Below, in pieces: positions 1 through 64,000 of a DNA stretch of 64,000 bases. The notes under the pieces are model-generated. The model searched no databases. It was given only the letters and a program-made list of their open reading frames with translations, and was not told the origin of the DNA. This stretch comes from Neonectria sp. B-13. Lineage: Eukaryota; Ascomycota; Sordariomycetes; Hypocreales; Nectriaceae. Position numbers and translations under genes: made by a program. Every line of letters starts with the position of its first letter. Within the stretch, counting starts at the first letter, position 1. The stretch lies in NCBI GenBank assembly GCA_002682825.1, contig NOKP01000001.1:4777296-4841295 (forward strand). Reading direction: 5' to 3'.

Positions 1-308
1 ACAGAGCCTCAGAAGAAAGGCATTAGAACATATCACTACAAGCACGAGGGAACTGTTAATTGATCAAAATCTCTTTTTTCTTCAGGTGTAGTATTATGAT
101 AGTGCTAGTGTACAAGAGAGCGTGTAAAGTCCAAGGCAATTAAGAATGCTTGCACTAGAATGAATGAGCGAATCCCAGAAAACCCAATCCATGCAGTTTA
201 AGGTCACGAAAGGAAAATGTTAACAATCCGAGTTGAGAACGGTCCGAGTAGGTGGCTCTGCAAATGCGTGCGGGCTTTGTGCGCCGAGGCCGGTGTTGTA
301 TCGGTTGC

Positions 309-950
309 TTAGTTGACAGTGATGCGTCGGGACTCGTGCTTCTTGGCCTTGGGCACGACAATGGTCAGAATGCCGTCCTGGAAGTTGGCAGTGACGTTGT
401 CCTGGTCGACTCGAGTGGGGAAGTTGAAGCTTCGTGAGAACTCGCCGATGCTGCGCTCAGTGAGCCAATACTTGGACTTATCGGCAGACTTGTTCTGGGC
501 GGGCTGCGTCTCCTGGTCCTCCTTGGGAGTTCCGGGAGCTTCGGCGTCGGATGTGATCTCGTGAGAGGCAGCCTCAGCCTCATCCTCTACCTTTGCCTTG
601 TGGGAGGTAGACTTCGTCTCACTGCCCTCGATGGCGGCGGTGTCTGCACTCTTGTCCTCGACATGGCCGGCGGGTGGAGTGCCAGAGGTGTAGGTGCGCT
701 CAGTCTTGCCGCGGATGAGGAGAGTCTGAGGCTCGGTGAAATCAATGTGGACGTTCTCCTTGTCGATACCCGGGAGCTCTCCATGGAGCTCGTAGGCTTC
801 GCCAGTCTCGCGGACATCAAACTTGGGCTGCCAGTGGGGAAGCGCGCGAGAGCCCTGGCCCTGAGAGTAGCTGTCGAAGTCTTCAAGGAGACGGAAGAGG
901 GGAGTGAAAGAGGCGTTGGAGCCGTAGGAAGCGCGAGGGAAGAAAGCCAT
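309..950 (-). CDS. hsp30: HSP30-type small heat-shock protein (Hsp20/alpha-crystallin family)
   Basis: Single-exon gene, 213 aa. It is an ATP-independent chaperone that should bind unfolding proteins in the cytosol under heat or other stress. The alpha-crystallin domain is split, as is usual in fungal HSP30. The first half lies around residues 44-85 (FDVRETGEAYELHGELPGI onwards, then LLIRGKTERTY). An acidic, Lys/Glu/Ala-rich insert follows at about 90-165. The second half runs from SIGEFSRSFNFPTRV through GILTIVVPKAKKHE to the C-terminus. I chose the ATG at 950 because the upstream in-frame extension is Asn/Thr/Gln-rich leader sequence, and MAFFPR is the usual HSP30 start. A TATAAA lies upstream at 1143-1148, with heat-shock-element-like blocks further out. 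Family assignment is firm; the exact paralogue is inferred. Confidence 0.93.
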   Translation of the reverse strand: MAFFPRASYGSNASFTPLFRLLEDFDSYSQGQGSRALPHWQPKFDVRETGEAYELHGELPGIDKENVHIDFTEPQTLLIRGKTERTYTSGTPPAGHVEDKSADTAAIEGSETKSTSHKAKVEDEAEAASHEITSDAEAPGTPKEDQETQPAQNKSADKSKYWLTERSIGEFSRSFNFPTRVDQDNVTANFQDGILTIVVPKAKKHESRRITVN

Positions 951-1148
951 TGTGTGTGTTGGGTTGGTGGTGAACTTGGTGGAAAGTTGCTTCAGGTTGT
1001 TGTTGGAGTGCGGTTGAAGAAGAGTTGATTCGCACGAATGCAGAAGAGTGTTGATTGTTTGAGTGTTTGCTGCTTGAGTGTTTGAGTGTTGAGAGTGTTC
1101 TGATGAAAAAGAAATCCAGCTTTGGAGGATGTGAAGTGCTGCTTTATA
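951..1148 (-). promoter_or_regulatory. HSP30 TATA box and repetitive 5' leader
   Basis: On the minus strand a TATAAAG motif lies at 1142-1148. The presumed leader after it (about 1040-1100) is made of near-repeats of ACACTCAA and has little secondary-structure potential. Unstructured A/C-rich leaders are common for heat-shock mRNAs. The TATA motif and repeats are seen directly; the transcription start is inferred. Confidence 0.55.
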
Positions 1149-1223
1149 CTTGGGCGATGGAGGAAGGAGATGGCCATGGTGGTTTCGCACGCCTTCGTGA
1201 ATGCTGAAGAATCATTCCACTAG

Positions 1224-1380
1224 GAATTTCTAGAACTCACCCGAATGCACATTTGCAGGGCAGAAACAGGTGTTAGAAAGAGTAGTGACGTGATTGTGAT
1301 GGCGATGCCGACACGCACGCTGGCAAACCACTGCAGGTTGATGCCGGAATGCGCTGGACGTTGGTGGAAGATTCCGGCAT
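1224..1380 (-). promoter_or_regulatory. Putative heat-shock elements and a 10-bp inverted repeat upstream of HSP30
   Basis: TTCTAGAA at 1228-1235 and GAAGATTC at 1367-1374 are both perfect two-unit nTTCnnGAAn / nGAAnnTTCn heat-shock-factor half-site pairs. They lie about 80 and 220 bp upstream of the TATA box. The second overlaps one arm of an exact inverted repeat: ATGCCGGAAT at 1341-1350 and ATTCCGGCAT at 1371-1380, separated by 20 bp. HSF control is expected for the family; binding is not shown. Confidence 0.5.
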
Positions 1381-2405
1381 GTGCCAGAACCAGGAATCCT
1401 TGAGACTGGGGGTGACGACGCCGCAGAGCACTCGCTCGCGGCAAATACCAGTCGCACTTCTCTCACCATCGATAGATTATTTGGAAGGTTCACGTCCCTT
1501 CACTACTGATATGGATAGAACGTCGATGTTCTTTTTTGCAGGGAATGCGTAACTGATTGCACTTGTCGTGGAGTTGCGACACAGAGACACTGGCTGCGAA
1601 AATGACATGGCCCGTGCATATATTGGCTTACATAATAAGTTGAACACATATACCGAGATATTACGTCAGTTTATCCTCATGAACATTGCGTTCGAGCAGG
1701 AAACACATTAGTTAGATTCGCTTTATCATTATAATATGGGCAGTGCGGTTTTATCTTGTTGTCACGGGCGTTACAAAGCAGACAGCTAAGTATGTCATCA
1801 AACAGTCTCCCAAAACCTGGTGCGTGCTCCAAGCCACACGGTAGCCAGATATTCTCTACTCCGCCAAGCCACATAAAATAGCTCGAGGCGGGTGGTTTCA
1901 CTTGCAGCGGCCGAACTCACGGACATTATGTGACAATTCCCTTCCAGTAGCAGTGACTCCTTCGTGCCTATCTTCGGAGTCATCTCTCCTCTAAGGCGTA
2001 TTTGGAATGGTTTCCTTCTGATTGCTTAACCTAGGTAGGTACGAGATAGCTCAGTGTCACCACACCTGTGGATATGTAGTTAGCATCACTCAAACCCATT
2101 TCTCCATGCTGCCAATATCACGGTCCAATCTCAATAGCAACACAGGGATTTGCCACAGAGATAACGGGCTAGTTTCCACAACCTAATTTTTGGTTTCCGA
2201 AAAGTAGTTGCATCACATTCCATCAGTTGGATAACTTCTTCTCGTGGCGAACAAGCCAACTTTGTCCAGCGTATAATAGGATCCTAACCCGAGACCTCCC
2301 CTACGTCTTTGAAATAACAACTCTGCGAAGTAAACGTCTGGGACCAATTTCATTGCGGGCGGCTATAGAACTTCCCAAAGAATCCTCCAACCTTCCCTTG
2401 GCTCA
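1381..2405. other. Intergenic: distal HSP30 promoter and YTH-gene 3' flank
   Basis: About 1 kb between the HSP30 regulatory block and the stop codon of the YTH gene. It is somewhat A+T-richer than the genes. Short open frames here lack coding character. I see no RNA gene or repeat. Confidence 0.6.
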
Positions 2406-4427
2406 TCACTGCCCATAAGGTCGCATCTGTGAGAAGCCAGGCAGCATAGCGACCGGAATTTGCATGCCATTCGTAGCCAGACCCGGACTTTGGACCCGGT
2501 TGAAAAGCCCAATCAGCCTGCGCCCAACTGATGGCTCTATCTCAGTACCGTCACGAGCAATCTTGACCTCTCGATTCGAATTCCACGGGTTGCGTAGGCC
2601 CCTTGTTCGGTAAAACGGCAGCTGAGTTGTCGAGAGCCACTCAAGCTTGAACGGCTTTCCCCACGTTTTGGTAGCGCCCTCTTCAGCACCAACGCTCTTA
2701 TCGCTAGACACGCTCTCAGTGTCTGAAACTTCATCAGACTCGTCCCGCTCTGCCTCCCAAAATATAGTTCCCCTCGCGGAGTCATCGATGATCCTGCCTT
2801 TAGGTGCATGTTCAGTTGACTCGGTCGGTATCGCTTTCGGTAAATCGAGGTCGCCCGGTGTCAAGGTTGTTGGTGCGAACTCAATAGCCGCCGCAGGATC
2901 TTCGTTGATGGGTGACGTCATGCACGCGTAGCCAAAATATTCACCAGATTTGTTGGCAGAGAACACCAGGTAAACATTGTCGGCGGTCTGTCGTCGAAAC
3001 CAGTTAGCTGGGGGTTGCTTCAGGAAGGGGATCGTATGTACCCTGAAGGCGTTGTTCAATGATTCTTCGTTGTGGGACTGGGTGGCCCAAATTCCCGTCC
3101 GAACACTGAGTTCCAAGTCTTCCACGGTCAAGCTCTTCAATACAAAGAATTTGTCTTTCTGTGCAGCTTCGATTTCCCCAGCAGGAGCTGTCTTCAAGGA
3201 TCCAGTTTGTTCGACTGTCGGGCTTGAACTTCCACCGTCCGAATGTAAATTATCTTGAGATTGTTCGTTCTTCGAAATTATATTGATCGTGGCAACAGCC
3301 GGTCCTGTTGGCGCCGTCACTCCAGCGGCCCCTTCCACGGTGCTCTTGCGTAATCGACTGACAAGACGAACGGTTTGAAATTTGGAATCGTGTAATTTCT
3401 GTTGAGCAGCCATGCAAGTATCTTCGTCCTTGAAGTTTGCAAATGCGCAGTTACTTTTAGAAATAAGGAACAGCGACTCCAATCCCGGTGCTTCCTTGCA
3501 TACGTGGTGGACGAGACTCATCAGGTCGATTTGAGGAGGAAGGTTACCGATCCAAATTGCATGACCTAAGTTTTGTTAGCTGAGGGTAAGAGGGTCATCG
3601 AGATTCATTATCTGACCACTCTGACGTGGCTTCCGCGGCGGCCCTCGTACAGCGCTTTGCCGCCTCTCAGATCCATCCGGGCTCTGCCTCAACTCGCTCT
3701 GGACAACCAAAGGTTGCTTCCACTGCTTGCCTTGGCCCTGCTTCTGGGGTTGGTTAACACCACCGGTATTTGACGACTGTCCCATGTCTCGGGTATCGTT
3801 CGTGGTGAGAATCGGGTTTGTATATAAGCCAGCCATCATTGTATTCGGCATCGGATGGGTGTTGTGCTGGTATTGGGGAGTTGGGGGATAATAGAAAACC
3901 GATGGTTGCTGGCCCATCATCATTTGGTTTGGGTAATATGCCATTGTCTGATTCTGAGTCATTGTCGACCCAACTTGTGATTGAGAAGAGTGACCTCCAT
4001 AGTATTGACCCATTTGTGATTGTTGGACATAGTATCCTTGACCGGACATTTGCACTGGCTGGTGTCCCATGTACTGGGGCATCTGCTGCACCATTGAAGG
4101 GGAATTCGGTAGGTTGTAGCGTTGTTGATTGGCGTGCGCATACTGTCCAGGGCGAAAAGAGACGTGAGGAAGTGAGTTCCCCATCGGTCCCATGTTGTAG
4201 ACCCCTGAACGGTATGCTGAAGGAGATGGAGATTGAAACATGTCGTACTGGGCCGTAAATGTGTGTTGGGGTCCTACGGGGTGCTGTTGAGGTTCAAAAT
4301 GTCCAGACTGGTGGGCTTTTCGTTGTTCGTCGTGACCGGGCGGCGCACCTTCTGCATCGTCAGTCTTTTGGTGAGCCTGATCGACGAGTCGGAGGTCCGA
4401 GGCCGATGTGGATGGAATATCTCCCAT
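2406..4427 (-). CDS. YTH-domain m6A reader with N-terminal RRM
   Basis: Two exons, 4427-3617 and 3565-2406, give 656 aa. The 51-nt intron ends in GCTAACAAAACTTAG. Joining restores an RRM start, HAIWIGNLPPQIDL, which confirms the model. The N-terminal ~265 residues are disordered and rich in Gln/Met/Tyr/Pro. The RRM lies at about 272-350. The YTH domain begins at FFVLKSLTVEDLELS (GIWATQSHNEESLNNAF, then NVYLVFSANKSGEYFGYA). It is interrupted by an acidic spacer and resumes at FKLEWLSTTQLPF and RGLRNPWNSNREVKI. The Trp in GIWATQ, and probably the Trp in TIFWEAE, would form the aromatic cage for N6-methyladenosine. Such proteins bind methylated RNA and alter its stability or processing. The start is uncertain: the ATG at 4427 follows an acceptor-like TTACAG, so a 5'-UTR intron is likely. 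The donor could instead be 3 nt upstream. Confidence 0.9.
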
Positions 4428-6847
4428 TGGTATCGTCAAGCTGTAATATCAGCAGTAGCAAATGAGACTGTCTCGCTATTAACCCGGGCGTGATCAGCAT
4501 ACCGTCATTTTCAGCTAGGGCCCCGCCGCAGAGGAAGCTTATCGGGGTGAAGATGAAATACCTTGTCAACTCTCTAGAGCATCGAGACCGTTGGACGTCA
4601 ACAACACAAGTTATCCGAGTCCAAAAAATTCGGCAATAAGGTCAAGAATCCTTTAAAAGCCACATGGGCCAAGTTATTTCTAGACAATCAACTACCTAGT
4701 CCCTTGTTTCACAGACTGTGACTTTTTGGAGCTTAGAAGCTGGAAGGGACGACTGGAGGACTGAACAAATTGGGACCAAGAGAGCTGTTCGAAGATGAGC
4801 GCCAGGGATGGAGGGTGCAGTTGTTGATGGGTAAAGTTGGTAGACAGAGTAGTGGACAGAGTTGGTGGACGGAGTGCTGCTGGTGATGTCATGCGGTGTC
4901 TCGTGAGTCTCGACAAATTATGACGATGAACCGGGAACGCCAATGCAGCACCGGAGAGTCTCAGGTTGTACAGAAAATGCCCCACGGCCTTGGGGCAGTC
5001 GAGGGATAGCTGGGTGAAATACAGACGTAAAAAGAGACCAAGCTACCAGCCGGCGAGAACACAAATGGGGAGTCCAGGGGGGTGGGTGCTCTGGGTAGCG
5101 GTAGAGCGCTTTTGGCCGTATTTTTGGGGCAACAAGGGTATGGGACCAGCCTTGCTTCCAGGACGGGAGCTCGGGACAGCGGTTCAACGGTTTCGCGAGG
5201 GTTCTGAGCCACCTGGATAGTAATGTCGAAAAGTGAAGAAATGCCCTCTGGCCTCGGGCAACAACAGAAGACCAAGGACCCGGGGGTGCGGTTTGATCAA
5301 GAAACAAAGAGGTCGATGCGCTGAAGGAGGTTCGAGGCGTCCTCTAGATCTAGAGACGGGAACGCGGAAGAAGAGTAAAATAGGCCTACCAGAAGGATGG
5401 AGGGCGTGGAAAACGGGGAATAAGGCCATTCATCGGCCCCATGTCTTGCAGAAAAGCCCAGTGAGGAGGCAAAAGCCATGCGGCTGGGCAATGCAAAGCA
5501 GGGGTCGACAGGGCCTGGCAAGGCGTGTGGCCAAGGGTCTAGGCCTTTGGAAAGACAGAAGAGGGTACGACTAATTAGGGCTCATGCAGAAGCCAAGAAG
5601 GGGGTGGGGGATATGTAACCAAGAAGCTCTCTCGACCATGGCACCAACCAAGCCAGATGACAGAGCAGGAGGGGCGTGAATATGGGGACGGGCAAGCCGG
5701 GCATGGGATGGTGCGGCCAAGAACAGTACATGTACATGAGTTACAGGAGGAAACACACCACAAGCCGCGGTACTCATTCACTCAACACAGCTCGGCAGTT
5801 TCCTTTTTCAACTCGATGCAAACTAAAACTAAGGATAGAGCTCAAGCTACATAGTATCCGTCAGACAAGCGTGGCTCCTCCAAACCAGAAAGACATGTCG
5901 CCACGGGTGATCAGGAACCGGGGCTTCCGTTGACGGGGAACGAGACAGGGAGATTGAAGAGGGAACGGGTGCGGACGAAGACACAGCCACGCACGACGCC
6001 GAGGTGACCAGGGGGGCGTGTGTCAGGGGGTGAGATGGGAAGAGTGAGATGGAATGGGGTCTGTGGCGCGGATGAGGCGAGGACTTGTGGACTTTTAGAC
6101 TACTAAACTGCAGATAAAAACAGACGGACGCATTAAGGAATGAATAGACGTCCGACTGGGGATGAGATGCGCCAAACAGGAAGTACGGTTGGGTCTGAGG
6201 TGGCGCTGGTGTCGCCTTGTTCCTTGTGTCAATTGATCCTCGCACCTCGGTGACACCGTCTTCGAAACGAGAACGACTGGTCTTGGTCTTCTTGTAAGTG
6301 CCGCCCGTTCCATCATGGTCAGTCGCCCTGTCGTCCGCCCTCTTTGCCACAGCTGCGGGCCCGGGTTCGCTCTTGTTTCCTGGAGAGGACTGCGCGCGCG
6401 AACAACCCCAGCTTCGGGTTGTGGCGGCCATGTTAGTTGCGGGTACGTACCAGAACTTGGATTGGCCGGCCCTCCACCTAAATAACTATGGGTAGTAGAC
6501 AGATGATCTACAGTACGCGGTGCCTTCGAGTCGAGTACCCACACCGTAGTGCGACCAAGAGGTGGAAACCGGCGTTAGACTGGGCGCGGTGGCCGGGGAA
6601 AATGAGGTTTGCGAGGGTGCATCCAGAGAGTCGAGTGCTATGTAAACCTGGAAGTTGAGAGTTGCTGTCGCCACCCAGCTTCAAGCTTGTGGCTCATCAC
6701 GCTAGGCAGGCAGGCAGGCTCCGGGCTCCTTCCCAGAACCACTGTAGTACCGTGCTAGCCATAGATGACACCGGTCAAGGACAGCACACCCTGGTCACTT
6801 GGCACCTTGAATGACGGCCCTGTCCACTACTACTAACGTAGTGGCAC

Positions 6848-6861
6848 GTACTACGTAGTAC
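6848..6861. repeat. 14-bp perfect palindrome
   Basis: GTACTACGTAGTAC reads the same on both strands. It lies in a stretch with several further ACGTAGT/GTAC motifs (6830-6960). Function unknown. Confidence 0.7.
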
Positions 6862-7890
6862 AGTATGAAGCACTGGCAGGGTGACGTTTGATCTGCGAAA
6901 CTTGCTCCGGAGCACGCAAGCAACGCACATGCGAATACAGTATCCGTACAGTACGGTTCCGTTGCGTTTCTATCGGGAGGGTATCAACTGCCCGTCAGTC
7001 CCAAGCAAAGGCCAAGGCCAGCCGGCTTGTGGTTCGCCGGGAGGAATGAGCCCCACCCCGTGAGTCTGCCCGCCTTGATTATTTCGGGCCCGGCTAGCAA
7101 CCGGTCATTCTTAGTCTTCTCACCGTTGACCTGTGCCATTCTGTCGGGACCGAAGTATCCGCGCCGCCGCCATTCTCACTTCTCAGGTACCGGCTCTGAA
7201 CGCATCCGTCGCCACTGAGTAGTTCGAGACCGTGGCTTTGCCGCTCCTGTGAGGTGCATCAAGCAGGCACACAGGGATCCGTGCAAGGCAGGGAATAGCC
7301 GAGGTGGTGGGGTGGAGGTCCCTGAGATCTGATCGACACGAGACAAAGCCGCCAGTACGCAACACGGCCGAAAGTCAATTCGCCGGCCCGATGGACAAGA
7401 AAGGTGGTCGGTCCCTGGTGGACATTGACCTTGCTTTGGTACTTACGGGTGCGAAGCCACAGAGTACGGACCTGTCCTCACCCGCAAGCCAGCAGGAATC
7501 CATGCCAGCGTGGCGGTTGTCTAGCGGTCGTTCGGCAGTCCGTTAGCCCACATCGACGGAGCTTCGAACCACTACAGAAGGCCCAGGCCAGTCCATGCCT
7601 TTTAGTTCCAGGTCCAAACGTGCAAGTTGGCCGTTGTCAGCGCTCACATATTCTCCACGGAATACCATGAGAGCCTCAATAAAAATAAAAACCATCCTCC
7701 CTGAACCTCGATCCCAGCCATCGTTCGCACCTGTGTGTCTTGTGTGGGTGTGGGCGTAAGTGTTGGGCTCGGCTACCTGATAGCACGGATTCTGCAAGCT
7801 TCACAAGTCAGTGATCAACAAACCTGGCCCGAGACCGAGACTCCGTCGCCTCCTGTGGGTTGTTTGTGGTCGTTCTCTTGAAAGCAAGCT

Positions 7891-7926
7891 CCACGTCTCG
7901 TCTCCACGTCTCGTCTCCACGTCTCT
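7891..7926. repeat. 13-bp tandem repeat, about 2.7 copies
   Basis: The unit CCACGTCTCGTCT is repeated exactly twice, followed by a partial third copy ending in CTCTGAAG. Intergenic. Confidence 0.8.
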
Positions 7927-9558
7927 GAAGACTCGAAGGAGGCGTCTCAATCCCGTCGATCCCCTCCCGCCTCGCAACCGCTCCCCATCGCACGCCACTT
8001 GGCACTCGCCCACCATCTTATCCCAGCTAGGGCCCCCGGGGTCCAAGCCTCCCGCCGCGCTAGTATCCATAGGAGGGGACCTTGCGGCTGGTGCTATTCG
8101 TCGAGGACCCTGGGACTGTATTCCGACTTCCAAGGGCTCATTCTCTGTTCAACGATAGGATTCGTCAGTTTTCACGATGATCGTCCAAACGCATTCCCCT
8201 TGCATTCCCATCCTGCACAACCTCAAGATGCTTCCGAAACACCGATTTGCTTCTCCCAGTCGTGGCTCGCGGCTGTGGCCCACGGTATGTAGCCCGGGGT
8301 GTGGCTCCCTTGGTGGCCTTATTGTTTGTATCCCTTCCGCGAAATCTCTTGGGTCTCGCGCTTCACCTCGCAAGTCGTCGCATCCCTTGGCTCCCGGTTC
8401 GAGTCCCTTGTCGTAACCACTGCTGCATCCGGACTAAGTAGCGTAGCACAAAGACACGGCATGGAGGAGACCCTTGGACCCTGGAAAATGGACCCCTTAG
8501 GCGCGCTGCCCCGCCAATCAGAATCCAAAGAGTGGTTTGGGTTCTGATCCGGACAAAAAGCTCCGCTCCCCTGATCAAACAAGCCAGCTACATATCTACC
8601 TAGTAGGTACTTGGTAAGGTCAACTACATGCTAGGTGGCAACCCCGCCGGACGGGGCAGATCAAAGATACCTAAGCAGGTGATCAGATCAGGGTGATGGT
8701 CGCCATTCCATGCCGGTTTCTGAGTGTTGGAGGTCAAAAAGCTGTGGTACAGCCGGTACAGCCAGTACAGCCATGTCCCTGAAACCAGGCGATTGGGCAT
8801 TCCGATAGAGCAGCCACGCACTGCCACCTTGATTGGCGTTGCTGTTGCCACTCACTCGACCCTGATGTCACCAAGGTGTCTCAAGGTCTCGACTCTGGTA
8901 TCCATATCTGCCGATCCTATCCTCTTTGGACCATCGCGCCCGCTTATTGCTCCGTCCGACGCCCTGCAATGACGATATATCTACGTTATGTTTGCCCTTT
9001 TGTCTTGCGCTGACTGGCCACTGACCACGCGGCTTCGGGGGTTTGCACTTTTTGCCAACCGCTAGTTACTGGGGATTGGCCACAAGGCGAGCGCAGACGC
9101 CGCAAGAGCCAGCCAACTTGCCAGCCGCCCGGCCTCAAGAGATGATCGTGTCATCGGCCAAAAGTTGCCAAGGCATGCCCTTGTCCTACAGTACATAGAC
9201 TGCAAAGTACGTAGTGCCAACGACGCTCACAAGCTTGCGCGCCAACGTGTAACGGTGTAAGCCGCAGTAGGAGCAGTCCCCCGAGTCTGACGTTGACAAT
9301 ACTCCAAGTCGAAACTCCTCGCTTGGAAAACGCCACTTACCCACTGCCAGCAATCGAGCTTCAGCCACTCTCTCTCGATTGCTGGTTACGTCCATTGGCT
9401 CCAATTCCTCGACACTCAATAACGCAAGCAGGGAATTAATCAAAAGTGCCACCTACGTACTTCATACCTCTCCCCCGGATAACCAGGGTCCCTACTACCT
9501 CCGTCATCTTGCCTGATAAGTCCTGCCTGCCACAGAAGTACTGTACGAATACTGCAGC

Positions 9559-9580
9559 TATCTACCTACCTACCTACCCA
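9559..9580. repeat. (CTAC)n short repeat
   Basis: The TACC/CTAC tetranucleotide is repeated about five times in the gene-poor region. The same TACCTA/TAGGTA motif recurs singly elsewhere in the window. Confidence 0.7.
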
Positions 9581-11778
9581 GGCTTCATCTTGCACACAGT
9601 CGCTCACTCGCAAGTGGCAAATTGCATCTCAAATTTAGCAACGCTAGCATGTACCGGCTCACTTACCGCCTTACCAAGCACACTCCCCTTGAGGCTATCC
9701 CAGTACCCCAATTTGGTCCACCCAGGCGGTCACACTGTAGCTTGATAGCCAAGTTTTCGAACTCTCCTAGTTACAGTGTCTGCCACTTCGAGGCGGCTTC
9801 TCGGCCTCAACAGTCTGTACCCAAACGAATGAGGCGAACGACTAGGAGGTCTTGAGTCAATGCTAGCCTTTACCAGTCACATGCATGTGGGGGTTGTGAC
9901 AGGCTCAAAAAAGACTTCCCGGTGGTAAAGACTACCGTTTGCAAACTCTCCGTTCACTCAGGTGACGTCCTTCATCTAGATATTTCAACAGCGATCGTTA
10001 CATCGTCCCCCTTCAACATTACCGTAGATGGTCAACCGACACTCCCAAGCTACCCACCCGTCAACTGATTTTCCCTTGTTCAGTTGCCACCGTTGCGTTG
10101 TTGTCGATCCCACCCTCGATCTCGGGCCTACGTGTCCAGTAGCTGCCCAACTTCCCCAGCCGTATCCGTTTTTAGTTTCTTATCCATCTTCAATGGAAAC
10201 ACACGACCCTCACTTTCGTTTCCTCTATGGCGATTTCGATCCATCTGTTTTCGAGACTCCACCTAGCAGAAGCACCTGTGAATGGTCCAAGTACCCTGAG
10301 CTCAGCTGAGATTGATACGAATGGTTGAACTCAAATGCTATCGAGCTTCACTTTCGGCTTCGATAGGATATGATCGACGCCGTGCTGTCAAATTTTTGCT
10401 TCCGAACCTCCGAGCGGGGTTGCACTAATCAGACGTGAAAAGAACCAGGGAGCGTCGGGTTAATCACTTGCACATTGTGGGGGTCTATTTGACAACTGAT
10501 TTCACATGCGTACAGTACGGAGAAATTTCGAAGAGCATCATCCCATTAGTTGTTGGGCTGCTTGTCAGAGAAACATCTCACTGCCGTGCCTAATTCGAAA
10601 ATGTGATAACAACCCTCCAGTCTCGTTTACTCATGCTCCCCGCAAGTCAACTCACTGCCGGCATCTTTTTGATCCACTTGTTAGCTCCCCCTTCAACGGC
10701 ATCGATTAGCCATCTGGTCAAGCCAGCTCTCTTATGTGTAGAACTCTAGCCATCCCCTGCCACACGCGTCTCGCCTTGTTCTCTGCATCCTTCAGCCAGC
10801 TTTCTCTATCACGGTGCCCATGGCGAGAATGGGACTCACGGAGTGATCTTTCGTGATAGGAAAGACCATCTTGAAAAAGAAGTCACTGTCGCAGGGTGTT
10901 TGGACCAAGCATCGAGATGCCGGCGCTAGACTAGCGATAGCCGATGAAGGCGTTGGGAGCTCGTCTCTGTTTATTTTACCCTTGACGACCTAAACAAAGT
11001 ACAGTAAATTGACAACCTCGCATCCACTCGCAAGAAGTGTTTCGCCTTCATGGGCTTCCCTGGAGGAGCGGGTTGGACGACAGATCGTCGGGGATCTTGG
11101 CTGGAATCCTCGCGTAGGCGATAGTGGGGTGTCCGCGATGGATCAGCTCCCGTATGATGCAGATCCCGCGGGGACCGGTGCCTCCGAGTACTAGTATATG
11201 GGATCCACCCATGGTTAAATCAACATTTGGTTGTTTAACTTGGCAATACTGATGCAGTCTGCTTCATAGATTTCATACATCTCGATCGGCCCCTTGTTGA
11301 TTTATGACCGAAGTAACCTGACGAGCCGCCTCATGGACTCAAACCTGGAGCTGGAAACTCCGCACTCCACTCGGTAAGGTTTAAAGGCACAGAACGGCGG
11401 GATTGATACCGGTTGTGCTGACAAATCTGGCCATGGCGATCAGAACATCGCACAAGTATTGGAATATCATGTTATTGATTAGATATCAAGGTCATCGAGA
11501 TTCGAGCCAGCAAAGTAGGGCAAATGTTTAAATGCGGGAAGTGGAGTTCCCTTGTGGCTGGTCCGCTGTGGCGGAGTCGAGCTCGTAATTCCAGCTACTA
11601 AGGTACCAAGGCAGATGGCTCGTACGCGGAAGGTTTTGTGTGCCGATATAAGGCAGTCATACTTCTGGCCATGTATCTCGATGTCCCGATATCCAGACTA
11701 TTTGCAAGCGTGACAGTAATACCAAAACGGGCTGCAGAAGACCAGCGGAGGAATCTCCAGTCCCGGTTTCCGAGCAGT

Positions 11779-11845
11779 GAGGACACACTACCCTCACCAG
11801 GAGGACACCCACTACCCTCACCAAGAGGACACACACTACCCTCAT
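11779..11845. repeat. 22-24-bp minisatellite, three copies
   Basis: Three imperfect copies of GAGGACACACTACCCTCACC. Their length differs by one CA/CC step between copies. Intergenic. Confidence 0.8.
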
Positions 11846-14077
11846 CGAAAGTCAATGACGTGAGCAAAGTCCAAGTCTCGATGTGACGCTGAGCACTAAT
11901 CAAAATTTCTCCCAAAAGGCTCGTGTCCTTTGTGTGTGCAGTCACAGGCAGGCGAATGAATACACCACTACCGACCTACAGTCGCTCTTTGTCTTCGCGC
12001 AAAAAGGATGGAGTCCCGTCGTGGAAACTCCTAACTCATACCCAAACCGTTTCTCACTTAGTGGTCCATATTCTGTGCGGGAAATGCATTGATAAACCAG
12101 TGTGTAATTAGAACCCCCTGACATCCTGAGAAGCTACCCATTGCAGCGAAGCCCCAACAGCGAAAGGAGTCACGGCCAGTTTACAAATACTTGAGAAAGT
12201 ACCACTTTCTGTGGTTCACATTGTTACCACCTTTTGCTTCACCTTCTTCCCACCTCTCGCGTTGATCTAGTCTAGCATTCTCGAGGCTTGGTTGGCATGA
12301 ATCCTATGCTAGATAAACCCCAGATCCTGAGTTGTTTCTCGTGACCGTCTTTACGTTACATTCGCAGTTATGCTTTTATCTACAGTGCGGTCTACCGTCA
12401 TAGTGTAAAATCCGATTTTCTCATCCTCAATCGCTGTCCTTTTCCATGCTGAACATATCGACGACATGCACCCCCAAGCCGCGTCTAGATGGATCCAGGC
12501 CCTGTCCAGGCATGGCGCTCATGCGGCTTCACATGCCCCATAATACAGGAGCATGAGCTCCGGAGGTGTCTTCTTAGGGACCAATAATACTTCATTTTCC
12601 GGGATCTTGAGCAGCAGGGGCCTGACGGGCCGCCTGAGATAAAACACAGCCACCACGGGAAGCTGGGAGGTGGGCAGATTGGACCCAGGCCTAGATTTCG
12701 AGACATTTAGGCGGTAAGCAGATACTTGAGAATATTGGAAAATACTGATCAGGTCTTGGATTGACTGTGGTGTGCTTTCCAGTCAGGTGATGTAGTGTTG
12801 CGTTCCGATATCAATCGCAGGAAGGGGGCGGTAATTTGGTTATGTGAAAGGGACCACCGGCTAGTCTGGTTCTTTCTATATTCCCAATAGTTTTACACTG
12901 TTGTCGTGATTCTCAGGTCGATGGTGGCCTACGATCGGGTTCGATCTGCCTTGTCTGGCAGTCCTAAGGCTGCATCTGCGCAACCCCTCTTAGCAGTTTT
13001 TCGGAAACCTGGGCAGTGGTAACGTTCTGGTCATTGTTGCCACTTCAATCTGACTCAAGATGGCAGCTGGAGGGAGCTTCTTTTGTGACGGCTCAGGCAG
13101 ACACGTGGAGGGCAAAGATAGAGCGAGAGGCGTGTTTTGGGGAGTCGAGGTAGTGAAGCAATTCTGCAAAGCTCAACGCACCGTAGCTATTGTTCGCTTT
13201 TTGTTCTCCATAATACTGATGGGGGGGAAAGGTGTGTTTGTGGGCCTACTTCTTCAATGCTGTGTAATTAATGGCGGCAACTCGGTACGTCCTTCGTAGG
13301 TTCAGGGACCGAGGTTCGAGAAACGTTATACCACTACTTTGGCCAATGTTGAATGCTAGCAGTGTCAGTTGATGATTCTCAACTCGTTCTAGTGGCCTGG
13401 GCTCGCTATTGTCTGTTTGGTTCTGAAATATCTGTGATTTCGGCGCATCTGGTTCAGGGGAGCATAACTCAACGTGGTTCATGCGTCCCGACATAACGTA
13501 GAAAGACAGGTTGAATCAAAGACTATTTTCTTCGTCGACTGAGACGCTAGGACGGCAGTATCATATTAGTATCACACCCACCTGAATATTGAAATGTTCA
13601 GTCTGATAACGGCATACCAGTAAGTTAAGCTGATGGACTTTGGTGCCATTATCGAAAACCCAACTATATTGATTGGCTCCAGGGTAGGTAGGTCTGCCAA
13701 CAAAATTGTCCGCTTGCTTGCCTCTGACAAACCTCAGTATTGGACCCCTATAAGACTTGATGGGAAAATAACTTAAGAGTCCCTGCTTGAAGTGACTCCA
13801 TGCTACCGGCATTCGGGGTCGCTAGTGGGGTTGAGTCTCTAAGCCCATTTCTAGCACTGAGGGAGTCTATCGAGACATACGGTTGAGCTGGATAGCTAAC
13901 AACTTAGATGGGCAACGGGGCCCACCGCTCGAGACAACTAGGTACACCCGGGTGAGAATGCACCAAAAGAGATAAAATGCGCAATATAAAAAGGCATGGC
14001 AGATTGGAAAAGTCGTATTCATTCCCTGACGTCTAACGAATAGCTGTTGTACATTGCTCCATGCTCCATTACCACGT

Positions 14078-14920
14078 CTAATCCTGCTTCAAGGGGAGGA
14101 ATGACTCTTCAATGCCATCTTTTGTGATGATGAGGATTTGAAGACAGTCACCGACCTCAATATGGCGCTCCACTGCGCCATCAAACGCATCCTTAACCAG
14201 GGTCTCGACCTCCGGCCTGGTGAGCGGGCGGCGCTCTCGCTCCTTCAGGTTGTGGCCCTCTCCGCTTCCAGGGATGTACTGGTTCTTGAAGTTCACTTGG
14301 TTGTCCAGGAAGGGCATGATAAGGCTGCCCGCAGCACCGCCTGCTCGGCACTGCTCTCGCTCGTAGCTGCCCACGGGGTCGTACGAATAGACGGCACCCT
14401 TGCCCTCCTCGTCCAGGCCGCCGAGCATCGCATGCGAGTAGTAGGGGAAGAATCGCTTGCCGTAGAGGATCGTGGACAAGCGCTTTGCGCAGGCGTTGAC
14501 GGTCATGGCCTTGCCGTGGCGGTAACGGTAGATCTTGCAGACGGTGTCGAGGTGGTCCTTGAGGGCCTCGCCGTCGGCAGCGTAGCCGACCACCGAGAGA
14601 ATTATCGTGGCGTCGTCCTGGGAGGCAGTGGTGCCACCGATCTTGAAGACCTTGGGGGACATGCGAGAGTTGATGCTGTAGCCGCTGGTGTGGCGGGTGT
14701 CACCGGCCATGATGGTGAAGTCGGCGCCGGCGATGGCCAGGGTGGAGCCGCCATTGTCGGTGTAGCTGCTCATAGTCAGAATATTGCGGCCGATGCTTGA
14801 TGGGGCCGCTTACGGGTTGAACCGATGCTCTCGCAGCTCACCGTTGTTGGTCTTGGGAGCTTCGGAGAACGAGTAGTTGGCCCCGTTCATCAAAGGGTTC
14901 TGGCTGAACATGGCAGCCAT
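14078..14920 (-). CDS. pre7: 20S proteasome subunit beta-6 (yeast Pre7, human PSMB1)
   Basis: Two exons, 14920-14814 and 14765-14078, separated by a 48-nt intron with a GTAAGC donor; 264 aa. Splicing joins HRFNP to YTDNGGSTLAIAGADF and gives a full-length family member. It is a structural, non-catalytic beta ring subunit of the 20S core in cytosol and nucleus. The N-terminus MAAMFSQNPLMNGANYSFSE and the core motifs GDTRHTSGYSINSR, SPKVFKI and YDPVGSYERE are typical of the subunit. Mature processing would fall at the Gly-Gly-Ser-Thr region without making an active Thr1 site. It is divergent from STT4 with a 386-bp shared upstream region. The stop is TAG. Confidence 0.96.
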
Positions 14921-15306
14921 CGTTGCTGTTTCGGTGCGGGGGAGTTCGAAAGAGGTCGTCGGATGTGGAGGTTCTGGTGATGCGCAGCGGCGGACGGCGT
15001 CGAGTCAAGGGTTGATGTTGGCGGATGTTGGTGATGGAGTCGGAGGTTGCCTTGTCGTTGTGGCTGGTCCACGGGTGCGCGTCAAGCTTGCAGCCTTGCC
15101 TGGACTGGCTGGCACCTGGCAGCTGGGGTAGCTCAAGATGACTAAGCACACGACAGGGGTTCACTCCTGAATCAGGAAGTCGTCATTTCGAGGCCGCATC
15201 CGGCCAGCTTCAACTCCATAGTCGACTTTGTTGACATTGCTCCCGAGGGGCACCATCATCTAAATTCTTTCTTTCTCGCGTGCATCCAGTCCCGTACTCA
15301 GTCGAA
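14921..15306. promoter_or_regulatory. Bidirectional upstream region of pre7 and stt4
   Basis: A 386-bp head-to-head spacer between the two start codons must hold both promoters. On the STT4 side it ends in a pyrimidine-rich stretch (TTCTTTCTTTCTC) just before the ATG. No classic TATA box is seen. Confidence 0.5.
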
Positions 15307-18300
15307 ATGGCACGCGACATCCGCGCAAAGGCGCTCCAGAAGATAGCTTCGCTGTCCGCGACTACCTCCACGACATCGTTCGATCGGTCCGACCTCGACA
15401 AACTGTGTAGGGCTTGCCATGCCGGGGCGAAAGGCAAGGAGTTCACCAATGGGTATAATTCGAAGCCTGTGAGCTCGCTGGGGCGAGTTCCCATGGTATG
15501 TCGATTCCTGCGTTTATAGCCCCTGGCACAGAGGAGCTAACAGCAATAGTCCATCCGCGAATTCGAGGTCCTGCTCGCGTTGTGTAAAACCGCCCCGAAG
15601 ATCAAGTCCGGCCAAAGCGCCCAGAGGCTCTCCTACCAGCTGTTCCCGTACATACTCGAAGCATACGTCCAGCTTTTCGTTCCGTCGCCCTTCTTCCGCA
15701 AAATCGACCCATCCCCGACCGAAGCTCTGGCCTTCCATGTGACAGGCGCGTTGCTGGCACTTGGCATCAACTACGACGAGCTCCAAGAGAACGTGGCTGA
15801 TAAACTATGGGCGTTTGTGAACTCTTGCAAGCGGGCCACCGAGAGCATCCTCTCCCCGCAGGCTGGAGATCCAGACAACCCTCACCTGGAGGATGCCATC
15901 CGAACCGCTACCATCGCCGTGGCATTGCTGGGATTCCTGGATGCTGCAGCCGCGCAGGCTGATTTCTGGAAAGCTGGTGGCCGGTTGGCCCTGATTCAGA
16001 AAATCAAGACACTTCTCTCAGAGCCTTTTCTGGTCGCCGTGGAGACCGCCCTCTCGACTATTCGAAACTCCCACAGCCAAGATCGCGATGTCAAGGAGTG
16101 GAAAAGATACCTGCGCCACTACGCTTCGTCGGGGCGTCCTCTGGGGGCGATGCTTTTACATCGGAGCTTCATGTGGTTGGTCGTCGCCAGTACTTCGTTG
16201 ATGGTGGAGAATGGCGGCAACCTGCGAGAGTCTCACATCTTGGATATTCTCCTGTCCAAGGGAAGCGCTCTACATGGGAAATTCCTCCAGGGCCATGAAG
16301 CTGATTTCAAAACTGTCGAAGCCTACACTAGCTTCACGATCGACGAGATCAACTATATTGACGCTGGAGCTGACTTCATCCGGATGGGTTCTCCCGATCA
16401 GCAGAGTCTGGCCTATTCCGTGAAAGCTGCGGCCTTGATTTCATTTTTGAATTGCTCCCTACTGAACGAGGAGGCGGCTGATGCGGAAATCCTCATGAAC
16501 TGGCTACAAGATACCCTGGATGATTCTGTCCAGATGGCTGATGAGACGCTGGCTTCTGTTACCCTCCGTTGCCTGGCTCTTATTTGCCAAGTCTCCCCGG
16601 CTTTCTCTTCGAATGTGAGCCGTCTTATCCCCCGATTCATCGTCCAAGGCGCACCTCAGGGAGAGACGGTCATTGTTGCGTCCAACAGTCTCGCATACGT
16701 CCTGAAAATGCTTTCGAAGGATGCCGTGATCAGCACCTTGTACACACTGGGCAATGTTCTCAGCCCCGGATCCGAGCAGGGATTTACCAACGGCCAGACT
16801 AATGGTAGCGCCAGTGAATCTGGACTCACTCCGATGTATGCCAACCGCCAGTCCATGGGAAGCTCCATCTCTCTTCAGATGTACAGTGAGGAGGAGACTG
16901 CACTCGTGTCTGGAAATGTGGTGCAGACCATTTGCGGTGTTGCCGCAGCTTGCAAGGACGAGAAGATCACTGCTCTGGCGCAGTCGATGCTGCAACAGAA
17001 ACTTGAGAAGGTCAATACTGGCGTTGATGCCCGCATCATTAGCGGCGCGGCAGCCTTGTCCCTCGTGGGTGGACAGCTCGAGTTCCGCTCGTTGCTCAAG
17101 GTGTTCACCAGCCTTTGTCATGCTGGAGTTGTTGACAACCAGACGTTCCTTTTGGAAGCCGTAAGTAAAGCCGTCACTTAGAAATCGTAAGAAACTAACT
17201 TGAATAGGTGCGGAATGCGCGCACTCGCATCTCTACCAACCTTCGACGTGGCTCTCCGCTTTTCGATATTTACCTGGAACACTTGCTCGACAGTATCATC
17301 GGGCTTGGTGACGCCCGTTCATCCGATCATACAAAGGAAGCAGATGTTCAGATGGCTGCCAAGGAAATCGCAGAGCTCCTGCATCCTCTCGCTGTCTTCA
17401 TGTCGAAGAATGATTTTGCAGCCGAGCCAATTGCCAATGATGAGACCTATGTGCTTCTACGAGATGCTTGGTTCAACATTATCGTTCATGGCTTCACCAC
17501 CAACACGGACCGTGGCAGGCAATATCTCAACGAGCTGCGCATGATTTCGATCCACTCGCCCCCCTTAGTGACCGAGCAACGAGGAGAACAAAGTGAAAGC
17601 GACATTGAACTTAACACTGTGTTGCGACGCGGGTTCAGCAACGATCGGGAATCATCGCAGAGGAAGCTTTTGAGTGACCTCATCCCATCGAAGGCTGCAG
17701 AAATCAAGGGCCTGAGCTACCGGAAGGTCGTTTTCCTCCAAGCTGCGTATCTCATGGAGAGTCTTCGAGCAGATTCCGGCGACTGTACCAAAGTCTTGTC
17801 CTACTTTTTGGAGCCAAGCATGCAGAAGGGCGAAGTTAGTAGCACGATGGAGGGCATTGCGACCGCCGTTGTCGAAAAGTACGTCAAAAAGACACAGGGA
17901 ATGGTGGATCCGACCTTCTCTGCTCAGTACGCTGCCACGCAACTCGCATCCATCTTTTGTGGCTGCTGCCACCGTATCGAGAGAGTACAGCAAGCCGCCT
18001 TTGTTTGTGCGGATCGGATACTACGTGATGTGCCATCCGCGCTTTGTCACAGGTCATCCCTTTTCGCCCTACTGGAGCTCCTTTCTTTGATGTGGTCGAG
18101 CTGCTTGGAAGCCGAAACAGATCATTATGACCCTCGTTCTATCTTCACCTCCGACCTTGGTGGAGTCACAGTCGAGCTCTCCGATGACTACGATTTCCGA
18201 AGATGGACAGTCGATGTTCTCCACCGGAAGGCTCGGGGATGGGTGAACGCTGCCATCAATCTGTCTCCACTGGATATCAAGGGGCTTCTGCAAACATACT

Positions 18301-21279
18301 TGTCTGAATTCAACGACGAGGGAGCTTACGGCCACCTTTCACTAGGACGATCCTTTGCTCTGGAGCTTGGATCGATAATACCCTCCACGGACCACCGATT
18401 GCAGTCGATGGACAAGATTGGCAGCTCGAGCGTTAACACTACGTCCGACTTTGTGGCGCAGTATACGACTCGGCAAGAATACCGATATGGAGAGACGCTG
18501 CCAGACCGCGGTACTGAGTTGATTAGCTTTATGAACCACAACCGCCGCATGTCTTTTGTACAGTCGTCTGTCAAAGAGAGTGCTAATGCCACTACTGCTT
18601 TGGCACACGTTGAAGCAAGAATCTTGAGCAAGAAGAGCACCTCTATCGCCGAGGTCCGGGATATCCTACGCAGGGCTGCCGCACTTCTGTGCCGTACGGA
18701 GAAGGATGAATCTGCTGTTGCTCATTATCTCGTTAGCATCCCGTTCGCCCTCTTCACGAAGCAGTCTATTAAGCTTGGAGTTTCGTTATGGCTGGGCGTG
18801 ATCAACGAGAATCCCAGACTAGAGTCAAAGCTCCTGAACGAAATTGTCCAGCAGTGGGAGTTTACCCTTGGCAGGAAGGTTGGACTGTTCAGCCCAGCTC
18901 TGACACATGTCGATCCCTTCTTTTTGAAGGAAGATTTCGCACCCAGCGAATTGGAAGCGCTTGCGAAGAAGAAGCAGGTCGTGCATGATATCCTGTCTCC
19001 CCATGCTCGACTGCTTCAGTTCTTCGCCAGCCATTTCAATGCTACGCGCCACGGAAGCCCCGACACACAGAAGGTGTTCTTGCGAATGCTGGATCTTACC
19101 CTGGATGCTGTCAAGCAATCCGCGTCCCACCCCTTGGCAAGAGAGATTCGATTCCAGATTGTCTTGTTTGGCCTGCAAGTCCTGCGGTCCAGCACCACGC
19201 TCAAGCCTACTGCTCAGTGGAGACTCAAGGAGAAGATCTTGTCTGCTGGTCTCAGCTGGTTCCGATATTCGCCGCGGTGGTCGTTTGGAAGCAACCTCCT
19301 CCACATCAAGACGGAGATCCGACTGATCTCGGATGTTATTGCTGCCTTGCAGCATGTGTCTTTCATCGGAGCGCAAGCCGTCGGCAACGTTAAGTCTTTG
19401 CAGTCCAAGGAACAGCTGCTTGATCTTTTGTTGAAGAATGAGCAGTTTCGATTGGTCGTGTGGGTGAACCCGCTTAATGGTCCTGGGGCCCAGTTGCCAA
19501 CTCAGACAGCTTCAAAAGCCACCACAGAAGCCGCTCTGCTACCTCTGGTACGAACCGCTTGGTGGCAAGATCCTGCTATTGCCATTGAACTTGCGACGAG
19601 GTTCCCATATCCTCGTTTGCAGCGCGACATTCGGTTCCTTCTCCTGACGATGCCGGAGAAGGGTGTGTCTGAGCCCGAAGCTATTCCCCTGATGTTCGGC
19701 GGATACCTCCCTGAGGATGTCAACTTGCAGCAGCTGAAGGTATGTGCCAATGTGCTTGTTAAAAGTCTGTTTTTGGTTCTAATTTTTATAGTACCTCTTG
19801 TTTTGGCAACCTGTGAATCCCGTCACAGCAGTCACCATGTTCTTGCCAGCATACCAGGACCACCCCTTCGTCATCCAATACGCCATGCGTGCCCTGGAGA
19901 GTCATTCTACAGATGTCACCTTCTTCTACGTTCCCCAAATCGTGCAGAGCCTCCGCTATGATGCCCTTGGATACGTGCAACGGTATATCCTCGAAACCGC
20001 ACAGTTCTCGCAGCTCTTTGCCCACCAGATTATATGGAACATGAAGGCAAACTCGTACAAGGACGATGAAGCCCTGATCCCGGACGAGATCAAGCCAAGC
20101 CTTGACGTTGTCATGGCCAAAATGGTTAACGGTTTCGCGCCTGAAGACCGAGGCTTTTACGAGCGAGAATTCTCCTTCTTCGACGAAGTCACTGATATCT
20201 CTGGCAAGCTGAAGCCGTACATCAAGCGATCCAAGCCCGAGAAGAAGCAGAAGATCGAGGAAGAGTTGCGAAAGATCAAGGTTGAGGTTGGCGTCTACTT
20301 GCCTAGTAACCCTGACGGTGTCGTCATTGGCATCGATCGGAAATCCGGCAAACCTCTTCAGAGTCACGCCAAAGCCCCTTACATGGCAACCTTCCGTATC
20401 AAGAAGAACAAGGATAATGGCGACGATGTTGAAGACTTGCTTGAGGAGCAGCAGCCTAACGGGAACGGCCAGAACCACGAGCACGACACCATCGAGGTTT
20501 GGCAGTCTGCCATCTTCAAGGTCGGCGATGATTGTCGACAGGACGTTCTGGCGCTGCAGATGATTGCGGCGTTCCGTGGCATCTTCCACGACGTGGGTCT
20601 CGATGTCTACGTCTTCCCGTACCGGGTCACTGCCACAGCTCCCGGCTGCGGTGTCATTGACGTGCTGCCGAACTCCATCTCTCGAGACATGCTGGGACGC
20701 GAGGCCGTCAACGGGCTCTACGACTACTTCATCTCCAAGTACGGCAACGAGGACTCGCTGCGGTTCCAGCGCGCCCGCAGCAACTTCGTCAAGTCGATGG
20801 CGGCGTACTCGGTCATCTCGTTCCTCCTGCAGTTCAAGGACCGACACAACGGCAACATCATGATCGACGACGCCGGCCACATCCTGCACATCGACTTTGG
20901 CTTCTGCTTCGACATCGCACCTGGCGGCATCAAGTTCGAGCGCGCCCCCTTCAAGCTCACGTCGGAGATGCTCTCTGTCATGGGCGGCTCGACCGAGCAC
21001 CAGAGCTTCAAGGCCTTCGAGGAGCTCTGCGTCAAGGCCTTCCTGGCCAGTCGTCAGTACTGCGAGAAGCTCAGCCAGATCGTCTGGCTCATGATGGACA
21101 GCGGCCTGCCCTGCTTCAAGCCCGAGAGCGTCAAGCACTTCCGCGAGCGCTTCGTCCTCGACCGCAGCGAGCGCGAGGCTGCAGACTTCATGAAGGGCCT
21201 CATCAAGACGAGTTACTCGAGCTATAGCACCGGCATTTACGACCAGTTCCAGCTCCTGACAAACGGAATCCCTTACTGA
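15307..21279 (+). CDS. stt4: Phosphatidylinositol 4-kinase STT4 (type III alpha)
   Basis: Four exons, 15307-15495, 15550-17160, 17208-19739 and 19792-21279, give 1939 aa, close to the ~1900 aa of yeast Stt4. All three introns (about 47-54 nt) fall between codons. The enzyme makes PI4P at the plasma membrane and feeds PI(4,5)P2, actin and cell-wall signalling. The N-terminal ~1400 residues are helical-repeat (HEAT-like) scaffold. The PIK accessory domain lies around the third/fourth exon junction (RALESHSTDVTFFYVPQIVQ). The kinase domain is C-terminal: FKVGDDCRQDVLALQMI, then the catalytic loop KDRHNGNIMIDD (about residue 1794) and the metal-binding HIDFGF (about 1810). The C-terminus is YSSYSTGIYDQFQ. 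A large antisense open frame over exon 4 is a shadow. Confidence 0.97.
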
Positions 21280-21591
21280 GGTGGTAAAGGGGCGTGCTAC
21301 TGTTACGCCTGTCGTTTGTTTGGTTCATTCTTTTCTTATTATACAAGTGTTCCCGCAACTGGGTCCTGTTCCTGTTCTATATAGCAACGTAATTAATCAT
21401 TCTATTGGTACACTTGTTTCTTTTTTATACCTATATAGTACAAACAGACCTTACAACGCCTGTCCAAATTCATCCAGTGTCGAGACTTTCTATACTACGC
21501 CTGTCCTCCATACAGTAGCCTTTGTGATGATTACCCATTTGATCATGGGCAATTTATTCCCCACTCACGGCTGCTCCAGATGAAATCTGGC
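21280..21591. other. Convergent 3' spacer between stt4 and the CDF transporter
   Basis: A 312-bp tail-to-tail interval, A+T-richer than the genes. TATATAG- and TTTTTTATACC-like sequences could act in 3'-end formation for either gene. No coding content. Confidence 0.5.
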
Positions 21592-23701
21592 TTACTTTGC
21601 GGCGGACTGCTTCAGCATGTGGGTCGGGGCGTTGTAGCTCGTATAATCCACATGGACAAAAGCGCGGTCGACGATGGGCACAGACTCGAGGAAGTAGGTG
21701 AGGACCTCGCTGAGGTCGTGGCTGTCCTTCAGGGGCGTGGCGGCGGAGAGGACGATGTCGACCTCGACGAAGAGCTTGTCGCCGGCGTGGTAGGCGCGGA
21801 GGTTCTGGATCTGGCGGATGGCGGTTGCGAAGCGCATGGTCAGGTAGAGGAGCAGGTTCCGCTCGTCGGGCTGGGCCGAGAAGCCCGACAGGTTGCGGAC
21901 GTGGTGGGCCGAGGTCTGGCTCCAGTTGAGAATGACGACCAGGGAGAGGAACAAGCCACCGAAGGCGTCGAGCCACCAGATGCGTCCGTAGAAGCCCACT
22001 ATTCAGTGGGAAGAAAGGAAAACTTCGGTTAGCAGGGGGACGACGGATGGACGGCTGCGGGCTGCTGCGGAAACAGGGATTGGGCGTCCGATCTCGCATT
22101 CGGTGTAACGAGGTGCTTCGGAATGACTTACAGATGGGGAAAAGGATGGAGCCGGCGTTGAAGATTACGTCCGTCTTGGCATCGTCGGCCCTGGCAAAGC
22201 GATTAGAATGAGGCGCATCCCCACAAAGCGGAGATTGGACATGGATGGAGCGCTTACAATGCTCGCACGCTGGAGTTCTTGACCAGGCGGCACCAGATCC
22301 AGCAGGCGCCCTTGATGACGATGGTACAGACCATGATGACGATGGCGGGCAGACCGAGCTCCAGGATGGCATGCTCGGGGCTCATGAGGCGCTGGATACA
22401 CTCGAGACCGACCTGGCAGAACGAGGTGATCATGATGATGGAGAAGACGAGAACACCGAGGGGCTCGAGCCTGCGCGGTGACGTGTTAGTCTACTAAGGC
22501 CGCCGAGGCAGATGGGAGGTTGGACCGAGTATACTCACTTGCGTCGGCCGACGGGGTAGCTGTGCTGGTCCGACTGGCTGGCGGAGATGAGGCGGGTGGT
22601 GACCCAGACAATGACAGTGCTCAGGAAGTCGAGCACGGCGTCGACCAAACTGGCGAGGACGGACATGGAGGGCACCTCGAGGACGACGGCGAGCTTTCCG
22701 ACGAGCAGGATGCCGTTGGCGATGAAGTTGACCCAGATGGCCAAGGTGACGACGGGATCGTCGCTGTCGATGTCGGCGTCCTCGATCCACGGGAGGAGAG
22801 GCTTGGGACCGAAGCCGTCCTCATGGGCGGGCGGGTGGTCGGGAAGCAGGTGGTCTTCATCGTCGCCCTCGACGTCCTGGCGCTGGAGCAGCGGCAGACT
22901 CTCCGAGGAGCGGAAGATGTCCTTGGGAGTCCGGGTGAGAGGCTTGGTGGGAGTGTTGGCCTTGATGGTGCCGTACGAGTCGGGCGTAAAACTGTTGTTG
23001 GTCTGGGGAGGCGAGTCGGACGGCGACGAGCCCGTCTCCTCGCGGATGGTATCTGGGACCTTGATGGGCCGAAAGGCGGAGGCTTCAATGTCCGTCTGGT
23101 ACTCGTTGAGGAGCTCGTGGGGGATGGCCGAGTCCAGCAGGGCATCGATGTACATGTACTGCTGGACGAGGTCGTTGATGCGCTCGTAGTATTCGCGCCT
23201 GGAGGACGGGCATCTCGTTCAGCCTCGCGGTTCCAGCTCGGGGATTGGTCCGATGATCGGGGAGGGAAACACAGGGGGGCCTTACAGGGGTTTGGTCATG
23301 GCATCGAGCTGGTCCTCCCTCGTCCAATACTGCTCCCAGAAGTATCGCGGGTTGCTGCGGCCGATGAGCTTCAAGCTGCGGTGCTGCGGGCCATTGAGCA
23401 ACTGGGTCAGGCGGCGCTCGTCGGCGAGCAGGAGGGCGATCTCGTCGTTGTCCACGGGCCGGCCGGCGGCGCCGCGTGGGGACGCCGTCTCCTCGTCGTC
23501 CGGGCCGGTCCAGAAGGGCGGCTTGGCGAGCGAGTGGAATGAGTTGGCGATGCTGGGTATGCTCTGCGCGGAGCGGCTGCGGATGAGGGACTGGAGGGCG
23601 CCGCTGCGGGTGCCGAGGGGATTGTGCGATTCGTCCTGGGCCAGCAGGGACGGGCGTCGCACGGAGCGGCCGGGCGTCGAGGGCGCGGAGGGAGAGCTCA
23701 T
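21592..23701 (-). CDS. Cation diffusion facilitator, probably manganese type
   Basis: Five exons, 23701-23286, 23198-22539, 22470-22258, 22190-22132 and 21998-21592, give 584 aa. All junctions have GT donors and AG acceptors and keep the frame. The N-terminal ~250 residues are polar with Ser/Pro-rich stretches. They contain YFWEQYWTREDQLDAM and a helical segment around MYIDALLDSAIPHELLNEY. A six-helix CDF core follows, then a C-terminal cytosolic ferredoxin-like domain (DKLFVEVDIVLSAATPLKD ... RAFVHVDY). The metal-site motifs are DAVLD (D325, D329) in the second helix and DAKTD (D433, D437) in the fifth. DxxxD at both places is the signature associated with Mn transport; Zn members have HxxxD. 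Expected role: moving Mn2+ out of the cytosol into a compartment or out of the cell. Family is firm; substrate is inferred. Confidence 0.9.
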
Positions 23702-25100
23702 GATGGTTCTCCGGCGATATGGGAGAGGAGGAGTAGGATGGGATGGGGATAAAGAGAGGGGAAGAAGGGGAAGGGAGACACAAAGGGACTCCAGGAGAGA
23801 GGGATAAAAAAAAAAACCAAGAGGGTGAAAGCGCGTGGGACCGGTGGAGGCGTGAGGTCGTAGTGGTAGCAGAGCTCGAAACGGAGGAGGCGACGATACC
23901 TTGATCCTACTTGCTTGGGGGATGGGACCCTGAAGCTGAAGTTGGAGAAAGAGGGTCGTGACCAAGGCCCGAGAGCCAATTGCGACGCTACAGATGGAGA
24001 GGCAGAACGAAGCTAGCCAGCATGAGGCGGAAGAAGGGCGATTGATTAGATGAAAAATGGTCAAAACGATCAAGAAATCCCATCTATCTCGCAGTAGCTT
24101 GACTCGGGCTGTGCAGCGAGCCGCGACGACCAGCGGGCTAACCGCCGCCACAACCCTGGCAGCTTTGTTGCTTGGGGCATAGACGTATGGGCCCAATTTT
24201 GCTGTGTGTGGGGGGCACCTTTGACACCGCACGGGCAGAGCAGACTGAAGGGTTGTATTGCTCGTCTTTTTGGGGCATGGCGACGTCGCTCTTCTGAGGA
24301 GCTGTTACGGGGAGGGTTGACGATGAGACGTGGTGTTGAGTCCTGCATTCTGGTGTTGCCGCTGCCGGCGTCATGCAAGAATCCGACATGTCACAGATCA
24401 AGCTCGCTGCGGCAAGCAGATTAGCAACAAGGCGCCCCCCCCCTAGCCCCGGTATTCCGCAAAAGCCAAGATCTGTGCACAATTACGGCACGCAAAAGCT
24501 CCTCGGGCGTACTATTATAGAATGTGCTGTGTCAGCCAGCGGGATGTCCCCGTTCTGTTAAGCTTAGAAGGAAAGCATCCATGTTTGGCCCCGGACGTTC
24601 GGAGACTCGGGGGAGGGCGGCCTCTGCTCCGGTATTATGTAACTGCTCTAAACACCGAGAGGATAACAAGAGTCTGAGAGAGGGAGAGAGAATCAACGCT
24701 GGGGATGGACGCCTTCTTTGTTGGGCTCGGCCCGGCACACAGTTGGGACGGTTCGCTGCTCAGAGGTAATCAAGTTATTCCTCTCTGTGTTCACTTAGTT
24801 CCGGTGTCGGCTTCGGCTTGTCAGTCAGTAGCAGTGGCAAAGGAATCCAATCAATGAATGCATCTTGACACGTGCAATCGTTCATCGGATTGTTGGCCGA
24901 CCGACAGTCTAGAACAAAAGGAAAGAAAGCATTCAGCGGCTCGGCCCCGACCCCGACTCCGACTCCTTCTCGACGCCAATCCTTAAGACATTTCTTTATC
25001 CCTCTATCGTCAGCGACCGTCATCATCATCATCGAGCCGTCACTCTCACTACGCCGCATCCACCCCCAACTGCAGGTGGAATCCATCGTCACAGCGACCA

Positions 25101-25130
25101 CCAAAACGCACCAAAACGCACCAAAACGCC
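25101..25130. repeat. 10-bp tandem repeat, three copies
   Basis: CCAAAACGCA is repeated three times (last base differs in copy three), followed by AACGTT. Intergenic. Confidence 0.8.
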
Positions 25131-26907
25131 AACGTTTTCAATAAATTCGTGCATTTCTCCCGCTTTGCTCCACCCACATTCAAGTCAAGTCTGCCAGCAA
25201 GCCTGAACCAACCAAGCTTCACCAAGTGAGGCTGCACCGCAGTGAGACATTGCCGTGAGGCGCCAGCCGGTAAACCAGGTCGTCGCGAATTCTCCTCTCT
25301 AATATGGGGGACGAGTTCGCGGCCTGGCTCGTGGCTTCGCATCCAGCCGGGAGAGACAGGGCCACTCCAGCCGGCTTCCATCTCGGGGCGAGGCAGGCCG
25401 CTCTGGGCTTGTATTTGTAACGTTAGGCGTCCGCGGTGCGGAATGCGACCTTCAATATAGGTAATTGCCATTCTCGCCAGCGCTTCTCAGATCTTCTCAA
25501 CATCCGTCCCGCCCACACTGTGCGGCAACACATATCTCGATTAGTATTGTGTCTTGGGAAACCTAGGACCGCCAGGTTTGGTCCACCTGGGGCCGCGCGC
25601 AACACCCATTGCTGACATGCTAGTTATTCCGTGTGGTGTTTCGTCCACGCGGCGGCACTTGCTGGGAGTCAGTCGAGTCCCAATGGCCGCCAGACCGATG
25701 GCCCGTTGTTGACGACAGACACGCGTAGCAAGCGGGGAGCACACCCGCAGGCCGCAGGATCACAAGTCTGCAAGTTGCAAGTCCTCGGCTTCTCCCAACA
25801 AAGGTGTCGGGGTGGGGCCTCGTTGGTCAGTCCCATGCGTGCCAGAGCCGCCATATCCCATCGCCACTTGACGGGTTGCGGGTTGACGGGGTGGGAGGAT
25901 CAAGATTGCCGCTATTAACGACGAGATTGGGGACTTTTAAAAATCCATCACCCATCCTCGAAGGGCCCTTGGGACTGTGGTGAACAAGATCATGGACGTC
26001 TCCACGGTTCGCCCTGTTGTTGACGTGTGCTCCCGCACAACCCTGGAGACCGATACGAAAGGAGCCAGGCCAGGGTCCAAGGAAGAGGGCCCGAGGACCG
26101 CCTAAAATTGGGGAAGTAGATAATAAGAAAAAGCTTCTCGTCGTCGGTGACGATCGGCTGATAGTGATGGCTGATGGGATGGACCACGGACCTTTTGGCC
26201 CTACCCCAACTGCTACAGCTCTTTTCTGGGCTCTGGTTGGTTTGCGGGATGCACGACGGACGGACATGGAATTCTCCATGTCCTTTATTTTGGGTTTGAG
26301 GTTTGAGGTTGGAGTTTTACGTGAGACGCCTGTTGCTTGAGAGGTTCCCCACCCACCGTTGGTGCGGAGCCCGCATTTTGCGAAATCCCGAATTCTTGTT
26401 GCGATTCCGGTGCTACGCACTTTACCTCTTGCTTCGTCCGCTCATGCCTGGTAGGGCAGTCATCTTGCGGCGCCTGTATTTGCGCCGATGCGGATATGGT
26501 GTGGTGGATATTGGGACCCCGTTCCGTTCAGCCACGGTGGAAGTTGGTGGCATGTGCTGTCGAGTTTCTGAGATGTTGTCTCGCAGACGGAACATGAAAT
26601 GACAGCGGGTTTGACCCAAAGCCCACGTTTCGAAGCAGGTGCGAATGCTTCGTCCTCGCACGATAATGGCAGAGCGGTAAGGAGAGGTACGCAATCAGGT
26701 CCGGCGTTTGTCCTGGCTGGAAGCTTTGCATCTGAGTGTGTCGGTGAACTCGACCGCCAACGAAGACGGCCCAAACTATGGCGCCTCGTCGCCGCAGGTC
26801 AGGTCAGCGGCCAGCCATCTAGATCAGCAGCCACACATCTGAGCCCCGTCGTCAGCTGGCCAGCCAGTCGTCCAGCCCTGCGAGATGATACCATGTACAT
26901 GGGAAAA

Positions 26908-26943
26908 CAGCGCGGCCATGGCACAGCGCGGCCATGGCACAGC
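26908..26943. repeat. 16-bp direct repeat, two copies
   Basis: CAGCGCGGCCATGGCA occurs twice in direct tandem, then CAGC. Intergenic; no function recognised. Confidence 0.75.
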
Positions 26944-27460
26944 ACCTGGGTTCTCGTGAGCGGACAACGGAATACCCGTCTTGGCGTCTTTTCCTGGGGA
27001 ATTCTGCAGGCAGCAAAGCCTGATGGGAGCAGTACGACAAGTCCTTCTCGACTGCCAAATCGAGAACTGACACATGCACGCTAGTCTAGATAATAACTAT
27101 TCCACAGTGTCTTAAACCGGCGCTGGAGCCCCGTCGAGCAAAGGAGATGGACAAGGGATGAGGTGGATTTACGAAGCACGTAGCGGATGACATTCAGCCA
27201 GCAGGAATTGAGCCCCTGGCAGATGCATTGGCCAAGCTTTCATGGCGATGGACCTAAAATGTCCACGGCCCTCAAATGCCCCATCCCTTCTCCATCGGTT
27301 GGTTGGGCCTTTAAAACCGCCCGAGGCCGGCCCACTGTGGCAGAAAAAAGGGGACTCGCCGTCTTCATGTGGATGGATGGATGGATGACTTTCATCGCTT
27401 CAGACTGGAGGAACGTGACCCAATAAGTGCCAGGGAAGGGAACATGCTGTACCTGACGAA

Positions 27461-27510
27461 AGCAAGGAGGAGGAGGAGGAGGAGGAGAAGAAGGAAGGGG
27501 AAGGGGGAAA
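27461..27510. repeat. (GGA)n purine tract
   Basis: AGG/GGA triplets repeat about seven times. They run on into a purine-only stretch (GAAGAAGGAAGGGGAAGG). Long purine/pyrimidine asymmetry of this kind can adopt triplex structure. Confidence 0.7.
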
Positions 27511-27939
27511 GAGGGGAGAAGCAGGAGGGGCACAGCATATTGGATCTGCAACGGGGACACGTACGAATGCATACTTGCTTGGTATTCGTAAGTGGACTTC
27601 GTACGGAGTCTTCGTAGTCAGTTCATCGGCTGGTGGTCAATCGATCGAAGCCGTCTTCCGCGGTTTGCGTGGGACTTGTCCGAGGGGTAGAAGCAGCCGG
27701 ACCTACCAGCCCAGGTTTCCCGGGCGCCGCGATCGTCCAGTTCCTGTAGATCGTGATGGGTCACCGACGTCAGCGGGAGGTGTTTTGGGGCGGCACGCAA
27801 GATCACCACACCGGTGGCATGGGCATGGGCACGTTTGAGGAACCTGCCCGGCAGGGAGAGGGGACGTTCGGGACTTCGTGTCCAGCGACGATCCATCCGA
27901 AGCCCGTCAATCCCGTCCACTCGTCCACGGCGTACCCGG

Positions 27940-27998
27940 GGTTGTGGTGGTGGTGGTGGTGGTACATCATCGCGTTGTTGTTATTATTATTGTTGATA
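27940..27998. repeat. (GGT)n followed by (GTT/ATT)n microsatellite
   Basis: GGT repeats about seven times (27943-27962). After a short spacer, GTT and ATT triplets follow (27974-27996). Intergenic. Confidence 0.75.
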
Positions 27999-29581
27999 TT
28001 GTCACTTTTGCATCCGTTTCTTTTTCTTTTTTTCGGGCCCCGTCGATGTGATTGACGTGCCTGGCTCTGGCGCTGCAACCTCCCCTGCCCTGTTCTAACT
28101 TCTGGGCTGGCTGGGCCCTGAACCCCCAGCCCGCAAGGCCAGAGCGGGCATGGCCGTGGCCTGTGTGGCATGGAGTCGATGGAGCTTGGAAGCCCTTGAA
28201 GTGCAAGGGGGTTGGTTGTAAATGGACGGGATGATGAGATGGATGTACGTACCACAGTGTGCGGCGGCACCTCATGTACATGGCACTTCGGCTGCAGAGA
28301 GTAAATCGGGTCGTCGAGCCTTTGATTTCACATTTCTGTCTTGATGTGGGTTCCTTGCGTGATAAAAGCAGTAGGTAGGTAGTCAGTCTACTTCGTAACT
28401 AGTTGGTGATGGAGAAAGAGATTTGCGAATGATTTGTAACGGCACGCAAACCCGCCTCATCACATCAGCAAATCTAAGCACAAGTCTAATAAGTCTCAAG
28501 CCCACAAAGCCCGATTTCAAGCCCGGTGGGGGTTTTTCCTTCTCGCTGGAACTCTACTGCATCTGCCAGCTCCTCTAAAATCCTCCAACCCCGACACTTT
28601 TTCTGCTGGATCCGATCCATCCCATATCCACATCCACATCATACCCACACGTCCATATTCATGAGTCTCCACATCCCCTTGAAATAGCAACACTCCGCCG
28701 CACTGTCCTATGCACTTGCTCTCTTTGGCCCCCAACGGGACCCTCACATCTACAGCATTACTGCCTTTTTCGATGCCGTGAAGAACTGCGTCCAGGGAGC
28801 ATCCTGCCTCGCTAGCCCGCGGGCCCCCCTTAGGTGCTAACCGAAAGACAACGTCCAACGGGGGGGCGCTGCATCCCCGGGGGCGGACAGGGTCTTCTTC
28901 CCCCCAAGCAAACCATTGAATTGAGAAACCGAAAAAGAAAAGAAAAAGGAAGAGACAGGCCCGCCCAAAAAATCAACAAGAAACCTCCGGGCCTGCCGCT
29001 GCTGTCCGCTAGGAGCTAGAAGGATCCCAGCAGCCAGCCCCAAGGATCCCAAGCAGCGGGCAAAGGTCCTAGTTTACGGGTACCACGCTAGCAGCGTGAC
29101 GCAGCGCCGCGGGTGCTGCTTTTCTGTGAGACATTCGAGGATCCACCGTCACCTGGTTCATTCAAGCCGGCGAGCAACTGAACAAAAAAGACTGCGGCAT
29201 CGTCCCCAATGAGAAGGTGGACGGGTACAATGGACGCCCGCTGTTACACCCAGAAGATGTCCGGAATGCGGCAAGTATTCGTAGGGATGATGCAGGTAAG
29301 GACGGGGACGCTACGAGGAGCCTGGTACGAAGCTGTGAAATCCGTCCGTCGTTCTGAACAGTCTGTCTGTCATTGAACCAAGCCATACCCTCCCTGGGGC
29401 GATTGGTCGGCGAGGCCACCCAATTTCCAGGTGTGTGCATGTCCGGATTGCCCCTGTCGCTAGTTTCTATAGTGCCATCGTCTCCCATCGTGTTGCGCCA
29501 ATCCATCTCGGACTCTCGTCGTCTGCCGTCCTTTCTTGGTTGCCCCTGGCCGCAGTTGGCCAAGCCACCTAACTGTAACGT

Positions 29582-29626
29582 ACCGTAGCCCGCCGCAGCC
29601 CACCGTAGCCCACTGTAGCCCACTGT
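29582..29626. repeat. 10-bp tandem repeat, about 4.5 copies
   Basis: The unit CACYGTAGCC/CGCCGCAGCC is repeated with point differences and a fixed 10-bp period. Intergenic. Confidence 0.75.
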
Positions 29627-30312
29627 GAACGGATTTGCCTCGAGTCGGAGCCCCGAGAGGCTGCAACTGGAGTCCTCCTCCCACGGATACATACCAACAA
29701 AAACAGTGGCCATCTGGGGCAGTGAAAATGCAGGGAAAACGCAAGGAACCAAGCCTGCCATCAGCCTGGATGGGACTTGGAGGCCACAGAGCTGGCCCTG
29801 GCTCCGGGGCTTGACCTTGCCCGGCTGAGCCCTAGGTGGCAATGGGAGCCTGAGCGTGGCTAACGGCTGCGCCTAAGGGCCTAGGCAAAGCTTGCACAAC
29901 GCTGTCCGCCTGGCATACTACGTACATTCTAATTAACTATACGGACACTCTCTGTGCGCGTTGAATGCTTGAAGCGCTCCGTTGGGGGGAGCATCGGAGG
30001 CTATTGGGAGCATGGGCCTGGCAGGCATGATGGCAAGGCATGGCAGTGGATCCTTGGGACGGAGCATCCATTGCACGGCCGCGGTGGCATGTGGTGGCAT
30101 GGCATTGCCCGGCAGCCCAACCAGGCAGTCTACATAGTAGTACACGCCTTTCGTCCCTACTTAGGTAGGTACGACGCAGCAGCAGAAATAGGTGCTATTC
30201 ACGAGCTGTTATGGGCCAAGGCCCTTGCAAAACTTGGCCTTGCCCTAGGATGGCGTTCCAGGACCCTTGGCCTGCAGTCCCCGTCCTCCGCAGCCAGTCG
30301 CCAACAGCCTGT

Positions 30313-30350
30313 GGCCAGTAGCCAGTACAGTAGCCAGTACAGTAGCCAGT
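30313..30350. repeat. 12-bp tandem repeat, about three copies
   Basis: The unit GCCAGTACAGTA is repeated with a fixed 12-bp period and followed by TTAATTAA. Intergenic. Confidence 0.75.
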
Positions 30351-30580
30351 TAATTAAAGTAGCCCGTCCAAGACCGCCTGGCTTACGAGATCTCACTAAC
30401 CCTCAGGTGGTAGCCCGCGGGTCGACGCCGTGTGGGTGGGAACCTGGGAAGAGAACCTGCCCGGGAAAGAATAACACATTGGATGGATTGGATTGTTCCC
30501 TAACCGCCGCCTGGTGGTGGTGGTGGTGGCCTTTCGGTTCTCGCTTCGTCTCGTCCCTCGTCTTCCTTTCCTCTAGTTAA

Positions 30581-30649
30581 TTACTCCCGCTACTCCCTTT
30601 ACTCGCTCTACTCCTTGTACTCCTTCCACTCCCTCTACGAATACTCCCT
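30581..30649. repeat. 9-bp TACTCCNNN array at the start of the pyrimidine-rich leader
   Basis: Seven or eight TACTCC-type units spaced every 9 bp (TACTCCCGC, TACTCCCTT, TACTCGCTC, TACTCCTTG and so on, with one slipped unit). The array starts the C/T-rich stretch that runs to the 31910 gene. Confidence 0.75.
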
Positions 30650-31354
30650 CCTGGCCTGCCTGTTCCTGGCTGTTCCCCATCCATCCACGGCCGCCGTCAT
30701 CTCCCGTCCCGTCGTTTTGCTCGATCGATCGCTCATCAAGGACGACGCCTTTGTCGCCCTCGTCGCTCGCTCATCATCATCAACGAACGCCCGACGTTTT
30801 AACGCTTCTCGACTCGTCCATCGCCGTCGCCTTCGCCTTCGCTGTCTTCGCCTTCGTTCTTCGGCCCTTGACCCGCATTCCTCCTCCGTCTGCCACGCTC
30901 GTTGCTCCCCTTCCGACCAAGGCCGTGCATTTGCATTTACTGCTATTCGAAGGGACGGACCCTGGCCGTTCTGTCTCCCTACACTGTCCACTAGCACTGT
31001 GCAACGTCTAGCCCCGACCTGCTCACCCGTCACCCGTCGACCCGTCGGGCCACTTGGTCGCACGCACTCTTCATTCACTCTTCCTTTCATTCAACCTCAC
31101 CACCAGACTCTCTCTCCCTCTCTCTCTCCTCTCCCCTAATCATCGCCTCTTGTCTTGTGCTTTAGTTCTCGCCTGAACCGTTTCTGTTGCGTGCACCGTT
31201 GGACGACTCGTTTGCAACCTTTCTTGTGCCGCTGCTTCGTTTCGCTTTTTCTTCAACATCCTCGTTCGCTGTTCGCTTTTCGCTGTTTGCTGCTCGTCCA
31301 GCCAGCCACTCTCTCCTAATACAACCCAACCGTCCCTCGTTCCTGGAGATTAAT

Positions 31355-31909
31355 GTGAGTTCCAAACTTTCTTTGCCCTCAATGACACATGCCGCCTCCT
31401 CCCGGCCAACCACCCAGTCTTCCGTCCGCTGCCGGAACGAAACAACCAGTCACCTCATGGTTGCTCTGCCCGCTACGATAAAGCATCGTCTCCGGACTCC
31501 GCGACCGAACTCCGCACGCTCATTGTTCTAGCTCTTCCCAACCCCTTCCCTGCGCAACCGAGCACCATCGCCACCTCCGCGGGATTGTTACACTTCCCTC
31601 GTGCCCCCGACCTTTACTGACCTGGGACCTCCCACCATGCAGTTGCCCATTTCCGTGGCTCATACCCCAGTACAGACGCGTCGACAGCATCGAGTACCCA
31701 AAAAAACAGTATTGACCCGCCACGAATACCCGCATCATCACATTACCACCAGGGGCCTCGTATAGGATCCTCTCTTTTTCTACCTTCATTTTTTTTCGAC
31801 CGCCTCCGCATACGATTTCCGACGATCGATTCATTCACTCGCATCCGCCTTGGATCTCTCGTTTATGGGTTGCACATAATTCACACCGAGTCCCCGAAGC
31901 GCCTTCTAT
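31355..31909 (+). promoter_or_regulatory. Probable 5' UTR, possibly with an intron, of the 31910 gene
   Basis: A strong donor-like GTGAGT lies at 31355. Acceptor-like sites downstream include TTGTTCTAG near 31531. The plus strand is pyrimidine-rich, as is typical of fungal leaders. A 5'-UTR intron is plausible but not demonstrated. Confidence 0.35.
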
Positions 31910-34805
31910 ATGCCTAGATTTGGTGTCGCGTTTAACAGGCGGAAGTCGACCGCAACCTCGGAAGATTTCCAGCATGGCCAAGTAGCACCTGAACAACCAT
32001 CCTTCCGAGTCATTGAGCGAAACGACCCTGCCGTCAACCGGTCATTCGACGGAGGTGCGAGGATGGCTAGAGCGACTGGCGGCCACGTTCCTAGACCCAG
32101 CCACCAGCTCGAGCTGGACGTTGAGGATAACATGTTTTCCGATCTGAAGAGCGGCAACCGGTGAGTACTCAGCTTCCCGCGTCGCTAGAATGACGCTCCC
32201 GCCACGCCCCTCCCTCGGCATGCCCGTTTTCTTTTGATACGAAAATAGTCGTGCACGATGGCGCTGACTCCTTTCCAGGGGAAGTGGGGCGTCAAACACG
32301 ACTAAGGCCACATCCACTGATACCTCTTCAAGACACAGCGCCGCCTCGACGGCCCCATCGTCAGCAGATCTCGACGATTCGAAGCACACCGGAAAAAAGA
32401 ACCTCCACGACGTTGCATCCCGAGCAGCACCTAAATCGAGCGGATCTGGATTTTTGAACCGGGCCGGTCGCACCTTTTCCTTCGGAGTGCAGAAGAAGCA
32501 CAGCACGCCCGCCCCCAGCAACGACCCAATCCCGGACGTGCCGCCCATCCCCACGATTCAGCACCAGGACTTTACTGGACGACCAAGAGGCATGACGGAC
32601 TCCACGACTAGCACGGCAACTCCTCCGAAGTTGGAAGAGAATAGTAATATGGATTTGGGCGGAGATTTCGGCTCCATGTTCTCGTCCTTCGACAAGCGAG
32701 CCAGCATGGCTACTCTGAAGCAACTCGAGGGTTCCACGGCGCCACGGTCCCTGACGGGCAACCGTCCAGTCCAGCCTGCTCCTCTCAGCATCAACAAGTC
32801 GGCCAACGTCGAGCCGGCTCCCGTATCGTGGAACAGCGGCCGCAACTCCGGCGACAATCTCCTCGGTTCCGCCCCGACCTCGCCCAACCCTGACCACGAC
32901 CTGCCGCCACCTGTTCCACGACACCAGAGTTCTTTCAAGACAAACACCCGCCCGTCCGACATTATTGAAGACGAGGATGCCAAGCTGCTACAAGACTCCA
33001 TCAACGTCGGAAGAATGCTGTCCGACTCGGCGCCCAGCTCGAACAGCTACTCCAACTCGCCATCCCAACGATTTCAACAAGATGAGGACACTTTCGATAC
33101 TTCTTTTAGCAGAAAGCCCTTGGGCTCGAGTTTCAAGAAAGGCGACGACAACTTGTTTGAGGGAACTCTCGCACACTCTTCACGCCTTGCCAATCGATGG
33201 ACATCCCGGGCTCCTAGTCCTCCACGGAATAAGGTCATGACGCCCGCCCAGTTTGAAAAGTATCGCAAAGATAAGGAGCGCCAGGGCGTAGCCGAGCCCA
33301 CCCAACAGCCAACTATCAGCAATGATGATGACGAAGACGAGATCAACTACGACGACGACGATGATGAGATTGAAAAGTCGAAGGAACAGGCGAAGCAGAG
33401 GAAGAAGCAGGAGGCCCACATGGCTGTTTATCGGCAGCAAATGATGAAGGTCACTGGCGAGCAGCCCGAAATGAACCACATCGACCGCCCGGGCCTACCA
33501 AACTCCATGAGCGCACCTCAGTTGCACCTGATGAAGAAGACGCCATCCCCTGGGCCTACTGGCATATCCGATGAAGACTCCGACGAAGAAGTACCCCTAG
33601 CAATCCTCCAAGCTCACGGATTTCCTGGCAAGAATCGGCCACCGACTCGTCTGAGCACCATGGGTTCTAACTCAAACCTCCGCGGCGCTGCTCAGCTACA
33701 GCCTCCGAGGCCCGGATCTGCGATGGGAGACGGTTCCTCAAACCAGAACCAGCGTCATTCGATGCTCCCGGCCTTTGCTCGCAACCTTCCCCAGGATCCC
33801 TTTGTTGGTGCTAGCATTAACCGGCCTGCCATCCGGGAATCACTGTCCTTTGCTGGTGGTGCTCCTGCTCAGCAGCCTCAACAGGGTGGCGTCCCACCCG
33901 GTGGCCTCGTCGGTGTTATTGCCAGCGAAGAGCGTTCACGAGCTATGAGACGCGGTGGAAGCCCCAACCTAATGGAGGGTCAAAAGCTTGTCCCCGGTAT
34001 GAACGGACCTCAAGGTGGCTTCGACGCTATGGGAGGCATGGGAGGAATCCCTCCGCACATGATGTACGGAATGGGTGGGCCGGGCGGGCCGGGCGGTATG
34101 CAAGGCATGGCTGGAATGCCTGGAATGCCCCAGATGCCCCAAATGCCTCAACAGTCGCTCACTGTGGGTGACCAAGCTCAGATCCAGATGACCCAGCAAA
34201 TGTCGCAGTTCATGCAGATGCAGATGCAATTCATGCAAATGATGGCAGGCGGCAACCCGCCACAGAATCCCGGCATGCAGCAGCCTCAGATGCAACAGCC
34301 TTACGGCGGGCTCGCGGCAACCCAGTCGATGAATGACCTCTCATCACGGCACTCGATGATGTTTGAGCCGACAATGGAGCCGCCTCGCCTAATGGACCCG
34401 GGGGTTCGCACTATGAGTATGGTCCAGCCCAGTTCGGGCTCGTACATTCAGCAGCCTGGCTATGCTGGTTCCGTCATGGGAACGGGAATGGGAGGAATGG
34501 GCTACACGCCCTCGATCGCACCATCTGAGCGAAGCAACGTCGGCCTCCCCGGCCGGTATCGACCAGTCTCCCAGCTCAACCCGATGATTCCCGACACCCA
34601 TCGTCGGACGAGCACCATGTCTGGGGCGCTTGGACGTTGGGACGAGAACAAGCCTAAGGCGACCATTAACATTGTCAAGCCTGGCGATGGGTCAGACGAA
34701 GACGATGACGAGGGTTGGGAGGCCATGAAGGCGAAGAGAGACAAGAAGCGAACGCTATGGAAGAGTAAGAAGGGTCTTGGCAGCGAGCTAAGCGCGATGA
34801 TTTAA
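31910..34805 (+). CDS. Large disordered protein of unknown function
   Basis: Two exons, 31910-32160 and 32279-34805, give 925 aa. The 118-nt intron has a GTGAGT donor and a TTTCCAG acceptor; it splits a codon and restores the frame. The start MPRFGVAFNRRKST is well formed, and I know of no named family for it. The protein is mostly low complexity: Ser/Pro-rich with an acidic patch (DDDEDEINYDDDDDEIEKS) followed by a Lys/Gln-rich, probably helical segment with KSKEQAKQRKKQEAHMA. Next is a Met/Gly/Gln-rich region (about residues 700-790 of the joined protein) with repeats of GGM, GMPQMPQ and FMQMQMQ. The C-terminal ~45 residues are charged and ordered-looking (ATINIVKPG ... EGWEAMKAKRDKKRTLWKSK), so the two ends may be the functional parts. 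A scaffold or cortical/condensate-forming protein is possible, but no function should be assigned. Confidence 0.82.
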
Positions 34806-35229
34806 TCCAGGTGCCATCTCACGAAGTTACTATCAGGGAAGAGATTGGATCTGAACGCCCTACTATTACATCTTGGAAACATGCGGGACTGGACAGCTAA
34901 CTACGGTAACTGCATGGCCCATGCATTTTTGTATATTCTAGAACCATGCTTTTCGTTTGGGCGTCTGCAGGGAAAGAAGTGATGGGTACTGGCTCGCTGG
35001 GATTCGCGTGTGGTGCATGATAGATAAATCTCTACGCCGGTAATGGACTAATTTGGGGGTCATTGAAGTATATTTGACTCTCCCGCTCGTGCTTTTTTCT
35101 TTCGTTTCGTTTCGTTTCGTTTTGGTTGGGCCCGGTGAAGTCTGGTATATAAGCCCACCTTGCGATGATAGACAATCTTCTTGACGGCCAATCTATCCTG
35201 ATTCCCCGGACACTGCACGAATTGTCTAT
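34806..35229. other. Convergent 3' spacer with (TTTCG)4
   Basis: A 424-bp tail-to-tail interval between the 31910 gene and lumazine synthase. It includes four TTTCG units at 35100-35119 and a TATATAAG nearby. No coding content. Confidence 0.6.
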
Positions 35230-35898
<669 letters not shown>

Positions 35899-36588
35899 TG
35901 TCGGGGTATTGAGTGTTTATCGGCGGCGAGTGTTTTAACAATTGGGTCAATGAAGCTGCTAGCTCTACGAGAGAGGGTTGGTATTCGTTTTTCGTTGGTG
36001 CTGGTGTTGGTGATGATGCTGGTGGTGGGATCGGAAAGCTTTGGGGGTCTGTTTGGGGGAGACGTGGTCGTGGTGCGGGGCTACAGGCGCAGTGGGAAGA
36101 GAGCTCGATGCCGTGTTTAGCGGGGTCGGGACGTCACGTCACAGCTGAGCGAGATGCAGGGACTGGCCAGGTCGGATGAGGTGTGGGCGGTACGGTACGT
36201 ACCTCCGCCTAAGATCGGATCCGTTCTGCTAAGTACTACTACTACGCTTACCCTGCCAGCGGCAGGTGGCAGTCTGCATATCGTGTAAGTTGGCAGGAGC
36301 ACCTTCAGGCTGGCTCCTTCCGTGTATCCTCATCCCGTGAGCCCCAGGCAGACAAGGTAGCTAGTACAATTCATGATGGCTTCGTTGAAACTTTCAAGTC
36401 GTCTTCTCTCTTCGCACATGAATTACCCACCCGGGAGCCGACCTGACCGACCGACTGCATGCCGTGCTCATTCATGAAATCAGCATCCACCCAAATTATT
36501 ACGAACAACTTCTTTCCTGTCTGATATTTTCCCGTGTTCGAGTCTCGAGTTACACTTGATACCACTTCAGTCATCCTCTTCTTGCGAG
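35899..36588. promoter_or_regulatory. Bidirectional upstream region of rib4 and the MutL gene
   Basis: A 690-bp head-to-head spacer. It contains GGTACGGTACGTACC-like steps near 36187-36204 and a run of TACT repeats at 36234-36243. No RFN/FMN riboswitch-like structure was recognised on the rib4 side. Confidence 0.45.
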
Positions 36589-39500
36589 ATGGCGATATCT
36601 GCTCTTCCACCGTCTACAGCCCGCCTCCTAGGCTCCTCTATCGTCATCACCGACCCAGTCTCCCTCGTCAAGGAACTAATCGACAACGGCATCGATGCTG
36701 GGGCAACTTCAATTGAGGTCAGCATCTCTCCGAATACTGTCGACAAAATCCAGGTCCGAGACAACGGAAGAGGCATCCAGGTCGACGACTTCGACTTGCT
36801 TGGTCGCCGGGCACACACGAGCAAACTTCGAAACTTCGAAGAGTTGAAGACGAAAGGCGGCCAGACTCTAGGCTTCCGCGGGGAGGCACTTGCTAGTGCT
36901 AATTCCATGGCCATTGTTAAAGTCACAACCAAAACCGCCCGAGATCCAGTGGCGTCGTTGCTCTTGTTAAGGTTCGGTGATGGTGGCGTTGAGAAGAAGC
37001 ACCCGGTGGCTGCGCCCATTGGAACGACGGTTCAAGCGTCGAAGCTTTTTGACAATGTTCCTGTCCGAAAGCAGATGGCACTAAAGGTGAGCCGCAAAAC
37101 GTTGTTGAACGTCGAACGGCTGTTAGAGACATATGCGTTGGTTCTTCCGCGAGTCAGGCTCTCGCTCAAAGTACCTGGCGATCCTCAGCAAACATGGTCT
37201 TACTCTCCATCTTCTTCACCAAACACTCGCGAAGCTGTGACACAAATATTTGGCCGTTCTCTCAGTGCTCAATGTGTTGAAGTTACCGCATCTTTGAGCA
37301 CTTCTAGAGGGGCAACATGGGGAACATTGACCGCCTTTCTCCCAAGACCCAACGGCCAGTTGGGGGCAATCAAAGACAAGAGACAATTCATCTCTGTCGA
37401 CTCCCGTCCAATTCTGTCTTCACGGGGAACTGGGAAAAAGATTGTGACCATGTTCAAGAGAGAGATTACCGTTGCATTGGGTTCTGGCGATCTGTCAAGA
37501 TCATTATCTAATCCTTTCATGCGACTGGACATCAACTGTGAACTCGGATCTTACGACCCCAACGTGTCTCCATTGAAGGACGAAGTAATGTTCAAGGATG
37601 AGCAAGGACTGTTAGACTGCTTCCAGGCTCTGTGTGATCGAGTCTATAAGTCAGGTGGCTCTTCTCTCAGCCCAAGGCGAAGTCGATCTGGTTCAGAGCC
37701 CCATGGCAGCAACTCAAACACTGGTAGCCCGTCCTCGGGTAGCCAGCTACGTGTGCCGGATAGGAGTTCGCAACTCGGCTCTGGCTCCAAAGTGACTCCA
37801 ATCGATGTGGACACCCTCGAAGACATTGATGATTTCCCTATTAACGACTTGGAACTCTTTGAGCTTGAGGCCTTCGATGATGTCGAGCTTGAAAACGTCA
37901 TTGGTACGAGCGGCAATACTTCCCAGGGTGTTTTGGAATTTAGAAGTCAACCCGCACCTTCATGCACGCAAGCCAACACAGAGGCATCAGACGCAGCCGG
38001 CAGTCTAGAAACAGTTCCGGCAATGATGCGGACGGTTACCACGGTCAACCTTGCTCGCAAAAAAAGCAACAACAGCGACGAAGGTAGCATGCTTGGATTG
38101 GTCCCTGTTCAGGTTGCACCACGTCGGGAAACTTCCCCTACACCCAATCAGACCCGATCTCGCCCCGACTACAACGACCCAGCCCCATTTCATCGTCTGG
38201 AGGACATTGGCCGATACTTCCAGCCGAAGAGGGATGAACCAATAGAGATTGCATCAGATGAAACTGCCACGTTAGGGAATCTGCACAGCCAGGAGGAGTC
38301 TAATATATGCGAGACTATGAGGCAACACGAGCTTGGACGCCAACCGTTGATGAAACTGACGGCTTCAATGTTGAACACCCTTCGAGGTGAGGAGGAAGGA
38401 GAACTAGCACAGCAGGGCACGATCGACTTCTCCAGCCCAGAGCCAGATATTCTTCTACCCCATAATGCGCCACGGGGGGATCTTATTGCTCCATTGACAA
38501 CAAGAGGACCTAGCGTCGCTGCCGGAGAGCTGGGGTTGGCACCAATTGACCGTCACAGAACGGCGCTGCTTTCCTCTAGGACGCCGCCTGGGTCAGTTGT
38601 TCGAGCACAACGAAGAGTTCACGCAGTCTCTGATATGTCTCCGGTCCTTGGTGGATTCACCGCGTTGCAGACACCACCGTCGTCTGATACCTTGCCACCT
38701 GAGCGAGTCTCTCGACCTTCGACACTAACCCGCAGGGGCGCCGGTTACACAGGAAACCAGATCGCACCCCGACGAGTGGAAAGACCGCCTAGAAACGCAA
38801 TTGAAGATGATGACCTTAGACAAACCAAACTTCCGTTCGGTGATGGCTCACCTGGACAATCGAACGGATGCTGTACGCAGGATCCACCAAGCGGAAGCTT
38901 AACACTTGGTGAAAGAAACCCAATGGTGTCTAGACTCGATGGTCTGAACCAGCATTTACAGGGCACAGCGAAGAGAAACAAGGGGCTTGGGCACCAGCAA
39001 GGCTAGGGTCCTTCGAGTCGAAGCAGCCCATCTCAAAACTCAGACCAAGTTGATGATTTCTTCCAAAGAGCTTCCCAGCACCCCGATATGTTACAACCTA
39101 ATGCTGGAGTCACGAGAGACCAAGGTGGGCAATGGTCACACATGTTTCAGGCATTTCTGATGAAGACACCCCCGCCGCCGGAAGAAAGTTCCCACCGAAT
39201 CACTCGGGATGAAACAGGAAAGCTTGGAAACAACTTGGATCGATCGCGAAGGGGGAACACCCCATTCCTCGGAGCTCGTCCCAACAAGCGGCGCCGAAGC
39301 CAGTCAAACAGTGAGGTGTCTACTAGAGAGGTTCAAGACCCTCGACGCTATTTGATGACTGGACGAAGCTTAAGGTCGCGAAGTGGGCGGCCAAGGAGAC
39401 TGAGTACAAAGATGCTACCCTTGGAGAAAACCCCAATTCATGAGGAAACACACCGGCTTTCATTGAGAGTTGGAGTTGGACTTGGTGGCTTGAGAGAATC

Positions 39501-39699
39501 AATCTGGGAATCCATGGCACTGGAAGAAGGTACCGAGACGAGGGACGATGATTCGCCGCTGCAGTTTAGAGGCATGGAAGAGGTCGCATTTGTTGAAAGC
39601 CGATTGAGAGAGGCGGTGAGGTCGTGGTTGGATGGGGAGGATGATATGGAGGTAGAATATACACTGCAATCTGGAGCGAAGGGCAAGTGGAAGGTATGA
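36589..39699 (+). CDS. mlh2: MutL homologue (Mlh2 / human PMS1 type) with one in-frame TAG
   Basis: One continuous frame from the ATG at 36589 to the TGA at 39697-39699, broken only by a TAG at 39004-39006. Conventional translation gives 805 aa. The full frame is 1036 codons plus the stop. The GHKL ATPase domain is complete: KELIDNGIDAGATSIEV, DNGRGI, RRAHTSKL, GFRGEALASANS and KLFDNVPVRKQ. The start ALPPSTARLLGSSIVI resembles human PMS1/yeast Mlh2 rather than Mlh1, Pms1 or Mlh3. The middle (about 360-900) is disordered. The segment after the TAG ends in an ordered block (PLEKTPIHEETHRLSLRV ... EEVAFVESRLREAVRSWLDG) that looks like the MutL dimerisation end. Without it, pairing with Mlh1 would be lost. 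No DQHAxxE endonuclease motif is seen, as expected for Mlh2. Options for the TAG: nonsense allele, assembly error, or A-to-I edited codon. Confidence 0.85.
38999..39013 (+). other. Hairpin with 7-nt loop around the internal TAG
   Basis: AAGG (38999-39002) pairs with CCTT (39010-39013) and closes a 7-nt loop, CTAGGGT. The adenosine of the TAG (39005) is the third loop base and follows U. This is the geometry of a tRNA anticodon arm with A at position 34. The stem is only 4 bp and does not extend. Confidence 0.6.
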
Positions 39700-40210
39700 G
39701 GGCATCAAATGTATTCTGTATGTCTCGTGAGAAGACGAAACAGTGTGCATTATGGTAGTTGACATGCTTGTCACCTTGCTAACAATTTAGGGAAGCCGAT
39801 CGAAAAGCAACGGCCCTTTGCAGGAGATTAGTTGTGCTACGAAAGCTTAGAAGTCTAGGTTGCTAGTGTGGTTGATGAGTTCAGTGTCCAAATTTGATTG
39901 CATCTCAAACAAGCTTGAAGCAGTTAGTGCTGAGATTGCCGGGAGCCGAGCAACACAGTGGCAGGGCGTCGGGCGTGGGGTGAAGGCTTGCGGAAACTGG
40001 AGGGCCAAACTTCCAAGGGTGGGAGAGCTGAAGACCGAGGAGCTGAGGGCCGGGGAGCTGCCTAGTGCGAGGTGCAGCAAGTGCTAAACTTGAAGCTCAC
40101 TAATGGCGGTTTGATGGTGGTCAACTCTGCTGTGTAATTTGGTCATGTGCGCACACGATTCTAATGTCGGTGAGGAGGTTTTGCACTGTACGAACTTAAA
40201 TAAAAACATT

Positions 40211-40222
40211 TTGCGTGCGTGC

Positions 40223-40256
<34 letters not shown>
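40211..40256. repeat. (GT)n microsatellite
   Basis: GCGTGCGTGCGTATG is followed by about 14 uninterrupted GT units. Confidence 0.9.
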
Positions 40257-40257
<1 letters not shown>

Positions 40258-42778
40258 AAGGGAAGCAGTGAGGGAGGTGGTGTTGAAGGTGTCGAGGTAA
40301 CGGGAGGATGGGATCCAGTGAGGCTATGCTTGGTGGCGAGGCGTCGACGATGTGTGGGGAGTGAGACAGGTGGGAAGGGGCCTAAATCGGGGGATTTGAT
40401 GACACAACGGGATGACGGATCGGAGTTGAGATGGTTCGGGTCGTGGTGAGTGAGGCCATGAGATGATGGCATCCGTATTCATGCACGACGGCGATGACGA
40501 TGAAGGAAGAGAATATGCCACGAAGCGAGCACTCGGGGGAACTGGATGGGTATTCATACTGCCATGCAAGCGAACACACGAAAGTCCCTCGAAAGCAATG
40601 CTCGTATATCCATCCCACTGTAAGACTTCGTATGAAGGTGGGATTTAAGGGGCGAAACAGCCCGTAATGCTGCAGGCGGGCGAATTGAGGCGAGTTGCGA
40701 GACGAGACGCAACGCGCGAGAGTGGGCACTTGGTCCTAGATACGCAGGTACGTACTCCGTACTGCATCATATGTACACGGCTTCGTCCTAACTTCTCGAG
40801 ACCACCTAACCGTGTGTGGTCACGGAATGTGGTGTGGGTTCTGGCGGGATGGGGTCTGTTCTGAAAATAGACGCGAGGCTCTGAAGCTAAGCCGGTTTGC
40901 AGAGGGAGGCAAGGAGGGACGAGATGCGCCGGCGAATAGGGAGTAGTGGCCGGCAACAATGTCTGGGGCGCCAAGCGAGAAAACGGCCCCTACACTGCTC
41001 GCTCGTTTTCACGATTTACGTGGGACGGTTGGGGAGGGCGGATGATGGCCTTCTTTTTCTCGTATCTGCTACTGCTACTGCTGCTGCTGCTGCGGCGCTC
41101 GCGGTGTCCGTGGCCGTGGGTCAGCCCGTTGGAGATTTTCGTTGGTGGACGGACGGGGGAACCATGGCCATGGGTAAGTAAGTAGGCAGACCGTATACGG
41201 CACGGTACCTGGGTAGGGTTAGGTACGGAGAGGAGGACATGGGGCGAGAAGGAAGAGGAGGACGAAACGGTGGGTGATTGTATTAATTACTGACTGTGGA
41301 AGCTCGTTTGATGGAAAACGGCCGGGGTTGGACTTTTATACTGCACATGCATGCCGCACAGCAGCCGTGCCGCCGTGGTACGGACGTACGTGGTCACGAT
41401 CAACACCAAACAGCAGGGAGAACAGGTGGATGGATACACGAAATTGGACGCGGATGGCAGATGGACGCGTCGATGACGACGATTCAGCAGTACAGTACGT
41501 ACGAGGAAGCGGAGCCGATGTTTGCTATGTGCTGTGTTCGTGCGTGTGACTCCATCCCGACCGCGTGTTGTGGCTGTGGCTGACGGCTCGCTACGTTGGA
41601 TGCCGAGTCTGACCCGCGGGAGCGCTGGGAGGATCGGGCTCCTTCCTCACTGCAGAGCGCGAGTTCCATGTTTATTTCGTGCTATCATCCGTAATCCGGA
41701 CAATGTGGAATCTTCCCAAGGAGAATAACGAAGGAATTGGCGATCGACCCGTAAGTGAGCAGAGAGGGCATAATGCCGCCCGTATTATGCTCCATGTTTA
41801 TCCAGGTACTCCGGGCGGGCCACAAAAAAGCACCCACGTCGCGCGCCATGACGTACAGACGTCAGGCAGTGTTAGTCCCGTCCCATCCTGGCCTTGAGAA
41901 CAAAGTACTTTCGTCCAACTTGTAATTACAGCCAGAAGTGGTGCATGCCTCTATTTGTACCTGGTAACTGTCGCAGCCTTTCGCAATTATCCAGAGACGA
42001 CGCCATCATCGGTCGAGTGCCAGCGTCGGACATTTTCCAAGCAGCATGTAATTATCCCTTACCTTAGCTACTACTTAAGTTAGTTCTTACGAGATGCATC
42101 CCGATCGGCAGGACCCTTGCAATGGATGATGAGGACTTGACAGGGAAGAGGGTCAACCTCTAAACAAACAAAACACAACAAAACGGAAAAAGATAGGTGA
42201 AAACACACACATTTCTTCCCTACCAGGACATGGGGGCATGGTCAGCACCAAGAAAATGGTCGCGTCGGTACCTTGGCTAGCGGCTGGGCGGCGCCCTTCA
42301 GCCACCGTCACAGGTAGCCCAGCTCCCCAGGCGCTGCAGGGTTTTTGGTACTATACCTAGCCTTGCTAGTACCTTCTGCGCCCGTGGAGCCATGGGCGCA
42401 GCTCGGCCACCGGCAGGGCCGCTAGTTTTACCCGGGCTTCGGAGTGCAGCAGCAGGATGGAGCCCAGTCGAGTCGGGTAGGACCCAGAGGTCCCTGAACG
42501 ACGCTGCGACAGGCGCTATCAGCGGGGGGAGTGGAGGGCGGCGCGCTCTAGACGTAGGCGGCTTCCAGCCTCTCAGGGCGGTGCAGATGGACGACACGGC
42601 ACCTGCGAATGGATGTAGCGACAGAGACGGCGACAGAGGCAACGACAGCTGGAAAGTCAGCCATGGAAGCCAAGCCCGGCCGGTGGGTATCCTTCCAGGG
42701 AACCTTGGCCAGATGCTCTGCTTACTTTCTTAGCCCGGCCGTCTTCTTTCCTTCCTTATCCAAGCCAAGGAAGCAAGG

Positions 42779-42865
42779 CACACGCACGCACCCACGCACG
42801 CACCCACTCACTCACTCACAGCGCACTCTCTTCTTTCCCACACCACCCACCCACCCACCCACTCC
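42779..42865. repeat. Simple repeats flanking the assembly gap
   Basis: ACGC, ACCC and CACT tetranucleotide runs on the C/A-rich strand, ending about 35 bp before the run of Ns. They probably caused the assembly break. Confidence 0.8.
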
Positions 42866-42901
42866 TCTCCAACGGCCAGGGTTTGATTTCGTATCTCAGA
42901 C

Positions 42902-43001
42902 NNNNNNNNNNNNNNNNNNNNNNNNNNNNNNNNNNNNNNNNNNNNNNNNNNNNNNNNNNNNNNNNNNNNNNNNNNNNNNNNNNNNNNNNNNNNNNNNNNN
43001 N
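42902..43001. other. Assembly gap (100 N)
   Basis: Exactly 100 undetermined bases, the conventional placeholder for a gap of unknown size. Sequence of the promoter region of the downstream gene is therefore missing. Confidence 0.98.
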
Positions 43002-43509
43002 GCCCCCCGAATCTATCCCGCCTCGACTCCCGATCCCAACCTAATACCGACGTCTCTCGCTTGCTGCGTTCCCTCCCGGCGGCTTTCCTCGCTCCAGCAA
43101 GATGCCCGCCGCCTAAATCATTCCGCCGATTCGCCTCCCTCAGCTCTCTCTCCCGTTCCCAGCCCTTGCAAGGCCCTCTGAACCTCTGCAGCTTCGCCTG
43201 AGCCTGAGCCAGGTCCAGCGCCCCATAACTTTTCTCCCGGCTCCGGGTCGGATTCGAAAGATGCGTCCCAGTGCCGGTGGTGCGCGCTCGCTTGACCACC
43301 GCCCCGATCCTCCACCCGACCGTCACCACTGTCGTCACCACCTCCCCCGGGATCACGACAACCACCTCCGTCAGAGCCAGCCGACAAGGCGACATGCCGC
43401 ACGCCTCCCGATTCCTCCAACGTCTGGCTCTATGCCCACGACACTCGCTACTGCCATGGATCCTTCCCTATCCTCCGTCCTAGCTCCCCAGCGCCGGCCA
43501 CTGAAAACC

Positions 43510-46500
43510 ATGGGGAAGACACCCTCTCACCAACGGCGATGGCGCCCTCAACTGTCCACAGTAACACGCTTGTCCACGAACCTCGTTCTAGTCGTTTTTC
43601 TCGCTGTCCTCGCCTTCTCCCCCGCCTACGCCGTCCGTGTCCCTGCCCTGAATTGCCTCGACGAGTCCTACCGTCGCAGTGCCAACCATCCTTTACAATG
43701 GGAATCATTGTACATCGATGCTGTGTTTGATACCAAGAATGACAGCCATAACCTTCACGTTATTGTCTGGGGCAATGTGACAGGGTCCCAAGACGGGGGC
43801 ACCCTCCCAGCCGCAGGAGACTCGTACTGGACTGACCCCAGCGAGAGCAACGGCAAAATCATCCAGAGCGCCAATTCTGGTGATGACGCCAGAGCTACGA
43901 CCCTTATCCGCAAGCTCAGCTTCTTGTCTTACGAGCCGTGGAACAGTAGTTTGGATTTCTGCGCCGATGGTTTAGGAAACGGTTACGCTTGCCCGTTGCC
44001 CCCCACCTTCAACAGTTCAAATATGTATGTGTTGACACCTCCCAGTTGTGAACCGCCAATTTGTGACGATTGGACGTGTATGGAAACGATAACTAATGGT
44101 TGGTTGACAATAGCACGTTTCCTGACGATTTGCCCTCGGTTAATATTTCTCACGACTTATTCTCATCTTACGCCTTCGCCTCCTTGGACGCCAACTTCCT
44201 CGTCATCTATGGTGACGCGGCCGCTACACATATTGGATGCGTCTCCGCAATCATCACTCCGGATATTGGGGATCTCGCTTGGCTGCTCAAGTTCCTGCCC
44301 CTCGTCATCCTGCTCTCCATGGGAGCTGCCATCATCTTTTCAGCCACTCTTAGCCCCTGGGGATCCGTCGATATTTTCCACTGGACCTCGAATTACGGCC
44401 GTGATGCGGATCTGCTGAGATTAGTGACCCCGGGCTTTGGCGACTGCCTGCAATACATCCAATTTGTCGCCTTGACCGGCGGGCTTACTCTTGACTACCC
44501 AGGCTTTTACCAACCCATTGTGAGCCAGATGGCTTGGTCGACCCTGATGTTCAACGAGAGCTTCGTCGCAGATGCCCCTTCTTGGCAGAGCGTCGTCGAT
44601 GGCATCTATGTCACGAATGCCACTTATGGACTGCAGGAAATCGGCCAGCTTGTCGGCATGGCCGAGAGCGAGGATGTTTGGGCTGGCATGATGATCTGGC
44701 TCTGTGTCTGTATCCTGAGCGTCACTGTCCTGGTGCAGGCTGGATTCGTCATCCAATGGCTCTACCGCAAGATTAGGAACACTCCCGAGGAAGACCTGCG
44801 CGCCAAGAACATCCCCTTCTCTGTGGGCAACGTCGTCCGCATCGTTTTCATGTTATTTTTGCTGCCCATTGTGGCCCTCTCGTGCTTCCAGCTCGTGGTC
44901 GCAAGCAGTTCCCCTGCTTTCACCGTCGCCTTGGCCGTCGTTACCCTCGTTTTTCTGATTGTATTCGCCTCATATCTTTTTTACCTCATCATCAAGACGC
45001 GACCCAAGTCCGTTCTCTACGATGATCTGCCAACCGTCCTCTTGTACGGTCCTTTGTACAACACATATTCCGACGAGGCCGCCGCTTATGCCCTTATCCC
45101 GGTTCTTCTGACCTTTATCCGGGGCGTCGCCATTGGCGCTGTTCAACCAAGTGGTATCGCGCAGGTGGTTCTTCTTGCTATCTGTGAGGTCATCCACATT
45201 CTCTCGATTCATGCCTTCCGTCCATTCCAATACGCAACGTCGATGAATTCGTACCATACGCTCTTTTGTGCGCTGCGACTTATCACCATCTTATTGATGG
45301 TTGCATTTTTGCCCTCGCTGGGCGTCACCGAGGGCGAGAAGGGGTGGATCGGTTATGTCATCTTGGCGATACACGGCGCCGTCCTGATATTCGCCTTCTT
45401 CCTCAACGCCCTTCAGACGATGGTCGAAGTTGTCGCGCGGATGCTGGGTGCGGGCGGAGACGACGCGAGGGGTCTTACTCGAGGAGGGTTATCTAAGATC
45501 TTTGGGATGCGACAGCTGTCACGTCGGGTTACACATCGTGAGGGGGGGCCGTCGCGAGCTAGCCAATTGTCGACGGCTGCCATGCTGGATATGGACGATA
45601 GTGGCAAGTCGGGATACGCCATGCCGAATGGGAGAGTACGGAGCGAGTCTGGTGCGAGCCTGGGTGGAATGCTTGCACATCACAGGCAGAGCTCGGCACT
45701 TGATAGCATCGACGCCTACTCTGGTATGCCACGAAATATGGACAGCGGTAGCTCGTACATGCCAGACACGCCCGGTGAGGCGAGCACATTTTCCTTCCTC
45801 CCTTCGCCCAACGCCGCACGTCACCATCCTTCGACATCCGTTACCGATGCCACAGACCCCTACTATCGGCCGCCGCGACGTCGCCGCGGAACGCTCAACG
45901 ATTCGATACACTCGGATAAACCGCCCGGTTCTGTCAACGCTGAGGGCAAAAGGCTCAGCGAGACTGGAGGCGGAACCCCTCTCGACCCTGCGGACATGGG
46001 CGCAGAAATATCCCGCGGTGCAACGCCAGCTCCGCCTCCGCCAGGCGCCAACTCTCAACTGAGCTTCCCCCCGAACCGCCCCGACTACGCAACCCGCGAG
46101 GTCGACTTTTACTACGGCGTTCGTGGACCGGCCTTGAACTCCGATGGCCCGGGTAGGAGACTGGGAACGGGCCCGGCTGATCCAACGGGACCAGTTGCCA
46201 CGGCGTCGGGATGGTTCCGGGGCATGTTTGGTGGCAAGACAAAGGAGAAGGGCAAGGGCTTCGAGGTTGTGAGAAGCGCGAGGGTCCCAGCATCTGTGAT
46301 GGCAAGAAACCGTGCTATGAACGGCGAGTCACCGCCCGAAGGCATCCCCGTGGCTATGGGTGTGCTGCGGAATGGCCCCATCGATTCGGACGATGACGAT
46401 GAGCCTCCGAGGCGCTCACCCAGGCATCATCAGGGCGATCTGCTTGATGACAATGGTGACCCTCAGGACTCTGAGCCTGAGAGCCCTGTGACGGAGCGGG

Positions 46501-47024
46501 CCCCTGGCATTTTCAGTAACGATGAAAGGTTCCCGCGGGAGCCAAGCAGGGCGTTGTCCAAGAAACCCCACAATGTTGCTCTCCGCCAGATGGCCGCCTC
46601 TATGGATCTCCCCGACATTCCGCGCAAGAGCTCCAAGCGGGCTTCTGGAAGCCACGAACAAAACGGTCGCGCGCCATCGTTGAACCTGACCATGCATGGA
46701 TCTAACCTCTCCTTCGACAACCATTTGATGAGGGACTCCGATTCTGCTAGCCAGCACTCCAGTCGACACCGGGCGACTTTGTCGGCATCATCACGGCTAC
46801 CATTCGAGCGTACAGCGTCCCAGAAGCGGCTTTCATCCAACATATCCTTCGAATTCCCTGGCGAGTTTACCCAGGTGGACCTCGAGAGCGGGGAGCGGCC
46901 TGCCAGCTTTGGCATGGTAGCACATCACGGCATTAGTAGAGTTGACCCTTTGCATCGCGAGGTTGACCTGCTGGGCAGCTCTGCCGAGTTGGTGGTGGAC
47001 GACCCTCCACGGCCCCATACATGA
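43510..47024 (+). CDS. TRP-like channel protein (ML-like domain; Pkd2/spray type)
   Basis: Two exons, 43510-44024 and 44114-47024, give 1141 aa. The 89-nt intron has GTATGT and ends in GACAATAG. The N-terminus has a signal peptide (LVLVVFLAVLAFSPAYA) and a lumenal ML-like domain with several N-glycosylation sites and paired Cys (residues ~45-210). About nine membrane segments follow, from LLKFLPLVILLSMGAAIIF to VILAIHGAVLIFAFFLNAL. The C-terminal ~530 residues are a disordered cytosolic tail rich in Ser/Pro/Arg. Relatives affect Ca2+ gradients, hyphal tip growth and cell-wall integrity. The 43510 ATG has a strong context (ACCATGG). In-frame ATGs at 43456 and 43432 are alternatives; all precede the same signal peptide. 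Channel activity is inferred. Confidence 0.88.
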
Positions 47025-47867
47025 GGCTATTTAATTGACACCAACCCATACGTGCTTTGTTTCAGCGCACTACACACACAGCCTATTTGGGAGACAAACC
47101 CAAGCCACTACCACCTACCGCTCGACTCGCCCGAAGTCGGTAGCAACATAATGTTTTCCTTTCATCTTCTAGGGTGCTACAATGTACACGATGTATAGAA
47201 TTGCTCACACACACACAAACACGCAGCCCCATGCGAGGCAAAAAAGGGCCCCCTTTGGTCAAGATCACGGCCGTCACTGAACTTCTGGGTCTTGGTTTTG
47301 GGAGATAGGATGGGTTTGGCGTTTTCCGGTTTAATGTTTTGTTTCTTTTGTCATGGGCGGGTTTAAGAATGTCCATACTAGCGTTGGCGTAACAAAAAGC
47401 TGGGCTATAGGGAAGGGATTTCGGAGGAAAGCAGGAAGACAAATGGAAAGCACAGCACAGCACAGCGCAGCGTAGCACAGCGATGGTTGGAATCATTTTC
47501 GTGGGAATTGGGCTCCCTTGCTGGATGTGCTTTGGGACGCGACTTGGGTTGGATGCTGTTCCCCCGAGGAGACAGGGGGATCATAGTTTTACGTTTGACA
47601 GATGTCAATGAGCGTCATAATGATATGCCTTGTAATCTTATATAACCTTGACTGGTGCTTCCATTCATCTATACGTCTCTATCTTTCGTGATGAAGATCA
47701 TGTGCTTCAACTGCTTACGAGGGTATCATAACCTGAAACCATATGCCAACGCGATGCCTGAGCTCGCCGAGCCATCTCTGCCGTACCGTCCTGGTCTATC
47801 TCATTGCACCCAAGCAAGCATGTCCCGCCGTTCCAGTAGTCGTTGGGGAACAGCATCCGGATTGTCC
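47025..47867. other. Convergent 3' spacer between the TRP-like gene and rex1
   Basis: An 843-bp interval. It includes a CACAG-type pentanucleotide run at 47451-47482 and a short CA run at 47208-47220. No coding content was recognised. Confidence 0.6.
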
Positions 47868-50027
47868 TCATTTCACGCTGACGAACCCGATGCCAGACCG
47901 GGCCTTGCGCGCGGCCGCCTTGAGGGCCTGGTCCTCGACGTCGGTCCACTTGACGCTCAGCTCGTCCCATTTCTTGCCGGGCGTGTTGTACTCCTTGCGC
48001 CACTGCGCCTGGGCTTGTTGGAGGCGGGCCATCTCGCGCGGGTCGCCGGAGCCGCTGTATATGATAAAGGCGGTGCACGGCGGGAGGGCGGCGTAGATGC
48101 GAGTCAGGCGTTCGGTGAGGCGTTCTAGGGCCTGCTCGAGGGGCGGTTTGTCCGGGCCGTCGACGTCATCGCGAGCAGGGCCGCCGTCGCTGCAGGAGTT
48201 GTCGACGCGGTTGCGGTTCCACCAGCCTTGGAGAGCCTCAAGCTCTCGCATCCGCGCCCACACGAAGTCAACGCCTCCGCCCCGGATCTCTAGGCCATCC
48301 GAGTCGCCATTGACGGCTCGGATTACGTTGTTCGTCACATCTTCGTCTGTCTTGCATCCAAGCTGATATGTCGCACCGGCTCCTGCGCCCTTGGACGGAT
48401 CACCCCAGTCAATGGCGGCGCTCGTCTTACCAACCTCGAGGCCACCGGCCTCTCCACCTTGGGCCTTGTAGGCGGTTCCCGCCCGCGCCAATCTGCGGAA
48501 GAGGTTCTCGCCCTGGGCGTCGGAAGTGCCCCAAGTCTTGCCCTTCTCGCACTTCTGCTTGACCAGGTCCAGGCAGGTCTTGGCGTCTTCGATACTGTTG
48601 TGTCCGCTGGCGCCGCCCTTTTGAATTTCTCGGGTTAGGTACTTCTGCGCGAGGTACTTGAGGGAGGATTTGAGGGGAGGTCCCCGAGGGTGGGGGTAGA
48701 TGATTGAAGTGTCGACAATGAAGGGGTGGGAGAGCTTCAATGCCTTGGTGTCCGATTCCAACGAGTGGCCCACCATGATGGTTTGAGGATGTAGGATGTC
48801 GAGGAGCTTGTTCTGAATGTCGCGGAGCGTAGTCGTTACGGGGGCCAGCATCTCCTCTGTGATGCCGGAATATTGGGTGACGTAGTCGATGATGGGCTTA
48901 TCGGGCTTCACCAGCTCGTCGAGAACCACCTCACCGGACCAGTCTACGATGCTGATGCGCGTGAGGGAGAACTCGTTCTCGCCAGTCATGCACATCTCAC
49001 AGTCCAGTGCCAGTACTTCTCGGCCAGCCGTGACGCTGCCTTGTTGAATGTCCTTCTCGAGCACTTCTCCGTTCTCCAGCTTGTCCACTTTGGTGATGAC
49101 CCATCCCTCGGGGACGGTAAATTCCTCCCTTCGAGGTCCTTCTGGTAGCAAGGCCGGGTGGATGAGATAGCCATTGTCGGCCAGCTCGTCGACCGTGCAG
49201 AGGAACTCTGTGACACGAGTTCTCTCGTTTCTCCATCCTTGAGGTTCTGACGCAGGCTTGACTCCCCCCTTCTTACCGTTATCCTTCTTAGAGTTTGGCG
49301 CAGTAAGAAACGCGGCCATGGGAGAATGCATCTTTCCGTGTCTATCATCACCTGGTGTTTTGACGGGCCATAGATGCGGAAACATGTCTGCAAATGGTTG
49401 CAATGCCTGGTGGAGTTGTTCTTTCTTCAGCGGGCGGGGATAATACTCGTCGGGAGATGTTTGAACAGAGGTCTCCTCCTCGGAAACGTCGGGGTGGTAG
49501 TTTGAGAAATCCACGGCTTCTTTGAACATGGCCTCTTCAAGGCCAGGCAGCATGATGGCAACGATCTTTCGGAAGGCAGGGCGATGGGTGATGCCGACCC
49601 ATTGAGGCCCCGGGCCATCGGCGAAGATGTAGGTGACGAGATCGCGGAGGTTGGAGAGATTGATCTTTGATTGCAGGCGCGCGTTAGGCGAGAAGGCGAT
49701 TGTCGGATAGTTGCTCTTCCCGGGCTTGGGGACCTTCTTGAGCTTCTTGTTGGGCCGAGTGACGACCTGCCACTCTCCGCCATCGTCGTCGGCATCGTGG
49801 GGCATTGCGCGCTTGAGGCTGCTGTCGCTCTTGCTTTGGAGCTCCTCCTCGGCGTCCTTCTCGGCGGCCTGGGCTTTGGTGTCGTCGGGCTTTCCCGCTC
49901 GCTGAACAGCTTCTTGGGGCTCCCCAGAAGTGACCTGGGGGCCTGGTTCGGCGGAGGAAGGGTTGCCTAGGACGGTGAGCGCATGTTGGATGGTGCGCTT
50001 TGTTTTTCTTTTTGAATTCTTACCCAT
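47868..50027 (-). CDS. rex1: RNA exonuclease 1 (REX1/Rnh70), DEDDh family
   Basis: Single exon, 719 aa. It is a 3'-5' exonuclease that trims 5S rRNA, tRNA and other RNA 3' ends in the nucleus. The N-terminus is basic (MGKNSKRKTKR, a likely nuclear/nucleolar signal). The exonuclease domain spans about 336-495. Acidic metal ligands are in ALDCEM (D342, E344) and GHSLESD (D426); the DEDDh His and last Asp are in GHNSIEDA (H476, D481). The Cys-Met after CEM and the downstream YVTQYSGIT match the REX1 branch more than REX3 or REX4. The C-terminal ~220 residues are a less conserved extension with an arginine-rich helix around ALERLTERLTRIYAAL. It is divergent from the Mis18-like gene. Confidence 0.94.
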   Translation of the reverse strand: MGKNSKRKTKRTIQHALTVLGNPSSAEPGPQVTSGEPQEAVQRAGKPDDTKAQAAEKDAEEELQSKSDSSLKRAMPHDADDDGGEWQVVTRPNKKLKKVPKPGKSNYPTIAFSPNARLQSKINLSNLRDLVTYIFADGPGPQWVGITHRPAFRKIVAIMLPGLEEAMFKEAVDFSNYHPDVSEEETSVQTSPDEYYPRPLKKEQLHQALQPFADMFPHLWPVKTPGDDRHGKMHSPMAAFLTAPNSKKDNGKKGGVKPASEPQGWRNERTRVTEFLCTVDELADNGYLIHPALLPEGPRREEFTVPEGWVITKVDKLENGEVLEKDIQQGSVTAGREVLALDCEMCMTGENEFSLTRISIVDWSGEVVLDELVKPDKPIIDYVTQYSGITEEMLAPVTTTLRDIQNKLLDILHPQTIMVGHSLESDTKALKLSHPFIVDTSIIYPHPRGPPLKSSLKYLAQKYLTREIQKGGASGHNSIEDAKTCLDLVKQKCEKGKTWGTSDAQGENLFRRLARAGTAYKAQGGEAGGLEVGKTSAAIDWGDPSKGAGAGATYQLGCKTDEDVTNNVIRAVNGDSDGLEIRGGGVDFVWARMRELEALQGWWNRNRVDNSCSDGGPARDDVDGPDKPPLEQALERLTERLTRIYAALPPCTAFIIYSGSGDPREMARLQQAQAQWRKEYNTPGKKWDELSVKWTDVEDQALKAAARKARSGIGFVSVK

Positions 50028-50675
50028 TGTGGCTACCTAATATCGAGTGCGATTGTGCGCACCGTAAGCAAGGAGAATGGCAGTGTGCTGCTGTATGCGA
50101 TGTGTTTTGTTTGAGCGAGGTTTTACTGGATTGAGGCTGAGAAGTTGTAGTCCAAATGGCTGGCCCGCGCTGCACTGTGCTTGAAGGAAAACTTCAAGGC
50201 TGGCTGCGCTGCGCTGCATGCAAGTTCTAATCGATAAGACCTAGGGCCGGTACGTACCGAGCGCGTGAAAGCAGCTAGTTCGTCAACGGCTAACGGGATG
50301 GGGGAAGAGTGGGTCAACATGGCTCTTGCCGTGGGATGGCTGGAGTCCATCTGGCCAATGAGCATCATGAGACCCCTGCGTTCTATCCGTTGAAGCTCTT
50401 TACGCGCTTTTTTGGGCTTGCGACTCTGCGACGCGACGCATCTCTTTCACACAGACTGACAGCTTGGAGTTTGACCGCCTTGTCGACGACACCCAGTTAC
50501 TGGTGGGCCATATCCTTGCTTGGACGAGCTCCGTTGATTCTCGCCCGTTCGGTCTAGACTTTTTTCTCTACATATTCGCCGCCTTGGTACTTCACTGCCC
50601 CGTCTGTCTCGCTATCTGTCCGTCTCGCTGTCTGCCTGTCTCGCTGTCTGCCTGTCTCGCTGCCTGTCGCAAGCC
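50028..50675. promoter_or_regulatory. Bidirectional upstream region of rex1 and the Mis18-like gene
   Basis: A 648-bp head-to-head spacer. The plus-strand side ends in a 16-bp tandem array directly before the ATG of the Mis18-like gene. No clear TATA box is seen. Confidence 0.5.
50606..50669 (+). repeat. 16-bp tandem repeat, four copies, in the 5' leader
   Basis: The unit GTCTCGCTGTCTGCCT: copies two and three are exact, while one and four differ by a few bases. The period is exactly 16. The array ends 6 bp before the start codon at 50676, so it is very probably transcribed as 5' UTR. Confidence 0.85.
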
Positions 50676-51937
50676 ATGCCACTCGTCGCCATCAAGTGCG
50701 CCAACTGTGCTGTCAAGTTGGGCACCGTCGATAATCTCTGGATCCAGCTTGGCGAACAATATCTTGCTCTTGTCTCCAGCGCGAATCATGACCTAGAACT
50801 CGAGACAACCAGTTTTGGAACGGTACGGAGTGGAGAAGCAGACACAATCGTGGAAGGCTGGTGAGTCGCGTTCCCCGAAACAACTGTCAAACTCATACTG
50901 ACGGACATGATCAATTGCGAACAGCAACGTTCAGGATGTAGCGTGCTCTTCTTGTGGCACAACGCTTGCTTTACGATGTCTGAACAGTACCCCCAATCAC
51001 ATTCTCACCGAGTAGGTTGTCTCATAAAACGCTTCCACATGGCCTGTCATGACTAAGTCTTCGAAGTGGACAGTACCTCTTCATTATCGAGCGCATCACC
51101 ATCAAGTCAACCATCGATGGGCGGCGGAAAATTGAACCTAAGATTCAACAATCTCTCCGATGGACAGTCGATGCCACTATGACAGACGCAGACGAATACA
51201 GCTCCCCGCCCGCTCAGGACCAATCCTCCGAACACGCCCTTCGCCAAGACATCCAGAGCCAGGAATCTAGTGTCCAAAGTGTCGATGACGCACAGCTTGA
51301 CTTCCATTTGGACTCTGAAGTGGCAGCTGCCTTTCGTTCCGTCATGTTGCACTTTCAGCGAGAACTCACACAGGTTGATACAGTTATAGGCGCCATGCGC
51401 ACCACTGGAGATGAGCAACAGAAGAAGCAGAAAGAGCGGACTGATCAGGTTCAAGATGAGCTATCCAAGACCAAGGCAGAGCTAGACCAATTGAAGGCGG
51501 AATTGGAACAGGCCAAGCAGGTTGCTAGGGAGGCCATTGATACAGCCAAGGGGCTTGCATCCGAGCTCTCGTTGCTCAAAGGGGACGTCGGGCAGCTTAG
51601 GAGTGTTCTCGAAAGCCGTGTTGTACCATCCTCCGCGAGCAGCTTCCGGTACAGTCGACCGACCGGCCTCAAAAGATCATCTTTGGTGAGAGATGACGAC
51701 GACGACGACGATGACCCCGCCAGCAACCCCCCAAAACGCGTGGCTATGACACCAGAATTCACCAGCGGAACGAAACCAAATCGCTCCAGCATAGGCGGGT
51801 CGCAACGCTCTTCGCCTATCGTTGCCAGTGCGAGTAGGAAAAACGGCTTCTTAAGCCACCCACCCCGGAGGTCCTCCGGGATTTTCGGCGAGGAGCGGCG
51901 CCAGAGCCAAGAACCAAAAGAAACCAAGGACCATTGA
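50676..51937 (+). CDS. Mis18/Yippee-domain protein with coiled coil
   Basis: Three exons, 50676-50860, 50925-51011 and 51067-51937, give 380 aa. All junctions split codons and restore the frame (VEGW then CNVQDVAC; ILTD then GQYLFIIERI). Four Cys in two pairs, IKCANC (C8, C11) and ACSSC (C69, C72), would bind one zinc in the Yippee/Mis18 fold. A long coiled coil follows (about 200-260: DQVQDELSKTKAELDQLKAE). The tail is basic and Ser-rich with an eight-Asp run. Zinc domain plus coiled coil is the layout of Mis18, which licenses CENP-A deposition at centromeres. That assignment is inferred from architecture; another Yippee-like regulator is possible. The stop lies only 40 bp from the stop of the convergent SET-MYND gene. 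Confidence 0.78.
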
Positions 51938-51977
51938 GGACCGGAATTCCTCGTCAGTCATCTCCAAAGGTGTCATA

Positions 51978-53698
51978 TTACGGGCCGAAGTCCGCCGCAA
52001 GGATCTCACAGCCCAGGCTCGCCAAAGCATCAATCTGCTTGAGTACGGCGTATTCGAAGAATTCTCGTGATTGATCATTGCCCGGGTCTTGCCTCCAAGC
52101 ATTGATGAGCGACAATTCCTTGTCCCGGCCTGGCAACTGGTCGATGTCATGCAGCATTTCGCGCGCAGAAACCGAGAGCTCCCACTCTGCAGCATAGCCC
52201 CTGGGTGCTTGTTGCAGGATCATGAGGAGTAGCATCTGGCATAGCGATACTTGGTCGATTTCCTGGAGGGTCTGGAGGGCCTTTTGGTTGAAGTTGCCTT
52301 TGGATGATGCCATGGCGTTGATGGAGTCGCTTAAGGCGGCTGTGTCAGCCGCTGTGTTGGCAAGCAATTTGCCGATCAGGAACAGACCCTTGGCTCGGAC
52401 AGGATGGAAGGGAGCCACGTATCGGTACGGGTCACAGGCTGTCGCCACATGACAAGCTGTGGCCAGAGCATACACGAAGTTGCCTTCCTCTGCATAGTAG
52501 ATGGATATCTCGGCCAACACTTGGGGTAGTGGTGACACGGCCCAAAAACCTTCGCTGACAAGCGGCTGACACTCTCGGTACTGGGCCCTCAAAGCCCTTT
52601 GGCGTTCATCCAGCGAATTTGGCGTTTCTCTGGAGTCTATAATGTCGGCTGCAGCCTCACTGTATTTGTTTGCAAGCGCTGCTTTAAAGTCCCTGGCGGC
52701 GGCCGGGTGACGTCGGAGTTTTGATGGATCGAATACCAGGCTTGCAAGGTTTAAGTCGACGTTGGGAGAGAGGGCGCACACCTGATAGATGTTCAAGTCT
52801 CCTTTGCACCGGGGACATTGGCAGGAAAAGTTGTACGGAGACAGCGCTTCTCTCCGCTTGGATAACGGATATGTATAATCTAGAATGAGTGATGTGAGAA
52901 AGATGGATTTAATGAGGACGCGCGGGTGAGACACAAACCTGTGTACGAAATTTCAATCTCATCGCCAGCTTGGATCAGTGTTTCTGCCCTCAGGATGGCT
53001 TTCCTGCCGATGAATTGCACCATGGCATTCGGGATGCAGGAGTGGTTCGCCATGGCGAGTGTGGGCTCGAGAAAGATGCCCACCTGGCCGAGGTCTGCGT
53101 CGTATCTGTGAAAGGCATTTGTCTGAATCTATCTCAAATGGTGAGCCTTGCTTTTGCTGTGAAAGCTGCGTTGCATCGGAACCCATACCTTGCACAACAG
53201 CTCAATCGCTTTCTGGACATTCTCCTGTGTAGTCCCCAAGCCCGCAAAGGCCACAGCGCCCATGGCCATCATCTCCATGTCCGCCCACCGCGCACTGCGC
53301 CTCCACGCTTCGACATTGCCCTCGAGCGGCCGCAGCGCATCGCCGATCTCGGTCTTGAGCAGCGCCTGGACGACGGCGCGCACCGGCGTGGGCAAGCCGG
53401 GCCGGCCCTGGGCGGCGACGCGGCGTAGCACCTTGCACTCCTTGGCGTGGACGGCGGTCCAGGCGGCGGCCTGGCATGCGGCGTCGCAGTAGGCGGTCGC
53501 GTGGCAACGGGAGCAGGCGCGCGGCGTGCCGGGCCGGAGGCAGTGCGCGCACACGGAGCCGGCGTGCGAGAGCGCCGGGAGGAGGAGAGCCGGCGTGAAG
53601 GGGAGGATGGTGCTGCCAGGCGGGAAGGTTTGCGCGGCGAAGAGGGCGCGGCCTTTGGTGGGGTGCGGACGCACTTGGATGGCCGCGGGTTGTGACAT
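51978..53698 (-). CDS. SET and MYND domain protein (SMYD-like lysine methyltransferase)
   Basis: Three exons, 53698-53189, 53128-52939 and 52879-51978, give 533 aa. The SET domain is split by a MYND zinc finger, as in SMYD proteins. The S-sequence [19 protein letters not shown] is followed by MYND Cys/His ligands C50, C53, C62, C65, C71, C75, H84 and C88. The SET core has [19 protein letters not shown] (NHS motif) and [18 protein letters not shown]. The post-SET Cys cluster is FSCQCPRC. It should methylate lysines on histones or other proteins using S-adenosylmethionine; the substrate cannot be told. The C-terminal helical region (about 290-530) may be the TPR-like domain of the family. The first exon is markedly G+C-rich. 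Confidence 0.92.
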
Positions 53699-54067
53699 TT
53701 TTTGGGCTTCCTCTTGATTATAGTATTGGGTTTCAAGTAGCTGTGCGTTGAGAACAGCCTGGGTGTGAGTGTTTGCGTGTTGTTAGAGTTGAGATGGAGG
53801 GAAATATATCATGGAGTTGTCAAGGTGAAATTCTCTTCGCACTGGGTATGGACCTCAGCAACTACCGACCTGAGGTATCAACCAAACCATTGGCTCCACG
53901 GCAAACCAGTTAAGAAGGTAAGAATACATTGGTCAGACTTTACAGGTGTCTATTTCTGTAGCTCAAATGAGACCATCCCATCTCATGGGACAATTCAACG
54001 CATAGTTCTAACTTCATTATTCTCAAGGAGCATCACAAGCTCACTCATTCATGACATCGGTACATCG
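53699..54067. other. Spacer between the SET-MYND promoter and the sil1 3' end
   Basis: 369 bp holding the SET-MYND upstream region and the sil1 3' flank. A plus-strand open frame crosses it but has no coding character and overlaps sil1. Confidence 0.5.
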
Positions 54068-55321
54068 CTACAGGTCCTCATGACGAGTGCCGACCTGCCC
54101 ATTCTTCCGCGCCACCGCCAAGCGATCATGCAAGTCCCTGCTCCAGTGTCCGCTGTCCCGCTTATTCGTCTTCATTATCCTCTCGGCATGGTAGTCCCAG
54201 CAGCCCTCATTCGTCTGGCCCTCGGCCGTGCGACACTCGGTATCACTTGACCTCGGCGTGCGAGGCCACTGTCCCAGCTTTGCACCCATATCGCTGTCCA
54301 AGAATGTGTCGATGACCACCTGGCCGACCTTTCTCTGCGCGGTTGCCCACTCTTTTCCCTCGGGAACTAACACCTCAAGGAAGTTCCGCATGCCGTCGTT
54401 TTCCAGGAACTCAGCTCTGATGGTGTCACTCTTGATAAGACCGTTTATGGCGGCAGCTTTGGCCTTGGCCTTTGAGGCGAACTGTTTTGCGTCTGCACCG
54501 GTGGTCGAGTCGGACGGCATGAAGCTCGAGTAGAAAGCCTCGCTCAGGGCTTTGCCGTTCGTCGGGCACTTAAACTCCATGATGTTGGCCCATTCCTTGT
54601 TTACCGCCTTCAACGCGGTCGGGTTGTTCTGTAAGGCGCCAGCGAGGATGGCCGCCGCTTGCTGGTCTCGGGGGGTTGTGCCCTCGGCGGAGGGAAGTCC
54701 CTGATCGGCCATTAAGCAGAACAGCGCCTTCAGCACCGCCGGGTCCTCGGTGATCTTCAGGCCGTAGTAGATGTCATGTGACAACTCCTCCATGCCTTCC
54801 AAGGCATCGTCAAAGGCCTTGCCGCCATCACTAGCACCGCTCTTCAGCATCTTCATGGCCTCGAAAAAGGGATGTGTCTGATGTTCCGGCTGCGGCTCCT
54901 TGATCTTGCCGACTGTCTCATACTCGGGCGCGCCTCTTGGGATATGAGGGGTATCAGGTTGTTCAGGATCCACCACAAGAACTGCCTGGTCCACCGGCAA
55001 GCCCTGTAGCGAGGGATCGGCCTCATCGGGGACATTGATCTTGGCTTCCTTCAGGCCTGTCCAGATATTCAGGCGGACGTGGAGTCCGTTGGGAATTTCT
55101 TGATCGTCATGGACAACCTGGAACTCATCCGTGGGTTGGAACACGCGTGGGTAACACTCGTCTGGGTTGGAGGTGTGGCAGATGAGGTCGACATCTGCGG
55201 AGGGTGAAGGCTGTGATGAAGAGGAGGCTTGTGCTGGTGCTGCGAGGATGCACACCAAGACGCCAAAGACGATGGCGAGAAGGAGCGAAAAAGAGGTTGC
55301 CTTTGCCCTTGAGGGAGCCAT
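54068..55321 (-). CDS. sil1: SIL1, nucleotide exchange factor for ER Hsp70 (BiP/Kar2)
   Basis: Single exon, 417 aa. It acts in the ER lumen, releasing ADP from BiP during protein import and folding. The N-terminal hydrophobic signal (SFSLLLAIVFGVLVCILAAP) is followed by the conserved start DLICHTSNPDECYPRVFQPTD and VRLNIWTGLKEAKINVP. A helical armadillo-like region spans about 125-345. The protein ends in RHEDL, an HDEL-type ER retention signal variant. I chose the ATG at 55321 because it directly precedes the signal peptide; the longer in-frame extension is leader. The stop is TAG. Confidence 0.93.
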   Translation of the reverse strand: MAPSRAKATSFSLLLAIVFGVLVCILAAPAQASSSSQPSPSADVDLICHTSNPDECYPRVFQPTDEFQVVHDDQEIPNGLHVRLNIWTGLKEAKINVPDEADPSLQGLPVDQAVLVVDPEQPDTPHIPRGAPEYETVGKIKEPQPEHQTHPFFEAMKMLKSGASDGGKAFDDALEGMEELSHDIYYGLKITEDPAVLKALFCLMADQGLPSAEGTTPRDQQAAAILAGALQNNPTALKAVNKEWANIMEFKCPTNGKALSEAFYSSFMPSDSTTGADAKQFASKAKAKAAAINGLIKSDTIRAEFLENDGMRNFLEVLVPEGKEWATAQRKVGQVVIDTFLDSDMGAKLGQWPRTPRSSDTECRTAEGQTNEGCWDYHAERIMKTNKRDSGHWSRDLHDRLAVARKNGQVGTRHEDL

Positions 55322-56525
55322 GGTTGTTAATCTCGAGGTTTCGCACCTGATTGCTTTGTGAGTTGTTGAAGGGTTGGACGTTGGACGCTGGACGCTGGAC
55401 GTTGAAGGGCGGTTAGGTCTTGTAACCAGCAGCGTCTTAGTGGCGGAGTCTTTCAGGGCGTCCAACTTTGAGGGTAGGGCGTATTCAAAGGGGTATCTTA
55501 GGGAATTGAGACTGAGGGATGAAACTATCGGCCAGCCGGGTTCAACTCAGGGATGATATAAGGGCGAATTTTAAGATGGCGAAAGAACAGCAAGTTCGTG
55601 ATTATGAGTCAACCCAGCAACAGAGGACACCTCATTCACAAGGATCGAAGTCGCTAGAAGTTTGGCAGAATTGCAACTTGGCAACAAGTGCCACTTCGAC
55701 CTGGTAGTTGAATTTTGGCACTTTCTCATTGGTCCAAAAGACACAGTCGGTCAGCTTAGTCATTTTTTCAACAACCAGCTCCAGCCCCGCCATGAGGATT
55801 CAACAGTGATCAACCATAGCAAGCTCGGAGGCTTCAGTGAGGGAGGGCGGTGGCAAAATCTACCGTTAAGGGATCCAGGCGAGCAGCCAGCAAACACATG
55901 GTCATTTTGATGAATAACTAAAAAAGGGGAATGTTCCCTCGACTGTTCCCGGACGCAATCCGCCCTGGCGCGCTCCTTGGCTCCCTCAGGATGATGGGAC
56001 TCTGGAGGCTAGGGGCTGAGTATTGGGAATGTCTCACGACTTCCAACCTTCCATCAAGGAGCACTGATAACACTCGTAGGCGGCCGGCTCCGAGAACGGA
56101 TCCAAACACGGGATATGTCGCTTAACTGCTAGGTTTGAATCACGCGAGAAATCGTTCCGTCCATGTGGTCGACTTTGACGTATCCTCACAGCGCCTGATG
56201 CATGTGGTGGATGAGCGCATAAGCTGGCACGGCTGGAGGGTAAGACCTCGAACCGTCCGTCACCACCATGTATAAAACACCGTGTTTCAGTGTGACCACA
56301 AATAGCTCGAGTTCCTCGCAAGAGGGAGTCATGGGGAGACTAGTGAGCGGGAAACATCACCTGTCGTCAGATGCATTCAAGGGAGTGGCTGGTGTAAGTG
56401 GAACATTGAACGGTACTGTTTAGGTATCCGTATAAGTACAGCAGGCAAGTAAGCCAGCAGGCATATACAGCATTATCAACCGCAAAGACAATTCAATTCC
56501 CCCTCGAATCTTCAAGCACCAAAGC
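55322..56525. other. Intergenic: sil1 promoter and upstream region of the small secreted protein gene
   Basis: About 1.2 kb. A short near-repeat of TTGGACG/GCTGGACG lies at 55372-55402 in the sil1 leader. A TATAAG box at 56431-56436 precedes the 56526 ATG by about 95 bp. No other gene was recognised. Confidence 0.5.
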
Positions 56526-56768
56526 ATGTTTTCCCTCAAGCTCTCGTTCTTCGTCCTCTTCTTCGTCTGGGCCATTGGCTCACACGCTGCACCCACGATG
56601 CACCGCCACAGGGCTGTTCATGCTCAACTCGTGCATCGACACCACATAAAGAAGTCGGAGGTACCTGTTCCTGCGTCTCATGTCCTTTTCGAGACGCAAG
56701 AAAAGGCAAGCAACAGTTCGCCGCCTCAGATCCTGTACGACTTTGCAAGGCAGGGCGAGGGTGCATGA
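56526..56768 (+). CDS. Small secreted protein candidate
   Basis: 80 aa, single exon. Residues 1-21 are a classic signal peptide (MFSLKLSFFVLFFVWAIGSH, then AAP). The mature part is short and His-rich (MHRHRAVHAQLVHRHHIKK), with a dibasic KK that could be a Kex2 site, and then a neutral tail. There is no Cys in the mature part, so it is not a disulfide-rich effector. A TATAAG lies about 95 bp upstream, and the leader is C/A-rich as in expressed fungal genes. I know of no family. It could be an orphan secreted peptide or a chance open frame. Confidence 0.5.
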   Translation: MFSLKLSFFVLFFVWAIGSHAAPTMHRHRAVHAQLVHRHHIKKSEVPVPASHVLFETQEKASNSSPPQILYDFARQGEGA

Positions 56769-57562
56769 GGTGACAATCACTGTCGGGGTTTCTTAATACT
56801 ACGACGTGACATGGGAAATTCATGGTGAGTCAAAGATGTGATCCGATTTACAACAGAATTTGTTGACTTAATGAATAGGAAGAACTCGTGATGATTTGGT
56901 ATATGATTGCGGCTGTAATTACGACTTACAAAGACACGGACAGTGCAGGATGGACATGGGTTAGCATAGCAGAACGGTACTCTAATGCGGTGGATGGATA
57001 TGGTGTTGATGAGAGCTTAGGCTTCTTTTCTTCTTCTTCTTTTCTTTCAGTCAGAGGATTAATTGTTGCTATGGAGTAATTAAGTATTGTGATATATTGG
57101 AAGTTAATATGTCCCTTCAATCAGATTTCAATCTATTATGTAGTCTAATTGAATGAAGCTGTTGAGTAATTACTCCTCAAAGCGGCAAGTCTCGGGCACG
57201 TACACAGTGTCTCGACTCGCCGCACGGCCCACTCCCGCGTCTCGCGCCGTTGTTGACCCGGGGTTGATCCAATTATAGACACGGATCGGGAGCTATGAGC
57301 AGGTCTCCTATCCAACGTCAATGTGTCAAAGCAATTTCCGCTACTCGACTTCAATGATCCAAGCGACCACGACCTGGACCGCCCACCGCTGCGCTGTCCT
57401 TCTCGCTTCGAGCGCTCACTGATCTCAGTTATTGTTCTCGGGATTGTCCGAGTGGATCGTTCCACGGCAGCCCTACGACGTTCCTTTATTCCAGCTAAAG
57501 CACCGGCCCCAGCACGAAGCCCTCGACGCTGACGCCCTTTACGGACTACCTCTTCCGACAAT
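56769..57562. other. Intergenic: upstream region of the glutaredoxin gene
   Basis: About 790 bp. A (TTC)n run occurs at 57028-57047, and an A+T-rich stretch lies at 57060-57150. Open frames on both strands here have no coding support. Confidence 0.5.
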
Positions 57563-58470
57563 ATGCCTTCTCCCCGCCGAGTCCGCCTGCTCATGTTGGC
57601 AGGCTTAGCCACCTTTTTCTTCGTCCTCTTCTACACCTCCGGCTTCGACTCTAGCCACGATGCCGAGTTGCGACACTCCCAAGGCTTCGTCCAAAAGACC
57701 AAACAGGCAATGGACGGGGCATCACCGCCGGGCGAGGCCGTACTGGACTCCCAGACCGGCCAGAAGGCTGGACACATTCCCGCCGACAAGGATGCCGACG
57801 GCGACGTCGACGAGGATGACCGCGAAATGGCGTCTCAGATGCAGGAGAGGTTGAAGGCTGCCGAGAAGCAGGCCAAAGATAAGGCCAACGAGAAGGGCGG
57901 GATGCGACCTGATCCCCCGCGCCAGGTCATTGGCGTGGGAAGCTCTGCAGATGGCCAGAAGGATGAAGAGGCCAAGAGAGCTGGAAACGGGGCCGAAACC
58001 AAGGACACTGTCGAAACCAAGCAGAAGGAGCCCGAGGAGAGCAAGGAAATGCGTGAGGCGGCAACTGAGCTTGCCTCGATTCTCAAGAAGGGCCCTAGTA
58101 AGTCCAATACGGGAGTGTCTGCGGCGATTCTCTACTAACAACTTTTCCAGTGATCATCTTCTCCAAGTCGTACTGCCCCTTCTCGAAGCGCGCCAAGGGT
58201 CTTCTGCTGGAGAAATACTCCATCACCCCCGAACCCTACGTAGTCGAACTCGACAAGCATCCCCTGACCACCTATCTGCAAAACCAGCTGGAGAAGAAGA
58301 CTGGCCGGAGGACAGTCCCCAACATCATGGTCAACGGCGTGAGCATTGGAGGCGCCGACGACGTCATTGCTCTGGACAACTCCGACGACCTAGTTTCCAA
58401 GATCCTCCAGCTCGGCGGCGGTCAGATCGAAATCGCCGAACGATTCGTGACCGGTGGCTCTGTGCACTAG
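57563..58470 (+). CDS. Membrane-anchored monothiol glutaredoxin (Grx6/Grx7 type)
   Basis: Two exons, 57563-58097 and 58151-58470, give 284 aa. The 53-nt intron has GTAAGT, CTAAC and TTTCCAG. A signal anchor at about 9-27 (LLMLAGLATFFFVLFYT) is followed by a charged, disordered lumenal stem (about 30-175, Lys/Glu/Asp-rich). The thioredoxin fold is C-terminal (179-284). The active site is CPFS (C187), with a single Cys as in monothiol types. TVPN supplies the cis-Pro, and GGADD the glutathione-binding loop. By analogy with yeast Grx6/7 it works in the ER/Golgi on glutathione-dependent thiol control. The stop is TAG. Confidence 0.92.
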
Positions 58471-59036
58471 CCACATACTCGCGCGATATCTTCTTCTAAA
58501 GCCTTTTTTTCCTGTACTTATACTTTGGGCACCCATACGGCCATCTATGAAGGGTTTGGGTATGGTTGGAGGACCATGACGGCTGCCACCAAGGTGGATG
58601 GCAGATCGTGGTTGGAGTTTTGGCGTCTGATTGTTTGTGTGTGTGGATTAGGGAGATGCGGAGGGATCCAAGTACAACGTGGATGGGAAGATCGTTGTAT
58701 TTTGGAGGCAAGTGTGGCGGCACCTGTGTTAGTAGGCAGGCACCTAGGTGGGTATTAACGACCAACTTCTTATGAATTGTCACTCGACGACCTTCGTGTT
58801 TCCTTCCTTTGGGTGCGATGGGTCGTTGGTGGAGGCGGTCTCTCTCGCTCCTTACCAACGACACGCATCTCCTGGACTACCAATGCGAGGCTTTTGTCGT
58901 CACTTATGGTTACATCTCCATCAAACCGCTTCTCGGATCACTAGATTTATCTCAGATCCGCTCATCCTTCCCAGTTGAATATTAGCATCGTTTACAAGCC
59001 TGGATGCTCTCCTAGATCAACACAGCGATTGCCACG
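58471..59036. other. Intergenic: glutaredoxin 3' flank and F-box-like gene promoter
   Basis: 566 bp without recognisable coding sequence or RNA gene. Confidence 0.5.
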
Positions 59037-60154
59037 ATGCCTCGGCTCGACGACTTCACTCTGCTCATCATTGCGGATAACGTGGACCTTAATACTTTCT
59101 TTGTTCTTCGCAAAGTTCCCGTGCGTTTCTTTGTGTCGATTTTCTCCTCCTCGCCAATTGTTAACGTCTCGCGCAGATTTTCAGGCCGCTCCTGAGGCGA
59201 TACCACAGAAGCGTCGTCAGAAACATCCACAAATCGTTTACTCTACCTATCGGAGGCGGAACGCAACGGTTCATTCTCGCTCCGTCCATCAAACGGAAGC
59301 CTGTTTGCTGGCTACGCCAGCCCATATCGGCAGACCACTTTGCTTCCCTGTTTGTTGTGAGGAGACGCGAGTTGGAGATCAGGGCGATGCTAGATGGGGG
59401 TTTCTTTGGCACGAGGCCGGACGCCTCCTGGCCATCGCTGCTAGATGCCGCTCACCGGAAGAAACTGAGGGACATTCTCAAAGAGGCTTTGTACCGGTGC
59501 GATGCGCTTGCGGACCTGGAAGCGGTGGTGCTCTCCAAAGACTACGAAATAGTGCCGGTCGCGGATTATGACAACCTCCAATATATCCCGGCCTACAGCG
59601 CAGAGAACCTGCTTTGTGTTGGCTTTTCTGACCTTCAGGTGGAAGAGCATCTCACAATACCGCCTCCCACACACACCCTGCAGGAAGTCCGGTATGAAAC
59701 GCGTTGCCATCAACGTGCTTACATCAGGTCGCTTCAGGACGAACAGTTGTTCGGCCTCTACGCACTTTGTTTCATGTCAACACTGGGCCGGCGATCCCGG
59801 ACATAGCAGCCCAACGTCGGCGCAGATACAGTGAAAGAATACTACTTCGCCGAGACGATTCTCCGCCACGGCAGCTGGTTCCTTTACGCGCACGTCCGAG
59901 GCTACCTGGAGCGCAACGTGCATGGGGAGGCTCTGGTCAAGGTGACAAGCTGGGACGGATAGATGACGACACAGGGACGCGACGGAGCACAGGAAGACCT
60001 CCTCGTGACTTTGACCAGCGAGCTTTTGAGGCGGTTCCGGTAGGGCGAGGCCGACTTGGAGCGGGAGGTGTTGCTGCGGGTAGACGAGATGGTCAAAGGG
60101 CCGCAGCACGTGAGGCCGGTGACGTTTATGTTTGCGACTATTCCGTACTTGTGA
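59037..60154 (+). pseudogene. F-box-like gene with three in-frame TAG codons
   Basis: Two exons, 59037-59120 and 59177-60154 (56-nt intron, donor GTGCGT, acceptor GCGCAG), keep one frame to a TGA at 60152-60154, 353 codons before it. Internal TAGs lie at 59804, 59960 and 60041; conventional translation stops at the first (237 aa). The N-terminus has an F-box-like pattern (MPRLDDFTLLIIADNVDLNT, then FFVLRKVP joined to IFRPLLRRYHRSVVRNIHKS). The middle has two-strand/helix regions such as RKKLRDILKEALYRCDALAD. After the first TAG the frame still reads like protein (DTVKEYYFAETILRHGSWFL, LLVTLTSELLRRFR, LEREVLLRVDEMVKGPQHV). F-box proteins recruit targets to SCF ubiquitin ligases. It may be a recent pseudogene or a gene completed by UAG-to-UGG RNA editing. 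The family call is tentative. Confidence 0.65.
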
Positions 60155-60760
60155 GGAGAGGAGCAGAGACCCGTTGTTCTTGCGGCCTTTCTTTGGATCG
60201 TGATTGTTGCGGAGTCAGGCTGTGGTCTTGGGTTGCGGGGAATTTGGGCATCAGCGAAATATCGATCACAGTGTCTGTCTGTCTGCCTGTCTGTCTGTCT
60301 GAGATGCGACCGGAAGGACAGCTGATAGAAGATACCTCGTATTAGAACTGCACCAAATACAGCGAGTTTATCTTGGGCTGCTTAGCAACTGCCCTTCACC
60401 GGCTTTGCAATCTCCATAACCATGTAAGTCTTTGAAGAGGCCGGTTGCACCGTCCCGTGCCGTCCCGCCAGTCTAAGAGATTAGGTGCAGGACGCTATAC
60501 TCATCAGAACTAGGAAACCAGCCGCAAAGAAGAAAACGAGAGCAGGTTGTTATCAGCTATCAGAGCCCTACCACGGTAACTATTACAATGGCCCCCAACT
60601 GACCAAGCCCTTGCCTAACCCGTTGCACCCTCGCATCAGCGTGCCCGCTCAGTTTTGGCCCCCATCGAGGGCGGCTATGTGAGTAGTATATATGGCCACT
60701 CCGCCACGTCACTGTGGGTGGTCCTTTCTGCCAATCTTCGATTCTGCTCTCACTGTCAAG
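60155..60760. other. Intergenic with a (GTCT)n repeat
   Basis: 606 bp. Contains GTCT/GCCT tetranucleotides at 60271-60301 and the promoter of the 60761 gene. No gene recognised. Confidence 0.55.
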
Positions 60761-61840
60761 ATGAGGCTCTCGTCACTCGTCCTGGCAACCGCGGCGCTGC
60801 TCCCGGGCACCGCCCAAGGCGTCCCTACGCACCAGTTCGACCAGTTCTTCCCCGGCTGGGACGATTACTTGCAAGGCATCATCCACAACGACTGCCAGCG
60901 AGACTACGACTTCTACAAGACGGGCCGGATCAACGCCACGGCAAGTGCCTCGTCACGCGTCACCCCGCTCATCAACTGCATCCTCAACCAGTTCCCCGAG
61001 TTCCGCAAGGCCGAGCTCGCCGCCAGCGCCGTGATCCTCGGCCTCCTGCCCATGATCCTGCAGAGCCTCGGCAGCACCACCGCCGAGACGGCGCTGCTGG
61101 GCCGCCGCCGTCCGTTGCTGGCGCTGCTCCTGGCCGCCGGGAGCCCGGCCGTGAACGTGGCCCGGGGCAGCGAGATCGCCGAGACGCTGGCCAAGTTCGT
61201 CGAGGTGGCTGACACGCCCGACGCAATCCCCGGCATTCAGCTTGCCCTTCTGAACCCGCACCTGCGGCCGCTCATCAGCTTCTTGGAGTACCTGCTCGTT
61301 GGCGGCGCCGTAGCCAACGTGGTGCACCTGACGTACCGGCTGGGCGTCAACGCCATCGTGGGCTTCTCGCCCGAGACCATCTTCATGCTGCCGCTGTGGG
61401 CGTTCCTCGCCATCGTGATCCACGTGGGAGGGCTCCTCGTCCTGGGCATACGCGTCAAGGCCCAGGGTGCGAGCGGAGGCAAGCACCACGCCGAGCAGCA
61501 GAAGGCGTCCGGGTTCCCGCCGTGGGTTCTGGACGAGTTCATCCCCTGCGCGTTCCAGCCGCCCAAGTTCCTGCAATATCGCAAGGAAACCATCTGGTTC
61601 CCCGTGCTGTCGTGGTTCCTGAACTTGGGCGTGCTCGCCCACATCGTCCTCGGCACACTGGTGCTGTCCAGCCTGCTCTTCTTCAGCGTCAAGGACGCCG
61701 TGGTCATAGTTGCGAGGTTTGCGGCCAGCGCCATAGTGTGCAGGACCGTTGTGCGGATTGAATTGGCGGGTATGACTGAGAGGATGAGATACCGCGGTCT
61801 GAATGAGCGTTGCGACGAGGAGGTTGAACTTACTATGTGA
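60761..61840 (+). CDS. Integral membrane protein of unknown function with signal peptide
   Basis: Single exon, 359 aa. The signal peptide is MRLSSLVLATAALLPGTAQG. A short lumenal part carries HNDCQRDYDFYKTGR and one Asn-X-Thr site. At least five hydrophobic segments follow: AASAVILGLLPMILQSL, PLLALLLAAGSPAV, LISFLEYLLVGGAVANVVHL, IFMLPLWAFLAIVIHVGGLLV and VLAHIVLGTLVLSSLLFFSV. I know of no named family; the layout resembles fungal lineage-specific hypothetical membrane proteins. I chose the ATG at 60761 because it directly precedes the signal peptide. The coding region is very G+C-rich in third positions. A long antisense frame here is a shadow. Confidence 0.8.
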   Translation: MRLSSLVLATAALLPGTAQGVPTHQFDQFFPGWDDYLQGIIHNDCQRDYDFYKTGRINATASASSRVTPLINCILNQFPEFRKAELAASAVILGLLPMILQSLGSTTAETALLGRRRPLLALLLAAGSPAVNVARGSEIAETLAKFVEVADTPDAIPGIQLALLNPHLRPLISFLEYLLVGGAVANVVHLTYRLGVNAIVGFSPETIFMLPLWAFLAIVIHVGGLLVLGIRVKAQGASGGKHHAEQQKASGFPPWVLDEFIPCAFQPPKFLQYRKETIWFPVLSWFLNLGVLAHIVLGTLVLSSLLFFSVKDAVVIVARFAASAIVCRTVVRIELAGMTERMRYRGLNERCDEEVELTM

Positions 61841-62087
61841 TTGAATGAGACCAGTGACTACTGGGGGCTTAATGTCTACTTGTCGAGCTGAAAACTCGGT
61901 ACAACTAGAGAAGCTGGCAAGTCGAAAGAAGCACTGCACTCTAGGAATGAATAGACAGGCAGACGTGAGATTACAGAGACGTTTGATGACATGTACGATT
62001 TATCAGTCCCAACCAAGACCAATCCGGCAAAGATGCCGAATAAACGACAACACTACACTAACTAACCAGTACCTCCGTGTTACATGC

Positions 62088-64000
62088 TCACCACAGCTCG
62101 CAAACGGGCTCCTTTTTCGGGCAGTTGAAGGCCTTGTTGAACTCCGCCGAGTTCTGCAACGCCAGCTTGATCCTCGCGGGATTCGGGCTGTGGGGATCCA
62201 CCTCCAACAGCGCAAGTGCACGCGACGCTGGCATGTTCTGGCACCAGGACTGCCCCCACTTGAGGAAGAACAGTTGCTCATGCGTGAACTTGTCCAGGCC
62301 CGGCAAGTCCTTTGCCTCGCCCTTCTCGCTCAGCCACTTCTTCCATGCGATGAAGCTCGAGACAACGCCGCCAGCGTCGGCAATGTTCTCGCTCAGTGTA
62401 AGCTGTCCGTTCACATGGACCTGGGTCCCGTTGGGGGCCGTCACCGTGAACTTGTTGTACTGCTCAACGAAGCACTCCGTCTTGTTGGTGAATGCCTCGA
62501 TGGTGCTATCGTCCCACCACTTCGTCATGTTGCCCGTTGCGTCGTATTGTCGCCCCCTGTTGTCGAACCCATGCGTGATCTCGTGGCCCACGATGCTGCC
62601 CATGCCGCCGAACAGAAGGTACGATGGAAAATCGACGTCGTACAGGGGGAACTGCTGGATCCCAGCCAACATGACCACCTCGTTCTTCGATGGGCTGTGA
62701 TACGCGTTGGCCTCGAGGGTGCTCATTACGAACTGACCCTTGCTCGCCGGCACTCCGAGGCTCGCCCACTTCTTGGCAACAGCCGACTTGGCGAGAGTCA
62801 GGGCGTTGAATGCGTGTGTCGAAGTGATATTGGCATCCGCATAGTACTCCTGTAGCTTGATCGGGTCCACCGCGTCTGGGTCTGTGGGGAGTCCGATCTT
62901 GACAGCCATGCGGCGGACTTTGTCAGCGGCAACCTTCTTCGTTTCCTCAGTAACCCAGTCTCTACTCTCGAGTCGCTCGGTAAAGGCCTCCTTGAGAGTT
63001 TTGAGAATCTCGCCCGTCAAGTTCTTAGCTTCAGGAGGAAAGTTCTTGTCCACGAAGAAGCGGGCACTGAGCCATGTTAGACCACTAGGGCCGATCAAGT
63101 TTGACGCGGTCTCGTCAGCGGCAATCCAGGCAACGCCGCTGTCGACGAAGGACACGCATCGTCTCCAGCGAGGGACCGGGCTCTCGGGGTCAGCGCCGCT
63201 CTGCTTCTTGAGGAACTCGTTATAGGCGTTGGTCTCCTCGGATTCGATATAGGGTGAGAGCGTGGAAATGGCCTTCCAGATGAAGAAGGTCTCGATGACC
63301 TCGGCTGGGGTCTCGGAGATGGCCAGAGATAGGTTTCCGTAGTAGCTCGCGGAGGGGAAGCCTATTCTCTCGGGCACGTAGCCCTCGGGAGCCAACTGGC
63401 TGATGACGTACTCGTAGTTGAGGTTCTCGGCGATTGACTGGACTTCGGCCAAGCTATAGAAGCGTGGTTCGGCCAGCGCCTCTTCCGCTGCCGCAGCTGC
63501 TGCAGCTTCACCTAGCGTCTTCTGCAGAAGCGCCGAAGATGCCATAAGTTTGGCAGCCTGCTTGACGGTGATGTTGTCCGGGTGCACGGAAGAAATGAGG
63601 GTCGCGGCGAGCTCAATCCACTCGATCTGACCTTCCTCGGTGGTGGGAATATCGGATTTTGTTGGCGCGCTGATGATGATATTCATCTCTTCAGGGTTGT
63701 AGAAGTTCTGGAACTGTGCAATTCTCTGAAATGTCTCAATGCCAAGGCTCTCGAACAAAGTCAAAGTCTTGCCCATCGCATCGTAAGTGTAACTAGACGT
63801 CGCATTGGCGGGGAATGTGTTGACGACCGACTTCACAAATGCGGCCAGGGGCTTGAGTCCTTGTTCTTCGATGGTTGTATAGTCCGTGCAAACACCGTAC
63901 GCTTTCTGGAGCTTGGCGAAGTTCTTCTTGTCGGCCTTGGCCTGTTCCTCGGTGAGGTCCACTGTAATCCAACCAGCGTCTGAGCCGGTAGGATAGGGTC
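62088..64000 (-). CDS. M13 (neprilysin/endothelin-converting-enzyme type) metallopeptidase, 5' end missing
   Basis: The frame is open to the window edge. At least 636 residues are present and the N-terminus (signal or anchor) lies outside. It is a zinc endopeptidase acting on oligopeptides at the cell surface or outside. The zinc motif is HEITH in GSIVGHEITHGFDNRGRQYD. The third zinc ligand, Glu, is in LSENIADAGGV. The C-terminal cap has PVCELW in place of the usual CxVW. The substrate-backbone motif usually written NAFY/NAYY-xP reads NAYHSPSKNE here, with His replacing an aromatic residue. The C-terminal block ALLEVDPHSPNPARIKLALQ and NSAEFNKAFNCP is typical of the family. The upstream in-frame sequence YPTGSDAGWITVDLTEEQAK shows that translation continues past the edge. 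Confidence 0.92.
   Translation of the reverse strand, partial: PYPTGSDAGWITVDLTEEQAKADKKNFAKLQKAYGVCTDYTTIEEQGLKPLAAFVKSVVNTFPANATSSYTYDAMGKTLTLFESLGIETFQRIAQFQNFYNPEEMNIIISAPTKSDIPTTEEGQIEWIELAATLISSVHPDNITVKQAAKLMASSALLQKTLGEAAAAAAAEEALAEPRFYSLAEVQSIAENLNYEYVISQLAPEGYVPERIGFPSASYYGNLSLAISETPAEVIETFFIWKAISTLSPYIESEETNAYNEFLKKQSGADPESPVPRWRRCVSFVDSGVAWIAADETASNLIGPSGLTWLSARFFVDKNFPPEAKNLTGEILKTLKEAFTERLESRDWVTEETKKVAADKVRRMAVKIGLPTDPDAVDPIKLQEYYADANITSTHAFNALTLAKSAVAKKWASLGVPASKGQFVMSTLEANAYHSPSKNEVVMLAGIQQFPLYDVDFPSYLLFGGMGSIVGHEITHGFDNRGRQYDATGNMTKWWDDSTIEAFTNKTECFVEQYNKFTVTAPNGTQVHVNGQLTLSENIADAGGVVSSFIAWKKWLSEKGEAKDLPGLDKFTHEQLFFLKWGQSWCQNMPASRALALLEVDPHSPNPARIKLALQNSAEFNKAFNCPKKEPVCELW

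What the first reader, a model, noticed from the sequence alone, without database searches (positions are those of the whole stretch)
38999..39699. In-frame TAG in a MutL (Mlh2-type) gene sits in an anticodon-loop-like hairpin: candidate A-to-I edited stop
Seen: the gene is one frame from 36589 to 39699, interrupted once by TAG at 39004-39006. The 230 codons after it contain no other stop. By chance that would happen with probability near (61/64)^230, about 2e-5. They end in an ordered, charged C-terminal block. The TAG adenosine is base 3 of a 7-nt loop (CTAGGGT), preceded by U and closed by a 4-bp AAGG/CCTT stem. That is the shape of a tRNA anticodon loop with A34. Established: Sordariomycetes edit A-to-I in mRNAs during sexual development, prefer UA-G contexts in hairpin loops, restore some genes by UAG-to-UGG, and use the Tad2-Tad3 tRNA deaminase machinery. 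Inference: full-length Mlh2, with its C-terminal dimerisation part, would be made only in fruiting bodies, where a meiotic MutL protein is needed.
Basis: partly seen in the sequence, partly recalled or inferred. Interest (0 to 1): 0.88.

Follow-up and report, generated by a model that had tools for sequence, protein, structure and literature searches.

The report
Conserved in-frame stop, probably RNA-edited
A fungal DNA-repair-type gene carries a stop codon in its middle where many related fungi also stop, with the part behind it kept in good order, so the cell probably rewrites the stop in its messenger RNA, most likely during sexual reproduction, to make the long protein.

Summary
In detail: one frame, 36589-39699, broken once by TAG at 39004-39006, with 230 open codons behind it. 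The fungus sits next to Neonectria. The stop is not a private defect: 36 of 120 listed relatives end at the same place by pattern, all within one clade, and Fusarium models that run through are interleaved with models that stop at near-zero distance. In 7 relatives compared, the part behind the stop is about as conserved as the tail before it; no credible intron covers the TAG; and the same genome has in-frame TAGs in a PUK1-like kinase and probably in a RID-like methylase (edited-stop genes in F. graminearum), plus a DUF726 gene with the residues published as critical in the editing cofactor Ame1. I favour A-to-I correction of the UAG (0.77). No RNA reads and no relatives' DNA were examined, so editing is inferred. 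It is a new member of a known kind; the F. graminearum orthologue may already be in a supplementary table that I could not open.

The parts
36589..39003 (+). Coding frame before the stop, 805 codons: MutL-type ATPase, DNA_mis_repair domain, long linker
   Evidence: PDB matches to Mlh1, PMS2 and MutL
36664..36942 (+). HATPase_c_3 domain (residues 26-118)
   Evidence: Pfam E 1.5e-12
37240..37632 (+). DNA_mis_repair domain (residues 218-348)
   Evidence: Pfam E 1.9e-6
39004..39006 (+). In-frame TAG, candidate edited stop (A at 39005)
   Evidence: relatives end at the homologous place
38999..39013 (+). 4-bp stem AAGG/CCTT around 7-nt loop CTAGGGT; pattern present, fold not favoured
39007..39699 (+). 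Open frame behind the stop, 230 codons and TGA, with a conserved C-terminal block
39286..39297 (+). Basic cluster KRRR (nuclear-localisation-like core) behind the stop
   Evidence: pattern scan

Best explanation
The gene encodes an Mlh2-type MutL protein whose full length needs conversion of the UAG at 39004-39006 by the Tad2-Tad3-Ame1 A-to-I mRNA editing machinery, most likely during fruiting-body development. Without editing the mRNA gives an 805-residue ATPase-plus-linker protein; with editing it gives a 1036-residue protein that also carries the conserved C-terminal block. Shown here: the stop, its clade-wide position at protein level, the conserved downstream part, the lack of intron signals, likely orthologues of known edited-stop genes with in-frame TAGs and an Ame1-type gene in the same genome. 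Inferred: the editing event, its stage, and that the C-terminal block gives nuclear import or partner binding.
For: (1) 36 of 120 listed relatives end at this place: N. ditissima, three Logan ORFs, 26 Fusarium-type models ending like ...EDQEG, and 6 placed by length and ending only, Cosmosporella and Stylonectria among them. (2) All 36 lie in one clade of the ATPase-linker tree (support 0.94, rooted on Colletotrichum); in its Fusarium part 26 stop and 24 are longer than 880 residues, and near-identical neighbours differ (F. graminearum stops, F. austroamericanum runs through), which points to annotation. Those run-through models that I looked at cross the place with residues left out and with differing junctions. 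This is the syndrome described for the edited gene CHE1 (PMC11169179 passages) and for PUK1-like genes (PMC4817773 section 12). (3) Of 14 clade members from sources that I presume call genes without introns, 11 end at the place. (4) Identity to the window behind the stop v in the tail before it: P0004 0.50 v 0.50, P0005 0.46 v 0.49, P0011 0.43 v 0.34, P0013 0.38 v 0.28, P0018 0.36 v 0.26, P0062 0.35 v 0.34, P0079 0.29 v 0.34 (7 relatives chosen). (5) The best frame-keeping intron over the TAG is matched or beaten at 44% of 837 codons of the same frame; 0 of 9 nearby acceptors has a CTRAY branch match. (6) Same genome: PUK1-like kinase with tandem in-frame TAGTAG at CD**SIGIILYE; a cytosine methylase frame open but for one TAG; a DUF726 gene with MV 89 residues before the presumed catalytic D, the Ame1 spacing (PMC11087585 passages). 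(7) U at -1, G at +1 and +3, the published preference (PMC11156358 text).
Against: The hairpin is not the favoured fold, whereas in the controls the minimum-energy fold puts the A in a hairpin loop at 5 of 5 flank lengths for the PUK1-like TAG and 3 of 5 for the methylase TAG. Two clade members from presumed unspliced sources, P0011 and P0064, run through, so the stop is not universal. Relatives were seen as proteins only, so their stop codon may not be TAG. Outside the clade 10 of 21 presumed unspliced relatives end early at other places, perhaps in introns, which weakens ORF ends as proof of an exonic stop. The methylase part before its TAG matches no Pfam family, so that control is not proven exonic. 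No RNA was examined. The main text of the F. graminearum study holds no mention of a MutL or mismatch gene.
Confidence: 0.77

Rival explanations
1. The TAG lies in a short intron, spliced always or alternatively, as for FgBUD14 where editing and alternative splicing are both reported.
For: Some annotated relatives use an intron here; CTAG could serve as an acceptor; FgBUD14 precedent (PMC11156358 text).
Against: One weak GTRNGY donor only (38873), 0 of 9 nearby acceptors with a branch match, best intron score average for the frame; junctions differ between the two Dactylonectria models; the whole stretch is already open and coding-like.
Confidence: 0.08
2. The stop is the true end and only the 805-residue protein is made; the downstream frame is a relic or is translated on its own from the ATG at 39088.
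For: Many gene models end here; a 203-residue ORF starts at 39088.
Against: The downstream part is conserved and is fused to the ATPase in full-length relatives, some of them from presumed unspliced sources such as P0085, P0090 and P0095; only one separate downstream protein was found, from another lineage.
Confidence: 0.06
3. Programmed translational readthrough of UAG.
For: Would also keep the downstream frame.
Against: UAG followed by GGU is not a leaky context known to me (recalled, not tested); the genome has likely edited-stop genes and an Ame1-type gene.
Confidence: 0.05
4. Recent pseudogene or sequencing error.
For: A single stop is all that the window itself shows.
Against: Relatives end at the same place; no further stop in the frame; downstream part conserved.
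Confidence: 0.02

Closest known systems
PUK1-like edited-stop genes of Fusarium graminearum (premature stop codon correction, PSC)
   Same: In-frame UAG, protein continued behind it, automated gene models that truncate or invent introns (PMC4817773 section 12; PMC11156358)
   Different: Editing not shown here; a MutL gene, not named in the main texts seen; hairpin weak
CHE1, a PSC gene conserved among Fusarium species
   Same: Stop conserved among species with the same kinds of annotation error (PMC11169179 passages)
   Different: CHE1 is edited in hyphae and reported conserved in closely related Fusarium; here the stop position is seen in several genera
Mlh2-type MutL proteins
   Same: MutL ATPase and transducer domain, no endonuclease motif found, not MLH1 or PMS1
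   Different: C-terminal block matches no known MutL C-terminal domain in the searches made

Membership tests
PSC-edited gene (A-to-I, Sordariomycetes) | A-to-G change at the UAG in RNA, absent from DNA | not testable with these tools
   no reads available
PSC-edited gene (A-to-I, Sordariomycetes) | In-frame UAG with U at -1 and purines at +1 and +3 | tested here: met
   preference
PSC-edited gene (A-to-I, Sordariomycetes) | A in a predicted hairpin loop (a statistical preference) | tested here: inconclusive
   letter pattern present, fold not favoured; two control TAGs do better
PSC-edited gene (A-to-I, Sordariomycetes) | Downstream frame open, coding-like and conserved | tested here: met
PSC-edited gene (A-to-I, Sordariomycetes) | TAG is exonic, no intron removes it | tested here: met
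   by sequence signals only, with recalled splice weights
PSC-edited gene (A-to-I, Sordariomycetes) | Stop conserved in relatives | tested here: met
   36 of 120 listed relatives, one clade; protein level only, codon unseen
PSC-edited gene (A-to-I, Sordariomycetes) | Genome encodes Ame1 with the critical MV residues | tested here: met
   by spacing to a presumed catalytic D (published residues)
PSC-edited gene (A-to-I, Sordariomycetes) | Genome encodes Tad2 and Tad3 | tested here: inconclusive
   9 deaminase-domain matches (exons and duplicate copies among them), none assigned
Mlh2-type MutL | MutL ATPase and DNA_mis_repair domains | tested here: met
Mlh2-type MutL | Distinct from MLH1, PMS1 and MLH3, no endonuclease motif | tested here: met
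   by elimination; that the C105 gene is MLH3 is a guess, its motif was not found in the pieces scanned
Mlh2-type MutL | C-terminal Mlh1-binding (dimerisation) domain | tested here: inconclusive

The most novel reading that the evidence does not exclude
A stop codon has been held across several genera of the Nectriaceae in the linker of a MutL protein as a developmental switch: growing hyphae make a short ATPase form without the C-terminal basic cluster, and only editing fruiting bodies make the long form, tying a mismatch-repair or recombination factor to the sexual stage by mRNA editing.
Probability: 0.4. Interest if true: 0.75.

Novelty: new member of a known kind. Interest (0 to 1): 0.55.

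Why it matters
Known edited stops can be shared within Fusarium (34 of 47 orthologous PUK1-like genes also edited in F. verticillioides; PMC4817773 passage), but few of the stop-edited F. graminearum genes are edited in Sordaria (9 of 240; PMC5381528 passage). A stop position kept across several genera, in a protein of the mismatch-repair family, would be a good test of whether edited stops are kept because the short form is useful. It is checkable in existing F. graminearum hyphal and perithecial RNA-seq, since a F. graminearum orthologue (P0087) ends at the same place.

Tried and rejected
Relatives' DNA: the genome contigs and viral-contig scans found no relative, so hairpin conservation and the identity of relatives' stop codon were not tested. 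Separate downstream proteins: none with the window piece, one from another lineage with an alignment. The C-terminal block as a known MutL dimerisation domain: no match; the weak CENP-T_C hit in 3 of 11 members, best E 0.056, is not significant. A SPO22 orthologue as a further control was found but I could not read its exons with confidence. Rfam and tRNA scans of the window: nothing. Literature (9 searches): the four-term search with mismatch repair, A-to-I, perithecia and premature stop codon gave 0 papers; mismatch repair with A-to-I and Fusarium graminearum gave 2, neither about an edited MutL. Supplementary files could not be opened, so absence from print is not claimed. One lead: FGRRES_01614, 'similar to DNA mismatch repair protein MLH3', has a co-expressed antisense lncRNA in sexual development (PMC6094484 section 11); whether it is this orthologue is unresolved.

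Row handling: the 120 relatives are the best listed of 1854. Simple patterns at the C-terminus give 36 that end at the place, 50 with the C-terminal block and 34 other (ended elsewhere, differently ended, or missed by the pattern; some of these are long). Of the 36, six (P0012, P0017, P0031, P0048, P0050, P0073) are placed by length and ending only, with weak tail similarity. The linker is poorly conserved, so in outgroups the homologous residue is not defined. 'Unspliced' for lgn, jgi and ena sources is my presumption. Splice and branch weights were typed from recall; the training ORFs are mechanical. The family name Nectriaceae rests on source names and general knowledge. On re-checking I lowered the main confidence from a drafted 0.80 to 0.77 because the two control TAGs fold better than this one, and re-marked the dimerisation test as inconclusive.

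Full report
What is there. The window lies in a 60.9 Mb assembly of 123 contigs; by its nearest relatives (N. ditissima, N. punicea, N. magnoliae) it is a fungus next to Neonectria. The gene at 36589-39699 is one frame with a single TAG at 39004-39006. Before the TAG are a MutL-type ATPase (HATPase_c_3, E 1.5e-12) and a DNA_mis_repair domain (E 1.9e-6), then a long linker; behind it no Pfam family is found. The NCBIfam mutl model matches above its cut-off. The genome has an MLH1 with Mlh1_C (C39), a PMS1 with MutL_C and a DQHA motif (C1, 5.40 Mb) and a further MutL with a weak MutL_C match (C105); the window gene shows none of these C-terminal features and is Mlh2-type by elimination.

Is it more than chance. 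The downstream 230 codons are open where the other two forward frames have 11 stops each; Markov sequence of like composition stays open in 2 of 20,000 trials, and codon statistics favour the frame. The letter pattern of the hairpin is rare (5 of 1034 TAGs, this one included), but the fold is not favoured, and with 30-nt flanks the A sits in a bulge. In the controls the minimum-energy fold has the A in a hairpin loop at 5 of 5 flank lengths (PUK1-like) and 3 of 5 (methylase).

Relatives. A search with the stop read as X returned 1854 proteins at E 1e-20 or better, of which the best 120 were listed. Their ends are telling: the window's frame ends ...NKGLGHQQG, N. ditissima ...HEGLEHKRG, three Logan ORFs ...NNGLEHQKD or close, and 26 Fusarium-type models ...EDQEG or close. 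By pattern 36 of 120 end at this place, 50 carry the C-terminal block and 34 are other. On a tree of the first 620-640 residues all 36 lie in one clade (support 0.94); in its Fusarium part 26 stop, 24 are longer than 880 residues and 3 are other, alternating at near-zero distances. The run-through models of Fusarium and Dactylonectria that I looked at leave residues out at the place, and the two Dactylonectria models have different junctions. Of 35 listed relatives from sources that I presume call genes without introns, 14 are in the clade: 11 end at the place, 2 run through (P0011, P0064) and 1 ends elsewhere (P0007). Of the 21 outside, none ends at the place by the pattern, 11 are longer than 880 residues and 10 end early elsewhere (tallied).

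Selection on the downstream part. Identity to the window behind the stop and in the tail before it is 0.50 and 0.50 (P0004), 0.46 and 0.49 (P0005), 0.43 and 0.34 (P0011), 0.38 and 0.28 (P0013), 0.36 and 0.26 (P0018), 0.35 and 0.34 (Tolypocladium P0062), 0.29 and 0.34 (Trichoderma P0079): equal or higher behind the stop in 5 of the 7 compared. Conserved features of the block include QxxLM, DPR, LPLE and a VEYxLxSxAKGK end. A basic K[KR]x[KR] cluster lies behind the stop in the window (KRRR), in 6 of 7 clade full-length models and in 2 of 4 outgroup models examined; it is absent from 13 of 13 stopping relatives examined (of 36), though the window itself has one KRNK eleven residues before the stop. 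That suggests, as an inference, that the short form lacks a nuclear-import signal.

Intron rival. The best frame-keeping GT-AG intron that would remove the TAG (38873-39124, score 4.21) is matched or beaten at 44% of 837 codons of the same frame. The region has one GTRNGY donor, and 0 of 9 acceptors between 39006 and 39326 has a CTRAY branch site. The weights were typed from recall.

Does this fungus edit stops. Its PUK1-like kinase reads ...GRCD**SIGIILYECLYG with tandem TAGTAG inside a Pkinase match of equal length in protein and profile, the arrangement reported as edited UAGUAG in F. graminearum PUK1 (PMC4817773 abstract and passages). A cytosine methylase gene on C13, called RID-like because the other methylase of the genome has a much longer frame (C39), is open over 1035-3101 of L025 save one TAG at 1734; the domain lies behind the TAG and the part before it matches no Pfam family. 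The F. graminearum rid orthologue is a named edited-stop gene (section 12). One DUF726 gene, on C2, has MV 89 residues before the presumed catalytic D, matching MV500-501 and D589 of Ame1, while the other two genes have SL and AH there (passages of PMC11087585). Tad2 and Tad3 were not told apart among 9 deaminase-domain matches.

Conclusion. The stop is a feature shared across a clade in what looks like a working gene, in a fungus that has likely targets and the cofactor of A-to-I stop editing. Editing is the best explanation (0.77) but is inferred. It belongs to a known kind; what stands out is the breadth of conservation and the MutL identity. Papers: PMC11156358, parts 1 and 2 of 3 of the text; PMC4817773, section 12 and passages; PMC6094484, section 11 and passages; PMC11169179, PMC9600606, PMC11087585, PMC5381528 and PMC7660929, passages only. 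Other papers were seen in search listings only.

Noticed in passing
   Followed up: no
P0098 and P0121 (database proteins): In another lineage an N-terminal ORF of 761 residues and a separate C-terminal ORF of 178 residues have a longest contig of the same length (147974), so this gene may be broken in its linker there too.
   Followed up: partly
P0097, P0099, P0101, P0102, P0103, P0106 (database proteins): A group of relatives all end in PRT, TKT or MRT before the C-terminal block while their relative P0095 runs on; intron or further stop is unresolved.
   Followed up: partly
L024 (C1:4482500-4485500), minus strand: PUK1-like kinase with tandem in-frame TAGTAG in its kinase domain.
   Followed up: yes
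L025 (C13:203000-207500), position 1734: RID-like cytosine methylase frame broken by a single TAG.
   Followed up: partly
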